Below the pieces are notes generated by a model. The model had not been told where the DNA came from, did no database searches, and saw only the letters and a program-made list of their open reading frames with translations. From Magnetococcales bacterium (GTDB lineage Bacteria > Pseudomonadota > Magnetococcia > Magnetococcales > JADFYX01): a DNA stretch of 56,110 nucleotides. The stretch covers positions 1 through 56,110 of the forward strand of contig JADFZU010000013.1 in the NCBI GenBank assembly GCA_015232365.1. Reading direction: 5' to 3'. Positions 1 through 56,110 of the stretch are shown here, piece after piece (the first letter of the stretch is position 1; every line of letters starts with the position of its first letter). The translations under genes and the position numbers were made by a program.

Positions 1-86
1 AAGGAGAATCTATGCGAAAAGTCAAAGCAGAGGCAAAAAGAAAAAAGCCTTCGGATAGTCACCGTAAAAGAACCGAAAAAACCTAA
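1..86 (+). CDS. istB: IS21-family helper ATPase IstB, C-terminal fragment
   Basis: Reading from base 3, the frame gives a tail starting GESMRK and then a strongly basic stretch ending at the TAA at 84-86. GESMRK-like sequence followed by a basic tail is typical of the extreme C-terminus of IstB, the AAA+ helper of IS21 transposases, from family knowledge. The downstream 23-bp end repeats (238-306) support an IS21 element. Everything upstream lies outside the window. An independent 24-aa peptide starting at the ATG at 12, behind AAGGAG, is possible but less likely. Confidence 0.6.
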   Translation, partial: GESMRKVKAEAKRKKPSDSHRKRTEKT

Positions 87-237
87 AAGTATGTGCCACC
101 CAACCCGGAAAGGAAGTTTACCACAGGGTACACAGGCTATATGGCTAATTTTAGGGAGCCAGTTGCCTGTGCACTTGTGGAAAACTTCCTTCCCTGGCAC
201 AGTGGAATATCAACCCGCGTCGCTTCGCTCCGTTTGA

Positions 238-308
238 GTGGCAACTTTCCTCTGGACCGGGTGGCCACTTTCCGTTGGACTAGGTGGTCAGTTTCGTTGG
301 AATAGGCA
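238..308. mobile_element. Terminal end of IS21-type element with three 23-bp tandem repeats
   Basis: Three consecutive 23-bp units begin at 238, 261 and 284. Each starts GTGG(C/T)(A/C)A and carries a TTTC..TTGGA core, and each ends in AG or GG. On the minus strand the tip reads TGCCTATTCCAACGAAAC. Multiple internal repeats of this kind at the ends, with transposase binding sites spaced along them, are characteristic of IS21-family elements. The tip at about 308 coincides with the point where the IS5-type transposase reading frame is lost, so this marks the insertion boundary. Confidence 0.65.
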
Positions 309-794
309 ATCGGTCGGATGGGCGATATTCTTGGGCTGAACCGTAGTATCCACACTAACCCGTTTCAGGCTTGATGGTTTTACCGCACCCGAATCAACGC
401 CCAAGCGAATCGTCTCTTTCAATAGATATTCCAACCCATCTTCTCCAATCCGCCGACGCCAATTTCCCATGCTTGAACGGTCAATCGGTTTTTCGTTGCG
501 GAAAAATGTTTCTCCGCACAGCAGCTGCCAATAAGGATTTTCCGGCCAGCGATCGACAATCTGGTCTTCACTCAGCCCATGCATCGATTGCAACATCGTC
601 AGCCCAGACATCATTCGAATGGAGGTGCCAGGAGCACCGCCATCTGCATACAGGGGCTCAAAACGATCTTCTAATCCAGCCCAATCAATCCGACCAGCCA
701 ACCTGACCAACTCGTGGTCCGGGTCGCAAATCAGCTCAAGTCGCATGTGGAAAAGATCGCCCTGGGGTTCAATTTTACTCTTTTTTGGTTTCAT
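309..794 (-). pseudogene. IS5-family transposase, truncated by IS21-type insertion
   Basis: The minus-strand frame starts at the ATG at 794 (a longer frame opens at 842) and encodes the DUF772-type N-terminal half of an IS5-family DDE transposase. Conserved stretches include the HELVRLAG..IDW region, GLTMLQSMHGLSED, and VDTTVQPKNI with the first catalytic Asp. The frame runs into foreign sequence immediately after HPTD at base 309 and stops at 288. The C-terminal half, with the second Asp and the Glu, is absent, so it cannot be active. The junction matches the tip of the IS21-type end. No IS5 terminal repeats could be assigned with confidence. Confidence 0.8.
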
Positions 795-1007
795 GATATC
801 GCAAGAAAATGGTTGAAGTAATAGTGATTTCTTGCAATACATTATACTTTAAACTGATCAATATTCATAAGAATAATATGGTGTTACATTGTTTTTAACG
901 ATCGACTTTTTAACCTACACCTGCCAGTTGTGCTGGCTTAGAGCAACAAGCAATCCTCTGCTACTGATAGGTCTAAGTTTCGTTAACTCACCTTCCAGAT
1001 TTCAGTA
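795..1007. other. Intergenic DNA, upstream flank of the IS5 remnant
   Basis: This is AT-rich sequence between the transposase remnant and the first dispersed repeat. It should contain the other end of the IS5-type element, but I could not identify a paired inverted repeat because its partner end is not present in the window. No convincing ORF or promoter is visible. Confidence 0.4.
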
Positions 1008-1171
1008 ATCTTAGGCTCTGCAGTTTGTCGTGTATCAATGCATAACATATTGGTTTATCCGGTGAACCAGAAAAAATCGAATTCACCTTGTTGGTGATGA
1101 GACTTTTTTCTGATTTGCCAGGCGAGTCAAGAGGTTGTGCCGGTAATGTACAAACAAATACAGAATCTAGC
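1008..1171. repeat. Dispersed MITE-like palindromic repeat, full copy A
   Basis: This copy runs from CTTAGGCTCTGCAGTTTG to a degenerate right end finishing AGAATCTAG. It matches copies at 11200-11360 and 34711-34870 along its whole length, including the internal ATATTGGTTTATC and GGTGATGAGA-type blocks. The two halves are also inverted copies of each other: GGTTTATCCGGTGAACCAG on the left pairs with the reverse complement of CTGATTTGCCAGGCGAGTC on the right. A small CACC..GGTG hairpin sits at the centre. The right end lies next to the gltX stop codon at 1172-1174. Confidence 0.8.
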
Positions 1172-2593
1172 TTAATCTGTAGACTGAGATTTCTCCTCAA
1201 GGTAGAGCACGCCAGCTTGGAGGCGAGACAAGGATTTGGTTCTGCCCAACAGGTACAGCGTCTCATAAATTCCAGGCGATGTTGCGGTTCCGGTCAATGC
1301 CACCCGAACTGGCTGGGCCAGTTTGCCCATCTTCATCTCGAATGCCGCCAAAACCGAGGCGAACACCTTCTCTATACTCTCAAGAGTCCACTCATTATTG
1401 CTCTCCAACCTTCGGGTTAGCTCCGTAAGTGGAGGCAGAGCAGAAATTTTCATATATTTTTTTGCCGCAGTTGGCTCGTAATAGTCAATATCATCAAGAA
1501 AGAGAAAAGCCATCTTTTGAGCCATCTCAACCAAGGTTTTTGATCGCTCCTGAAATTCAGGAACAGCCGAAAGCAGTTTTACTTTATCAACATTTTCAAT
1601 CCCAATCTGCTCAAGTTGATAGAGTAGATCTTCCAGCAACTCCTCAGGTGGCGAGTCCATAATATGGTGGGAGTTGATCCATAACAGTTTATCATTGTTG
1701 AAAATTGCTGCTGAACGGCCAACCTCACAAATATCAAACAGACTCTCCATCTCCTGCATGGTAAAAATCTCCTGATCACCATGGGACCAGCCCAGACGGA
1801 CCAGATAGTTATTTACAGCCGATGGGAGAAACCCCTCTTCTCTGAAGGAGAGTACTGAAACTGCTCCGTGTCGTTTTGATAGCTTGGCTCCATCGGAGCC
1901 ATGCAGCAGCGGCATGTGGGCGTATTCCGGCACATCCCAGGCTAACGCCTCAAAAAGCTGAATCTGCCGAGGAGTATTGCTTAGATGGTCCTCTCCACGA
2001 ATAACCAGATTGATACCCATATCATGATCATCAACAACAACTGATAAATTATAGGTTGGCGAACCATCTGATCTAACCAGAATAAGGTCATCAAGTTCAT
2101 CGTTGCGAACCCTAACCTCTCCCTGAATTTTATCTTCCCAGACAACTTCACCAGTGGTGGGACGCAAAAAACGGATGACAAAGGGGGCACCCTCTTGAGG
2201 TGGTTCGCTCCGGTTGCGACAGCGCCCGTCATAACGGGGCTTCAGACCTGCTGCCCGCTGCTTATCCCGCATCTCATCCAACTCTTCCTTAGTGCAATAA
2301 CAGCGATACGCCCTCTCACCAATCAGCAACTGCTCGGCAATCTCCAGATGTTTTTCACAATGACTGCTCTGGAAATACGGTCCTTCGTCAGGGTCCAGCC
2401 CCAACCAGTGCATACCAGCTAAAATAGCCTCAACAGCCTCAGATTTGGAACGCTCCCGGTCTGTATCTTCAATCCGTAAAATTGTCGTCCCACCATAATG
2501 CCGGGTATGTAGATGACAAAAAAGGGCTGTTCTAGCTCCGCCAATATGTAGAAATCCGGTGGGAGATGGGGCAAATCTGGTACGTAAGGTCAT
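1172..2593 (-). CDS. gltX: Glutamyl-tRNA synthetase
   Basis: This is a class I aminoacyl-tRNA synthetase that charges tRNA(Glu) with glutamate in the cytosol. The HIGH signature is HIGG at residues 16-19 inside PSPTGFLHIGGARTALF, and the KMSKS-type signature is KLSKRHG near residue 243. At 473 residues it has the usual length for bacterial GltX. The C-terminal anticodon-binding domain is complete, ending EEKSQSTD. The ATG at 2593 is chosen because MTLRTRFAPSPTG is the standard N-terminus. The gene stands alone and is divergent from the SEC-C gene. Its stop codon abuts a dispersed repeat, which may supply its 3' end. Whether it is discriminating or also charges tRNA(Gln) cannot be judged here. 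Confidence 0.97.
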   Translation of the reverse strand: MTLRTRFAPSPTGFLHIGGARTALFCHLHTRHYGGTTILRIEDTDRERSKSEAVEAILAGMHWLGLDPDEGPYFQSSHCEKHLEIAEQLLIGERAYRCYCTKEELDEMRDKQRAAGLKPRYDGRCRNRSEPPQEGAPFVIRFLRPTTGEVVWEDKIQGEVRVRNDELDDLILVRSDGSPTYNLSVVVDDHDMGINLVIRGEDHLSNTPRQIQLFEALAWDVPEYAHMPLLHGSDGAKLSKRHGAVSVLSFREEGFLPSAVNNYLVRLGWSHGDQEIFTMQEMESLFDICEVGRSAAIFNNDKLLWINSHHIMDSPPEELLEDLLYQLEQIGIENVDKVKLLSAVPEFQERSKTLVEMAQKMAFLFLDDIDYYEPTAAKKYMKISALPPLTELTRRLESNNEWTLESIEKVFASVLAAFEMKMGKLAQPVRVALTGTATSPGIYETLYLLGRTKSLSRLQAGVLYLEEKSQSTD

Positions 2594-2946
2594 GTTTTTC
2601 GATCCATTAATACATGTTGATTATAATAATTTTATCTAGCTTGAAGTACCATGCCACAATTTTAATCGACACTCCATAGCTTTCGTTACTAGCGTATATC
2701 TTGTTGTTGATTTAGTATAGAGAGATTTTCTAACTCATGATATTCTGGCAAACATTGACTATATTGGTTAACTATTTGATTAGTTGATATTTTTTTAAAC
2801 GCATCCCGATAATCATTAATTCGGACGCTAGTAAAAACCAGTTCATTTGCTAATCAAACTATCAAACTTATGTGTCAATATTTAAAAAATATCTCGGTAT
2901 AAATATAAAAAAACTATCATTCCAAATTAGTTGAGGAGCCATAACT
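2594..2946. promoter_or_regulatory. Divergent AT-rich intergenic region
   Basis: This 353-bp region separates gltX (minus) from the SEC-C protein gene (plus) and must hold both promoters. It is AT-rich. I see no clear hairpin, operator or repeat copy. A strong ribosome binding site, GAGGAG, lies just before the GTG at 2947. Confidence 0.4.
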
Positions 2947-3912
2947 GTGGGTTCTACCAAAGATCTTAACAAACCAGAAATTTTTTCCGAAGCACTTGTC
3001 AACGCCACGCTGATGCAAGATCGTGAGAAGCTGGCCGCATGGTTGGCGGAAGACGAGAATGTTACAGAACATCCATTCTGGAAATGGTACGCCTATTTCG
3101 CAGATCGTCTTATCGATATGGCCCCAAAACCAGAGCATGGCTTCCAAGCCCGGCCTACCCGGACCGTTGCTGCACCAAAAATTGGCCGTAACGACGTCTG
3201 CCCTTGCCAGTCTGGCAAAAAATTTAAACAGTGCCATATGGATAAAGAGGAGTCTGTTGCCTGGAAGATAGGCTCGCCAACTCCGGCAATCAGGGCTATG
3301 GCTGTCTCAAAAATAATTCAAGCTTTACCTATAAGTGATCTAGATAAAATTCCTCAAGAGAAAGCTTCCGATGTTGTTCTAACCGAGGTAGCCACCGCTT
3401 ATCACGCTGGTGGCAGGCTTGACGATGCCCTTCTCATTGTTAAAAAAGTTCTCGATGGCGACCGGGAAGATCCGCATATTCTCTGGGATTACTGGATAGC
3501 ACGTTATGCTGAGTGGCTGGTTGAGGCTGACAAGGCCAGTGATAGCGAACAGTTTTTGATGGATGAGTATGACGCTCCACGTAAAGTTGCAGCTTGGCAG
3601 GTCGCCCAGAAACTTGCCGCCTACTATGTGGATATTGGCGACAGCGAAAATGCTGAAACCTGGGTTGATACCGCCCTGGAAGGCAACTCTGAAAACCCTT
3701 TCAACCACTATCTAAAAGGTCTGCTTCTCCACTCCTTGGAAAATTGGGAAGAAGCTGAAGCTGCCTATGCAAAAGCCAAAGAGTTGAGTGCAAACTTCCG
3801 GGAAGAGGAGAGGGCCTATATGACTCCATTGGTTGAAGAGGCAATAGACTTGGTCAAAAACCGCAAATCTTTGGATGATGAATCGGTCGAAACAGAGACA
3901 GAGTCAAATTAA
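2947..3912 (+). CDS. SEC-C metal-binding and TPR-like protein
   Basis: This is a 321-aa soluble protein. Around residues 79-100 it has a SEC-C zinc-binding motif, NDVCPCQSGKKFKQCH, with the typical CxCxSGxKxKxC(H) spacing; the motif is best known from the SecA C-terminus, where it contacts SecB and ribosomes. The remainder is helical and TPR-like, with repeats such as YHAGGRLDDALLIVKKVL and HSLENWEEAEAAYAKAKEL, and an acidic tail. The GTG start is supported by GAGGAG at a good distance. The role is unknown; a chaperone or protein-interaction function is an inference. It is followed by a strong hairpin at 3960-4005. Confidence 0.75.
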   Translation: MGSTKDLNKPEIFSEALVNATLMQDREKLAAWLAEDENVTEHPFWKWYAYFADRLIDMAPKPEHGFQARPTRTVAAPKIGRNDVCPCQSGKKFKQCHMDKEESVAWKIGSPTPAIRAMAVSKIIQALPISDLDKIPQEKASDVVLTEVATAYHAGGRLDDALLIVKKVLDGDREDPHILWDYWIARYAEWLVEADKASDSEQFLMDEYDAPRKVAAWQVAQKLAAYYVDIGDSENAETWVDTALEGNSENPFNHYLKGLLLHSLENWEEAEAAYAKAKELSANFREEERAYMTPLVEEAIDLVKNRKSLDDESVETETESN

Positions 3913-3959
3913 CCCTCACAACCCGGCTTATTAGCAATCAATCCGGCTTTATAATAGTG

Positions 3960-4005
3960 GCAGAGAGTCAACAAACCAGCAAAACCAACTTTGCTGACTC
4001 TCTGC
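3960..4005 (+). terminator. Strong hairpin after the SEC-C gene
   Basis: A 16-bp stem (GCAGAGAGTCAACAAA at 3960-3975 with TTTGCTGACTCTCTGC at 3990-4005, one mismatch) encloses a 14-nt loop. No T-tract follows, so it may act as an RNA-stabilising hairpin or a weak or factor-dependent terminator between this gene and aspS. Confidence 0.5.
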
Positions 4006-4078
4006 TGCTTCTATGATCATACAGGGTGACAACTCACTCTAAACTCAAAATACCAAGATATAACCAGGATATGAAATT

Positions 4079-5908
4079 ATGAAGCGCAGCCACTTTTGTA
4101 ATGATGTTAGAACAGAACAGATTGGAGAACGTGTCACCCTTTTTGGTTGGGTTAACCGTCGCCGGGATCATGGCGGGGTTATTTTTGTCGACCTTAGAGA
4201 CCGAAGTGGTTTGGTGCAGGTGGTTTTCAGCCCACAACGAAATGTGGATATCCACCAACAGGCACATGTCCTCCGTAACGAATTTGTTCTACAGATTGAA
4301 GGCAAGGTTGCTTCCAGACCTAAAGAGACCGAAAATCCAAAAATGGATACCGGATTGATCGAAGTTGAGGTTGACTCTTTCGTAATCCTAAACAGCTCCA
4401 AAACCCTGCCATTTTTACTTGATGATGAAGATCTAGGTGAGAATACCCGCCTCACCTACCGTTTTCTTGATCTGCGTCGCCCCCAGATGCAGCATAATAT
4501 GGCCTTCAGACACCGGGTAAACCACACTATTCGTAACGTACTGGACGAGGCTGGGTTTTTAGATATTGAGACACCTATGCTCACCAGGAGCACTCCTGAA
4601 GGAGCGAGAGACTATCTAGTACCATCACGGGTTAATCCTGGTCAGTTTTACGCCCTGCCCCAGTCGCCGCAACTGTTTAAACAGCTCTTGATGATCTCCG
4701 GCTATGATCGCTATTTCCAGATCACTCGTTGCTTTCGAGATGAAGATCTTCGAGCCGACCGACAGCCGGAGTTTACCCAGATAGACCTGGAGATGGCCTT
4801 TGTCGATGAAGCAGATGTCATGGAGGTTACTGAATCCATAATCAAGAAGAGTTTCTCTACCGCTTTGGCAACCGAGGTAAAAACACCTATCCCGACCATC
4901 ACCTATGCCGAGGCCATGGAGAAGTACGGTCTGGATGCTCCTGATATTCGCAACCCTCTCACCTTGACCGATATCACCACAGAGATGAAAGACACCAGCT
5001 TTAAGGTGTTCTCCTCCCAATCATCATTCAAAGGTCCGGGTGGTGTTCGTGGTGCAGTAAAAGTGCTCAGGGTTCCTGGTGGAGCCAAGCTGACAAGAAA
5101 ACAGATCGACAACTATACAAAATTTGTTGAAATTTATGGAGCAAAAGGTCTGGCCTGGATTAAAATCAATGGTCCATGGCAAGAGGATAGCTGGCAATCG
5201 CCAATAGTTAAATTTTTCTCTGACGAGGAGAAAGCTGCCATTGTTACCGCTACTGGGGCTGAGACTGGCGATATCCTATTTTTTGGTGCAGACAAACTTT
5301 CTGTAGTCAATGAAGCCCTTGGTCGTTTGCGGGTAGCAGTTGGCAATGATATGGAGATGGTTGACCCTGATGCTTTTGGTTTTGTCTGGGTAACAGAGTT
5401 TCCACTTCTACAGTGGGATAATGACAGCAAAAGGTTTGATGCGGTTCACCACCCTTTCACCGCCCCCATGGAGGAAGATCTCCACTATATGGAAGCTGAA
5501 CTTGAAGAGGGAGTTCTTCCACTACACAAAATCCGCTCCCGTGCCTATGATCTGGTCTTGAACGGTACTGAAATTGGTGGTGGCTCCATCCGTATCCACA
5601 ACCCAGAAATGCAACGTAAAATGTTGGCACTGCTGAGTATCGATGCTGAGGAGGCTGATGATAAGTTTGGCTTCTTACTTAAAGCCTTGGAGTTTGGTGC
5701 ACCACCCCATGGCGGCTTAGCTTTGGGTATGGACCGTTTAATTGCTATTATGTTAAAAGTCGAATCAATCCGTGATGTTATAGCTTTTCCAAAAACCCAG
5801 AAGGCTGGCTGTGTTCTAACTCAATCACCATCAACAGTTGACCAGAACCAACTTAGAGACCTCTACCTACGCTCTACCTTTAGAGCAAAAATTGAAGAGA
5901 AGGCTTGA
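4079..5908 (+). CDS. aspS: Aspartyl-tRNA synthetase
   Basis: This is a class II aminoacyl-tRNA synthetase charging tRNA(Asp), 609 aa, of the long bacterial type. An N-terminal OB-fold anticodon-binding domain (GERVTLFGWVNRRRDHGGVIF) is followed by the catalytic core. The core has motif 2 (FRDEDLRADRQPEFTQ), the bacterial GAD insertion domain in the middle, and motif 3 (GGLALGMDRL) near the C-terminus. The start at 4079 gives the canonical MKRSHFCNDV-type N-terminus. It is monocistronic by appearance, and a GC-rich hairpin repeat follows at 5921-5967, shared with the convergent DUF2723 gene. Whether it also mischarges tRNA(Asn) is not decided by sequence inspection; no gatCAB genes are in the window. 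Confidence 0.97.
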   Translation: MKRSHFCNDVRTEQIGERVTLFGWVNRRRDHGGVIFVDLRDRSGLVQVVFSPQRNVDIHQQAHVLRNEFVLQIEGKVASRPKETENPKMDTGLIEVEVDSFVILNSSKTLPFLLDDEDLGENTRLTYRFLDLRRPQMQHNMAFRHRVNHTIRNVLDEAGFLDIETPMLTRSTPEGARDYLVPSRVNPGQFYALPQSPQLFKQLLMISGYDRYFQITRCFRDEDLRADRQPEFTQIDLEMAFVDEADVMEVTESIIKKSFSTALATEVKTPIPTITYAEAMEKYGLDAPDIRNPLTLTDITTEMKDTSFKVFSSQSSFKGPGGVRGAVKVLRVPGGAKLTRKQIDNYTKFVEIYGAKGLAWIKINGPWQEDSWQSPIVKFFSDEEKAAIVTATGAETGDILFFGADKLSVVNEALGRLRVAVGNDMEMVDPDAFGFVWVTEFPLLQWDNDSKRFDAVHHPFTAPMEEDLHYMEAELEEGVLPLHKIRSRAYDLVLNGTEIGGGSIRIHNPEMQRKMLALLSIDAEEADDKFGFLLKALEFGAPPHGGLALGMDRLIAIMLKVESIRDVIAFPKTQKAGCVLTQSPSTVDQNQLRDLYLRSTFRAKIEEKA

Positions 5909-5920
5909 AAATACCAGTTA

Positions 5921-5967
5921 GGGCGTTGCCCCACACCCCATTGGGAAGGGGCAGTTCCCCTTCCCAA
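5921..5967. repeat. GC-rich double-hairpin repeat, also a likely bidirectional terminator
   Basis: Two hairpins lie in series: GGGC-GTT-GCCC at 5921-5931 and an 11-bp perfect stem TTGGGAAGGGG / CCCCTTCCCAA at 5941-5967. It sits exactly between the convergent aspS and DUF2723 genes. The same layout, a small GGGC/GCCC hairpin followed by a G-run/C-run hairpin, recurs near 8558, 35889 and 41590. Confidence 0.6.
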
Positions 5968-5982
5968 ACCCATCCCATTATT

Positions 5983-8172
5983 CTACAACTGATTACTTAG
6001 CTCTTTTGCATGGCGGATATAATCCTGACGAATACTGTTTGCCTCCTCATATCTTCCGGCATTTTTCAACATGGTTAACAGCTCTGCAAGTGCAGAGTTG
6101 AATTGATCCGGCCATGAGTCCAAGCTGGCCTGCACGCTATCAATAGCCATGCCATGCTGCCCCCACCTGGAGTAGATCCGGCCTTCAGTTAAATAGTATA
6201 ATGCTCGAATCTTTCGATCACGACTGTTTTTGAGCTGCTCTCGGCACTCCGCCATAATTTTTTCCACCATCACTTTATCCTCAACACGCTCTCCTTCCAG
6301 AATTCCAATAAGGGCAAAAATTTTAACCCGTAAAGAATCTCCAAAATGCTCCAGGACTTGTGTTAACGCCTTTTTTTGATGCTCAGAGCTAATGGTAGAG
6401 CTAACTGTGGCAAAAGATTCAACAATATGTGCGACTACCATACGGCTGACATTTCTAGTGTAGTGGTCGGTGTGGTTAAGGGAGTATTTTATCTTAAACA
6501 GATAGTCTAACAGTTGCTTGTTAATCTTGATCACCCGACTTGGAGTTTTGCCTTTTTCCAAGCGATAGATAGGTCCTATATTGGTGCTGGAGTAGCCTTT
6601 AGCGACCAGTTTCATGTCTCGCCTGGTGAAATAGATTGGTCTATCTGTTTTGCGTACGAATTCACGAACCAGAGCAAATTTTTCTTTATCTGTAACTCGG
6701 TTTGGTTTAAAGATTCTGTTAGGAAAAACCAGTCCGGATGTAGTTATTAAAGTAATATCGGGCCGGACTTTTTCGACCAAATGGAGATAACCAAGGGCAG
6801 ATAGATGGAGATCGCCGTTAACAAAAAATATGCCATCCTTCTCAATCAGGCTGAAGACAAATTTGGCATAATCATCAACCCAACGATAATCGTAACGTCC
6901 ATTAACTCCAAAATGGAGAACCAGTGGTAGAGCGATTATAGTTCCGGCAACCCCTAGTTTAAGGTGTGGCTTCCTGATGCTGCCAGGTTTTATCTTTTGC
7001 AGTTTTTCAAACAGTGCCATACTCCCCATCCCTAACCATAAAGCACAGATACCATAAGGTATTAGATTTGTAACAGATATTGAGTGTGCTCCATTATTTG
7101 TGAAGATGACATTTAGTGATAGCAAAAGAATAAGAGGTGTAGATATAAACAGGGTGATCAGGCCAAAGTTAATCTGCCTGGGCAAACGTTGCCAAGCCAC
7201 ACCAGCTCCATATACAACTAGCAGCAAGCCAATAGGTGTATACTGCATGAGCAACTCCCAGCCTAGACTCTGGGCATAATAAATTGTGTCCCATATGGTG
7301 GCAGACATTTGATTTTCAAATAAAAAAAAGTGCTTCCGCAGAAAAAAGAACAGAAACTCATCCCAACTGTTAATAGATCCGGTAAAGCTGACCGGAGGGT
7401 TCTCTTGCGAGCGAAGCACCATCCATAAGTATGGTGGTATCAAGCCCAACAGGGATATAGGTAGTGCCAATGGGATGTTTTTTACTATCAATCGCCAGCG
7501 GGGCCAGAGAAGCACTAGTAGCCCAGGAGTAGCCATACCCATCAAAGGCCAGTGGTTGGTGAGGCTAAGCCCATATAAAAATGCCAGGAATAAAAGCCGT
7601 TTTTTATCTGTGTTGCTATTTTGGTTCTCAGTCCCTGGAGGAAAACTCAAAGCCAACACCTGGTGAAGAACAAGAAAAAACAGCAGGGAGTTTAGTGTGT
7701 ATACTTCGGTTATGATGGATTGAGACCAGAACGCTTTTGAGACTGCAAAGGCCAATGATACAACGATAGCGGCTTTGGGAGTAAAGCGTAGGCCAAGAGC
7801 TATCCAGAAGAGTGTAATAGATGTTAACGCACCAAAAAGCCCACTGATAGCGTGACCTTTGAAAGCCACGCTTCCCCATGGGAATGAGATAAGAAAATGG
7901 GCTATTAGATTGTATAATGGATAGCCTGGGGGGTGGGAGATTCCAAGATAATAGCTGGAGAGTAAAAACAGCCCATCATCCTCCAGTGCTATAGAGCGGG
8001 GAGCAGTTGCCAGGTAAAAGCTGAAAATTATGAAAAATAGTGCAAACAGGGTCAACTTATGGTTGCAAAATTGAGCCGGTTTATATGTGAATAGCTCTGG
8101 TTTCGTAGCGGCTATCTCTTCTGATTTAGTTGCAGAGCTCAATTTGTAGGGGTTGCTCAAAAGCTGCTCCAT
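5983..8172 (-). CDS. DUF2723 multi-pass membrane protein, GT-C-like
   Basis: This 729-aa protein begins with a short cytosolic segment and then has about ten hydrophobic helices up to roughly residue 420, followed by a soluble C-terminal part. The early loop carries EDDGLFLLSSYYLGISHPPGYPLY, where an acidic loop followed by HPPGYPLY is the hallmark of DUF2723, a family related to GT-C (PMT/ArnT-like) glycosyltransferases that use lipid-linked sugars. The C-terminal 200 residues include a TPR-like helical repeat (YSRWGQHGMAIDSVQASLDSW). A role in transferring a sugar to protein or lipid on the periplasmic face is an inference from fold. It is convergent with aspS and has a 660-bp upstream region shared with pilA. 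Confidence 0.75.
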   Translation of the reverse strand: MEQLLSNPYKLSSATKSEEIAATKPELFTYKPAQFCNHKLTLFALFFIIFSFYLATAPRSIALEDDGLFLLSSYYLGISHPPGYPLYNLIAHFLISFPWGSVAFKGHAISGLFGALTSITLFWIALGLRFTPKAAIVVSLAFAVSKAFWSQSIITEVYTLNSLLFFLVLHQVLALSFPPGTENQNSNTDKKRLLFLAFLYGLSLTNHWPLMGMATPGLLVLLWPRWRLIVKNIPLALPISLLGLIPPYLWMVLRSQENPPVSFTGSINSWDEFLFFFLRKHFFLFENQMSATIWDTIYYAQSLGWELLMQYTPIGLLLVVYGAGVAWQRLPRQINFGLITLFISTPLILLLSLNVIFTNNGAHSISVTNLIPYGICALWLGMGSMALFEKLQKIKPGSIRKPHLKLGVAGTIIALPLVLHFGVNGRYDYRWVDDYAKFVFSLIEKDGIFFVNGDLHLSALGYLHLVEKVRPDITLITTSGLVFPNRIFKPNRVTDKEKFALVREFVRKTDRPIYFTRRDMKLVAKGYSSTNIGPIYRLEKGKTPSRVIKINKQLLDYLFKIKYSLNHTDHYTRNVSRMVVAHIVESFATVSSTISSEHQKKALTQVLEHFGDSLRVKIFALIGILEGERVEDKVMVEKIMAECREQLKNSRDRKIRALYYLTEGRIYSRWGQHGMAIDSVQASLDSWPDQFNSALAELLTMLKNAGRYEEANSIRQDYIRHAKELSNQL

Positions 8173-8221
8173 AAGTTGACCTCACATCAGTGCCCAACCA
8201 AACCTCTCTCAACTAACCCAA

Positions 8222-8320
8222 GCCGGATGTTGCACGAATGATGCCCCAGGCCACATCTTAACTGGCTTGCCGGTGTTGCATGAGTAGGCATAACGGTTAT
8301 TGTTCGAGCAACATCCAGGC
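8222..8320. repeat. Local triple repeat with inverted arms upstream of the DUF2723 gene
   Basis: The unit GCCGGATGTTGCACGAA at 8222 recurs as GCCGGTGTTGCATGAG at 8269 and, inverted, as TTCGAGCAACATCCAGGC at 8303-8320. The outer arms could pair over about 17 bp with a few mismatches. It lies in the leader region of the DUF2723 gene. No further copy was noticed in the window. Confidence 0.45.
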
Positions 8321-8557
8321 TAACATCAAACTATATTTCATGCTTGGACAAAAAAGGAAAAATAACTCAGCACTGCTGTTGAGGTTATCGCAAATTTTTC
8401 ATTTTATATATCTGAAACAGCTATTCCTAACCTTTTAAACTAATACATGACCACGCTGATTATGAACCGTAGTGCACAGCAGAAAACAAAGCCTTGGGAG
8501 GGCTTGCAGCCCCCTAACCCCCTCGCTTTAATATAAAAGCAAAAGCTAAGCAAAACC

Positions 8558-8600
8558 TTGGGCTCTGCCCAAACCCGGCAGGGGGATAATCCCCCTACAT
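8558..8600. repeat. GC-rich double-hairpin repeat
   Basis: TTGGGC-TCT-GCCCAA at 8558-8572 is followed by ACCCGGCAGGGGG-ATAAT-CCCCCT. The same two-hairpin design appears at 35889 (nearly identical first hairpin with the same following AACCCGG) and at 41590. A degenerate neighbour lies at about 8498-8535. It sits in the intergenic region upstream of pilA; its function is unknown. Confidence 0.55.
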
Positions 8601-8651
8601 CCCCTATATACTAAACCAGTGTGGTCTTGTACTAGGTTTAACAATACAGAG

Positions 8652-8686
8652 TGACAATTTTTGTCAGTCACTGACAATGTGTGTCA
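8652..8686 (+). promoter_or_regulatory. Four phased TGTCA boxes, likely PilR activator sites
   Basis: TGACA at 8652, TGTCA at 8662, TGACA at 8672 and TGTCA at 8682 alternate in orientation at exactly 10-bp intervals, so all lie on one face of the helix. They are about 65 to 100 bp upstream of the sigma-54 promoter of the pilin gene. TGTC-type tandem sites for the activator PilR are known upstream of pilA in Pseudomonas aeruginosa. Assignment to PilR is by analogy, since no pilR gene is in the window. Confidence 0.6.
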
Positions 8687-8750
8687 CTTTCAAAAACAAG
8701 CAAAACCGACAACAAACCAGCAAAACATTGAAGTTGTTATGAATATTAAT

Positions 8751-8768
8751 TTGGCACAGTAGTCGCAA
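8751..8768 (+). promoter_or_regulatory. Sigma-54 promoter of the pilin gene
   Basis: TTGGCAC-AGTAG-TCGCAA matches the RpoN -24/-12 consensus, with the essential GG (8753-8754) and GC (8765-8766) separated by exactly 10 bases. It lies about 65 bp before the pilin start codon, a normal leader length. RpoN/PilR control is the classical mode for type IV pilin genes. Confidence 0.8.
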
Positions 8769-8834
8769 TAGTGAAAAGCAAGCGAAACAAACAGATCAGT
8801 TAAATATTAATTAACTTTATTTTAGGAGAATATC

Positions 8835-9317
8835 ATGAATAGCACTAACCAAATCGAACGTTTCAAGCAGCAAGAAGGTTTTACTTTGATCGAGTTGATG
8901 ATTGTTATTGCAATCATCGGTATCCTGGCAGCGGTTGCTCTACCAGCCTATCAGGACTACACAGTTCGGGCAAAAGTATCAGAGGCAATTTTATTCGGAT
9001 CATCGGCTAAATCTTCTGTTTCTGAGTATTACATCTCACAGGCAACTATGCCTACTGATGAAACTGAAGCAGGTGTCAGCACAACCGCTCCTGCAGGCAG
9101 CGTTGTCGACTCATTAACTTACGACGACACAAACACAACCACAGGTGTGATAACTGTAGTTGTAGATATTGATGAAGATGGTACTTACGAACAGGCCAAT
9201 GGAGACGGGCAGTTTACTTTAACAGGTGTTGGATCTTCCACAGGTGTAACATGGACCTGTGCAGTAGGCGGAACCAACCCAATCCTTGCAAAGTATTTAC
9301 CAGCTAACTGTCGCTAA
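8835..9317 (+). CDS. pilA: Type IV major pilin
   Basis: This 160-aa prepilin is the structural subunit of type IV pili, used in twitching, adhesion or DNA uptake. It has a short basic leader, then the prepilin peptidase site G-FTLIELM with Glu5 of the mature protein. The hydrophobic N-terminal helix follows ([19 protein letters not shown]). A C-terminal disulfide loop is suggested by Cys in TWTCAVGG and in the terminal PANCR. The middle is acidic and Thr-rich. The start follows AGGAG. Regulation is visible: a sigma-54 promoter at 8751-8768, phased activator boxes at 8652-8686 and a strong terminator at 9355-9382, so it is a single-gene transcript. Assembly genes are not in the window. Confidence 0.95.
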
Positions 9318-9354
9318 CATCAACTTCTATTTAATAACAATAAAATGGAAGCAT

Positions 9355-9382
9355 AAAAAACCCGGCCTTTGCCGGGTTTTTT
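9355..9382 (+). terminator. Rho-independent terminator of pilA
   Basis: AAAAAA-CCCGGC-CTTT-GCCGGG-TTTTTT is a 6-bp GC stem with a 4-nt loop flanked by A6 and T6, extending to 12 bp as A:T pairs. The symmetric A and T tracts allow it to work in both directions, also serving the convergent oxygenase gene ending at 9428. Confidence 0.95.
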
Positions 9383-9427
9383 ATTGTTGCTGTAACGGGT
9401 TACTGAATGCGACTTTTCATCACATTT

Positions 9428-10315
9428 TTACTCAGTAGCTACTCTATCAAAACAGCGTAGGCGATATAGCTCCCTCTTAGGACCATCTTCCAGATCAATA
9501 AACGCTCCCCTGGTGTGGAGGATATTGTTGCTGATCAAGCCCAGACCATTTTCCAAACGGCCTCGAATGATAAATGGTGATGTTCCGTTCATTATCCTGG
9601 TCAATGCATCAACTGCTGCTACCACCTTTTGAGAATCTTTCCAGCTAATGCTAATGGTTCTAGCGGTATAACGCATATGCAGAAAACCATTTTTCACCGA
9701 AAAAACCGGCCCGGTCCGGTCTGGTCTTGCAACCTTGTCACCATCCATCCTGGCAGGAATTGTCATCACCTCCTGGTCCATGAATGTTTTGATAAATTCA
9801 GGGTTTTCATCTCTTAGTTTAATATAGGCAATTTCATGATCCAGAAGTTGGTTATCCCCACCTTCATGGGCAGAACGGTGGCAATATAGTGCCAGACTCA
9901 ACACCTGCCGCTCATTGGTATTATAATAACCGTCCGTATGCCAACCAATCTCCGCCTGACGGTACGGAATATAGTTGGCAAAAGGCCCATAGGCAGAACC
10001 TCCAGGAGATAGCTTGGAAAGCCCACTCTCCCCTGCTCCCAAATTACAATCAACATCCTCAACCCCCAACTGCTTTAAGAGAGCTGGAAGTGGGTTGTCT
10101 TTGATAATATCAGGGTTTTTAACTGCAAAGACCACCATATTTGCCTTGGCACAAACCTTTAATAGAGCGGTACGCTCATCTGCCGTCAGTTCGTATGGAC
10201 TATTTATCTCAACAACCAGATCAGCTAAAGATTGGGGATATCCAGCAAGCTTGGCCTCTCGCCACTCATTATAAGCCCGGTCATCTCCAAGATTAAAAAT
10301 TGAACTATTTGCCAT
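9428..10315 (-). CDS. TauD/TfdA-family Fe(II)/2-oxoglutarate dioxygenase
   Basis: This 295-aa cytosolic enzyme of the TauD/TfdA fold would couple decarboxylation of 2-oxoglutarate to hydroxylation of a small substrate. The iron-binding HxD is in GWHTDGYY near residue 137, the distal His in NNILHTRGAF and the 2-oxoglutarate Arg in the C-terminal ELYRLRCF. The start at 10315 (MANSSIFNLGDD) is preferred over the longer frame opening at 10384 because GGGAGAG precedes it at the right distance. The substrate is unknown; relatives act on taurine, carnitine precursors or secondary metabolites, and no pathway neighbours help. It is convergent with pilA. Confidence 0.8.
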   Translation of the reverse strand: MANSSIFNLGDDRAYNEWREAKLAGYPQSLADLVVEINSPYELTADERTALLKVCAKANMVVFAVKNPDIIKDNPLPALLKQLGVEDVDCNLGAGESGLSKLSPGGSAYGPFANYIPYRQAEIGWHTDGYYNTNERQVLSLALYCHRSAHEGGDNQLLDHEIAYIKLRDENPEFIKTFMDQEVMTIPARMDGDKVARPDRTGPVFSVKNGFLHMRYTARTISISWKDSQKVVAAVDALTRIMNGTSPFIIRGRLENGLGLISNNILHTRGAFIDLEDGPKRELYRLRCFDRVATE

Positions 10316-10819
10316 AACCACTCTCCCAACCAACATATGCCTGACAAAAAAAATAGCTGAAAACCTCATTTGATTTCCAGCCATCTTTTTATACTATCAA
10401 CTACGGTGTAAATTTAAAAAACTATAGACCCATACCAATCAGGATAGATGCTGATGCATAGACTTCACGGCAGATACTACAATTATCCAGATTCGTAAGT
10501 TATCCGTACATCACTGGTGCAAACTTTTTATTAACCTGACAAACCAATATGTTGCACCATTAATGTGCACCCAACTGCCAAACCTGGATTACAGTGGTAG
10601 CTTTTGCCCTGCCAGAAGGGAATTTATTTCCTCTACACATTCATAAACTGAACAGATAATTAGGAGCCTATAGCGTTAACCATTTAATATAAAAACAAAT
10701 AAATAGTTTTTTCGATATTGGCAACAGCCTTGCAGTCTATGAGCGATATAAGAGAATTATTCATATAAAATAATAATAACATAATTTAGGCAAACTTTTA
10801 GATTTTTCGGAGTCACAAT
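10316..10819. other. Divergent intergenic region with a half repeat
   Basis: This is about 500 bp of AT-rich DNA between the oxygenase and ankyrin genes. It contains a half copy of the dispersed palindromic repeat at 10531-10588. I see no further ORF. A GGAG ribosome binding site precedes the ankyrin start. Confidence 0.5.
10531..10588 (-). repeat. Half copy of the dispersed MITE-like repeat
   Basis: On the minus strand this reads CCAGGTTTGGCAGTTGGG followed by a match to the ATTAATGGTGCAA and CATATTGGTTTGTC blocks of the left half of copy B (34711). The right half is missing, so it is a decayed or single-end copy. Confidence 0.65.
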
Positions 10820-11197
10820 ATGAAAATTCCTGGCCTAGCCCAGTTCGTTCCTGGCTCAATGATATCAAACATTCTCGATATACCAGCTTCAGAAGATGAT
10901 AACCAGCCACAAGAGAGCGACTACCTCTCCAACAGACCAATGGTCAGCAACCCCGACTCTGTCATCACCATGCTTGATCAAGGTGAAAGATTAGACGGCA
11001 TGGATCTACAAGGACAGACCGCCCTGATGTGGGCAGCACTCAATGGTGAAGCAAAAATTGCTGCCCATCTTATTGCTGCTGGTGCAGATGTTAACGCTAC
11101 CGACTGGTGGGGTAGATCTGCTTTAACCTTCGCTCTCACCTACAACCACAAAAGGGTTGTCGCCCTACTCATCGAAAATGGTGCCAACTGGAGTTAG
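10820..11197 (+). CDS. Small ankyrin-repeat protein
   Basis: This 125-aa protein has two recognisable ankyrin repeats in its second half: DLQGQTALMWAALNGEAKIAAHLIAAGADVN and TDWWGRSALTFALTYNHKRVVALLIENGA. The N-terminal 55 residues are not repeat-like. Ankyrin repeats bind protein partners; no partner or function can be assigned. The start is supported by GGAG. The stop codon is 3 bp from a full dispersed repeat, which fills the whole gap to the convergent histidine kinase. Confidence 0.75.
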   Translation: MKIPGLAQFVPGSMISNILDIPASEDDNQPQESDYLSNRPMVSNPDSVITMLDQGERLDGMDLQGQTALMWAALNGEAKIAAHLIAAGADVNATDWWGRSALTFALTYNHKRVVALLIENGANWS

Positions 11198-11199
11198 CC

Positions 11200-11360
11200 C
11201 AGATTCAGCAGTTGGACGTTCATTAACGGCATAACATATTGGTTTATCATCTTAATCAGGAAAAACCTAAACCACCTTATTGGTGATGAGAATTTTCCTT
11301 ATTTACCCGGTTAGTAAAGAGGTTGTGCCAGTGATGTGCGAACAACTGCCGAATCTAAGG
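11200..11360. repeat. Dispersed MITE-like palindromic repeat, full copy C
   Basis: This copy starts CAGATTCAGCAGTTGG and ends CAACTGCCGAATCTAAGG. It aligns with copies A and B throughout, including CATAACATATTGGTTTATC, ACCTTATTGGTGATGAGA and GAGGTTGTGCCAGTGATG. It fills the gap between the convergent stop codons at 11197 and 11361 almost to the base. Confidence 0.8.
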
Positions 11361-13697
11361 TTAGACCAACAACTCCTGGACAATTCCGGCAATTGATTTG
11401 GAATCACGACTATAAACTGCACTGCGAATACGGTCGAATCCATCGCCATAGCGACTATCATAAGGGGCACACATCTCACTGAATGACTCGCATATGGTTA
11501 CAATTTTACTTGATTCAAAGGTGGGTAGATCAGCAATTTCTTTCAGAGCTGCAACCACCTGCATAACCAGTTCTGGTGGCATTTCAGGTCTGCTCAGCTT
11601 GTTAGACTCCAGCCCGCCATGCTCTTGATTTAGCCCGAGATATTTTAATAACAGAGGCATAAGCCGGTCAAGATCAACCGGCTTGGTAAGAAAATGTGAG
11701 ATACCGGCATCCGCAGCCTGGCCTTCCCGTTCCACAAAAGCATCGGCAGACAGGCCAATAATTGGCAGAGAGGCAATAGCTGGGTTTTCCCTGATTAAAC
11801 GTGCCGCTCCCAGACCATCAAGAACCGGCATGTGAAGATCCATCAGAATCAAGTCTGGACGCCAGGAGAGAGCCATATCAACCCCCTGCTGCCCATTTTC
11901 GGCAATTTTTGCACTCAAACCAACATCCTCTAAAACCGCCATCAACATCTCCTGGTTCATTAAGTTATCTTCTACCAGAAGGATTTTCACATCAGGCCGA
12001 AAAGTGTAACTACTCCAATCAACCTGCTCAACTACCTCCTCAATCATCTCTACATTATGCAGAGGAAGATTGACATAAAAAGTAGAGCCAACTCCAACTT
12101 TACTCTCTACCGCCACAGTCCCACCCAAAATTGAGGCTAAGCTTTTCACTATAGCCAGGCCCAGGCCAGTACCACCATACTGCCTGGTAGTGGAGCCATC
12201 AGCCTGCTCAAAATGGTTGAAAACTGCATCCAACCGTTCAGCCGGTATGCCGATCCCTTCATCAATGACTTTAAATACCATTTCTCCATCTTCACGGGTT
12301 AGATTAAGCTCGACCTTACCAGCTTTTGCCGTGAATTTGACTGCATTATCCATGAGGTTCATCAAAATCTGGTTCAGTCGGGTTCGGTCTGTCCTGACTT
12401 TTTTTGGCATACTGGGATCAATATCAAAACCGACTATTACCCCCTTCTCCGCTGCCCGGTCTTTCATTATATGATAAAGACTCTGAACCAATAGACGGAT
12501 ATCAACATCCTCTTCATCAGTCTCAACTTTACCAGCCTCAATTTTTGCCAGATCCAAAACGTTATCGATAATCTCGGCAAGACTGATGCCACTAACCTGG
12601 ATATTCTCAAGATATTGCAGAAAACGTGGCGAAATTTGGCTCTTATGCTTTAGTAGAAGCCTGGAGAAACCAACTATAGCATTTAGTGGAGTTCTGATCT
12701 CATGGCTGACGTTAGCCAAAAATGAGGTTTTAGCTAAACTGACGCTCTCAGCCTCCTCCTTGGCTTGAAGCAAAGCTTCTTCAATCTTTTTACGCTTGAT
12801 CAGACCAGCTAGAATATTAGAGGTCGAATGCAGAAACTCCTCCTCCTCTTGATCATAAACATGATTTTCAGGCAGATAAAGGGTGAGAACCCCCAACAAC
12901 TCCCCCTCTAATAAAATTGGATAACAGTAGTGTCCATGAGGCTGCATACCCTCATAGCGAACTTCGTGACAATCATCTATATTGCCAGCAAAAACTGGTT
13001 TTTTGCTCAAAGCAGCACGACCACACAAACAGTGCCCTAGCTGGACAGTATCGCAGGTTACCAGCAGATGCTCCGACACCCCACGCTGAACCGCCATTTT
13101 GAGATTACCGTCTGCCTGTGCCAAAAAGACCAGACCTCTGGACTGGACCGACAACCATGGCACTGAGAAGATTAAATCCAGAGCCTTCCCTAGCTGTTCG
13201 GTAAGAGAGATTGACTCCAGAGATGTCTGCATCAAAGCACAACTCACAACCCGGGCCTGATTTTCCCGTTTGGTCAAGGCTTTAAGATCACTCAACTCTT
13301 TTTTTAACTCAATAACCTCATTGGCAAGCTCAAGCTTGTCCATATCCATACCATGGGCAGCCAAACTCTTGTTAAAATAGTCTCTGCATTTGCTTAAACC
13401 AGCAATTGAGACAACCCCAACAAAAGAGCCTTTATCAAAAACCGGCAGTGCCGGACGGTCCGCACTCTTTAGCCTTTTCAGGACATCGCCAACCTTCTCA
13501 CCAAGTTGTGCTTTTGGTTCAAGGAGAGGTTTTCTTTTCTCTTCAGATTCGTCCAAAGAGCAGATTCCAGCCAACTTTCCATCTTTAAATGCAACAACAT
13601 ATCCATCATCATATGAGTCACGGGAGAGGCTCTCCAACTCATCCAAACTATCAATTCGTGGAAATGACTCTTTGACGAAACAATCAATTCGCATCAT
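11361..13697 (-). CDS. Hybrid sensor histidine kinase with CBS-like and GAF domains
   Basis: This is a cytosolic hybrid kinase of 778 aa from the start at 13697, which follows GAGGTGAAG (a longer frame opens at 13766). The order is an N-terminal CBS-like pair (about 1-110), a short coiled coil, a GAF domain (about 165-305), HisKA with the phospho-acceptor His in [10 protein letters not shown] (about 332) and HATPase_c (N box [10 protein letters not shown] boxes DEGIGIP and [10 protein letters not shown]). A receiver domain has its Asp in [10 protein letters not shown] (about 617), and a C-terminal tail may be Hpt-like but shows no clear HxxLKG. No membrane helix is visible, so it senses an internal signal. 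No partner regulator adjoins it. Confidence 0.88.
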
Positions 13698-13792
13698 TAT
13701 CTTCACCTCAAGACACTTACCTTTATTAAATTTACAGACAGACAGTCTCTCACAGTTAACAAACAATTGTAATAATAATCGGTTTTATACCT

Positions 13793-15778
13793 ATGTTGAA
13801 TATTGAATGTATTGATAAATATTTTGGACAAAACTGCCTTTTCAAAGAGGCAAGCCTAATAGTCAACCCCAACGAAAAGGTAGGTTTTGTCGGCCCCAAC
13901 GGAACCGGTAAAACCACTCTGTTCCGTTTGATAGAGGGCACCCAAGAGGTTGATAGCGGCAAACTATCTATAATTGCTAATACAAGAGTTGGTGTTCTTC
14001 GTCAAGAGCTAGATGAATCACACCGCTCCCTCCTCCTTGAAACCATTGAGGGCGACCCGGAACTGACCGCATTGCGGTTGGAGCGAGAGAAGCTTCAACA
14101 GTCACTTGAAGATAGCTCAACCCAGCCGTTAGAGTCCGTCACCAACCGTATGGGAGAGATAGAGCACCGTCTTGAGGAGATAGATGCCTTTAGGGCTGAA
14201 AGCCGGGCAGGAGCAATTTTGCTTGGCCTGGGCTTTTCAAAGACAGATCTGGATAGACCACTATCAGATTTCTCCGGTGGCTGGCGGATGCGGGTGGCTT
14301 TAGCCCGGTTACTATTCTCTCGGGCCGATTTGATGTTGCTTGACGAACCTACCAACCATCTGGACTTGGAGTCGGTGGCATGGCTGGAGAAACATCTCGC
14401 CAACATGTCAGGGACAGTTATGATCATCTCCCATGACCGCGGCTTTCTAAACCGGGTGACAAAAGTCACCATCGCCTTGGAGAACCACGCCATAGTCCGT
14501 TATGCCGGCTCCTTTGACAGTTATGAAAAGCAGCGTGAAGAGCGTAGGCGGTTGTTGATTAAAAGTGCTGATAGGCAGGATCAGGAGATAGAGCAGATAG
14601 AAAAATTCATCAACCGCTTCCGGGCCCAGGCAAATAAAGCCAAGCAGGTACAGAGCCGAATTAAACACCTGGAAAAAATAGTCCGGATAGAGAGGCCGGA
14701 CCGGGACCATGCCCCTCCGGTTATCCGACTGCCAAACCCGCCACCTTGTGCCTATGAGGTTCTAACCCTGCAAGGGGTCAGCAAACAGTTTGAAGATAAT
14801 ATTCTTTTCAAGAAAATTAGTTTAAAGCTTGAAAAAGGCAAGAAAGTTGGCCTACTTGGACCTAACGGAGCTGGTAAAAGCTCGCTGTTGAAAATAATAA
14901 CCTCCTCTCTAACTGCCGATGAGGGGTCGGTCACACTTGGCGACCGGGTTAAAATTGCCCATTTTGCCCAACACACACTGGAATCACTAAACCAGGAGCA
15001 CACTATAATTGAATCTGCTCAAGAGAGTGCTCCATCTAGCTGCAACGATAGAGAGCTCAGGACTGTATTAGGTGGTTTTCTCTTTTCTGGTGACACGGTG
15101 TTTAAATCTGTAAAAGTGCTCTCTGGTGGAGAGAAGGCCCGGCTGGCACTTGCCAGGCTGTTTTTATCTGGAGCCAATGTTCTCCTGCTGGATGAACCGA
15201 CCAACCATCTGGATATGGGGGCAAGAGCAGCACTGCAAAAAGCTTTGGAAGCTTATACCGGAACCCTGATTATCATTACCCATGACCGTGATTTAATGGA
15301 GGGAGTCTGTGACCACTTTTGGATAGTTGGCAATGAAAAGGTTACTCTCTGGGATAGAGAGTTGAGCCAATATCTTGAGGAGGTATCCCAGATTGATGGA
15401 GAGCAAAAAGAGATTGAGAGCCAACCTTTTGATAGTGAAGATAGAGCCCCCCCCAAGATGGGCAACCGGGAGTTGCGTCAAGAGACCGCCAGGATCAGAC
15501 AGACACTAAGCAAAAATACCAAAAAAAACCGGGAGCGAATTAAAAAAATTGAGAAAGAGATACAGAACATGGAGTCAGAATTAAAGGAGCTTGAGACAAA
15601 GCTGGCAGATCCACAACTCCATGAAAACCAGGATAAAACCGAACTAAAGGAGCTTGTCAGCAAAAGTGGTAGGCTCAACTCATCGTTAATTGAACATATG
15701 GCTGAGTGGGAAGATCTCTCAATCGATATTGAGCAACATGAACTAGAAGCAAAAAATGCTCTAGACCAACTGAAATAA
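13793..15778 (+). CDS. ABC-F family ATPase (Uup/YheS-like)
   Basis: This 661-aa protein has two ABC cassettes and no membrane part, the layout of ABC-F translation factors that bind the ribosomal E site. The first Walker A is GPNGTGKTT and the first signature LSDFSGGWRMRVALARLL, with Walker B LMLLDEPTNHLD. The second set is GPNGAGKSS, LSGGEKARLALARL and VLLLDEPTNHLD. The inter-domain linker is basic and helical (FINRFRAQANKAKQVQSR), and a C-terminal coiled coil spans about 560-655, as in Uup and YheS. It could relieve ribosome stalling; the exact subfamily is not resolved by eye. It is convergent with the FKBP gene across a shared terminator. Confidence 0.92.
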   Translation: MLNIECIDKYFGQNCLFKEASLIVNPNEKVGFVGPNGTGKTTLFRLIEGTQEVDSGKLSIIANTRVGVLRQELDESHRSLLLETIEGDPELTALRLEREKLQQSLEDSSTQPLESVTNRMGEIEHRLEEIDAFRAESRAGAILLGLGFSKTDLDRPLSDFSGGWRMRVALARLLFSRADLMLLDEPTNHLDLESVAWLEKHLANMSGTVMIISHDRGFLNRVTKVTIALENHAIVRYAGSFDSYEKQREERRRLLIKSADRQDQEIEQIEKFINRFRAQANKAKQVQSRIKHLEKIVRIERPDRDHAPPVIRLPNPPPCAYEVLTLQGVSKQFEDNILFKKISLKLEKGKKVGLLGPNGAGKSSLLKIITSSLTADEGSVTLGDRVKIAHFAQHTLESLNQEHTIIESAQESAPSSCNDRELRTVLGGFLFSGDTVFKSVKVLSGGEKARLALARLFLSGANVLLLDEPTNHLDMGARAALQKALEAYTGTLIIITHDRDLMEGVCDHFWIVGNEKVTLWDRELSQYLEEVSQIDGEQKEIESQPFDSEDRAPPKMGNRELRQETARIRQTLSKNTKKNRERIKKIEKEIQNMESELKELETKLADPQLHENQDKTELKELVSKSGRLNSSLIEHMAEWEDLSIDIEQHELEAKNALDQLK

Positions 15779-15779
15779 C

Positions 15780-15810
15780 AAAAAAAACAGCCCCTTTTTT
15801 ACGGGGCTGT
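15780..15810 (-). terminator. Rho-independent terminator of the FKBP gene, bidirectional
   Basis: The stem ACAGCCCC / GGGGCTGT (15787-15794 and 15803-15810) is followed, on the minus strand, by a run of T residues (15780-15787 as A on plus). It terminates the FKBP gene and may also end the ABC-F transcript. Confidence 0.85.
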
Positions 15811-15844
15811 TAATTAGATAAAACTATTCTACAATAACCAACGA

Positions 15845-16555
15845 CTATTTTATCTCAAGCAACTCTACTTCAAATATTAAAGTAGAGTCAGGACCGATAC
15901 CGGCACGAGGCTCTCCCCTGGCACCATAAGCAAGATTTGAAGGAATGAAAAACTTATACTTAGAGCCAACATTCATCAACTGCACACCTTCTGTCCATCC
16001 TGGAATAACCTGGCTAAGAGTGAAAGTTGCTGGTTTTTCTCTTTTGTAAGAGCTATCAAACACCTTGCCGTTTAAAAGTGTTCCACGATAGTGCACCGTT
16101 ACACTGTCCATTGCACTTGGACGAGGACCAGACCCATCTTTCAATGCTTTATACTGAAGACCGCTTGAGGTCACTCTAACCCCTTTTTCTTTACGGTTTT
16201 TATTTAAAAAGTCCTTACCTTCCTGGCTATTTTTTTTTCTTATTTCAGCAAGATTAGATGCTTGTTTAGCTCGCAGCTTCTTGGTCAATGAACTGCGAAT
16301 TTCAACTATTTCCTTTTTTGAGACAAGCAGCTTCCTCTCATCCATCACATCTTTTATAGCTCGCTCAACAACATCTTGATCCACCTCAAATACGGAACCT
16401 TTTAATGCAAGACCAAACTGCAAACCCATGTAGTAGCTGAACTTTTGATCTTCAGTAACAAGCTTGCCCTTAAATCCTGCGGCAGTAGCATTCAGGGGCA
16501 AGATGGCAGCAAAACAAAACAGGGCCACTCCAGCTAGTAAATTTCTACCATTCAC
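15845..16555 (-). CDS. Secreted FKBP-type peptidyl-prolyl isomerase (FkpA/Mip-like)
   Basis: This 236-aa protein has an N-terminal signal peptide (LLAGVALFCFAAILPLNATAA, cleavage about residue 25). A helical dimerisation domain follows (DQKFSYYMGLQFG to NRKEKG, about 35-125), and then a C-terminal FKBP domain (TVHYRGTLLNGKVFDSSY and GWTEGVQLM, SNLAYGARG). This is the FkpA/Mip architecture: a periplasmic or outer-membrane-associated foldase and chaperone. No lipobox Cys is seen, so it is probably soluble. It is monocistronic with its own terminator. Confidence 0.93.
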   Translation of the reverse strand: MNGRNLLAGVALFCFAAILPLNATAAGFKGKLVTEDQKFSYYMGLQFGLALKGSVFEVDQDVVERAIKDVMDERKLLVSKKEIVEIRSSLTKKLRAKQASNLAEIRKKNSQEGKDFLNKNRKEKGVRVTSSGLQYKALKDGSGPRPSAMDSVTVHYRGTLLNGKVFDSSYKREKPATFTLSQVIPGWTEGVQLMNVGSKYKFFIPSNLAYGARGEPRAGIGPDSTLIFEVELLEIK

Positions 16556-16892
16556 GTTTGCACTCCTCTTTAATGATTAATAACGGCGAGAATATTATTC
16601 GAAATATTCTGCCCTAAATTCAGGATACAGATAAACGGCAGTTGAAAACAATGAAATAAATGTAGTTATTTTTTACCGTACCCATACAAACAGGGAAATA
16701 TCTGCCTTGGATATCTAAGCATAAAAACAGACTTTTTATTATTGAAACAGTACTATAAAAATCTAGGCATGCAATATGCATATATTTACATCAAGCTTTT
16801 GATATGAGAGCAAATCGATAATAACCATTTCAACCATAAATAATAAAAGGCGGTTATTAAGTTAACAGAGCAGCTATTTCAACAAATCTTTT
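16556..16892. other. Intergenic AT-rich region
   Basis: This 337-bp region upstream of the FKBP gene (minus) and the small 93-aa ORF (plus) is very AT-rich. I see no repeat, hairpin or extra ORF that I can support. Confidence 0.4.
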
Positions 16893-17174
16893 TTGAAAAA
16901 AAATGCCTGTTACAACCGAGTAAAAAAAATGATTCAAAAAATCAACTCAACACTAGAAAACATTCAAAAAATGGGTCTATCAGAAGCAGAGTACACCCAG
17001 GTATTTCGTCTGCTGAATGATTCTGAGCTTGCTCTATTGGAAAAAATGGATAATCTCAACCGCCTCCAAGAGAAGGAGTTGAGTCTGATCAACGTTCTGG
17101 TCAATAAAATCATGCATATGCTTGCAACAAAATTTAACAAACCGGCTTTTGCTCAAATATTGACCGCCTGCTAA
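16893..17174 (+). CDS. Small helical protein of unknown function
   Basis: This ORF of 93 aa opens at a TTG at 16893. An ATG at 16929 would give 81 aa, and neither has a good ribosome binding site. The protein is almost entirely helical and Leu/Lys/Glu-rich (QVFRLLNDSELALLEKMDNL), with a coiled-coil look and no membrane segment. It ends 21 bp before the GmhA-like gene in the same direction, so the two may be co-transcribed. I do not recognise the family. Confidence 0.45.
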   Translation: MKKNACYNRVKKMIQKINSTLENIQKMGLSEAEYTQVFRLLNDSELALLEKMDNLNRLQEKELSLINVLVNKIMHMLATKFNKPAFAQILTAC

Positions 17175-17195
17175 TAGATGTGAGATATTGTCGGA

Positions 17196-17816
17196 ATGAG
17201 TAATCAATTAAGAGATATTTTCCAAGAAGGCCAAGATACAGGAAGTTACTTTAAAAGCTACATCGACTACCTGCACCAACAGCTTCAAAAAATAGACGAC
17301 TCTGCCCTGGAAGCTTTGACACAAGCTTTTTTAAGTGCGAGAGAAAACAATAAAACCATATTTTTCATTGGTAACGGTGGCAGTGCAGCCACGGCATCAC
17401 ATTTTGCTCAAGATCTAGCCACTGTAGGCCGCAAAGCTGGCGGCAAGCGTTTTCGCACTTTAAGCCTGGCCGATAACAACTCATACATTACCGCCCTCGG
17501 CAACGATCTCGGTTATGAACATATCTTCACTGAACAGATTCACACCCTGTTTACCCCAGGTGATCTCCTCATCCCTATATCTGCAAGCGGCAACAGCCCC
17601 AACATCATTGCTGCAGTAGAACTGGTCAAACAGCTAGGAGGCCATGTATTTGCTATTGCCGGCTTTGATGGTGGCAAACTTGCTGCCATATCTGACAATA
17701 GTATTATAGTTGCAACGCCAAAGGGTGAATACGGTCCTGTTGAAGATGGTCATATGATTATCGACCATGCTGTAACAAGCTACCTTATGCAGATTATCAA
17801 ACGGCAAATAGCTTAA
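17196..17816 (+). CDS. gmhA: SIS-domain sugar isomerase, GmhA-like
   Basis: This 206-aa protein has a single SIS domain. The phosphosugar-binding motif is FFIGNGGSAATASHFAQDL (about 52-70), followed by SASGNSPNI (about 129) and a C-terminal VEDGHMIIDHAV. These features match sedoheptulose 7-phosphate isomerase (GmhA), which makes D-glycero-D-manno-heptose 7-phosphate for LPS core or for GDP-heptose. The other heptose genes (hldE/hddA, gmhB) are not in the window, so use in this surface-sugar island is inferred from position. It is convergent with the cytidylyltransferase gene 17 bp away. Confidence 0.85.
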   Translation: MSNQLRDIFQEGQDTGSYFKSYIDYLHQQLQKIDDSALEALTQAFLSARENNKTIFFIGNGGSAATASHFAQDLATVGRKAGGKRFRTLSLADNNSYITALGNDLGYEHIFTEQIHTLFTPGDLLIPISASGNSPNIIAAVELVKQLGGHVFAIAGFDGGKLAAISDNSIIVATPKGEYGPVEDGHMIIDHAVTSYLMQIIKRQIA

Positions 17817-17832
17817 ATATATTTAAAAAAAA

Positions 17833-18633
17833 CTACTCTATAGGAAATGGCTGAGTTGGGGTGAAATGGTTGAAAAATGCTGTTACCGGATCTGGAGCCG
17901 GAACAGTGAAAGCGGCTTGACCAGGTGCAGATATTGCGGCTAGTTTCCTCTCCAAAAGCAACATTCCAGCAATTTTAAAATCAAGCTCTGAATCAATATC
18001 TATAGACCGTTCTGGAGGCATGGTATGAGCGTAGGCTCCACCATTCATGAACTTTTTATGCCTGCGCAACCAATCGGTACGGGTAACATATACTGCACCG
18101 TTCAGGGTGTAAGCTTGCGGCAACTCCTGACGCTGACAGTTGGATAGATCCTGGGGCATAATAGGCTGCATGGCTCCACCATCATCAAGAGAGTACATCC
18201 AGTACGGGCTTTTACCGGCAACCACCACAGAGACACAAGCCGGAGCTGATTTTTCTCTGCATATGGTTATAGCAGCATCTATATCTTCAGCCAGACGTAG
18301 TGGAGCTGTTGGCTGAAGCCAGACAATATACTCATACTGCTCGGCAAGAGTGTCCAGGGCGTGTATAGCCACATCAATCGAGCTTGCCTTATCATCAGCC
18401 AGAGCAGCAGGCCGGACAAAAGGGACATCACAACCATAATGCTCTGCTACCTGAATAATTCCAGCATCGTCAGAAGAGAGAATCAGGCGGTCAATGCAAC
18501 GGGACTCATTTGCCGCTTCAATTGTCCAGGCAATCATCGGTTTACCCGCCAAATCGAGAATATTCTTTCCTGGCAGACCTTTTGAGCCGCCACGAGCAGG
18601 TATAACCGCTAGTACTGAAGGGTTATCTAACAT
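17833..18633 (-). CDS. legF: CMP-nonulosonate cytidylyltransferase (LegF/NeuA-like)
   Basis: This 266-aa enzyme of the NeuA/KdsB group activates a nine-carbon 2-keto sugar acid as its CMP derivative. The nucleotide loop is VIPARGGSKGLPGKN near the start, followed by QPTAPLR and the C-terminal RSIDIDSELDFKIA typical of CMP-sialate, legionaminate and pseudaminate synthetases. The start at 18633 (MLDNPSVLAVIPARGG) is preferred to 18699, because the longer form would overlap the upstream gene by over 70 bp. From 18633 it overlaps the preceding stop by 7 bp, indicating coupling. It is the last step of the cluster pathway before transfer. LegF rather than PseF or NeuA is inferred from the neighbours. 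Confidence 0.85.
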   Translation of the reverse strand: MLDNPSVLAVIPARGGSKGLPGKNILDLAGKPMIAWTIEAANESRCIDRLILSSDDAGIIQVAEHYGCDVPFVRPAALADDKASSIDVAIHALDTLAEQYEYIVWLQPTAPLRLAEDIDAAITICREKSAPACVSVVVAGKSPYWMYSLDDGGAMQPIMPQDLSNCQRQELPQAYTLNGAVYVTRTDWLRRHKKFMNGGAYAHTMPPERSIDIDSELDFKIAGMLLLERKLAAISAPGQAAFTVPAPDPVTAFFNHFTPTQPFPIE

Positions 18634-19688
18634 GAGAACAGCTCTTGGTAGTCCTGACAAGCCTGATAAAAATCGCCCTGTTGACCAATATCCAACCAAT
18701 AATCAAAAAATGGAAAAGCTGCGGTTTCGTGACCTTTGTCGATAATCTGCCGGAAAAGGTCAGGCATATCAGAGTTAGCAGCCCCAGAAAGATAGGGGAT
18801 GACTTCAGGATTTAGCAGATAAATACCGGCATTAACAAAGTAGGAGTGGGTCGGTTTCTCTTCAATTGCGACTAGTTGCTGACGATCAACCTCAACAACA
18901 CCGTAAGGGATGGTCTGCTCTATTTTGCGAACACAGAGAGTTGCACTAGACTCCTGCTGGTTATGAAAGTCAAGAAGATCGTTAAAATTAATCCTGGTTA
19001 GAAGATCACCATTCATAACAAAAAACGGCTCAGTAGGACTCTCCGGCAGCAGAGCTAGAGAACCGGCAGTACCAAGACGCTCCTCCTCCTCTAGATAATC
19101 TATGGAGACACCCCATTTGGAGCCATCGCCAAAGTGCTCTTTAATCATATCTTTCTTATAGTTTACCGAGAGAAAAAAGCGGTGATAACCGCTGGCAATG
19201 TAGCTCTCAAGAATCAGTTCTAAAATTGGCTTGCTACCAACCTTCAGCAGTGGTTTAGGACACTCTTTGGTTAAAGTCCCCAGACGGGAGCCAAGACCAC
19301 CAGCCATAAGCACGACCCAGTTATCTTTCTGTCTGGGCCGAGCCAGCTCCCGTAGGGTTTTAAGGCCGACCAGTAGACCAGCAGAGTCAACAATGGGAAT
19401 ATGCTCGATGGTTTTGGCGGTCATAAGTGAGAGGATCTTTTCTTGGGAATCTTCAATATTGGCGACAAAAGGACGGTCACACATCACTTTAACAACCGAC
19501 TCTGCCAGAGCAACTCCACTGAGGAGGCCACGGCGAATATCTCCATCGGTAACCACTCCCAACAGGCGGTATCTTTTGTCAACTACCAGAGCAACACGCA
19601 TAGCACCACGATCGATAACCGTCATGGCTTCCATGATGGTTGCCGTTGGCTGCATAACTACCAGTCGCCAATTGTCTACAGAGGTCAC
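18627..19688 (-). CDS. ptmE: CBS-domain nucleotidyltransferase (PtmE-like)
   Basis: This 353-aa protein has two N-terminal CBS domains (about 10-115) and a C-terminal sugar-nucleotide transferase fold with VVLMAGGLGSRLGTLTKECPKPLL. In Campylobacter the same architecture (PtmE) makes GDP-GlcN(Ac) from glucosamine 1-phosphate to feed legionaminic acid synthesis. Equivalent genes are common in Leg and related clusters. The GTG start at 19688 follows GGAG. Its 3' end overlaps legF, and upstream there is a gap of about 190 bp to legI. The donor nucleotide is by analogy only. Confidence 0.82.
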   Translation of the reverse strand: MTSVDNWRLVVMQPTATIMEAMTVIDRGAMRVALVVDKRYRLLGVVTDGDIRRGLLSGVALAESVVKVMCDRPFVANIEDSQEKILSLMTAKTIEHIPIVDSAGLLVGLKTLRELARPRQKDNWVVLMAGGLGSRLGTLTKECPKPLLKVGSKPILELILESYIASGYHRFFLSVNYKKDMIKEHFGDGSKWGVSIDYLEEEERLGTAGSLALLPESPTEPFFVMNGDLLTRINFNDLLDFHNQQESSATLCVRKIEQTIPYGVVEVDRQQLVAIEEKPTHSYFVNAGIYLLNPEVIPYLSGAANSDMPDLFRQIIDKGHETAAFPFFDYWLDIGQQGDFYQACQDYQELFSC

Positions 19689-19865
19689 AGCTTTACTCCA
19701 CCATTATAAAACATCAAATAAAAACTGTCCTGACTTTCATATTCTAACTTCCATAGAGCAAGCAATGCAATATTAATACCACCTAGACGGAGCAGACATA
19801 ACTGCTTGTCGTAATAGCATTTATAAAGATTATAAGAATCCAACCCAACAAACATGCCGGGTAAT

Positions 19866-19880
19866 AACTGCCGAATCCAG
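19866..19880. repeat. Solo terminal repeat of the MITE-like family
   Basis: AACTGCCGAATCCAG matches the right terminal repeat of the dispersed element with one change. It lies immediately downstream of the legI stop codon (19883-19885). No left end is recognisable upstream, so it is an isolated end. Confidence 0.5.
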
Positions 19881-19882
19881 GG

Positions 19883-20983
19883 CTATTCAATAGCCTCATC
19901 TTTTAAAAAGTCCCGCCCAGCCCTCTTCCCCAGCCAGGCCCAATAATTGACCGGAGACACCCCCCTGCCTGGACGTTTAACCCCCATATTCTTCTCTGTA
20001 AAAACCTCTCCAGCCGGTATATCAACCAGTGCCGTTAAACTACCCCGCACAACAACACGGTTCTCCTCTTCGCTTACGGTGCAGCTCTTCTCTGCACTTC
20101 CCAACGCCAACTCCACATCTCTAACACCTCGTACCATCTCTGCTAGTTCATCAACACTTAAAGAGGCTTTATGGTCCGGCCCTGTCATATTGCAGTCCAA
20201 GGTAAAATGTTTTTCTACCACAACAGCTCCAGAAGCTACCGCAGCCAATGGTGCTATTATCCCCTTGCTATGGTCGGAAAAACCTACATTAATGGCAAAA
20301 GAGTCCTTTAAGGTGGTAATTGCCCGGAGGTTAAGGTCAGCAATAGGTGCAGGGTATTGGCTGGTGCAGTGGAGAAGGGTCACCCTCTCTTGCAGTATTT
20401 TGTGGCCCGGTTTTGAGTGGTAAGCAGAGGCAAAAGCCGAAAGAGATGGAGCTACTGAGCTGTTTAACATACCGTAACTTAAAATCATCAAAGCCTGTTC
20501 AACCTCGCCCAGACTGGAGAGGCCGGTGGAGAGGATGATGTTGGCCCCACTCTCCCCGGCAGCCAACAGTAAAGGGCCATGGGTTATGGCTCCCGAAGAG
20601 AGCTTTATAACATCAAGTCCCAAGTCATTAACCAGAAATTTCAAGGAGCCGCAATCAAAAGGGGTAGAGAGAAAATCTATCCCCTGCTTCAGACAATATT
20701 TTTGTAGCTGGCGGTGCTCAGACTCAGAGAGGGCCAGTTTTTCCAACATTTGTGCCTGACTCTCAGCCGGCTGCCCTACCCCATTTTGGTAGTTGGCTTT
20801 AGGGGTGCCAGCAGCCACCAACTGCTCAACGCTGAAGGTCTGAAATTTTACCCCATCAGCTCCAGCAGCCACAGCAGCGTCTACCAACTCAAGTGCAAGT
20901 TTAATATCACCATTATGGTTCACCCCAGCTTCGGCAATTATATATACCCTTTGTGACTCAATAGCCGACAAAAAACCACTCAT
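19883..20983 (-). CDS. legI: N,N'-diacetyllegionaminate synthase-like (NeuB family)
   Basis: This 366-aa enzyme condenses phosphoenolpyruvate with a six-carbon N-acetyl sugar to make a nonulosonic acid. The N-terminal TIM barrel begins VYIIAEAGVNHNGDI and contains FQTF, the STPFD motif and FSDHSKG. It is followed by a C-terminal SAF/antifreeze-like domain (ALVDIPAGEVFTEKNMGVKRPG). Length and domain order match NeuB, LegI and PseI. Its ATG overlaps the legG stop as ATGA, so the two are translationally coupled. Assignment as LegI rather than NeuB rests on the LegB and LegC neighbours. Confidence 0.9.
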   Translation of the reverse strand: MSGFLSAIESQRVYIIAEAGVNHNGDIKLALELVDAAVAAGADGVKFQTFSVEQLVAAGTPKANYQNGVGQPAESQAQMLEKLALSESEHRQLQKYCLKQGIDFLSTPFDCGSLKFLVNDLGLDVIKLSSGAITHGPLLLAAGESGANIILSTGLSSLGEVEQALMILSYGMLNSSVAPSLSAFASAYHSKPGHKILQERVTLLHCTSQYPAPIADLNLRAITTLKDSFAINVGFSDHSKGIIAPLAAVASGAVVVEKHFTLDCNMTGPDHKASLSVDELAEMVRGVRDVELALGSAEKSCTVSEEENRVVVRGSLTALVDIPAGEVFTEKNMGVKRPGRGVSPVNYWAWLGKRAGRDFLKDEAIE

Positions 20984-22134
20984 GACAACTCCAGATCATG
21001 GAATTTTTTATTTATAAGAGCCTTGAAGTCGGTTTTGCGTAAAATTTCCACCATCTGCTCCGCACTATTACCCCGGCCATAAGGTGAGTCGTTTTTTGCT
21101 CTGTCATGGTTTAAAGCTATCTTCATGGTTTTGACTATCTCCTGGGTATCTTCGCTACAGTCATAAACTGAGCTGGCTTTAAGCCGCCCATCCTGCCTTG
21201 AACCCACATTTACCGTCGGTACTGCAAAAAATGGTGCCTCAATCAGACCGCTTGAGGAGTTACCAACCAGCAGATCTACATGACGCATCAAACCAAGATA
21301 GAGGCGAGAGCCTAAATTATCGAAAAGAACGGTCTCTCCCGGACGGCCTGAGACATATTCGGCAAGAAGTTTATTTATCTTACGGCCACCAGAATCGGCG
21401 TTAGCTTTACAAAAGATGATTCTTGCTCCGCTAAACTGCTCTAAAGCCAACAACAAGGCACTCAACCCAGCAGTTGCCGACTGTCCTATGGTCACCGGGT
21501 GGTAGGTAACCAAAAAATTCTGCTTGGCCAGACTAAAACCTGTCTCACCCTGCCAAGCCATTTTATCAGGAAAATCATTTCGAAGCAGATGGTCCAGACC
21601 AGGGGCGCCAACATTAAAAACCCGGCCCGGCTCCTCCCCCATCTGGATCACCCGGTTACGGTATGGTTCTGCTGCTACAAAATGGATATGGGACATTTTG
21701 GTAATAGCGTGGCGGATAGAGTCATCTATAGCCCCTTGTGATGATTCACCACCATGAATATGGGCTACGGGAATCTGGGCTGGCAGTGCCGCCTGAACCG
21801 GGGCCAGCATCTCAAAACGGTCACCCAAAACCACCAGCAGGTCGGGTTGTAACCGGGCAAAAACATCGGCAAAGCCCACCACCCCCAAACCGATGGATTT
21901 GGCTGTGCCTACTGGAGTATCACTTGATAGCAACATCTCCACTTTGGCATCAACTACAAAACCATCAGCCTCAACCTCAAGCCCGGTCATGCCAAACTCT
22001 GGAGATAGGTGCATGCCGGTGGTGATCAACTGCAGTTGAAAATCCTCCGCTGCTCTAAGAGTATGGAGCAACCAATAGAGCAGCCCATACTCAGCTCTAG
22101 TTCCGGTTACAACGCAAATTTTCTTCTTAATCAT
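20980..22134 (-). CDS. legG: UDP-sugar hydrolysing 2-epimerase (LegG/NeuC family)
   Basis: This 384-aa protein of the UDP-GlcNAc 2-epimerase fold releases UDP and inverts C2 to give the free manno-configured sugar used by LegI. Visible motifs are VVTGTRAEYGLLYWLL at the N-terminus, VLGDRFEMLA, HIHGGESSQGAIDDSIRHA and the C-terminal VGNSSSGLIEAPF. The ATG at 22134 (MIKKKICVVTGTRAEYG) is chosen over a TTG at 22155, because the extra seven residues lack a ribosome binding site. A 49-bp palindromic mini-repeat separates it from the upstream legC. Confidence 0.92.
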   Translation of the reverse strand: MIKKKICVVTGTRAEYGLLYWLLHTLRAAEDFQLQLITTGMHLSPEFGMTGLEVEADGFVVDAKVEMLLSSDTPVGTAKSIGLGVVGFADVFARLQPDLLVVLGDRFEMLAPVQAALPAQIPVAHIHGGESSQGAIDDSIRHAITKMSHIHFVAAEPYRNRVIQMGEEPGRVFNVGAPGLDHLLRNDFPDKMAWQGETGFSLAKQNFLVTYHPVTIGQSATAGLSALLLALEQFSGARIIFCKANADSGGRKINKLLAEYVSGRPGETVLFDNLGSRLYLGLMRHVDLLVGNSSSGLIEAPFFAVPTVNVGSRQDGRLKASSVYDCSEDTQEIVKTMKIALNHDRAKNDSPYGRGNSAEQMVEILRKTDFKALINKKFHDLELS

Positions 22135-22163
22135 AAAATATCCAGAATCAACCAAGTTTTAAT

Positions 22164-22212
22164 CTAGATTCGGCAGTTGCGCCTTTAATACAGACCCAAC
22201 TACCGAATCTAG
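22164..22212. repeat. Mini form (49 bp) of the MITE-like repeat
   Basis: CTAGATTCGGCAGTTG at 22164-22179 faces CCGAATCTAG ending at 22212, so this copy carries both terminal repeats with most of the interior deleted. It sits between the legC stop codon (22215-22217) and the legG start in an otherwise tight operon, where it would form a hairpin in the mRNA. Confidence 0.75.
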
Positions 22213-22214
22213 CT

Positions 22215-23375
22215 TTAATTAGAGACCGCATGTAACACTGCATTAATAACCTGCTCTTGATCATCTTTTGACAAACCAACTGAACAGGGCAGAACCACCA
22301 CCCTGAACCAGATATCATCACAGACTGTAAGACTGTTTTTAGGAGCATTTTTATATGGATCTTGGAGATGGATCGGTTTCCAGAAAGGCCGGGACTCAAT
22401 TCCACTATTTTTTAAATGGGCCAAAATAGAGCTTATACGTTCTGGGTCTGCCCTATCCACAAATACCCCAGAAAACCAACAGCTACTTTGCTGGATCTTG
22501 GATGGAGGGCTATAGTCAGGAAAAGCAATTAAACTTGATATGTCGTCAAAAGCCTCATCATAAACCCGGCGAATTCTCTGTTTTGCAGCGACAAGGTCTG
22601 CAATACGTTCCAACTGGGCAGTACCAATTGCGGCATGAACATTACTCAGCCTATAGTTAAAGCCGACCCGGTCATGGTCATAACCGCTGCCATACCGGGC
22701 TGTGGTAGTCAGATGTTTTACCAGATCCATCTGGGCGGGATCATCACCTACAACCGCACCGCCACCACCACAAGTCAAGGTCTTGTTGCCATTAAAGGAA
22801 AAAACTGTCAAATCCGCCCCCAACGCCCCAACTGGCCGCTGATTATCAACAGCTCCCAGTGCTGCGGCAGAGTCGGCAACCACAGGCAGGTTATACTCTC
22901 TGGCGATGGCGACAATACGGTCCATATCTGCTGGCAAGCCCAAGGTATACACCGGCATTATCGCTGCGACACGCCGCCCGGTTGGCCGGTGGATCACCTC
23001 CCCGCCCCGAATCTCTGTATCTGACTCCAGCCTTCTTGCCAACTGCTCAGGGTCAAGGTTCCAACTTGTGCGCTCCACATCAAACAGCCATGGGTCGGCC
23101 CCACAATAGCTAATGGCGTTGGCACTGGCGATAAAGGTCAACGATGGCAGAATAACCAGATCATCCCTCTCAACCCCGACAGCTACCAAAGCGGCATGGA
23201 GTCCGGCGGTTCCTGAAGATGTTGCCACCCCGCGAAAACTACCAGATACATTTGCAACCATCTCCTCAAAACGGCCAACAAAAGAGCCGACTGAAGAGAT
23301 AAAGTTGCTGGTGACACACTCCTCAAGATAGCGACTTTCATTGCCGGACAAATCTGGAACTGCTAATGGGATCAT
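22215..23375 (-). CDS. legC: PLP-dependent sugar aminotransferase (LegC-like)
   Basis: This 386-aa protein of the DegT/DnrJ/EryC1 family adds an amino group to a 4-keto UDP-sugar. It shows ATSSGTAGLHAAL (cofactor phosphate site), the VADSAAALGA Asp that contacts the pyridine ring, and the Schiff-base Lys in FSFNGNKTLTCGGGG. FNGNK with the GGGG that follows is typical of LegC-type aminotransferases. It acts after the 4,6-dehydratase encoded just upstream (23418-24620), with a 42-bp gap. It starts MIPLAVPDLSGNE at the ATG at 23375. Confidence 0.9.
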   Translation of the reverse strand: MIPLAVPDLSGNESRYLEECVTSNFISSVGSFVGRFEEMVANVSGSFRGVATSSGTAGLHAALVAVGVERDDLVILPSLTFIASANAISYCGADPWLFDVERTSWNLDPEQLARRLESDTEIRGGEVIHRPTGRRVAAIMPVYTLGLPADMDRIVAIAREYNLPVVADSAAALGAVDNQRPVGALGADLTVFSFNGNKTLTCGGGGAVVGDDPAQMDLVKHLTTTARYGSGYDHDRVGFNYRLSNVHAAIGTAQLERIADLVAAKQRIRRVYDEAFDDISSLIAFPDYSPPSKIQQSSCWFSGVFVDRADPERISSILAHLKNSGIESRPFWKPIHLQDPYKNAPKNSLTVCDDIWFRVVVLPCSVGLSKDDQEQVINAVLHAVSN

Positions 23376-23417
23376 AATTTAATGGCTCCTATCCCGGATA
23401 ATTCATGAAATATCCGT

Positions 23418-24620
23418 CTACATTTTTTGATCAAGGTTGCGGCTTGATATCTGGTGGTCAAGCTCTGGGACTGTTAATTTAACCGCACCGGCAATCTCTC
23501 CAACAAGCCAGTTTTTATCTTCTTTAATCTTTTTTAGTGCGGCTAGACTCTCAGAGAGACTGCCTTCATCCATTGGCGGTTGTCCGGCAATAATACCCAC
23601 TGCTTTAAATCGGGAAAAATCTGCCCTCTCCCCACGGCCAACAAACTCCTCCACCGGCTTTTCTCCACTGGTATCACTACCACTAAAATAACAGGGCCAC
23701 TCTTTTTTCTCCGCCAGATCCCCTTTACCGGCAATCTCTTTGGCCTCAATCTCAGAAGCACACTTAATTGGAGTGTAGCCTCTCTCTTTTAAAAACAGCT
23801 CGGCAATTTCTGAGAATGTTTTCAGATCTGATTGTGGACTGAGACGGGGAATAAAAACCTCCCGGTTCTCACCAAGAAAACAGGCAAGAAGACACAACTG
23901 CCCCGACTCCTCATGGGAGATAAAGTAGCGGCGAACGTCAAAGGGAGCCGATAGAGGTTGGCCCTTCTCAAAGCGACGGATAAAACCATGCAGCAGGCTG
24001 CCATCAGAAAAAGCAACATTGGCAAACCGGGCTGTTGAGTACGGAACATCCCCGGAAAATGCGTAGAGCAACTGCTCCATCAACGCCTTACTCGCACCCA
24101 TCAGGTTGGCTGGGTTGACCGCTTTATCAGATGAGACTGAAAAGACCCTGCTCTGCCTGGAGATTTTCAAAAAGGCCAGCAGCCTCTGCAATGAAAAAAT
24201 ATTGGTCTCTAACATCTGCATCAGGCTGTATGGGTCTCGCTCAACACGAACATGTTTTAACGCTGAAAAATTAACCACATAATCATAGCTCTGCTGAGAC
24301 TCCAAAAAATAGTCAAACATTACCGACCCCATAGGGATGGATAGAGTCATAAAATCTGTGGGAACGTGAAGAGTTGAGGAGCGAAGATCCCGTACCAGCT
24401 CAACAAGATTGTTCTCGGCAGGATCAACCAAGTGCAGGGTTTTAGGGGTAAAGGCCAACAACTGCTTAACAAAAGAGCTGCCGATGGATCCGGCCGCACC
24501 GACAACCAAAATCCGGCTACCGGTAATTTTATCAATCAGTTCCAAATCGGCACTCTCTAAATCATCTTTAAAAAGAGATTTACTGCGACCTAATACCTGC
24601 TCTAACAGTGTTGTCGTCAT
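23418..24620 (-). CDS. legB: NAD-dependent UDP-sugar 4,6-dehydratase, soluble (LegB/PglF-like)
   Basis: This 400-aa protein of the polysaccharide biosynthesis/CapD short-chain dehydrogenase group lacks the membrane helices of FlaA1 or PglF. The NAD-binding loop is ILVVGAAGSIGSSF (about 34-47), and the active-site region is VSSDKAVNPANLMGASKALMEQL. A later FSDGSLLHGFIRRFEKGQPLS segment follows, then ISHEESGQLCLL, all typical of inverting or retaining UDP-GlcNAc 4,6-dehydratases. As the first enzyme of the cluster it would make the 4-keto-6-deoxy sugar for LegC. The C-terminal third (about 300-400) is less conserved. PseB-like activity cannot be excluded by inspection. Confidence 0.82.
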   Translation of the reverse strand: MTTTLLEQVLGRSKSLFKDDLESADLELIDKITGSRILVVGAAGSIGSSFVKQLLAFTPKTLHLVDPAENNLVELVRDLRSSTLHVPTDFMTLSIPMGSVMFDYFLESQQSYDYVVNFSALKHVRVERDPYSLMQMLETNIFSLQRLLAFLKISRQSRVFSVSSDKAVNPANLMGASKALMEQLLYAFSGDVPYSTARFANVAFSDGSLLHGFIRRFEKGQPLSAPFDVRRYFISHEESGQLCLLACFLGENREVFIPRLSPQSDLKTFSEIAELFLKERGYTPIKCASEIEAKEIAGKGDLAEKKEWPCYFSGSDTSGEKPVEEFVGRGERADFSRFKAVGIIAGQPPMDEGSLSESLAALKKIKEDKNWLVGEIAGAVKLTVPELDHQISSRNLDQKM

Positions 24621-24633
24621 AAACTAAACCCAC

Positions 24634-27135
24634 CTACACATTGTCTGAAAATTGCTCTATATAGTGTTTGACCGCCATGTTTTGCGGATCATCTTTCAGT
24701 ATCTCTTCAAACATCTCTACAGCCTCCACCCTACTTCCCATATCACCATAAAGTTTGCCCAGTTTCTGCTTGACGACAAGATCATGATCAACCACATCCA
24801 GATACTCCCTGTACTTTACAACTGCCAACTTCTGATCGCCAGTCAGACGCAGAAGGTCAGCATAATAAGGGGTGAAAAGCATAGACTCTTCTGAAAGTTT
24901 TTCAGCAACCAAGCAGGCTCTGGCAAGATCATTTTGCAGTAGATAGACCGATAGACACTGTTTGAGGCACTCCCCCTCCAACATTTTCGAATTTACTTTT
25001 TCATAATGGTCCAGAGCAAGCTCAAGATTGCCGGCCTTTTGGGCAACATAACCCTCCATCAAATTAACAAAAGCATCTTTTTCCTCTAGACTGCTCTCCT
25101 TGATACCGTCAAGAAAGTTTTCTAGCTTGGCAGTATCATTGGTAGTGAAAAAATGTTTTGCCTTACTCAAAATAGCCATTGGTGAAGCAAGGGTATTTTG
25201 ACAATGGACCGAATAGTCGGTTTCAGTTTCGGCTAAAATATCGGCAAAAGATTGGGCAACCTCTTTTAGTGATTCTGCCTGTTTTTCAGGAAAATCTTCT
25301 ATGGACCGCCCACTCCGGTCGAGAAATGTGTAGAGGCGGCCGGGCTGACCATCTCTGTTCCATTGGGTAATCAGGGTTTTTATATTGGGGCGGGGTTTGG
25401 TCTCCTCAATCCTTGCCCTAAGCCGCTGCCGGGAATCATCCAGCACCTTGAGAAGTTCCTTCACACTATCCCGGTAGATCTCATAATAACGCCGCCCGGT
25501 CTCTTCAATCTCCTCGTCGGTCCACTCAACATCTTTGTTGGGACGGCTAAGTTTAAGAAGTTTGCCCACACTCCAGCTTTTGACCAGCCGGGATATGTCC
25601 CCAAAATCATTATTTAGTGACAGCTCTACATCATCCATCATTTTTTTATATTTAAAATCAGGTGGATGACCCTTACGGCCAAACAGTTTATCATTATAAA
25701 CAATGGCATTTTCAGCCAATTTTTTAATTTTCAACAACTTACCACGAACTAAATTCAACTCACCTTCCACCATTTGATAATGGTCAGACCAACTAGGAAC
25801 ACTGCTCTCTGCTAGCAGGTTGTTAATACTATCCACAGCAGAGATGGTTAATGGTGTGGTGGTGATAGAGTCCCATGGTAGATGGTCAATATTTTCAATC
25901 TTTGCTGAAGCCTGGGATGGGTTTATCAACTGACATTTTCGCTCGGATTTTTCAACTCCCTGCCCGGCTATGGTGTTTAAAGCGTTAAGAGAGCTATGGA
26001 AATCCGGGCTGGTCTCCGCCTGCCAACCCCCATTGGTCTCAACCCAAAGCTGGGACCGCTTGGTATATGGGCCAACCTGTGCCTCGGCACTGCCCTGGGC
26101 ATGGGTGAAACCCTCTTTGCTAAAACAGAGATCAATACCTGCAAGAACAATTTTTGAGAAACCCATATCAAGAGCCACACCAAGAGCGTAATGGGCAACG
26201 GTAATACCGGGAAAAAGCTTAAACCGTGGGTTTTTCTCTGTCGCCCACGGAAAGAGAGTGCCGATATAGAAATTTTTCCCTCGCCACTGCCCCACCAACT
26301 GGGTGTTTAGATGGTACATATTGACTAAAAATGTCTGTTTATAAAAATCCAACATCTCCTTACATTGATGAAAAATCAGGCCGTATGGGTCGATAGCAAA
26401 GATAAAATCAGGAACAATTTTTTCCCGCTTTAGCTGGGGAGCAATCCGGGCTACAGCTAAAACTACCAGATTTTCACGGTTGGCCCTTATCCACTCAAAC
26501 GACTCATCTAACGAAGGTCCACCAGCCATTAAAACTGCAGTTTTCCCGGCAAATATATCATCGAGCATAGAGACAGGCATGCGGTTTTCCGCAATATTTT
26601 CCAACCCTTTTTGGGCAAAAATCCCAGAACCAACCTCCTGAACCATCTGCATATGAAAAAGGCTAAACTTTGATTCTACCAGGGTTCCCAGCTCAACATA
26701 GGATTCATGATAGCCGTCAAATACGGAAAGAGACTTGATAGCCATAAGTTTTGAGACATAAAAATAGTCGCGCATTGACTGTTCGAGAGCTTGTTCAAAC
26801 CACTGCTCATAGGGCTGAACCGAGATATTATCCGGCAGCTCTTCGGGGATCAGACCCTCAGCATAAAGCCTCTGTAAACTACTTGATATTTCAATGAAAA
26901 GATAACGGGAATCAGTTGCTGTTTTACCTTTGAGCAGCCAGTTTAGCAACAGGCCGCCATCGGTGCCGATAATCAGGTAGAGATGGCCCTCTTTAGCCAG
27001 TGACTCACCATAATGGCGATGGTAAAAACTGTCGGAGCCAGAGAGAGAGAAAGCCTCGCCAATTATGGAGGGAAAATATCTCTCACCAAACTCATTTGTT
27101 AGCACTACTCCTAAAGGGTCTTGACTGCTATCCAT
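24634..27135 (-). CDS. Maf-family motility accessory glycosyltransferase (DUF115) with TPR tail
   Basis: This 833-aa cytosolic protein has a central DUF115/MAF_flag10 domain at about 195-370, with KTAVLMAGGPSLDESFEWI, VLAVARIAPQLKREKIVPDFIFAIDPY and FSKIVLAGIDLCF. Maf proteins transfer pseudaminic or legionaminic acid from the CMP sugar to flagellin Ser/Thr. The last 150 residues are TPR-like helical repeats (MEGYVAQKAGNLELALDHYEKV; YGDMGSRVEAVEMFEEIL), which may hold the acceptor. It lies 14 bp upstream of the sugar pathway genes on the same strand, so it is probably the first gene of their operon. No flagellin gene is in the window. Confidence 0.85.
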   Translation of the reverse strand: MDSSQDPLGVVLTNEFGERYFPSIIGEAFSLSGSDSFYHRHYGESLAKEGHLYLIIGTDGGLLLNWLLKGKTATDSRYLFIEISSSLQRLYAEGLIPEELPDNISVQPYEQWFEQALEQSMRDYFYVSKLMAIKSLSVFDGYHESYVELGTLVESKFSLFHMQMVQEVGSGIFAQKGLENIAENRMPVSMLDDIFAGKTAVLMAGGPSLDESFEWIRANRENLVVLAVARIAPQLKREKIVPDFIFAIDPYGLIFHQCKEMLDFYKQTFLVNMYHLNTQLVGQWRGKNFYIGTLFPWATEKNPRFKLFPGITVAHYALGVALDMGFSKIVLAGIDLCFSKEGFTHAQGSAEAQVGPYTKRSQLWVETNGGWQAETSPDFHSSLNALNTIAGQGVEKSERKCQLINPSQASAKIENIDHLPWDSITTTPLTISAVDSINNLLAESSVPSWSDHYQMVEGELNLVRGKLLKIKKLAENAIVYNDKLFGRKGHPPDFKYKKMMDDVELSLNNDFGDISRLVKSWSVGKLLKLSRPNKDVEWTDEEIEETGRRYYEIYRDSVKELLKVLDDSRQRLRARIEETKPRPNIKTLITQWNRDGQPGRLYTFLDRSGRSIEDFPEKQAESLKEVAQSFADILAETETDYSVHCQNTLASPMAILSKAKHFFTTNDTAKLENFLDGIKESSLEEKDAFVNLMEGYVAQKAGNLELALDHYEKVNSKMLEGECLKQCLSVYLLQNDLARACLVAEKLSEESMLFTPYYADLLRLTGDQKLAVVKYREYLDVVDHDLVVKQKLGKLYGDMGSRVEAVEMFEEILKDDPQNMAVKHYIEQFSDNV

Positions 27136-27296
27136 TGTTTTATCTCGTATATCATTTATTTATGGTGATGTATGGGTTGTAATTTTCAGCTATCTAGCCT
27201 ATCTTCAAACTTTACATTAAAAACAGTTATCGTGAGTTAGGACCTGGGGAAAAATTAACTATCCAGCAACCCAAGTATGGATTTTAAAATACCGTC

Positions 27297-28772
27297 ATGC
27301 CTAATAGTTCCACAGACCAATTACACAATGAGATGAAGATAGCAATTGACCTACAAAAAAAAGGTCAAGATGTAGAGGCAACTGTACTGCTCAACACAAT
27401 AATCACGCAATTTTCGGGCCATTCACGACCATATTTCCACTTAGGCATGTCCCTATTCAATATGGAGAGACATAGCGAAGCCATAGATCAAATCAGCCGG
27501 GCTATAGCCATTAGCCCAGGGGAGGCTGAATACCACACATTTTTAGGCACTATTCTGGCAGCAATTGGGAAAAAAAATGTTGCCAAAATCCGCTGGCAAG
27601 AGGCGGTTCGCCTTGACCCAAAACATGCTGAAGCCCTTTTTCTGCTGGGAGATGCTCTTATTGATGAAGGCAAACCAGAGGAGGCTATTGGCTTTTTACA
27701 AAAAGCCTTAACGGCAAAACCGGAATTTATTGCTGCCTTAAACAACAAAGGGTTGTGTCATAAAGCCCTAAAACAGCTAAAACAGGCCAAGAGCTGTTTT
27801 GAAAAGGCTATAAAACTCGATAAAACCAACCCGGACGCACACATAAATCTTGCCATGACCCTCATGATTATGGGGAGCTATTCAGAGGGATGGCAGGAGT
27901 ATGAGTGGCGGTTCAAGAGGCTGCCATCACCACTGGTAGACCAACCGCCTGACGGTGTAAAATTATGGTCTGGGGAGTCGCTGCACAATAAAAAATTTCT
28001 GGTTATTGCCGAACAGGGCTACGGTGACTCCCTGCAATTTGTCCGTTTTATCTCAATCTTGAAAAACAAGGGGGCTGAGATCACCCTACTCACCCAAGAG
28101 CCGTTGGCCCCTCTTTTAAAAGAGATGCCGGAGATAGACCACACCACAACTGAAAAAAGTAATCTAGGCCATATAGACTATTACTGCCCTCTTATATCCA
28201 TCGCCAATATTTTAAAAACGTCTCTGGACTCTATTCCTAACAATATTCCATATATTACAGCCAATCAATTAATGAGAAAACGTTGGCAACTAAAGCTTGC
28301 CCCTGCTCCGATCAGGGTTGGCCTGGTCTGGGAGGGTAAACCTCTTTTTAAAAACGACCCCCTCCGGCGGCGTTCAGTCAAACTGGAAGATTTTGCACCA
28401 CTAGCCCAGATAGACGGACTGCTTCTGTTTAGCCTGCAGAAAGGCCAACCAGCAGAGCAGATCGAGAGTCAAAAACAGATGAAAATTATCGATCTAGACC
28501 CGGATATCGACAATTTTGCCGACACGGCAGCTATTATCAGCAACCTTGATATTGTTATTACTATAGATACAGCAACAGCCCACTTAACTGGAGCGTTGGG
28601 GAAAACAGCATGGATTTTGCTGCCTTTCTCTCCTGACTGGCGATGGGGTCTGGACCAGGATACCACCCCTTGGTACCCCAACTCCGTACTATTCAGGCAG
28701 AGCCAATACAACCAGTGGCAGGAACCAATCAAGCAGATGGTTGAACTACTCAAGAAATGGCAAAAAAAATGA
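27297..28772 (+). CDS. TPR protein with GT9-like glycosyltransferase domain (copy 1)
   Basis: This 491-aa protein has about five TPR units in residues 5-205 (SEAIDQISRAIAISPGEAEYH; PEEAIGFLQKALTAKPEFIAAL). It then has the linker SEGWQEYEWRFKRLP and a heptosyltransferase-like (GT-B/GT9) half with EQGYGDSLQFVRF and the C-terminal ITIDTATAHLTGALGK...WRWG...TPWYPN signature. It resembles O-GlcNAc-transferase-like TPR glycosyltransferases of flagellated proteobacteria. It probably glycosylates a surface protein; donor and acceptor are not determinable. It is divergent from the Maf operon and overlaps its paralogue by 16 bp. Confidence 0.82.
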   Translation: MPNSSTDQLHNEMKIAIDLQKKGQDVEATVLLNTIITQFSGHSRPYFHLGMSLFNMERHSEAIDQISRAIAISPGEAEYHTFLGTILAAIGKKNVAKIRWQEAVRLDPKHAEALFLLGDALIDEGKPEEAIGFLQKALTAKPEFIAALNNKGLCHKALKQLKQAKSCFEKAIKLDKTNPDAHINLAMTLMIMGSYSEGWQEYEWRFKRLPSPLVDQPPDGVKLWSGESLHNKKFLVIAEQGYGDSLQFVRFISILKNKGAEITLLTQEPLAPLLKEMPEIDHTTTEKSNLGHIDYYCPLISIANILKTSLDSIPNNIPYITANQLMRKRWQLKLAPAPIRVGLVWEGKPLFKNDPLRRRSVKLEDFAPLAQIDGLLLFSLQKGQPAEQIESQKQMKIIDLDPDIDNFADTAAIISNLDIVITIDTATAHLTGALGKTAWILLPFSPDWRWGLDQDTTPWYPNSVLFRQSQYNQWQEPIKQMVELLKKWQKK

Positions 28773-30250
28773 CTGAAAAACCGACAAATACCAAACTTTT
28801 ACAACAGGCAACCTCCCACTTTGCAAATGGTGACTTTCCTGCTGCTGGCAAGTTAGCTACCACAGTATATTTTGATGAGCCGACAAATCCCAATGCTCTA
28901 TTTATTTTAGGTATGGTCGCCCATAAGGCCGGAAACAATAAATTGGCGATCCAGCTTATTGAAAACTCTTTAAAAGAGAAACCAGATCAAGCCAATGTTC
29001 TATTTCACCTCTCTGGGGTGTTGCAAAGCAGCGGTCGAATTGCAGATGCTGAGATTCGCCTTGCCCAGGCACTTAAAATCAAACCCAACATGGTTGAGGC
29101 CCATATTAATTTGGGCAATATCTGCTTTGGCAAAGGGGATCATTCGCAAGCGTTAACTCACTATGCTGAAGCTGTAAAGTCAGAACCAACAAACGGCATG
29201 GCCCATTATAATATAGCGATAATATCGCAAAAATATGGCAACCATGAAATGGCATTAGAGCATCTGGAACATGCTCTCAAAGATAAACCTGAAGCTGCAT
29301 CATTCCACATGGCAAAATCATTCTCTCTACTGATGACAGAACAGTTTATAGAGGGGTGGAAAGAGTATGAATGGCGATGGAAAATGCCGACAAACTCCCC
29401 AAGAATCTGCCCGGTTCCACGCTGGAATGGAGAGGTGATGGAGGGTGGTAAACGTCTCTATCTGTACACCGAGCAGGGGTTTGGTGATGCCATTATGGCT
29501 GCACGGTATATTCACCTTGTTCAAGCTAGTGAAGCCTACGTGATTTTGGAGTGTAAACCAGAACTGCTGGAGCTATTTTTAGAGTCCAACATTGCTGATA
29601 TGGTGGTAGCCAGAGAGAAAGATGATGACTCACCACCGGATTTTGCATATGACTATCATCTACCATTAATGAGCCTTCCGGCTTTTTATACCGACTCTTT
29701 AGGTTCGATTCCGCAGAACATCCCCTATCTAAAACCAAAACCAAGTGATGCTACCAAATGGCGGCACCGGCTTAAAGACGGCAAAGAGTTGAAAGTTGGT
29801 ATCTGCTGGTCAGGCAATCCTGAAGCTGCGGCAAACAAAGGCCGGGCGTGTAGTTTTGCCGACATGCTACCCATCACAAAAATTCCTGGTATTAAATTTT
29901 TTAGTATGCAAAAAGGCAGCCCGGCATCTGAACTTGATACGGCAAACATAGAGCAAAATGTTGTTGATCTAGACCCGGTGCTAACCGACTTTGCCCAAAG
30001 TGCGGCCTGCCTCTGTAATATGGATCTACTAATATCTACCGATACGGCCATTGTTCATCTGGCTGGAGCTATCAATACTGAGTGTTGGGTAATGCTCCAT
30101 ACCGCTTCAGAGTGGCGATGGCTGATGAACAGAGACGACAGCCCCTGGTATCCAAACACAACACTATTTCGGCAAGATAGACCTGACAACTGGGAAGGCG
30201 TGGTTGCCAAGGTCTGTCTGGCTTTGATCGAGAAGGTTAAAAACAGATAA
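28757..30250 (+). CDS. TPR protein with GT9-like glycosyltransferase domain (copy 2)
   Basis: This 497-aa paralogue of the preceding gene has the same plan. N-terminal TPRs span about 10-200 (KAGNNKLAIQLIENSLKEKPDQ; KGDHSQALTHYAEAVKSEP). The spacer IEGWKEYEWRWKMP leads to a GT9-like domain with EQGFGDAIMAARYIHL and the terminal STDTAIVHLAGAINTECWVML...WRWLMNRDDSPWYPN. It starts inside the 3' end of copy 1, so the two are translationally coupled and arose by tandem duplication. The TPR parts differ more than the catalytic ends, suggesting different acceptors. It ends the sugar island. Confidence 0.82.
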   Translation: MAKKMTEKPTNTKLLQQATSHFANGDFPAAGKLATTVYFDEPTNPNALFILGMVAHKAGNNKLAIQLIENSLKEKPDQANVLFHLSGVLQSSGRIADAEIRLAQALKIKPNMVEAHINLGNICFGKGDHSQALTHYAEAVKSEPTNGMAHYNIAIISQKYGNHEMALEHLEHALKDKPEAASFHMAKSFSLLMTEQFIEGWKEYEWRWKMPTNSPRICPVPRWNGEVMEGGKRLYLYTEQGFGDAIMAARYIHLVQASEAYVILECKPELLELFLESNIADMVVAREKDDDSPPDFAYDYHLPLMSLPAFYTDSLGSIPQNIPYLKPKPSDATKWRHRLKDGKELKVGICWSGNPEAAANKGRACSFADMLPITKIPGIKFFSMQKGSPASELDTANIEQNVVDLDPVLTDFAQSAACLCNMDLLISTDTAIVHLAGAINTECWVMLHTASEWRWLMNRDDSPWYPNTTLFRQDRPDNWEGVVAKVCLALIEKVKNR

Positions 30251-30341
30251 TTCATCTGATCTTTTCCCAGCACAAAAACCTATTTTGCCTAGCACATGGC
30301 TAAACCTAGAATAAATAGTAAATTTGCAAATGGATCAGATA

Positions 30342-30887
30342 TTAGCTTGCTATTTTTTGCAGGCAGAGTTGATATTGCTGCTCTAGATGGTCGGAGTAGT
30401 TTACTGCTATTACTATGTTATCTGGTTTTTTTTCTACATCACCTAGAATTCTCTGCACCAGATGCAGTGTCACACTTAAAAACCCCTCTTCGCTGAAATT
30501 ATCTACAATTTCATCATATAAAAGAAGGTGGAGTTTGGTCTGTTTACCGCTTTTGGCTGTAGTGCTGCCCATAGCCATTAGTACATCATCAACTCCATCC
30601 ATGATCTGGGTGACTCTGATAGGCATGAGCTCCATTACCGCCCGTTTCCAAACATAGGTTTTTGCTGAACGGAAGTGTCGAATAAAGGCTTTTCTTTTTA
30701 GAAATTGATAGGGTTTTAAACCGAGCATTTGATAATCTGCTTCGGATGGTTCGGCTATGGCATCGGCAGCGATCCGCTCTATTAACTTCCGGCCTGATAT
30801 TTTAATATTAAGACGGCTTTTATCTTGCCATTCAGCAACAAGCTGTTCGGCATCAACATAGTCAAACGGATATGATTCTTCAGCCAA
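30342..30887 (-). CDS. Conserved-looking hypothetical protein, 181 aa
   Basis: This soluble protein of 181 aa is not recognised. It starts at a TTG at 30887, 15 bp after the stop of the SpmAB-like gene, with AGGG upstream, so it is the second gene of that transcript. The protein has a hydrophilic start (ESYPFDYVDAEQLVAEWQDK), a basic middle (KRKAFIRHFRSAKTYVWKR) and an amphipathic end. No Cys pairs, signal peptide or membrane helices are visible. Its base composition resembles neighbouring genes. Confidence 0.6.
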   Translation of the reverse strand: MAEESYPFDYVDAEQLVAEWQDKSRLNIKISGRKLIERIAADAIAEPSEADYQMLGLKPYQFLKRKAFIRHFRSAKTYVWKRAVMELMPIRVTQIMDGVDDVLMAMGSTTAKSGKQTKLHLLLYDEIVDNFSEEGFLSVTLHLVQRILGDVEKKPDNIVIAVNYSDHLEQQYQLCLQKIAS

Positions 30888-30901
30888 TGGTACAACCCTT
30901 A

Positions 30902-32179
30902 TCAGTTAAAAAGTATTGAACAGATAAAAACGGCAGCGATAATCCCTGCCAGATCAGCCGTAAGAGCAGCAGCCAGTGCGTGACGCACTCTCTGGATTCG
31001 AACCGCACCAAAATATACAGCAAGTACATAGAATGTGGTTTCCGTAGAGCCTTGCAGAGTACTGACCAGAAGCCCGGTATATGAGTCGGGACCGATGGCT
31101 GGATCTTGGATGATGGAGGCCATCAAGCCGTAAGCCCCGGAGCCGGATAGAGGCCTGAGCAGTGCCATGGGCAGTGCTTCGGGTGGCATGCCGAGTGTAG
31201 CGGTAAAACCACCGATAGCCCCAACCAGATAACCCATTGCCCCACTGGCTCGGAACATCGCCACTGCGACAAGGATAGCAACCAGATATGGGATAATTCT
31301 AATTGCAACATCAAAACCCTCTTTTGCCCCCTCGACAAACGCCTCATAGACTGGAACCCGGCGGGAGACTCCAAAACCGAGCATTAGTATCATCAGTGAA
31401 GGAATTACCCATGGTGATATGGCTTTACCGTAAAAAATAGTCAGGGGGATAAAACCTATTACGGCCAGCAATACCAGTGAAGAGACCCAGGTTGGGTAGC
31501 CTGTAAAGTTTTCAATCTCCTCCTGATTCTCTTCGTTTGGCTGTATTTTTAATTTGCTGGTTGGTTCGCCTATGGGGAAAAAGCGTTGATAAAATTTTAC
31601 TGCAAGCACTGCGACTATTGTTGAGCAGAAGGTGGCAAATAGTGTTGTTGGTAGAATTGCTGCTGGGTCTAGTGAACCAGCAGAGGCCCTTATTGCAATT
31701 ACTCCGGTTGGTAGCAGGGTTACCGATGAAGTATTAATCGCTAGAAAAAGGGCCATGGCGTTGGTTGCTGTGCCAGGGTTTGGGTTGAGGCGGTCTAGCT
31801 CTTTCATGGCTCGAATACCAAAAGGAGTTGCGGCATTGCCCAGGCCAAGGGCGTTTGCAGCCATGTTGAGAATCATTGCCCCCATTGCAGGATGGTCTGG
31901 TGGTACTTCAGGGAAGAGCCAGACCATTAGTGGTCTTATTAATCTAGCGAGGATTTTTAGTAGCCCGCCTTTTTCTGCCACTTTCATGAGACCGAGAAAG
32001 AGGGCCATTACCCCGACGAGTCCTATTGCCAGAGTTACGGAACCTTCAGCACTATTGATCATACCGAGGGTTAGTACCTGCATGGGGGAGTCTACGCCAT
32101 CAACGGGAATCCAAAATAGTTGCCGGACAGCGGTAACGAGAAATGCAATTAAAACCAGGGCAAAAAAGAGTGCATTCAT
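30902..32179 (-). CDS. SpmA-SpmB fusion, nucleoside-recognition (Gate) domain membrane protein
   Basis: This 425-aa multi-pass membrane protein has two Gate/nucleoside-recognition domains in tandem. The N-terminal half matches SpmA (MILNMAANALGLGNAATPFGI; INTSSVTLLPTGVIAIRA). The C-terminal half, after an acidic spacer near residue 220, matches SpmB (RIIPYLVAILVAVAMFRASGA; ALLRPLSGSGAYGLM; GSTETTFYVLAVYFG). In Bacillus the two are separate spore-maturation proteins; fused forms occur in non-sporulating Gram-negatives and are proposed transporters of unknown substrate. It is upstream of and near the 181-aa gene. It has nothing to do with sporulation here. Confidence 0.88.
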   Translation of the reverse strand: MNALFFALVLIAFLVTAVRQLFWIPVDGVDSPMQVLTLGMINSAEGSVTLAIGLVGVMALFLGLMKVAEKGGLLKILARLIRPLMVWLFPEVPPDHPAMGAMILNMAANALGLGNAATPFGIRAMKELDRLNPNPGTATNAMALFLAINTSSVTLLPTGVIAIRASAGSLDPAAILPTTLFATFCSTIVAVLAVKFYQRFFPIGEPTSKLKIQPNEENQEEIENFTGYPTWVSSLVLLAVIGFIPLTIFYGKAISPWVIPSLMILMLGFGVSRRVPVYEAFVEGAKEGFDVAIRIIPYLVAILVAVAMFRASGAMGYLVGAIGGFTATLGMPPEALPMALLRPLSGSGAYGLMASIIQDPAIGPDSYTGLLVSTLQGSTETTFYVLAVYFGAVRIQRVRHALAAALTADLAGIIAAVFICSILFN

Positions 32180-32328
32180 AAATAAAACTCATACAGGATT
32201 CTGATAACTGTCATTTCTATGATCCAGATCCACAGCGGGATTGGGCAGCACACAAGGTTTTGCTAAAAAAGCCGGAAATATACAGAGGTTTTTTAGTTTT
32301 TAAAAAAACGTTCCGGCGAGTATATCAA

Positions 32329-32377
32329 TTTCAGCTAGAGTAAAACCCAGCTTCACCTGGTTTTACTCTAGCTGAAA
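32329..32377. repeat. Large perfect inverted repeat (19-bp stem)
   Basis: TTTCAGCTAGAGTAAAACC at 32329-32347 pairs perfectly with GGTTTTACTCTAGCTGAAA at 32359-32377 around an 11-nt spacer that can add two or three pairs. There is no T-tract on either side. It lies between the stop of the small membrane protein gene (32415) and the start of the SpmAB-like gene (32179), so it may be a 3'-end hairpin of the former or an operator for the latter. Confidence 0.65.
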
Positions 32378-32414
32378 AGTTAGTTACCTAACTAATCCAA
32401 GGCAGCCTCACCAC

Positions 32415-32816
32415 TTACAATCTAACCCCATCTTCAACATTAATATCCCTTGTCGCTGAGGAGATAGTTACTGTAAATCCTGCAACAACATCAAGCAGAA
32501 CCAGGAGGATAATAATAAAAAATGTAGATGTACCAACTGCGGCGACAAAGAGAAACTCCAGGAGTACGACAACAAAAAGGCCTAGAGAGAACATATGGTC
32601 CATGATGGTAGAGATGCCGGTACGGGTAGATTTTAGAATCTCGGCATAGAGCAGTATCACAGCAAGGCTAAGCAGCAGATCATTAACGGTAAATACCCAA
32701 TCAACCCCAGAGCCAAGATGAACCGACCAGAAGGTAGACTCAAGAGAGCCAGCCGAGCTAAAGGCGATAACGTTATAGATTATGACGACAAAGACCAGCA
32801 AGGGAATATTTTTCAC
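32415..32816 (-). CDS. Small four-helix membrane protein of unknown function
   Basis: This 133-aa protein has four hydrophobic segments: LLVFVVIIYNVIAFS, VNDLLLSLAVILLYAEIL, MFSLGLFVVVLLEFLFVAAVG and FFIIILLVLLDVVAGFTVTI. Loops are short and the tail is hydrophilic, ending EDGVRL. The GTG start at 32816 follows AGGAGAG. The layout suggests an inner-membrane protein, but I do not recognise a family with certainty. A 19-bp stem hairpin lies downstream. Confidence 0.65.
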   Translation of the reverse strand: MKNIPLLVFVVIIYNVIAFSSAGSLESTFWSVHLGSGVDWVFTVNDLLLSLAVILLYAEILKSTRTGISTIMDHMFSLGLFVVVLLEFLFVAAVGTSTFFIIILLVLLDVVAGFTVTISSATRDINVEDGVRL

Positions 32817-33054
32817 AAATCTCTCCTTCTAATTTTTTTATTAGATTGACAAAAAAGCAAGTCTAACCTAAAAGGCAAAAAAGGGGAATTTTATTTAAGA
32901 TTATTACATTTTGCGGCCCATCTAAGAGCACTTCTTTGAAAAATTGTTATTTTTCCAAATACTCCAGGATGCACAAGAGGAAAGTTGCAGCCATATAAGG
33001 TTTAAAGGTTCATCTATGAGGAGGTTCCACCCACAAGGATTAGATAAATAGTTA

Positions 33055-33402
33055 TCACTCCCACTCCTCTCTTCCAATTTGACCTTTACCCAAGTCAATC
33101 ACCTCTGACCCCCATTCAACATCAAACCACTCTTGGAACAACTTATAGGTCATGGGCTTCACCCAGCTATCTGGGTCTCTATTCCACCCATCCAACTCCC
33201 TTTCAAAAATTGCTTTAAAACTCTTTTTCAGAAATCGTCTTGCTGCTAACTCATCATTAACTTCTGGCAAAAGGAATACAGATGGTTCAGAACAGATATC
33301 TGCCATCTTCCATTTTCTGTCGGTATCTTCTACTTGATTGACCCAGTCCAGGTATGGCTGTTTAGGTCGAACAATGAGGATTGAGCGGTTTACAATGAAC
33401 AT
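33055..33402 (-). CDS. Hypothetical protein, 115 aa
   Basis: This small acidic, Trp-rich soluble protein is not assigned to a function. It begins MFIVNRSILIVRPKQPYLDW. Similar openings (NRS..IV.PKQPFLDW) occur in a widespread bacterial family of unknown role. The ATG at 33402 has GGAG at the right distance, whereas the longer frame from 33411 has the GGAG directly against its start codon. It lies 15 bp after the TPR-methyltransferase stop, read in the opposite order, and a same-strand transcript from that gene would reach it. Confidence 0.6.
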   Translation of the reverse strand: MFIVNRSILIVRPKQPYLDWVNQVEDTDRKWKMADICSEPSVFLLPEVNDELAARRFLKKSFKAIFERELDGWNRDPDSWVKPMTYKLFQEWFDVEWGSEVIDLGKGQIGREEWE

Positions 33403-33426
33403 AGTCGTCACTCCAAAAAAAATCCG

Positions 33427-34671
33427 TCAAATCAATTGTTGTTGTTTAGTTAAGAGGTATATTCCACCTATAATCCAGTTGTTTTCAGTTTTGTGCTTTC
33501 TAAGCTTGGTATTTGTGAAATATTCAACATGAAAACCTGACTTTTCTGCAACGGAAAAAATATAATTTTTTGAGTGAGCATATCGTCCTGTATTTTGTAT
33601 AATGAACTCTTGGTTCTCAGTATGCTCAGTTGAGAACACAAACAGTGAACTATTTGTTAAACATTTATTCGCACAATAAAAAACCTGGGATAAGTCACCA
33701 ATATATACAAAGACATCAGAAGCTATAATAAGGTCGAAACTGACATCAAGCGATTGCATCCTATCTATGATGTCATCTACATGTAGTTCATCATAAACGC
33801 CTTTTTTTTCTGCCAAACCAACCATGTTCTCTGACAAGTCAATGCCAATCAGTTTTTCAGAGATATCACGAACCTCAACTCCCATCAGTCCAGTTCCGCA
33901 CCCTACATCGAGCACATTTTTGAACCTCTTTTCTAATCCGGCAAAATTGAGAATTGCCTCATTAATCAATGATGGGGTCTTGTATTCAAGAGTCTTGACT
34001 AAATGATTTTCAAAATTATCTGCATATGAGTTAAATACACCCTTAACATATTCTCTAGGTGCTGAGTCAGATGTGTTTCCCGTAAGAGCATTTAGCAGGT
34101 GCTGTGCTGCTGGAAAGCCAGGCTTTATAGTTAATAATTTTTGAAAGCAATTGATAGCTTCATCGAATTGCTCGTTTTCGGTTAAAGTACTTCCAAGGTG
34201 GAAATAGGCATCAATATAGTTAGGTTGAATTGATATTGCTTGTTTATAATATGCAGCAGCATCATTAAACCTCTTGATCTCTTTAAAGATATTGGCAAGA
34301 TTGTAGTGGAACTCAGGTAGGTTGGGGTCAAGAGATATTGCTTTTTTATAACATGCAATTGCCTCTTCTTTCCGTCCAAGGGGAAGCAGTGATGTGCCAA
34401 GATTAAAATGCAGCTTGGCTATACTATTATTGACATTGATAGCTTGTTGAAACTGTTCAGCAGCTAAATCATGACGACCAATTTTTTGTGCTATCACTCC
34501 AAGTAGGTTTATTGCCTCAATATGGTTTGGTACTACTTGCAGGATCGAACTGCAGAGTTGATAAGCCTCACCATAACGTTGCTCTATTAAATGTTCAGTT
34601 GCGAGTGAATATGCTGCATTTATAGATTTTTCAGAGTTGAGCTGGCTATCTGGTTCTAGATCTCTATTCAT
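33427..34671 (-). CDS. TPR-repeat SAM-dependent methyltransferase
   Basis: This 414-aa protein has five or so canonical TPR units in residues 15-185 (GRHDLAAEQFQQAINVNNSIA; GRKEEAIACYKKAISLDPNLPE; KRFNDAAAYYKQAISIQPNYI). A C-terminal class I methyltransferase domain has motif I VLDVGCGTGLMGVEV (about 258) and the acidic IGIDLSENM. The family commonly methylates small molecules or sugars, and here the TPR part could recruit a protein. The full repeat copy B lies 40 bp upstream of its start. Confidence 0.82.
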   Translation of the reverse strand: MNRDLEPDSQLNSEKSINAAYSLATEHLIEQRYGEAYQLCSSILQVVPNHIEAINLLGVIAQKIGRHDLAAEQFQQAINVNNSIAKLHFNLGTSLLPLGRKEEAIACYKKAISLDPNLPEFHYNLANIFKEIKRFNDAAAYYKQAISIQPNYIDAYFHLGSTLTENEQFDEAINCFQKLLTIKPGFPAAQHLLNALTGNTSDSAPREYVKGVFNSYADNFENHLVKTLEYKTPSLINEAILNFAGLEKRFKNVLDVGCGTGLMGVEVRDISEKLIGIDLSENMVGLAEKKGVYDELHVDDIIDRMQSLDVSFDLIIASDVFVYIGDLSQVFYCANKCLTNSSLFVFSTEHTENQEFIIQNTGRYAHSKNYIFSVAEKSGFHVEYFTNTKLRKHKTENNWIIGGIYLLTKQQQLI

Positions 34672-34710
34672 AATCTAAATATTTGAATATTTAAGCCTTT
34701 TAATTTAAAC

Positions 34711-34870
34711 CTAGATTCGGCAGTTTGGCGTGCATTAATGGTGCAAATATTGGTTTATCTGGTGAATCAGGAAAAATCGAAATCACCTTGTGGGTAATAA
34801 GGCTTTTTTCCGGTTTGCCAGATGAATCAAGAGTTTTTGCCAGTGATGTACGAACAACTGCCGAATCTAG
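34711..34870. repeat. Dispersed MITE-like palindromic repeat, full copy B (best preserved)
   Basis: The 160-bp element has perfect 15-bp terminal inverted repeats, CTAGATTCGGCAGTT (34711-34725) and AACTGCCGAATCTAG (34856-34870). Inside, ATATTGGTTTATCTGGTGAA on the left pairs imperfectly with TTTGCCAGATGAATCAAG on the right, around a central CACC..GGTA region. The flanks TTTAAAC and ATTAAAC could be a 7-bp target duplication with one mismatch. No ORF of transposase type is inside. Confidence 0.85.
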
Positions 34871-34909
34871 ATTAAACAGTTTAACTACAATATTGTCTGT
34901 GATTGTGAA

Positions 34910-35173
34910 TCATAGATCTAATTTATTGCTAGATATTTCTTTTCGATTCAGTTCTCTTATTGTGACAATTTGATCTGTGCGGATTACAGTATCTGGATTT
35001 TTTTTCTTACGGTCTGGTACTGTAATAAAAGTATCTGCCGCTTTGATGTAATCGGCAAGATTTGAATGGTTGCCTAGGGAGAGAAGCCCTATTACTACCT
35101 GTTTATTAGTTAGAACAAACTCTGCTGTGACCAGAAAAGATGACTGTTTAGCTGCCTGCCGGTTAATAGCCAT
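34910..35173 (-). CDS. Hypothetical protein, 87 aa
   Basis: This small soluble protein looks beta-strand-rich in the middle (FVLTNKQVVIGLLSLGNHSNLADYI; DTFITVPD), followed by IRTDQIVTIREL. The pattern suggests a small barrel with a modified-residue or nucleic-acid surface, but I do not recognise a named family. It lies between two copies of the dispersed repeat. The ATG start at 35173 has no strong ribosome binding site. Confidence 0.5.
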   Translation of the reverse strand: MAINRQAAKQSSFLVTAEFVLTNKQVVIGLLSLGNHSNLADYIKAADTFITVPDRKKKNPDTVIRTDQIVTIRELNRKEISSNKLDL

Positions 35174-35260
35174 AATTAAATATTACCCTCTAAATAAATG
35201 ACCAAAGATTCTAAACTGTTCAGGTTTATTTTCTATTCATACTATCTGCGTAGATTATCA

Positions 35261-35320
35261 TAGATTCGGCAGTTTGGCGTGGATTAATGCTGCAACATGT
35301 TGGCTTGCCATATAAATCAA
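35261..35320 (+). repeat. Half copy of the dispersed MITE-like repeat
   Basis: TAGATTCGGCAGTTTGGCGT followed by GGATTAATGCTGCAACATGTTGG matches the left half of copy B. The right half is replaced by the segment at 35322-35362. Confidence 0.7.
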
Positions 35321-35321
35321 T

Positions 35322-35362
35322 AAATTGCACCATTTACGCACTTCTAACCGCCGTTTCCAGGA
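35322..35362 (-). repeat. Second dispersed repeat, partner of 55380-55421
   Basis: On the minus strand this reads CCTGGAAACGGCGGTTAGAA followed by GTGCGTAAATGGTGCAAT. The plus-strand segment at 55380 reads CCTGGAAACAGCGGTTTAAA then GTGCGTACATGGCACAAT. About 36 of 42 positions agree. Both lie near MITE-like copies, so it may be part of a longer variant of that element. Confidence 0.55.
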
Positions 35363-35522
35363 AAATAGTTCCAACTATCTTCTTTGAATTTGCAATTGAG
35401 TTTTGAATACCTCAAATCAATAGACTCTTTAGTTTGGCTTAGTTGTTGCTGTCTTACTAGGAAATACTTATTTCCGCCAAAAATTTGAATAGCGGGAATC
35501 ATCTATAAAAAAGGAAAATACA

Positions 35523-35711
35523 ATGGATCAGGCTACTACTATTGACAATGAGTTAATGATAAATCGCCACAGAAAAGGCAGTGATGCATTAACTAACGAA
35601 CTCGTGAAATTATCACTAAACCAATATAAAAAAGATAATGACAAAATAAAACTGAAGATGGATTTGCAAAAAATTGCCTTGATGTGCAGTAGTTCTGCTC
35701 TCAAACACTAA
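35523..35711 (+). CDS. Small hypothetical protein, 62 aa
   Basis: This short, charged, helical ORF (MDQATTIDNELMINRHRKGS) has no membrane segment or recognised motif. AAGGAAAATACA upstream of the ATG gives a plausible ribosome binding site. It is isolated between repeats and the aconitase terminator, so it may be a real small gene or chance. I do not recognise it. Confidence 0.4.
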   Translation: MDQATTIDNELMINRHRKGSDALTNELVKLSLNQYKKDNDKIKLKMDLQKIALMCSSSALKH

Positions 35712-35802
35712 TTCATAAATTTTACAATTTTTTAGATGTTGTTGGTCTCGTAAAACAACAGTAAAGCACCATTAATACTCACCTAACTGCTGAATATAGG
35801 AT

Positions 35803-35837
35803 AAAAAAACCCTTGAAGGAAAACTCCCTCAAGGGTT
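35803..35837 (-). terminator. Rho-independent terminator of the aconitase gene
   Basis: On the minus strand a 9-bp stem AACCCTTGA / TCAAGGGTT (35829-35837 with 35808-35816) is followed by a T-run (A residues at 35803-35809 on plus). It is correctly placed about 100 bp after the aconitase stop. Confidence 0.8.
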
Positions 35838-35888
35838 ATGTCTGCTTCTTACTTATGGTTGGGGCAAGAGTATTTTAATGTTAAACCT

Positions 35889-35925
35889 TGGGCACTGCCC
35901 AAACCCGGTAGGGGGTTGCCCCCCA
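35889..35925. repeat. GC-rich double-hairpin repeat
   Basis: TTGGGCACTGCCCAA is followed by ACCCGGTAGGGGG-TTG-CCCCCC. It is nearly identical in its first part to the copy at 8558. It lies between the aconitase stop codon (35940) and the gene's terminator. Confidence 0.6.
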
Positions 35926-35939
35926 TGTACCTTCAGGTT

Positions 35940-37874
35940 TTACTGACTTGCAGCAAAATGAGATAGTGCACCACCGGCTCTTATCATCGGCACATCTTCG
36001 GCTCCCTGACCCAACTGTAATGGGATCTCTGTGGAGCCATTCACAACCAGGGTCAAACTACCGCTCTCTAAATCACTGGTATCCAAAGTCAACTTGTCGC
36101 CCTGGTTGATTTTATCATAATCATCATTGTTAACGAATGTCAGACCCAAAATACCAAAGTTGGCTAAGTTAGCTAAGTGGATACGCTCAAACCCCTTGGC
36201 AACAACGGCCTGAATACCAAGAATTCTTGGGCATAATCCAGCATGCTCACGGGAACTACCCATACCATAACCATCACCAGCAACAATAAAACCGTGCTTG
36301 CCAGCATCACGAACTGCCATGGCCCGAACACCAAAGGTAGGGTCAGCCTGAATAAATGTCGCCTGCTTGGCATACTCATCGGCATTGGAACGCAACGCCA
36401 AATATTTACCAGCAGGTTGAATTAGATCAGTGGTAACCTCAGGACCCAGTTTTAAAACAGCCTCGCCGTCAAGTACAGCAGGCAACGGTGCCAGGTCAGG
36501 TAGAGATTTAATGTTTGGCCCAAAACGACACTGAATCTTAGCTGCCTCAGCCGGTGGCAACGGTGCAATATACGCACTCATGTCAACAACCATCGGTACT
36601 TCATTGAATGTTAAAGCACCACTGAAAGTCTCACGAACATCAACCAGCTTACCCTCCAAAGCACTGGCAATTGCCGTTACCGGACTAACTAGATGAACGT
36701 CTGCACTCTCAGTACCAGAACGGCCAGCAAAGTTGCGGTTGGCTGTTGAAAGCATTACACCACTAGTTGGCGGGCTAAATCCCTGACCAATACATGCACT
36801 ACATGCGTTCTCCATAATACGAACGCCGGCAGCAAAGAAAATTTCCATATAACCAGCAGCAGCCAACATTCTTGCCACCGCTTGCGACCCAGGAGCTATA
36901 GCAGTGTCTACCTTGACACGCTTGCCACGGAGAAGCTCGCCAACTCTTGCAAGGTTTGGATAGTTGGCATTGGTACAGCTACCAATAAATACCGCATCAA
37001 TCTCCATTCCCACATGGTCAGTAACCGGCTCCATGGACTTCAAACGTGGATAGATAGCAATAGTAGGTACTAAAGCAGAAAGGTTGATTTCAACTGTACG
37101 GGAGTATGTTGCACCAGCATCAGCTACCACCTCCTGATAATCGTCCTCACGGTGACGAAGGGTAAGATAATCCTTGGTAACTTCATCACTTGGGAAGATA
37201 GAGAAAGCTACTCCACCCTCTGTACCCATGTTGCAGATAGTGGCCCGGTCAGTAACATTCAAACTTTTAAGACCTTCACCAGTATACTCAATACAGATGC
37301 CCTTGTTGCCCTTAATGCCGATCTCAGCCAATACGTTGAGAATAACATCCTTAGCCAAAATACCAGCAGGTAGAGAGCCTGTAAGACGAACCTCAACCAC
37401 CTCAGGCATTGTGATTTTATAAGGCTTGCCGGCCATGGCAAAACTAACGTCAGTACCACCTGCACCCATCGCCAACATCCCCATACCACCAGCATTGGTA
37501 GTGTGAGAGTCTGCTCCGATAACCGATTTACCAGGAACAGCAAAGTCCTCTAGAAAAACACTGTGGCAGATACCGTTACCAGAACGGGAGAACCAACAGC
37601 CATATTTTTTGGAAAAAGTCTCAAGATAGCGATGGTCGTCACCATCAATAAAGCCAACCTGTAATGTCTTATGGTCAACAACAATCACAGAGGTAGTCTT
37701 AACCCGGTCAACACCCATCTTTTCAAATGCCAATGCAGCGGCAGTACCAGTAGCGTCCTGGTAAAGTGTATGGCTGAATTGGATTAAAAGAGGTTGCCCT
37801 GGTGCAGGAAGTTCAGTGACGTTATCAGCCGCATTGGCTAACAAGATTTTGTGCGCTACATTCAGTGCCGCCAT
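35940..37874 (-). CDS. acn: Aconitate hydratase
   Basis: This 644-aa [4Fe-4S] enzyme interconverts citrate and isocitrate in the TCA cycle. The length matches the shorter monomeric aconitase group found in deltaproteobacteria and others, not the roughly 890-aa AcnA of enteric bacteria. Visible motifs are ADSHTTNAGGMGMLAMGAGG, the cluster Cys in GSCTNANYPN and in CSACIGQG, and the C-terminal swivel domain with GDGYGMGSSREHAG. It starts MAALNVAHKILLANAAD at the ATG at 37874. It is monocistronic with a clear terminator and a GC-rich repeat between. Confidence 0.93.
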   Translation of the reverse strand: MAALNVAHKILLANAADNVTELPAPGQPLLIQFSHTLYQDATGTAAALAFEKMGVDRVKTTSVIVVDHKTLQVGFIDGDDHRYLETFSKKYGCWFSRSGNGICHSVFLEDFAVPGKSVIGADSHTTNAGGMGMLAMGAGGTDVSFAMAGKPYKITMPEVVEVRLTGSLPAGILAKDVILNVLAEIGIKGNKGICIEYTGEGLKSLNVTDRATICNMGTEGGVAFSIFPSDEVTKDYLTLRHREDDYQEVVADAGATYSRTVEINLSALVPTIAIYPRLKSMEPVTDHVGMEIDAVFIGSCTNANYPNLARVGELLRGKRVKVDTAIAPGSQAVARMLAAAGYMEIFFAAGVRIMENACSACIGQGFSPPTSGVMLSTANRNFAGRSGTESADVHLVSPVTAIASALEGKLVDVRETFSGALTFNEVPMVVDMSAYIAPLPPAEAAKIQCRFGPNIKSLPDLAPLPAVLDGEAVLKLGPEVTTDLIQPAGKYLALRSNADEYAKQATFIQADPTFGVRAMAVRDAGKHGFIVAGDGYGMGSSREHAGLCPRILGIQAVVAKGFERIHLANLANFGILGLTFVNNDDYDKINQGDKLTLDTSDLESGSLTLVVNGSTEIPLQLGQGAEDVPMIRAGGALSHFAASQ

Positions 37875-38023
37875 AGGAAATACTCTCCATTCATAATAGT
37901 ACTAGTTATAGAAAAAAGTGACTTACATTAAAGGGAAATCGGAGCATTTGCAAGGGATGTAGCGTTTCATGAAGATGAGATTATATTAATTAAGATAAAA
38001 AGCAGAAAAAATATGGCTGATAA

Positions 38024-39079
38024 TTACCGCAACACCCAACCTGCTGTTGGAGCCATTAAAGAGTTGCGAATCATGGCATCAACCCTTAACCCCATACGAG
38101 AGAACCAATCCCCCTTATAGCTGAAATCGATTAAACGTTTTGCACCGGTTTTATTCCTAGCTATCCAAGACACCGAGCCTAAACCATCCACAAGACCAAG
38201 CTTAACCGCCTGATCACCAGTCCAGACCAACCCCTCAAATAGCTCCTGATTACCAGGTTTCAACCGTTTGCCACGACCATCTTTAACCACCTGGATGAAC
38301 TGGGTATGAATCCGCTTTAGTAGTGATCTGGCATGGTCAGCCTCTTTTGGATCAACGGGAGAGAACGGATTCAAGAAAGATTTGTTTTTTCCAGCAGTTA
38401 GCTGCCTGGACTCCACACCTAGCTTATCCAAGGTTTTCTCCAGACCAAAACCCTGCATAATAACACCAATAGAGCCAACCATACTGGCTTTATCGGCGTA
38501 GATAGTTGGTGCTGATGCAGCAATATAGTAACCTCCAGAAGCACAGATATCCTCAAGGGCAGCAAAAACCGGCATTTTTGGAAAACGCTCTCTTAGATGC
38601 AGCATCGCATCATAAACCTGCCCAGCCTGAACCGGGCTACCCCCAGGACTGTTAATCCGCAAAATCACCCCTTTGGTATCAGGATCTTCAAAAGCCTCTG
38701 TTAAACCATGGATAATATTATCCGCACTGTAGGGGGTTCCTGGCATGATCGGCCCCAACACTCCAACTACAGCAGTATGGCCTCCGCCATTCGCCAACCC
38801 ATCAATCTCTTCACCAGACCACTTCCCATCAAAGGCACTCCAAGCGATAACCAGTAGATAAGAGACAATAAAGAGCCGAAACATATTTTTCCAAAATCTC
38901 GCCCGCTTTTTCTCTAACGTGCTTTCATGCAACAGAACCTCAATAACCTTCCGCTCACTAGCCCGGTTCTCCTCCATCCGCTCCATCCAGGCAGCAGTCG
39001 TATCCCGGCTATGCTCTGGCTCTTGGCTAGAGATATCTTCCTCATCGCTATCTATAAAATCCGGCTCTCTCTTATCCAT
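38024..39079 (-). CDS. sppA: Signal peptide peptidase SppA (36K type)
   Basis: This is an inner-membrane serine protease of the S49 family that degrades cleaved signal peptides. An acidic cytosolic N-terminus is followed by one membrane helix (LFIVSYLLVIAWSAF, about 70-85) and the protease domain. The nucleophile Ser is in DICASGGYYIAA, the general-base Lys in LTAGKNKSFLNPF, and the oxyanion region in RINSPGGSPV. The start at 39079 (MDKREPDFIDSDEED) is preferred because the longer frame from 39142 would add a second hydrophobic segment. Both lack a strong ribosome binding site, so this choice is tentative. It stands alone. Confidence 0.88.
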   Translation of the reverse strand: MDKREPDFIDSDEEDISSQEPEHSRDTTAAWMERMEENRASERKVIEVLLHESTLEKKRARFWKNMFRLFIVSYLLVIAWSAFDGKWSGEEIDGLANGGGHTAVVGVLGPIMPGTPYSADNIIHGLTEAFEDPDTKGVILRINSPGGSPVQAGQVYDAMLHLRERFPKMPVFAALEDICASGGYYIAASAPTIYADKASMVGSIGVIMQGFGLEKTLDKLGVESRQLTAGKNKSFLNPFSPVDPKEADHARSLLKRIHTQFIQVVKDGRGKRLKPGNQELFEGLVWTGDQAVKLGLVDGLGSVSWIARNKTGAKRLIDFSYKGDWFSRMGLRVDAMIRNSLMAPTAGWVLR

Positions 39080-39191
39080 CGCTACACTATAACCTATTTT
39101 CAACCACAAAAAAACGGCAACAAGTAAGCACCAACTAAACATGGCACTACAAATTACCGTTTTTTATAAAAAGCCATTTAGCTAAAAATAA

Positions 39192-39704
39192 TTAGCTACT
39201 ATATGTGACACTCCTAGTCGACATAACTGAACCAGCCGTCATTGCTGGGGCAATATGAACATTCTTTAGCTTGATATCTATAGCATTTTTTAATGAGCTG
39301 ACACAAAAACGCATGTCATAAACCTCACATTGACGACACTCCTGCCCTGTTGTGCCACACTTATTTCCTTTGTTGGACCAACATGGAGAGTCATGCTCGG
39401 TAATTGCCGGGCAATCATTTTTAGCTTTATAACCGCACTGGGTCTTCTCCCAACACGGGATCAAAGACATCAATGTACGTATCCCTGCTATGCTGAGGCT
39501 GGATTTGATCATTTTACGTATTTCAACAAGCCACTGCACATCCCTTTCTGAGAAATAGCGTGTGCCAGCACTATTTTTATGAGAGATAAACAACCCCTCC
39601 CTCTCATACATATGAATAGTCCGAATTGAGATGTCAAGACGTTTGGCAACAACGCCTATTTTCATCATCTCATCCACATTGTCTGGTGGTAAAGTTAAAA
39701 GCAT
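39192..39704 (-). CDS. MerR-family regulator with Cys-rich C-terminus
   Basis: This 170-aa protein has an N-terminal MerR winged helix (MKIGVVAKRLDISIRTIHMYEREGLF) and recognition of the MerR type (RYFSERDVQWLVEIRKMI). The C-terminal half carries nine Cys, including CWEKTQCGYKAKNDC, CW, CGTTGQECRQC and FCVSS. This suggests a metal-cluster or zinc site acting as sensor. The start at 39704 follows GAGG. Targets are unknown. It lies between sppA and the K+ channel gene, both separated by gaps; the 444-bp region upstream could hold its operator. Confidence 0.83.
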   Translation of the reverse strand: MLLTLPPDNVDEMMKIGVVAKRLDISIRTIHMYEREGLFISHKNSAGTRYFSERDVQWLVEIRKMIKSSLSIAGIRTLMSLIPCWEKTQCGYKAKNDCPAITEHDSPCWSNKGNKCGTTGQECRQCEVYDMRFCVSSLKNAIDIKLKNVHIAPAMTAGSVMSTRSVTYSS

Positions 39705-40147
39705 ACTTACCTCACGACAGATTGAAACCGATCACATTTTAGACCACTTATATCTCTTATATATTTGGTAATATAAACTATCAAAATGAAATATCAACAC
39801 CAATCAGCACATTCTAATACTCTTAAATTGATATTAACAGCCACCTAACCAGCCAATACAACCATTTGATTTAGCACAATATAACCCAGAAAAATATTGC
39901 AAAAAAAATAGAGATTTATACCTATAAAAAAACAAATTTCCTATACATATTTATAACTCAATTTACATCAATTCAATCAAAAATACCGAAATCCATAAAA
40001 AAAATGACCTTATTGGGCTTTAGACCAAAGATTAAAGGAAAGAGCCTCTAATTTATCTAATTTTGGATAAAGTCATCCGGTTTTTTCTATCCACTTGCCT
40101 GATTACCCGGCCTACAAATCTTAAAGAGCTAACGAAAAAAGGTTAAA
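39705..40147. other. AT-rich divergent intergenic region
   Basis: This is 443 bp between the MerR-type gene and the K+ channel gene. It is very AT-rich, with several A and T runs. I could not find an unambiguous MerR-type promoter (a 19-bp spaced -35/-10 pair over a dyad), repeat copy or ORF. Confidence 0.4.
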
Positions 40148-41581
40148 GTGGCGATACTATTAGAAGAAATTACTTACAACCAACTTAATGGCTGTGATGA
40201 AACAAAAAGCAAGATAAATATTATGTCGAGAAATTTTATTGATGGTAGCACAGCACTAAATCCTGAGAGCCGTTTTCGGCAGATATGGAACTATATTCTT
40301 TTAATTGCTATCAGTTGGTATGCACTTACTGTCCCGGTTTATATCGCCCTGAAACTTGAACTTGGCGACTGGACCATCTGGTTGGATATGGCTCTAACCA
40401 CATTCTTTTTTGTCGACATAGTATTAAACTTCCACACCGCCTACCTTGATGAAGATACATTGATTACCGACAAAGAGAAGATCAGGGAAGAGTATATGCG
40501 AACCTGGTTCTCTATTGATCTTCTTGCCACAATCCCCTTTGACCTTATTCTCCTAAGTGTCAACTGGGAACAGCAGTGGGTATTCGATGCCATCCGCCTG
40601 TTACGGATATTAAAAATCTTCCGTATTTTTAGAATTACCGACGTTGTCTCTAGTATCGGGGCTTATGGCAACACCTCCCTGGTCTCAGATGTGGTTCTTG
40701 ATGCAAAATCCCATATAAAAGTATCTCTAATGCTGTTTTGGGTGCTTACCGGACTGAATATTATCGCCTGTGGCTGGATTATGATTAATCCAACAAAACT
40801 AATTGGCGACCCCTTTACCGACTATGTTTATGGCCTCTACTGGGCAATAACAACTCTTACTACGGTAGGTTATGGAGATATCAGCCCAGACACAAATCTG
40901 GGACGAATCTACACCATGCTAATTATGTTGGTTGGAGTTGGTATGTATGGTCTGGTTATTGGCAACATCTCTTCGGTAATGTCCAGCTCCAAAGCCGCCC
41001 AGACATCACAGAGAGAAAAAGTTGTCACCCTAGCCAATTTTCTACAACAATATCAAATACCTAAAGATCTACAAAGAGATATTTTCAGCTTTTATCAACA
41101 CTATCTTTTTGAGAAAGAGGTGCAGCTATCAGGCATTGTTTCTGACCTGCCAATTGAGCTACAAAAAAATACCAACGTCTATGTTAACGTTTTCATGCTC
41201 AGGCATGTGCCAATATTTGCCAACGCCTCCCAAGAGCATCTGGTTGAAATATGCCATAGACTAACCTCTCGGATTACCAGCCCCGGTGATATTATTGTTA
41301 AAGCTGGCGAGGTAGGCGATGAGATGTACTTTTTGATCCACGGAATTGTTGAAGTACTCACACCAGACGGTAAATCAATCGCCAAACTCCGTTCAGGATC
41401 ATTTTTTGGCGAGCTAGCCCTGCTCCAAGATGGCAAACGTATGGCTACTGTACGGGCCAACACCTACTGCGACCTCTATGTCCTTAGTAAAGAGAACTTT
41501 AAACATGTGGTTGCCAGCAATCCTGATTTTAAAAAGCAGCTTGATTCTATGGCTCAACAGAGGGCTAATATTAAGGGGTAG
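40148..41581 (+). CDS. Voltage-gated-type K+ channel with cyclic nucleotide-binding domain
   Basis: This 477-aa six-helix channel resembles HCN, CNG and EAG channels. Membrane helices fill about 45-275. S4-like arginines are in AIRLLRILKIFRIFRITD, and the selectivity filter is TTLTTVGYGD (about 235-244). A C-linker follows, and then a C-terminal cNMP-binding domain (about 345-460) with FFGELALLQDGKRMATVRANT, where Glu and Arg are the ligand-binding pair. It probably conducts K+ under cAMP or cGMP control. The start is a GTG behind AAAAAAGG; an internal ATG at 40223 would drop 25 residues. Its 3' end faces eno across a hairpin repeat. Confidence 0.88.
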   Translation: MAILLEEITYNQLNGCDETKSKINIMSRNFIDGSTALNPESRFRQIWNYILLIAISWYALTVPVYIALKLELGDWTIWLDMALTTFFFVDIVLNFHTAYLDEDTLITDKEKIREEYMRTWFSIDLLATIPFDLILLSVNWEQQWVFDAIRLLRILKIFRIFRITDVVSSIGAYGNTSLVSDVVLDAKSHIKVSLMLFWVLTGLNIIACGWIMINPTKLIGDPFTDYVYGLYWAITTLTTVGYGDISPDTNLGRIYTMLIMLVGVGMYGLVIGNISSVMSSSKAAQTSQREKVVTLANFLQQYQIPKDLQRDIFSFYQHYLFEKEVQLSGIVSDLPIELQKNTNVYVNVFMLRHVPIFANASQEHLVEICHRLTSRITSPGDIIVKAGEVGDEMYFLIHGIVEVLTPDGKSIAKLRSGSFFGELALLQDGKRMATVRANTYCDLYVLSKENFKHVVASNPDFKKQLDSMAQQRANIKG

Positions 41582-41589
41582 GAGAAGAT

Positions 41590-41634
41590 GGGCCTCGCCC
41601 AAACCCAGCGGGGGGAGCACACCCCCCTGCTGGG
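41590..41634. repeat. GC-rich double-hairpin repeat, likely terminator of eno
   Basis: A small GGGC-CTC-GCCC hairpin is followed by CCCAGCGGGGGG (41604-41615) paired with CCCCCCTGCTGGG (41622-41634), with a one-base bulge. It lies between the convergent K+ channel and eno stop codons. It is the fourth member of the hairpin family in the window and probably ends the long eno operon transcript. Confidence 0.65.
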
Positions 41635-41649
41635 TCCTCATTATTTGCT

Positions 41650-42960
<1,311 letters not shown>

Positions 42961-44445
42961 TCAATCCTTTTGCCATATTAAGTTCGGTTTACGAGCAGCC
43001 TGAGTCTCATCAAGACGACCTGGACCACCCCCTGGAACCGGAATATTGTGGGGAGCCTCTTTTACCAACTTTGGATCTTCAATCGCCTCTTGACGAATTG
43101 CCACCATTGCCGCGACAAAACGGTCCAACTCCTCTTTGGACTCCGTCTCGGTGGGTTCAATAAGCAGACACTCTGGTACTAGCATGGGGAAATAGATGGT
43201 CGGGGCGTAAAAGCCATAATCCAGCAGCCGTTTTGCAAAATCCAGAGCTGTTACACCAAAATTATCTGCCTCTGGCTTTAAAGTTAAAATAAACTCATGG
43301 CTTGCCAAACGGTTGGGAAATGCTGGGGTAAAACCAGCGGCGGTGAGTTTAGCCAAAAGATAGTTTGCATTTAATGCGGCATAATCGGCAACCCTACGCA
43401 TACCAGCACCACCCAACATTCGCAGATAGACGTAAGCTCTTAACAGTACCCCTATATTACCCATAAATGCCGACAATTGACCAATACTATCCGGACAATC
43501 ATCCTGGTTCAGCCAGCGGTAGACCGGCTCTCCACCAACCCGGTCACAGGTAACCATAGGTACTGGTAGAAACGGCTTCAAACGCTGGGAAGCCCCCACC
43601 GGACCAGCTCCAGGACCACCACCGCCATGGGGGGTAGAGAATGTTTTATGGACATTGATATGGATAGCATCAAACCCCATATCGCCAGGGCGGGTTCGTC
43701 CGGTAATGGCGTTTAAGTTGGCTCCGTCATAGTAGAGCAGGCCACCAGCATCATGTACTATGGCGATAATCTCCTCAACCCGTCTCTCAAATACACCAAG
43801 TGTTGAAGGGTTGGTCAACATCAAACCGGCAGTCTGAGGACCAACTGCCCCTTTCAGACTGACTATATCCAGGTCGCCATTTTCATCTGTAGGGATCTCC
43901 CGAACCCTGAAACCACATAGAGCCGCTGTTGCCGGATTGGTTCCGTGGGCAGCATCTGGGACCAGCATCTCGATCCGCTCTGTATCACCATTTTTTTGAT
44001 GATAGGCCCGAATCATCGACACCCCAGCAAACTCACCTTGAGCACCAGCCATTGGTGAGAGAGATACCCCTGCCATCCCGGAAACTGAAGCCAGCATCTC
44101 TTGCAACTCAAACAGAGAGGCCATAACCCCCTGCCCGGTCTGGTCCGGCTCTAGAGGATGCCGCCCTAAAAAACCGGGCAACATTGCCATGGTATTACAG
44201 ACCCGTGGGTTGTATTTCATGGTGCAGGAACCCAATGGGTAGAACTGGGTATCAACAGAAAAATTCTTCTGGGAAAGCAGAGTATAGTGCCGGACAACTT
44301 GCAGTTCGGAGACCTCCGGGAGTGGCGGCGGTCTACTCCGTAAAAAAGCTTGGGGTAGATCACAATCAACCATAACTTTTGGAGCTTGATGGTTAGACCT
44401 GCGCCCAATCTGCCCCTCTTCAAAGATCACTCTATCACCACTCAT
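42961..44445 (-). CDS. gcvPB: Glycine dehydrogenase (decarboxylating) subunit 2
   Basis: This is the PLP-containing beta half of the split P-protein, 494 aa from the ATG at 44445. That start overlaps the gcvPA stop as ATGA and follows GGAG; a longer frame opens at 44478. The Schiff-base Lys is in [18 protein letters not shown]. Other motifs are [24 protein letters not shown] and [12 protein letters not shown]. With GcvPA it decarboxylates glycine and loads the aminomethyl group on the H-protein lipoamide. Confidence 0.96.
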
Positions 44446-45788
44446 GAGAAGCTCCGTGACATAATGGTCTCCAAGCAATTACTAAACCGCTCCATATCTT
44501 CAAGAGTTTTGGTCTCGGTAACACAGATCAGTAGACAATCACTGTCTAAAGGCAGACCGGCAACTATCCCATCTTTATATAACTCTTTTAAAACAGTATC
44601 GACAGGACGGTTTAGTTTAACGACAAACTCATGGAAGGTGTGGCCACTGTAGAGGAGGTCAACTCCAGGGATTGCTGTTAGTTTTTCTTTAAGTATCTGA
44701 CTGTTTTGCAGAGAGGCTTTTGCCACATCAAGAAGGCCGGACGGACCTAAAAGAGCCAAATAGATAGTGGCAGCTACGGTCATCAACCCCTGGTTGGTAC
44801 AGATATTTGATGTTGCCTTGGAGCGGCGAATATGCTGCTCCCTTGCCTGCATGGTCAAGACATATCCCACATTACCGTCGCGGTCTTGGGTTTTCCCTAC
44901 AACCCTGCCGGGAATCTGTCTAAGCCACTTTTTCTGACAGGATAAAAAGCCAAAATAGGGACCACCAGAAGAGAGAGGGATTCCCAGTGGCTGCCCATCA
45001 CCACAAGCGATATCAGCCCCGGCATGGCCCCACTCTCCAGGAGGCTTTAAAAGAGCAAGAGAGGTGGGATTGACAACACCAATAACCAACGCTCCCTCAC
45101 CATGGGCCCAATCAGTAAGAGCATCCACATCCTCAATAGTACCAAAAAAGTTCGGCTGGGGAATAATTATTGCTACCAGATCATTACCGCTATATTGGCT
45201 AAGGCTGGCAGGATCAATACAACCTTTTTTAAGGTCATAGCTTATCTCTACCAACTCAATCCCCTGCTGACCGATAAGATTAGCGATGGTCTTGATCGTC
45301 CGGGGGTTTACCGTCGCAGGAACTCCAACCTTGGCAGTTTTTTTCCGGCTACAGCGCACCGCCATCAACACCGCCTCTGCTGCGGCACTGGCTCCATCAT
45401 AAAGTGAAGCATTGGAAACCTCCAAGCCAGTAAGCCCGGCAATCATGCTTTGGTACTCATACAAAACCTGCAGGGTTCCCTGACTGGCTTCAGCCTGGTA
45501 TGGGGTGTAGGCACTATAAAACTCACCACGGGTGGTTATCTCCCAAACCGCAGCCGGAATATGGTGCTCATAGGCTCCCCCACCTATAAAACCAAGCATA
45601 CCACCATCTTTTCCTGCCCTCTCTCCCATCAACCGGGAGACCTCCATCTCATTTAGGGCTGGCAGCAGTTGCGGAGCCTCACAGCACAGACTTTCAGGAA
45701 TCTCGGCAAAAAGCCCGTCAAGAGAGCTAATACCTATATCAGACAACATATCTTGAAGATCTTTTTCGGTATGGGGAATAAAAGGCAT
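44442..45788 (-). CDS. gcvPA: Glycine dehydrogenase (decarboxylating) subunit 1
   Basis: This is the alpha half of the split P-protein, 448 aa, of usual length. It starts [20 protein letters not shown], and contains [60 protein letters not shown] and RREQHIRR-type sequence ([21 protein letters not shown]). The split form is typical of many non-enteric bacteria. It lies 23 bp after gcvT and overlaps gcvPB. The H-protein gene, often between gcvT and gcvPA, is not here. Confidence 0.96.
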
Positions 45789-45811
45789 TCTTCTACAAAA
45801 CTCCGTATGGC

Positions 45812-46918
45812 TTAATTTCTCACTGGTTGACCATTTTTAACAAAAGGTGGACGTACAACACTAACCGGAAGCAGACGGCCTCGCACATCAACATGACACT
45901 CCACTCCAACAGCTAAATTGGCAACTACCCTTGCTAAAGCAATACCTTTTTTCAGGGTCGGAGAAAAACCACCACTGGTAATCTCCCCGACCTCAACTCC
46001 TGCAACCACAACTTTTTGCCGATCCCGCAACACACCTTTACCTTGCATGACCAAACCAACCCGTTTTTTGTTGTCGTCTCTGTTTCGCAACTGCTCGATA
46101 GCTTGACGACCGATAAACCCCCGGCTTTCTGGCTGCCAATGTATAGTCCAGCCTACTCCAGACTCCATAGGGTTATGTTTCTCGTCCATATCATTGCCGT
46201 AGAGGTTAAACCCAGCCTCCAGCCGCAGTGTGTCTCTAGCACCCAGCCCAACAGGAACACCACCAGCTAAAACCAGACCTCTCCAGACTCGTTCTGCCCA
46301 ATCATCGGGAATCATAAACTCAAAGCCATCTTCACCAGTATATCCGGTCCTGGCAATACGCCAGCCGTCTCTATCTATAATATGAAACGGTTTCAGGTTT
46401 TTAACATCACTCTCCAGCCCTTCTGGGAGAACATGGGAGAGACTTGTACTGGCCTTTGGTCCTTGCACCGCAATAATAGCCAACTCACTACGCTCGTTGA
46501 TCTCCACCCCAAGTGCTGAGGCATGGGTACGCATCCAGGCGATATCTTTTTTTCTGGTTCCAGCATTAACAACAACAGAGTAAACATTCTCTCCCAGACG
46601 ATAGACAATAAGATCGTCGGCAATATAACCCCGTTCAGTGAGCATCACCCCATACATTCCCCGCCCCACCTGCCCAGGCTCAACAGCCGGAAGCCTTGCC
46701 ACATCACAAGCAAGAAGCCTCTGCAACAGAGTAGTGCTCTCAGCACCACGAACATCGACAACCCCCATATGGGAGACATCAAACAGACCACAACCACTGC
46801 GTACTATGTTATGTTCCTGGAGTTGAGAGCCGTAATGGAGCGGCATATCCCAACCAGAAAAATCGACCATTTTTGCTCCACGAGCAACATGTTGACTATG
46901 CAGTGGCGTCTGTTGCAT
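45812..46918 (-). CDS. gcvT: Glycine cleavage T-protein (aminomethyltransferase)
   Basis: This 368-aa enzyme takes the aminomethyl group from the H-protein and makes methylene-tetrahydrofolate and ammonia. It starts MQQTPLHSQHVARGAKMVDFSGWDMPLHYGS. DVSHMGVVDV, the folate-site RTGYTGEDGFEF and LGARDTLRLEAGFNLYG are clear, and the C-terminal barrel domain is complete. GAGG precedes the ATG. It is 5 bp after kdsA, so it has no promoter of its own, and no glycine riboswitch can fit upstream. Confidence 0.96.
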   Translation of the reverse strand: MQQTPLHSQHVARGAKMVDFSGWDMPLHYGSQLQEHNIVRSGCGLFDVSHMGVVDVRGAESTTLLQRLLACDVARLPAVEPGQVGRGMYGVMLTERGYIADDLIVYRLGENVYSVVVNAGTRKKDIAWMRTHASALGVEINERSELAIIAVQGPKASTSLSHVLPEGLESDVKNLKPFHIIDRDGWRIARTGYTGEDGFEFMIPDDWAERVWRGLVLAGGVPVGLGARDTLRLEAGFNLYGNDMDEKHNPMESGVGWTIHWQPESRGFIGRQAIEQLRNRDDNKKRVGLVMQGKGVLRDRQKVVVAGVEVGEITSGGFSPTLKKGIALARVVANLAVGVECHVDVRGRLLPVSVVRPPFVKNGQPVRN

Positions 46919-46923
46919 AACCT

Positions 46924-49508
<2,585 letters not shown>

Positions 49509-49577
49509 TCAAACCCAGGCAGAGATTTTGCTAAAAATCCTCATCCTTGTACAATCATTAAATATTTTTCCAAGCGA

Positions 49578-50480
49578 TTAGAATGAAACCTTTGCCACCG
49601 CTGCAAAGGCCGCATCTTCAATCCCCTCACCCCCATCCAACCATACAATCTCCGCCCCCTTTTTCTCCATACGCCGGAACCAGGTATCTTGACGTTTGGC
49701 AAATTTATGGATCGCCTGGTTTAACTTGCCAAACATGGTCTCTAGGTCTATATCTCCTTGTAACATTTGATAAATAAACCTGTACTCCAAACCATAAAAC
49801 ATCAACCGCTCCCCACTTACACCAGCAGCTAGCAACCCCTCGACCTCCTCAACCATCCCCTCTTTTAGACGCTGCTCTAAACGGTAGGTAATTCGCTGAC
49901 GCAGAACTGAACGCTGCCAACGAATTCCCAATATCAAAGGGTTGATTGCAGGTGCCGGTGGCAGTTCTGCCAATAGTGCTCCCTCCCCTTCGGCAATCTC
50001 AATAGCCCTTAGCAGACGCTGCCTGTCTAGCTGGTCGGTGACATTGTGCTGAACTGGACGGAGCTTTGCCAGACGTTGGTTTAACTCCTCCATTGAGAGA
50101 CTGGCTAGCTGGCTACGTAGAACCGGACTCTCCGGCACCGGAACCAGACGATAACCACCGAGAACAGAGTCTAGATATAGGCCGCTGCCGCCAACCAATA
50201 CCGGCAAAGCCTTTCGGCTGCGGATATCTTCTACTGCTTGATAGGCCAAACGCTGATAATCAAAAAGGTTGAACTCATCTCCGGGACTGGCGATATCTAT
50301 CAAGTGGTATGGAACCTGACCATATTCAGCCAAATCCTTACCAGTTCCTATATCCATCCCGGTGAAAACCTGCCGGGAGTCAGCAGAGATAATCTCGCCT
50401 CCCAGCTTTTCAGCCAAAATTACCCCCAACTTGGTTTTACCTGAAGCGGTTGGCCCTACCACGGCTAACAAGTTTTTCAT
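49578..50480 (-). CDS. miaA: tRNA dimethylallyltransferase
   Basis: This 300-aa enzyme adds a dimethylallyl group to A37 of tRNAs that read codons starting with U. The P-loop is GPTASGKT at residues 9-16. SADSRQVFTGMDIGTGK, HLIDIASPGDEFNLFDYQ, GGSGLYLDSVLGGY and the C-terminal FAKRQDTWFRR are all conserved. Length is slightly short but complete. Its ATG overlaps the stop of the 96-aa upstream gene as ATGA. About 170 bp separate it from pyrG. Confidence 0.96.
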   Translation of the reverse strand: MKNLLAVVGPTASGKTKLGVILAEKLGGEIISADSRQVFTGMDIGTGKDLAEYGQVPYHLIDIASPGDEFNLFDYQRLAYQAVEDIRSRKALPVLVGGSGLYLDSVLGGYRLVPVPESPVLRSQLASLSMEELNQRLAKLRPVQHNVTDQLDRQRLLRAIEIAEGEGALLAELPPAPAINPLILGIRWQRSVLRQRITYRLEQRLKEGMVEEVEGLLAAGVSGERLMFYGLEYRFIYQMLQGDIDLETMFGKLNQAIHKFAKRQDTWFRRMEKKGAEIVWLDGGEGIEDAAFAAVAKVSF

Positions 50481-50767
50481 AAACTACGCTTACTGAATAC
50501 AGAGGGGGCGATAATAAAATAGAGCACTACCGGCGGCATAAGAGCCACCAAGAGCTGCTCATTGAGCAGAGAATACTGACGTCTAAACAGTGAGACCAAA
50601 ACCCTGGCAAAACCAAACTGAAACCAGATTAAAGAGCATAAGAACCACATCTCCTCCCAGTGACTGCCACCACTAACCCGAAAATGCTCATTGATAATGG
50701 TTAAACTAAACCCTCCCCAGATTATAGCACCTATCCACCATGATCTGAAATCAACACTACCTCTCAT
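50477..50767 (-). CDS. Small membrane protein of unknown function, 96 aa
   Basis: This 96-aa protein has three hydrophobic stretches: WIGAIIWGGFSLTIIN, MWFLCSLIWFQFGFARVLVSLF and LLVALMPPVVLYFIIAPSV. It is basic at its ends, including RRQYSLLNEQ. It overlaps both the upstream integrase-like gene (ATGA at its start) and the downstream miaA (ATGA at its end), so it is translationally coupled on both sides. I do not recognise a family. Confidence 0.65.
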   Translation of the reverse strand: MRGSVDFRSWWIGAIIWGGFSLTIINEHFRVSGGSHWEEMWFLCSLIWFQFGFARVLVSLFRRQYSLLNEQLLVALMPPVVLYFIIAPSVFSKRSL

Positions 50768-51798
50768 CGGCTTCTAATTCCAACAGCCACACCAAAAGAG
50801 CCTCGAGAAGCTGGCTTTGCCCTGGTTTTCCCATGTCTGCTGGCATCAGGAGCCAAATTTTCCGGCTCTCTTTTGGTTTTATAAAGCATAGCTTGCTTGT
50901 CGCCAACCAAGCCAACTCCTAAAACATCCAACCGCTTTATCAAGGCTTTAATCTGCTGCTGCGGAAGTCGACGACCACGTATGGCTCTGGTTCCGGCAAT
51001 CGCAATTATCTCCAACTCACTTAGTCCAGCCTCCCTCATCCTGGAAATCGCCTCAAAACGTAGATCACCAAACTGAAACTCTTTCATTCGAGCAGTTAAA
51101 AGTACCCGGCGAAAAACCGTATCTATGGAGTAAGGTCGCCGAGTTGCATATCGGCCCAGCTCACCATAAAAAATCAATTTTGTGTCTTCAGGAGGTGTGG
51201 ATTTGGCAAAAATATCGGCAAAAATAGCTACCGCCACCTGGGTTAAAGGGACCGGGCGGGGAGCTTTATTCTGACTCTTGGGGACAACAACAACCCGCTT
51301 TTCAAGATCTATATCGGTTTTTTTCAAGAGAAGAATTTCACTTTTACGCATTGCTGTTTCAAGACTCAACCTGACCACCCAGCCGACAAACGGGTTTATA
51401 TGCTGGTCGCAAGCAGCCAAAAGGCGCACCTGCTCACCCCTTCGAAGACGGCGGTTACGACCATGGCTTCTGGATGTTTTGCCAAGACTACTTACCGGAT
51501 TCACCTCCAGGCCAATCTGCCACTCTGTTATAGCCTTGTTAAAAAGCTCCGATAAAAATATAAAATCTTTCTCAACCGTTGCCGCCGAAGCACTTTTAAG
51601 TCTTCTATCCCGGTAGGAGGAGAGAGCCAATGGGGTTATGGAGCCGATAAGTTGATCACCGCCCAACCCTTTGAGCAGAGTTCTTGCCAAACGCTCACTG
51701 CGTGTCAGGCTCTTGGGGGAGAGTTGGCCGCCAATCTCGCTCAGATAGCGCTCCATGGCCATCTGTAGAGTAACATCTTGATAATCTCCCATTGTCAT
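50764..51798 (-). CDS. Tyrosine recombinase-like protein lacking catalytic residues
   Basis: This 344-aa protein has the layout of a phage-integrase-family recombinase: an N-terminal SAM-like DNA-binding domain (SPKSLTRSERLARTLLKGLGG) and a C-terminal catalytic fold. The first active-site Arg is present (LETAMRKSEILLL), and the Lys strand and PRPVPLT follow. The His-x-x-Arg box reads FGDLRFEAISRM, without the first His. The later His box reads AGTRAI, and no Tyr follows in the normal RYxH position, where RGRRLPQQQIKAL is seen. It is therefore probably inactive as a recombinase. It is coupled to the 96-aa gene. Confidence 0.75.
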   Translation of the reverse strand: MTMGDYQDVTLQMAMERYLSEIGGQLSPKSLTRSERLARTLLKGLGGDQLIGSITPLALSSYRDRRLKSASAATVEKDFIFLSELFNKAITEWQIGLEVNPVSSLGKTSRSHGRNRRLRRGEQVRLLAACDQHINPFVGWVVRLSLETAMRKSEILLLKKTDIDLEKRVVVVPKSQNKAPRPVPLTQVAVAIFADIFAKSTPPEDTKLIFYGELGRYATRRPYSIDTVFRRVLLTARMKEFQFGDLRFEAISRMREAGLSELEIIAIAGTRAIRGRRLPQQQIKALIKRLDVLGVGLVGDKQAMLYKTKREPENLAPDASRHGKTRAKPASRGSFGVAVGIRSR

Positions 51799-51828
51799 AA
51801 ATTATACAAACTCTCCAAAAAATAGTGG

Positions 51829-52665
51829 TTACAGGAGTAAGTATACCATAACACCCACAGAGGCGAGCCAAAGATTGGTTATGTTGCTAACAACAATATT
51901 CAGAACTGCTGCCAGACCCAGATCCCTACGCAGCAGAGCCATAACAGATTTAAACTCCGGCCAACTTGTTAGAATAGATAGAACTACAAAACCTATGACC
52001 CCTTTTGGTACACGAGAGGCATCTGACGCATAACCAACTACCGGATCAAGAAAATAGCCAGATATTACCAATACCAGAATCGATGGGTATAACCACCATT
52101 TGGCAATTGCCAACTCATGCTCCTCCTCAGCAGCCTCTTCGGGAGGACGCCTGAAAAATAGCAGAGCTGTTGCCGGAATCAAAACTAGAATCCACAACCA
52201 GTATTGATCAGTATCTATTAGATAAAAACCACCTGCCAGGGCAATGGTTATCAACATTGTTATAGAAAAATATATTGGTGCGACACGAAATACCAGGCCA
52301 ATACGTCCCACCAGCAGAGCGGCAACCATCAACAAGACCGGATTCATATAGTTTGAACCCAACGGGGTGGACGAAGCAAAAAGAATATCGCCGCCAATTA
52401 GACCAACCACCACTACCAACGCTTCTGGACCATTGGTTAAAAATCCGGTTAAAGTCCCAATTCCCGGAATATTTTTCATGGTTTCAATCATAATTTCAAC
52501 TGAGGAGCCAACTAAAAACATGATAAAAACCACTGCCAGCGCCCCCCAAAGAGAGGCTAATATATCTCCATCAAAAATATAGGCAGCTCCGCAAAAAAAC
52601 AGGGCCGTCAACAACCAGGAGACTATATCTACGACTTGGATGGAATCAGCAATAAAACGCTTCAT
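51829..52665 (-). CDS. Ca2+:cation antiporter-like membrane protein (divergent CaCA family)
   Basis: This 278-aa protein has about nine or ten hydrophobic helices and an internal duplication. The first alpha-repeat is FLVGSSVEIMIETMKNIPGIG with FLTNGPEALVVVVGLIGGD...LGSNYMNP. The second is VVLSILTSWPEFKSVMALLRRDLGLAAVLNIVVSNITNLWLA. The conserved acidic residue and the GSN / VSN turns match the CaCA (YrbG/ChaA) family, but other motifs are altered, so the ion is uncertain. An acidic loop (PPEEAAEEEHE) separates the halves. It lies between truA and the integrase-like gene in the operon. Confidence 0.75.
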   Translation of the reverse strand: MKRFIADSIQVVDIVSWLLTALFFCGAAYIFDGDILASLWGALAVVFIMFLVGSSVEIMIETMKNIPGIGTLTGFLTNGPEALVVVVGLIGGDILFASSTPLGSNYMNPVLLMVAALLVGRIGLVFRVAPIYFSITMLITIALAGGFYLIDTDQYWLWILVLIPATALLFFRRPPEEAAEEEHELAIAKWWLYPSILVLVISGYFLDPVVGYASDASRVPKGVIGFVVLSILTSWPEFKSVMALLRRDLGLAAVLNIVVSNITNLWLASVGVMVYLLL

Positions 52666-52687
52666 TTAATCAACTCCAAAGATCTCA

Positions 52688-53428
52688 TCAATTGGGGTAG
52701 GAAATTTTTGTAAGATAGAGACCGGTCGCAGGGGCCATGGGGCCGGCCTTGGTTCTGTCCCGCCCCTCCAACACCTCTTTTATATAAGATGGCAGCCACT
52801 CTCCCAAACCAACTTTAACCAGAGAGCCAACCATATTCCGCACCATATGATATAAAAAAGCGTTTGCACCAATAGTCAGGGTTAATAACTCATCTTCTTG
52901 AGTAAAGCGTAACACAGAGACAGTTCGAACCGGGTTTGGTGCCGAACAAGATGCAGCACGAAAGGCTGAAAAATCATGAGTTCCCAACAGATATGTTCCA
53001 GCCTCCTCCATAAGAGCAATATCCAGGGGGCGAGGATGGTGCCAAACCCGGTCACGCTCCAGAGCTGGAGGCTCAGGACGTAAGCTCATTTTGTAACTGT
53101 ACTCTCGATAAAAAGCTGAATAGCGGGCATGAAATGAAGGTTCAACCTCCTCGGCACTCAAAACCGACAGACCTTGTGGAGTCATGGCATTCAAGGCCCG
53201 AACAATCTCACCCACCGGACGTTCAAACGGGCTGTCAAAGTGGGCTACCTGAGCTGTTGCATGAACGCCTGCATCAGTACGACCAGCACCAATCACAGTA
53301 ATAGGCTGGGCAAACAGCCGGGCAAGGGCAACCTGTAATACCCCCTGCACTGTCTGAACTGTGGGTTGAATCTGCCAGCCGGAGAAAAGACCGCCGTCAT
53401 ACTCCAGAACCAATCGAAAACGTGCCAC
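52688..53428 (-). CDS. truA: tRNA pseudouridine synthase A
   Basis: This 246-aa enzyme makes pseudouridine at positions 38-40 of the tRNA anticodon stem. The catalytic Asp is in GAGRTDAGVHATAQVAHFD. LEYDGGLFSGWQIQPTVQTVQG at the N-terminus and NAFLYHMVRNMVGSLVKVG near the C-terminus are typical. The start is a GTG at 53428. It precedes the CaCA-like gene by 22 bp and follows the RnfH-like gene by 39 bp. Confidence 0.96.
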   Translation of the reverse strand: MARFRLVLEYDGGLFSGWQIQPTVQTVQGVLQVALARLFAQPITVIGAGRTDAGVHATAQVAHFDSPFERPVGEIVRALNAMTPQGLSVLSAEEVEPSFHARYSAFYREYSYKMSLRPEPPALERDRVWHHPRPLDIALMEEAGTYLLGTHDFSAFRAASCSAPNPVRTVSVLRFTQEDELLTLTIGANAFLYHMVRNMVGSLVKVGLGEWLPSYIKEVLEGRDRTKAGPMAPATGLYLTKISYPN

Positions 53429-53467
53429 AGAACAAACAACCTCAATTAACTATTATCTACTCAATAA

Positions 53468-54088
53468 TCAAGATTGAGCCGCAGCAGCTTTTTTAGCTTT
53501 TGCCGCTGCCACTCTTGCTTTCATCGCTGCCATTTTAGCAGCTTTTTCATCAGCAGGGTCTGCAGCAGGTGTGGTAGCTGGTTCGACAGCAGGTACCGCA
53601 TCGCCACCGGCAGCCGCAGCAGCTTTTTTGGCTTTTGCTGCTGCTACTTTGGCTTTCATTGCTGCCATTTTAGCAGCCTTATCATCACCAACATCTGCAG
53701 TAGGTGCTGCATCGCCACCAGCAGCCGCAGCAGCCTTTTTGGCTTTTGCCGCTGCTACTTTGGCTTTCATCGCTGCAACTTTATCTGCCGGAGAGCCAGA
53801 CTCTGCTGCTACAGTTTTTGCTGCTGGAGCTTTGGCGGGGCGGCTCTTTTTAACCGGCTTACCTAATGCAGGGCGGTAGATCTCTACCCGCTCCCCATCG
53901 ACCAATACCCGGTCATTATCAACTATTTTTCCCCATACACCAAGTTTAGATGTGGAAAGATCAAGATCAGCAAATTTATTGACTATTCCTGATTGTTGGA
54001 CAGCTTGCATTGCTGTTCCACCCTCTTCCAGCTCGATATTCATAACCATCTGTTTTTTAGCTTCGGCATAGGCTACGGCAACTTTCAT
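53468..54088 (-). CDS. RnfH-family ubiquitin-like protein fused to a Lys/Ala-rich repeat tail
   Basis: This 206-aa protein starts at 54088 (MKVAVAYAEAKKQ), behind GGGAGAG; an upstream start at 54136 is less likely. Residues 1-80 fit the RnfH family, a beta-grasp fold (VAYAEAKKQMVMNIELEEGGTAMQAVQ; LGVWGKIVDNDRVLVDGERVEIYRPAL). Residues 85-206 are low-complexity. They contain three near-identical units, each with (K)MAAMKAKVAAAKAKKAAAA, separated by acidic/Pro-rich linkers. Such K/A tails resemble the C-terminal repeats of RnfC. The gene is first in the operon that runs to eno; no other rnf gene is in the window. Its function is unknown. Confidence 0.78.
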   Translation of the reverse strand: MKVAVAYAEAKKQMVMNIELEEGGTAMQAVQQSGIVNKFADLDLSTSKLGVWGKIVDNDRVLVDGERVEIYRPALGKPVKKSRPAKAPAAKTVAAESGSPADKVAAMKAKVAAAKAKKAAAAAGGDAAPTADVGDDKAAKMAAMKAKVAAAKAKKAAAAAGGDAVPAVEPATTPAADPADEKAAKMAAMKARVAAAKAKKAAAAQS

Positions 54089-54476
54089 GAACCAGCTCTC
54101 CCAATCGAAATAATATCCAATATTCTCCTCAACCACGAATAATAGTCACACTTTAGCCTCTCTTTCAATAGATAATGCCTTATTGGTTTAGCATAAACCC
54201 TTCTATGTAAGTTACCTGCTATTTACAACTACCTATTTTATAAATATATTTTTTTATACACGGATTTTTTTGTTGGAATCTGGTTGTGACACACTCAAAA
54301 CCAAAAAATGTAGTGGGCCACACACAATTACCACACAATAATTTTTTGATGCAATTTACTGTTATATGTTGATAATTGAAGAATATATAAAATATACTGG
54401 CACACAAATTGTAAAATATATAGTATGGGCTGGATAATTTGTACTATTTTGACATTTTAAGGATAGCTGAAGCTTT
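54089..54476. promoter_or_regulatory. AT-rich divergent region upstream of parA, with CACACAA repeats
   Basis: About 390 bp lie between the RnfH-like operon (minus) and parA (plus). It is very AT-rich. CACACAAT occurs at 54321 and 54332, 11 bp apart, and CACACAAA at 54401. The promoter of the long minus operon should also lie here. The repeats might be operator sites, but this is speculative. Confidence 0.4.
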
Positions 54477-55247
54477 ATGAAAATTTATTCCGTATACAAT
54501 ATTAAAGGCGGCGTTGGCAAAACTACTACTGCGGTCAATTTAGCCTATATGTCAGCCGCTAGCGGTGCTAGGACCATGATATGGGATCTGGACCCCCAAG
54601 GTGGAACCAGTTATTACCTCTGTGTAAAACCAAAAGTTAAAGGTGGAGCAAAAGGCCTTATCCAACAAAAATCACAGTTTGAAAATCTTCTAAAGATGAC
54701 CGGCTATCCAAACCTTGATCTACTGCCTGCAGATATCTCGTACAGGAATATGGACCATTACCTGGAAAAGGAGTCCAGACCAACCAATGGTTTACACCGG
54801 ATTCTCCAGCCACTGAAAAACAGCTACGACAATGTTTTTCTCGACTGCCCTCCAGGGTTGACTACCATAACTGAAAATGTCTTTAAAATTTCAGATGTTC
54901 TGCTCGTACCATTAATCCCTACACCCCTATCTCTTAGGGCTTATAACCGTCTGGTACAGTTTCTGGTTAAACGCAGAACCAAAAAGCTTCAGGTTGTACC
55001 GTTTTTCAACATGGTCAATATCAACAAACCAATCCACCGGATTGTCACCAAAAACGTCCATCAAAAGCATCCCATCTTCCTGCGTAGCTCCATACCGGAG
55101 TCTACTATAATTGAAGCCATGGGCATTAAAAGATCACCAATATTCACATATGCCCGGGAATCAGCAGAGGCCACTGCCTTTCAAGATCTCTGGAAAGAGG
55201 TGAGCCAACGGGAAAAAGGCCATAAACGCAAAAAGAAAGCTTTATAG
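54477..55247 (+). CDS. parA: ParA-family ATPase (orphan)
   Basis: This 256-aa protein has the deviant Walker A KGGVGKTTT at residues 10-18, DLDPQGG at about 38 and the DCPPG switch region at about 122. C-terminal Lys/Arg-rich residues (REKGHKRKKKAL) could bind DNA. It has no N-terminal HTH, as in the small type Ib or cargo-positioning ParAs. No parB or parS-like site adjoins it, so it is an orphan and may position a cargo other than the chromosome. It is followed by a strong terminator, making it a single-gene unit. Confidence 0.85.
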   Translation: MKIYSVYNIKGGVGKTTTAVNLAYMSAASGARTMIWDLDPQGGTSYYLCVKPKVKGGAKGLIQQKSQFENLLKMTGYPNLDLLPADISYRNMDHYLEKESRPTNGLHRILQPLKNSYDNVFLDCPPGLTTITENVFKISDVLLVPLIPTPLSLRAYNRLVQFLVKRRTKKLQVVPFFNMVNINKPIHRIVTKNVHQKHPIFLRSSIPESTIIEAMGIKRSPIFTYARESAEATAFQDLWKEVSQREKGHKRKKKAL

Positions 55248-55288
55248 CTGATTTTTCAGATCAAACAATTTTAACTTAACCAACCATT

Positions 55289-55326
55289 AAACCCAAGCAG
55301 GGAGAAGCACACCCTGCTTGGGTTTT
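55289..55326 (+). terminator. Rho-independent terminator of parA
   Basis: AAACCCAAGCAGGG (55289-55302) pairs with CCCTGCTTGGGTTT (55312-55325), a 14-bp perfect stem with a 9-nt loop, ending in TTTT. Confidence 0.92.
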
Positions 55327-55379
55327 CCCGCCACAAAACACCCGCCTGCTCATTTGTTGAATATCAATGTATACTGGAA

Positions 55380-55421
55380 CCTGGAAACAGCGGTTTAAAG
55401 TGCGTACATGGCACAATCTAA
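55380..55421 (+). repeat. Second dispersed repeat, partner of 35322-35362
   Basis: CCTGGAAACAGCGGTTTAAA followed by GTGCGTACATGGCACAAT is an inverted copy of 35322-35362, with about 36 of 42 positions the same. It lies 240 bp upstream of a MITE-like half copy. Confidence 0.55.
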
Positions 55422-55666
55422 TGACTTATCTAGTGTACCAGTGAAACCCCTTATCACCGTGTTGGTTACAAGGTTTTTTCATGATATGTTGGTGACTTTC
55501 CACAGCAGACAAATACCTGCCTCTAACTACCGTTTTAAATTGATACACACCATCTACTTCCAAAATGGTTAAACCTATATTCTGTAGTTTGGCAGACATA
55601 CCTGGCACAACCTCTTGAGCCACATTACAAACCAGAAAAAAGTTTTGTCGCCAGCAGGGTAATTTT

Positions 55667-55766
55667 GACTTGTTCTGATTTACCAGATGAATCAATAGGT
55701 TGTTGCCAGTTATGTGAGAACAACTGCCAAACCTAGGATTAATACACGCCAAACTGCCAAATCTAG
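55667..55766 (+). repeat. Right-half copy of the MITE-like repeat with a doubled end
   Basis: GACTTGTTCTGATTTACCAG and GTTGTTGCCAGTTATGTGAG match the right half of copies A and B. It has two successive terminal repeats, ...AACTGCCAAACCTAG and AACTGCCAAATCTAG, the latter ending at 55766. The left half is absent. It lies directly before the truncated PiT gene. Confidence 0.7.
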
Positions 55767-55810
55767 ATTAAAGAGCCTGACAATCTTTCAGACCAATATT
55801 TGCAAACGCT

Positions 55811-56110
55811 ATGGGAACTTCAGTTGGTTCCGGTGCTATCACAGTTAAACAGGCAATCATTATTGCCGCTATTTTTGAATTTGCTGGTGCATTTATCGCT
55901 GGTGGTGCTGTTACCAAGACCATCCGTAAGGGAATTATCAACCCAGAGTCCATTGTAGGCAATCCTGAAATTCTGATTTACGGAATGTTGGGTGCACTTC
56001 TTGGTGCTGCGGTTTGGTTGATGATCGCTACTGCCCGTGGTTGGCCTGTATCTACAACTCAATCAATTGTTGGTGCGTTGGTTGGATTCGGTATGGCTGG
56101 CATTGGTATG
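55811..56110 (+). CDS. PiT-family inorganic phosphate transporter, 5'-truncated and running off the window
   Basis: The frame reads MGTSVGSGAITVKQAIIIAA and continues through FEFAGAFIAGGAVTKTIRKGI and RGWPVSTTQSIVGALVGFG, the N-terminal half of PiT permeases that import phosphate with H+ or Na+. In the family this is preceded by a first helix and GANDVANAMG. Here the frame upstream reads only PIFANAMG and then, eight codons further back, meets a TGA at 55778-55780, next to the repeat ending at 55766. The GAND half of the signature and the first helix are therefore missing. It may be a pseudogene, or translation may start at the ATG at 55811. The C-terminus is outside the window. Confidence 0.72.
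   Translation, partial: MGTSVGSGAITVKQAIIIAAIFEFAGAFIAGGAVTKTIRKGIINPESIVGNPEILIYGMLGALLGAAVWLMIATARGWPVSTTQSIVGALVGFGMAGIGM

Follow-up and report, generated by a model that had tools for sequence, protein, structure and literature searches.

A palindromic MITE family in Magnetococcales and other phyla, with a frame-preserving length and a putative IS1380-like partner

A palindromic repeat family is present in a contig of a Magnetococcales MAG, its transposition is well supported, and copies of it lie in frame within conserved protein genes. The overall reading that we consider likely is that of a palindromic MITE served in trans by an IS1380-like transposase, with a main length shaped to be neutral for genes and a folded hairpin that has been kept; three parts of this reading are inferred, namely that mobilisation occurs in trans, that frame neutrality was selected for, and that the hairpin has a role. 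The window, i.e. the whole stretch of DNA analysed (56,110 nucleotides), is one contig (C8) of a 2.84-Mb genome (G000) that is 83% complete.

Results

The repeat family in the window

A profile built from own-genome copies recognised four full copies, two forms of approximately 103 bp, one of 51 bp, and remnants (Table 1). TIR-like sites in the window numbered 20, compared with 4.6 in shuffles. The sequence model used for scoring, R1, has 163 positions and was made from 26 sequences, the reference copy itself being among them.

Table 1. Members of the repeat family in the window (positions are those of the window; TSD, target duplication).
Feature	Position	Strand	Details
Reference full-length palindromic MITE copy, 162 bp	34710..34871	+	ends CCTAGATTCGGCAGTT...AACTGCCGAATCTAGA; R1 140.6 bits, E 7e-43
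Left 5-bp target duplication of reference copy	34705..34709	.	TTAAA
Right 5-bp target duplication of reference copy	34872..34876	.	TTAAA
Full-length copy adjoining gltX stop codon	1010..1171	+	flanks GTAAT/TTAAT; R1 123.3 bits
Full-length copy between stop codons of two convergent genes	11198..11359	+	exact TSD GTTAG; R1 118.5 bits
Fourth full-length copy, diverged	55574..55737	-	R1 80 bits, E 5e-24
Complete short form, 103 bp (103 + 5 = 36 codons), without hairpin middle	35259..35361	+	profile match
Complete short form, 101 bp	10487..10587	-	flanks ATTAT/ATTAC
51-bp mini-form, two ends and short spacer	22163..22213	.	exact TSD TTTAA at 22158-22162 and 22214-22218
Decayed copy, model positions 2-110	55381..55489	+	E 5.5e-10
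Decayed left part of copy	35739..35799	-	E 0.002
Solitary end adjoining the fourth full copy	55738..55766	-	end-pattern / model match
Solitary end TGGATTCGGCAGTT	19866..19879	-	end-pattern match

The sequence-only reading had placed a copy at 34711–34870 and had counted at least three full copies; both claims held, with the limits now set as in Table 1 and with a fourth copy added. The three stretches that it had taken for half copies failed as such: 55667–55766 covers part of the full minus-strand copy and then a solitary end, and 10531–10588 and 35261–35320 belong to complete short forms. Its 49-bp mini-form (22164–22212) held with amended limits and its solo end (19866–19880) held one position shorter, while TTTAAAC and ATTAAAC, offered as a possible duplication, held in part, being the 5-bp duplication plus bases of the element end.

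Other repeats and reading frames were seen in the window. A second dispersed repeat of approximately 130 bp (GCCTTGGGAGGGCTTGCAGCCCCC...CCCAAACCCGGCAGGGGGATAATCCCCC) lies at 8483–8615, has dozens of copies in the congeners, and has related stretches at 35883–35924 and 41583–41624. The ORF at 53468–54136 contains 95-bp repeats coding Ala/Lys-rich segments (AAKAKKAAAAAGGDA...), and the ORF at 288–842 resembles, by eye only, a truncated IS5-type transposase.

Ends, target duplication and copy number

The element is short (162–163 bp), multi-copy and without a transposase, and thus satisfies the MITE criterion. Terminal inverted repeats CCTAGATTCGGCAGTT are found at both ends, and the shortest form consists of two ends, with a length of 48–52 bp. 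An exact 5-bp flank repeat was present in 55 of the 99 distinct full Magnetococcales copies, as compared with a shuffled mean of 6.9 and a maximum of 13. Flank repeats of 4 or 6 bp gave no signal in these 99 copies, and other lengths gave nothing comparable. The insertion target is A/T-rich (WTNAW). In a group of Chlamydiae MAGs, 50 of the 51 sampled copies had an exact target duplication. The site of the copy at 11198 was empty in two congeners (G004 and G001). Since the ends are shared and the 5-bp target duplication lies far above the shuffles, we conclude that this is a MITE family, and its transposition is well supported.

Genome-wide, the end pattern (at most one mismatch) gave 122 sites, and the reversed pattern gave none. 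Model matches in the own genome fall at 62 or more distinct strong places; the matches themselves number 155, a figure that includes a palindrome on both strands and derives from a capped set of candidates. The copy number is thus of the order of 60–150, and the earlier estimate of hundreds per genome was not clearly borne out. There was no Rfam match in the window, no published sequence carrying either MITE end in the open-access literature searched, no mini-form in the viral contigs searched, and no DNA match to the Chlamydiae form in the plasmids searched.

The proposed partner transposon

An IS1380-like transposase gene with near-identical flanking ends (CCTAAANNCGGCAGTT) was found in other hosts of the MITE. 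This partner IS is approximately 1.65 kb long, with ends of the type CCTA[A/G]ANNCGGCAGTT. The IS in L311 has 1634 bp, a TIR match of 17/18 bp and the duplication ATTTA/ATTTA; those in L310 (1663 bp) and L304 (1706 bp) both have CCTAAANNCGGCAGTT-type ends, and in L303, L306 and L317 one such end was recognised beside the transposase. On a Polaromonas plasmid (CP087967.1, L342), a 1630-bp IS has TTAAA flanks on both sides and a right end identical to the MITE end at 16/16 positions. Two other partner IS copies have unequal flanks. The comparison was confined to the ends, and IS ends are mostly one position off the MITE ends (CCTAAA versus CCTAGA).

The partner transposases form a coherent family (45–59% identity to the first sequence). 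They scored 80–90 bits against PF13701 (cut-off 34.7) and 131–157 bits against NF033539, which is below the curated cut-off of 180, and share approximately 24% identity with IS1380 members annotated on plasmids, suggesting a divergent branch. Ends that start with CCT and A/T-rich duplications of 4–5 bp are general features of the IS1380 family. The family (including ISEcp1) resembles the partner in its ends starting with CCT, in its duplications (as seen in L311 and L342) and, subject to the NF033539 score below the cut-off, in its transposase; it differs from the MITE in carrying a transposase. IS1380-family matches in the order of the window have ends of the type CCTGGATCCGTGAGTT and 5-bp duplications, one such IS having ATTTA flanks.

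No intact partner IS was found in the genus of the window (G000–G004, including a 99%-complete genome), so that mobilisation there is historical at best. The Magnetococcales hold only fragments, decayed IS pieces with cognate ends being present in five other genomes of the order, and several other MITE hosts gave no IS1380 match at all. The inference that the MITE was most likely moved in trans by an IS1380-like transposase lacks direct demonstration. The sequence-only reading had named a non-autonomous element mobilised in trans, which the 5-bp duplication, the empty site and the IS with matching ends elsewhere support. It had also proposed a search for further copies in the genome, for empty orthologous sites and for a larger element with the same ends and a transposase; all three have been found, the last in other hosts only and with ends that are mostly one position off.

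Some further arrangements were noted. Own contig C41 carries two different IS1380-family transposases (8–535 and 23731–23847; L063, L077) that run off the contig ends; the ends of these elements are CCCGGATTTCCCAGATGG and CCCGGATATTTCATAAAG, and the second element adjoins a MITE fragment. They were considered as the parent and rejected because their ends differ. End pairs 180–5000 bp apart in the cross-phylum loci were also rejected as far as they were examined (L210, L230, L291 and L209): they belong to adjacent MITE ends or copies and enclose no transposase. The Polaromonas plasmid has two more MITE-like ends, spaced 234 bp apart at 2711–2944 of L342; the intact IS is approximately 360 bp away. 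An IS701-like transposase (NF049999) in congener G002 (contig C460, L083, 1–735) interrupts a MITE copy at its centre.

Reading frame and copies inside genes

The 163-bp element together with its 5-bp duplication adds 168 nt, i.e. 56 whole codons, and the element can therefore reside in protein genes without breaking the frame. In the in-phase copies, the mean number of stops was 0.63 in the LETAV frame, compared with 3.51 and 2.47 in the other frames, and on both strands there is one frame poor in stops. The earlier statement that the element has no coding capacity thus holds for autonomous coding only. The 103-bp short class, which is also in phase, is abundant. Off-phase lineages exist (162, 164 and 174–176 bp), and no comparable stop depletion was seen in off-phase-length copies; this comparison is weakened, since the frame changes inside a copy wherever there is an indel, and constant off-phase lineages are few.

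Among exactly-ended copies, 11 of 51 in Chlamydiae and five of seven in Parachlamydiaceae lie inside ORFs that are open for at least 30 codons on each side, always in the stop-depleted frame. One Chlamydiae MAG gave 151 translated matches, nearly all of them MITE copies, some in ORFs of >1000 aa. The Magnetococcales copies are mostly intergenic. In a PknB-like kinase of the own genome, the insert lies between HRD and DFG and amounts to approximately 56 extra residues against 3f61 (query 147/206 versus chain 151/154), and in a glyoxalase II query 105/169 corresponds to chain 97/105 of 1xm8. Inserts were also found in genes for PrmC, AroDE, a YaiI/YqxD-like protein and an AMP-binding enzyme. A GluRS/GlnRS-type synthetase of G002 has an in-frame insert at about residues 132–187, and the orthologous sequences of G001, G003 and G004 run through without it. 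These results show in-frame insertion into conserved genes, as is the case for Rickettsia palindromic elements (RPE); continued function of the enzymes is not established.

Differences between lineages showed no excess at third codon positions, and the peptide itself is therefore not clearly under selection. We regard frame neutrality of the main length class as likely, selection for it being inferred, and it is possible that the in-phase 163-bp length is the ancestral one.

Palindrome and fold

The predicted fold of the G000 consensus is much stronger on the + strand (−107.6 kcal/mol) than on the minus strand (−67.2 kcal/mol). The reference copy gave −80.4 (z −10.2) versus −52.0 kcal/mol (z −6.8) as RNA, and −37.0 versus −27.3 kcal/mol as DNA, for the + and minus strands, respectively. 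All six Magnetococcales consensi show the asymmetry in this direction, and the homologous strand is the stable one in Chlamydiae, Nitrospirae and Gammaproteobacteria.

Across 12 lineages, 45 of 79 pairs had changes on both sides, 83.9% of the cells remained paired, and the covariation of pairs was 0.449, as compared with 0.184 in shuffled and at most 0.145 in slid alignments. Consensi from within genomes are part of this set, and positions were paired by simple symmetry, without recourse to a predicted fold. At symmetric positions read on one homologous strand (15 lineages), G-U occurred in 113 cells and A-C in 28 (distinct, 28 versus 13); the lineages are related, and the counts are not independent events. 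In most lineages, columns 29, 39, 72 and 73 are left unpaired. The spacing of the unpaired positions along the helix has a weak periodicity of approximately 10.7 nt (p 0.004 in Magnetococcales and 0.037 in all lineages), on which we do not rely.

Within genomes, pair-keeping and pair-breaking substitutions were nearly equal (C>T 153/2352 versus G>A 172/2446), suggesting that selection, if responsible, operates on the source copies rather than on every insertion. There was no preference of orientation to the neighbouring genes (19 co-directional, 13 antisense, 13 convergent and seven divergent). Most in-gene copies of Chlamydiae are read on the + strand, those of Magnetococcales on the minus strand; stable folding and translation thus do not simply go with the same strand. 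Compensatory changes accompany the retention of the palindrome; that its hairpin plays a part in propagating source copies is only inferred.

Spread across genomes and phyla

The family is present in all four congeners and in G047, which belongs to another family of the order; a few copies were found in G015, G022, G025 and G032. In one scan over 84,980 species genomes, paired ends 155–176 bp apart were found in Magnetococcales, at least four Chlamydiae MAGs, Nitrospirae, Gammaproteobacteria, Acidobacteria, Verrucomicrobia and others, so that the spread is at least this wide. Most of these elements are 162–164 bp long, and 12 lineage representatives of 163 bp could be aligned without gaps. As most records are MAGs, errors of binning may account for the occurrences with one copy only (Klebsiella, Verrucomicrobia, Acidobacteria, Nitrospinota); in Chlamydiae and Gammaproteobacteria the element is multi-copy. 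One record binned as Nitrospinota (L205, JADGAW010000244.1) holds a Magnetococcales-type copy very close to that of the window genus and is probably such an error. Neither this spread across phyla nor the frame-preserving length, the copies inside genes and the compensatory changes could be seen in the sequence-only reading. The presence in several phyla of elements whose length preserves the frame, and the retention of the palindrome with compensatory changes, are what sets the family apart from an ordinary MITE.

Discussion

In the mechanism that we propose, a DDE transposase of the IS1380-like type, supplied by a separate IS of approximately 1.65 kb, would recognise the MITE ends, and the MITE would be inserted at WTNAW, leaving the 5-bp duplication. 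In the genus of the window, where the IS is absent, the copies look like relics. The main length class would have been shaped to be neutral for genes, a correctly phased insertion adding 56 residues without destroying the protein. The palindrome would be retained in the form of a folded hairpin, one strand being preferred, and the hairpin would have a role in the propagation of the source copy. The possibility also exists, as a bolder reading, that the elements are horizontally spreading, gene-transparent passengers: one ancestral 163-bp hairpin may have been exchanged across phyla and selected for whole codons and for a frame readable on both strands, its folded strand (RNA or single-stranded DNA) being recognised in mobilisation or easing tolerance by the host gene.

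Other explanations can be offered. It is possible that the element is primarily a structured RNA, i.e. that the + strand is transcribed into a functional hairpin (for instance RNase III processing, mRNA stability or a regulatory RNA) and that transposition is only its means of spreading. The strong asymmetry of the fold on the same homologous strand across phyla, the excess of G-U over A-C and the conservation of unpaired positions at fixed columns, with their weak periodicity, speak for this explanation; the lack of preference in gene orientation, the similar pair-keeping and pair-breaking rates, which indicate that individual copies are not visibly selected for structure, and the absence of an Rfam match in the window speak against it. 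Less probably, the palindrome is maintained in the absence of selection, its arms being kept alike by gene conversion or template switching at replication. Long palindromes are known substrates for such correction, which would also yield two-sided changes. However, correction would erase mismatches, whereas four columns remain unpaired in most lineages, and it would treat both strands alike, whereas G-U exceeds A-C on one homologous strand and the substitution spectra in the copies have no matching strand bias.

It is very unlikely that the family is an extragenic regulatory palindrome of the ERIC/REP type that is moved by other means. The mostly intergenic position in Magnetococcales and an imperfect palindrome of a size like that of ERIC and YPAL would fit, but the exact 5-bp duplication, the CC...GG ends common to an IS, the in-gene copies and the lack of a REP-sized unit do not, and the suggestion of a very large REP/ERIC-type element in the sequence-only reading is not supported. 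As to the parent, an IS701-like transposon joined to a half MITE in G002 (C460) is all but excluded. There, the half MITE begins about 25–40 bp past the stop codon of a transposase that matches NF049999 with 144 bits; however, the IS701-like family has its own ends (TACTGARGTTTCACC) in L083, L089 and L091, and these ends, together with the junction at the MITE centre, indicate that the transposase is nested in the MITE.

Among known systems, RPE (Ogata et al. 2000; in PMC2229807 and PMC10969869) are palindromes of 105–150 bp with long stem-loops and an open frame, which lie in frame within conserved protein genes and also between genes. A target duplication of RPE is marked with a question mark in review, where the mode of movement is left open. 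The MITE is likewise palindromic, with an open frame, in conserved genes and intergenic; it differs in having known ends, an exact 5-bp duplication and a plausible candidate for the parent transposase, in its presence in several phyla, and in a length that gives 56 codons with the duplication. By analogy, and without a sequence comparison with RPE, the MITE works like an RPE inside genes; we do not claim membership. QMITE1 and QMITE2 of Coxiella burnetii (PMC5896051) are multi-copy MITEs of 300–400 or 150–190 bp with stable hairpins and direct repeats of 2–3 or 7–11 nt, which overlap or contain ORFs; QMITE1 is reportedly without orthologues in other genomes. They share the multi-copy state, the hairpin and the overlap with ORFs with the present MITE, and a frame-preserving length is not reported in the relevant passages of that paper.

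ERIC (RU-1) and YPAL (RU-2) of enterobacteria (PMC2229807) are multi-copy imperfect palindromes of 127 and 168 bp with a strong predicted RNA fold and occasional ORFs. ERIC has 5'TA3' termini and approximately 127 bp, whereas the MITE has 163 bp, other ends and a 5-bp duplication (no consensus alignment was made); the duplications of YPAL are 3–26 bp, compared with 5 bp here. REP is a palindromic unit of 20–40 bp (GTAG/CGTC), a criterion that the MITE unit of 162–163 bp fails.

With its ends defined, its target duplication exact, a candidate transposase at hand and insertions known in conserved genes, the family makes the question of how in-frame palindromic elements move directly testable. 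The family is a natural experiment on a selfish insert evolving gene neutrality, and a passenger element common to phyla as distant as Magnetococcales and Chlamydiae.
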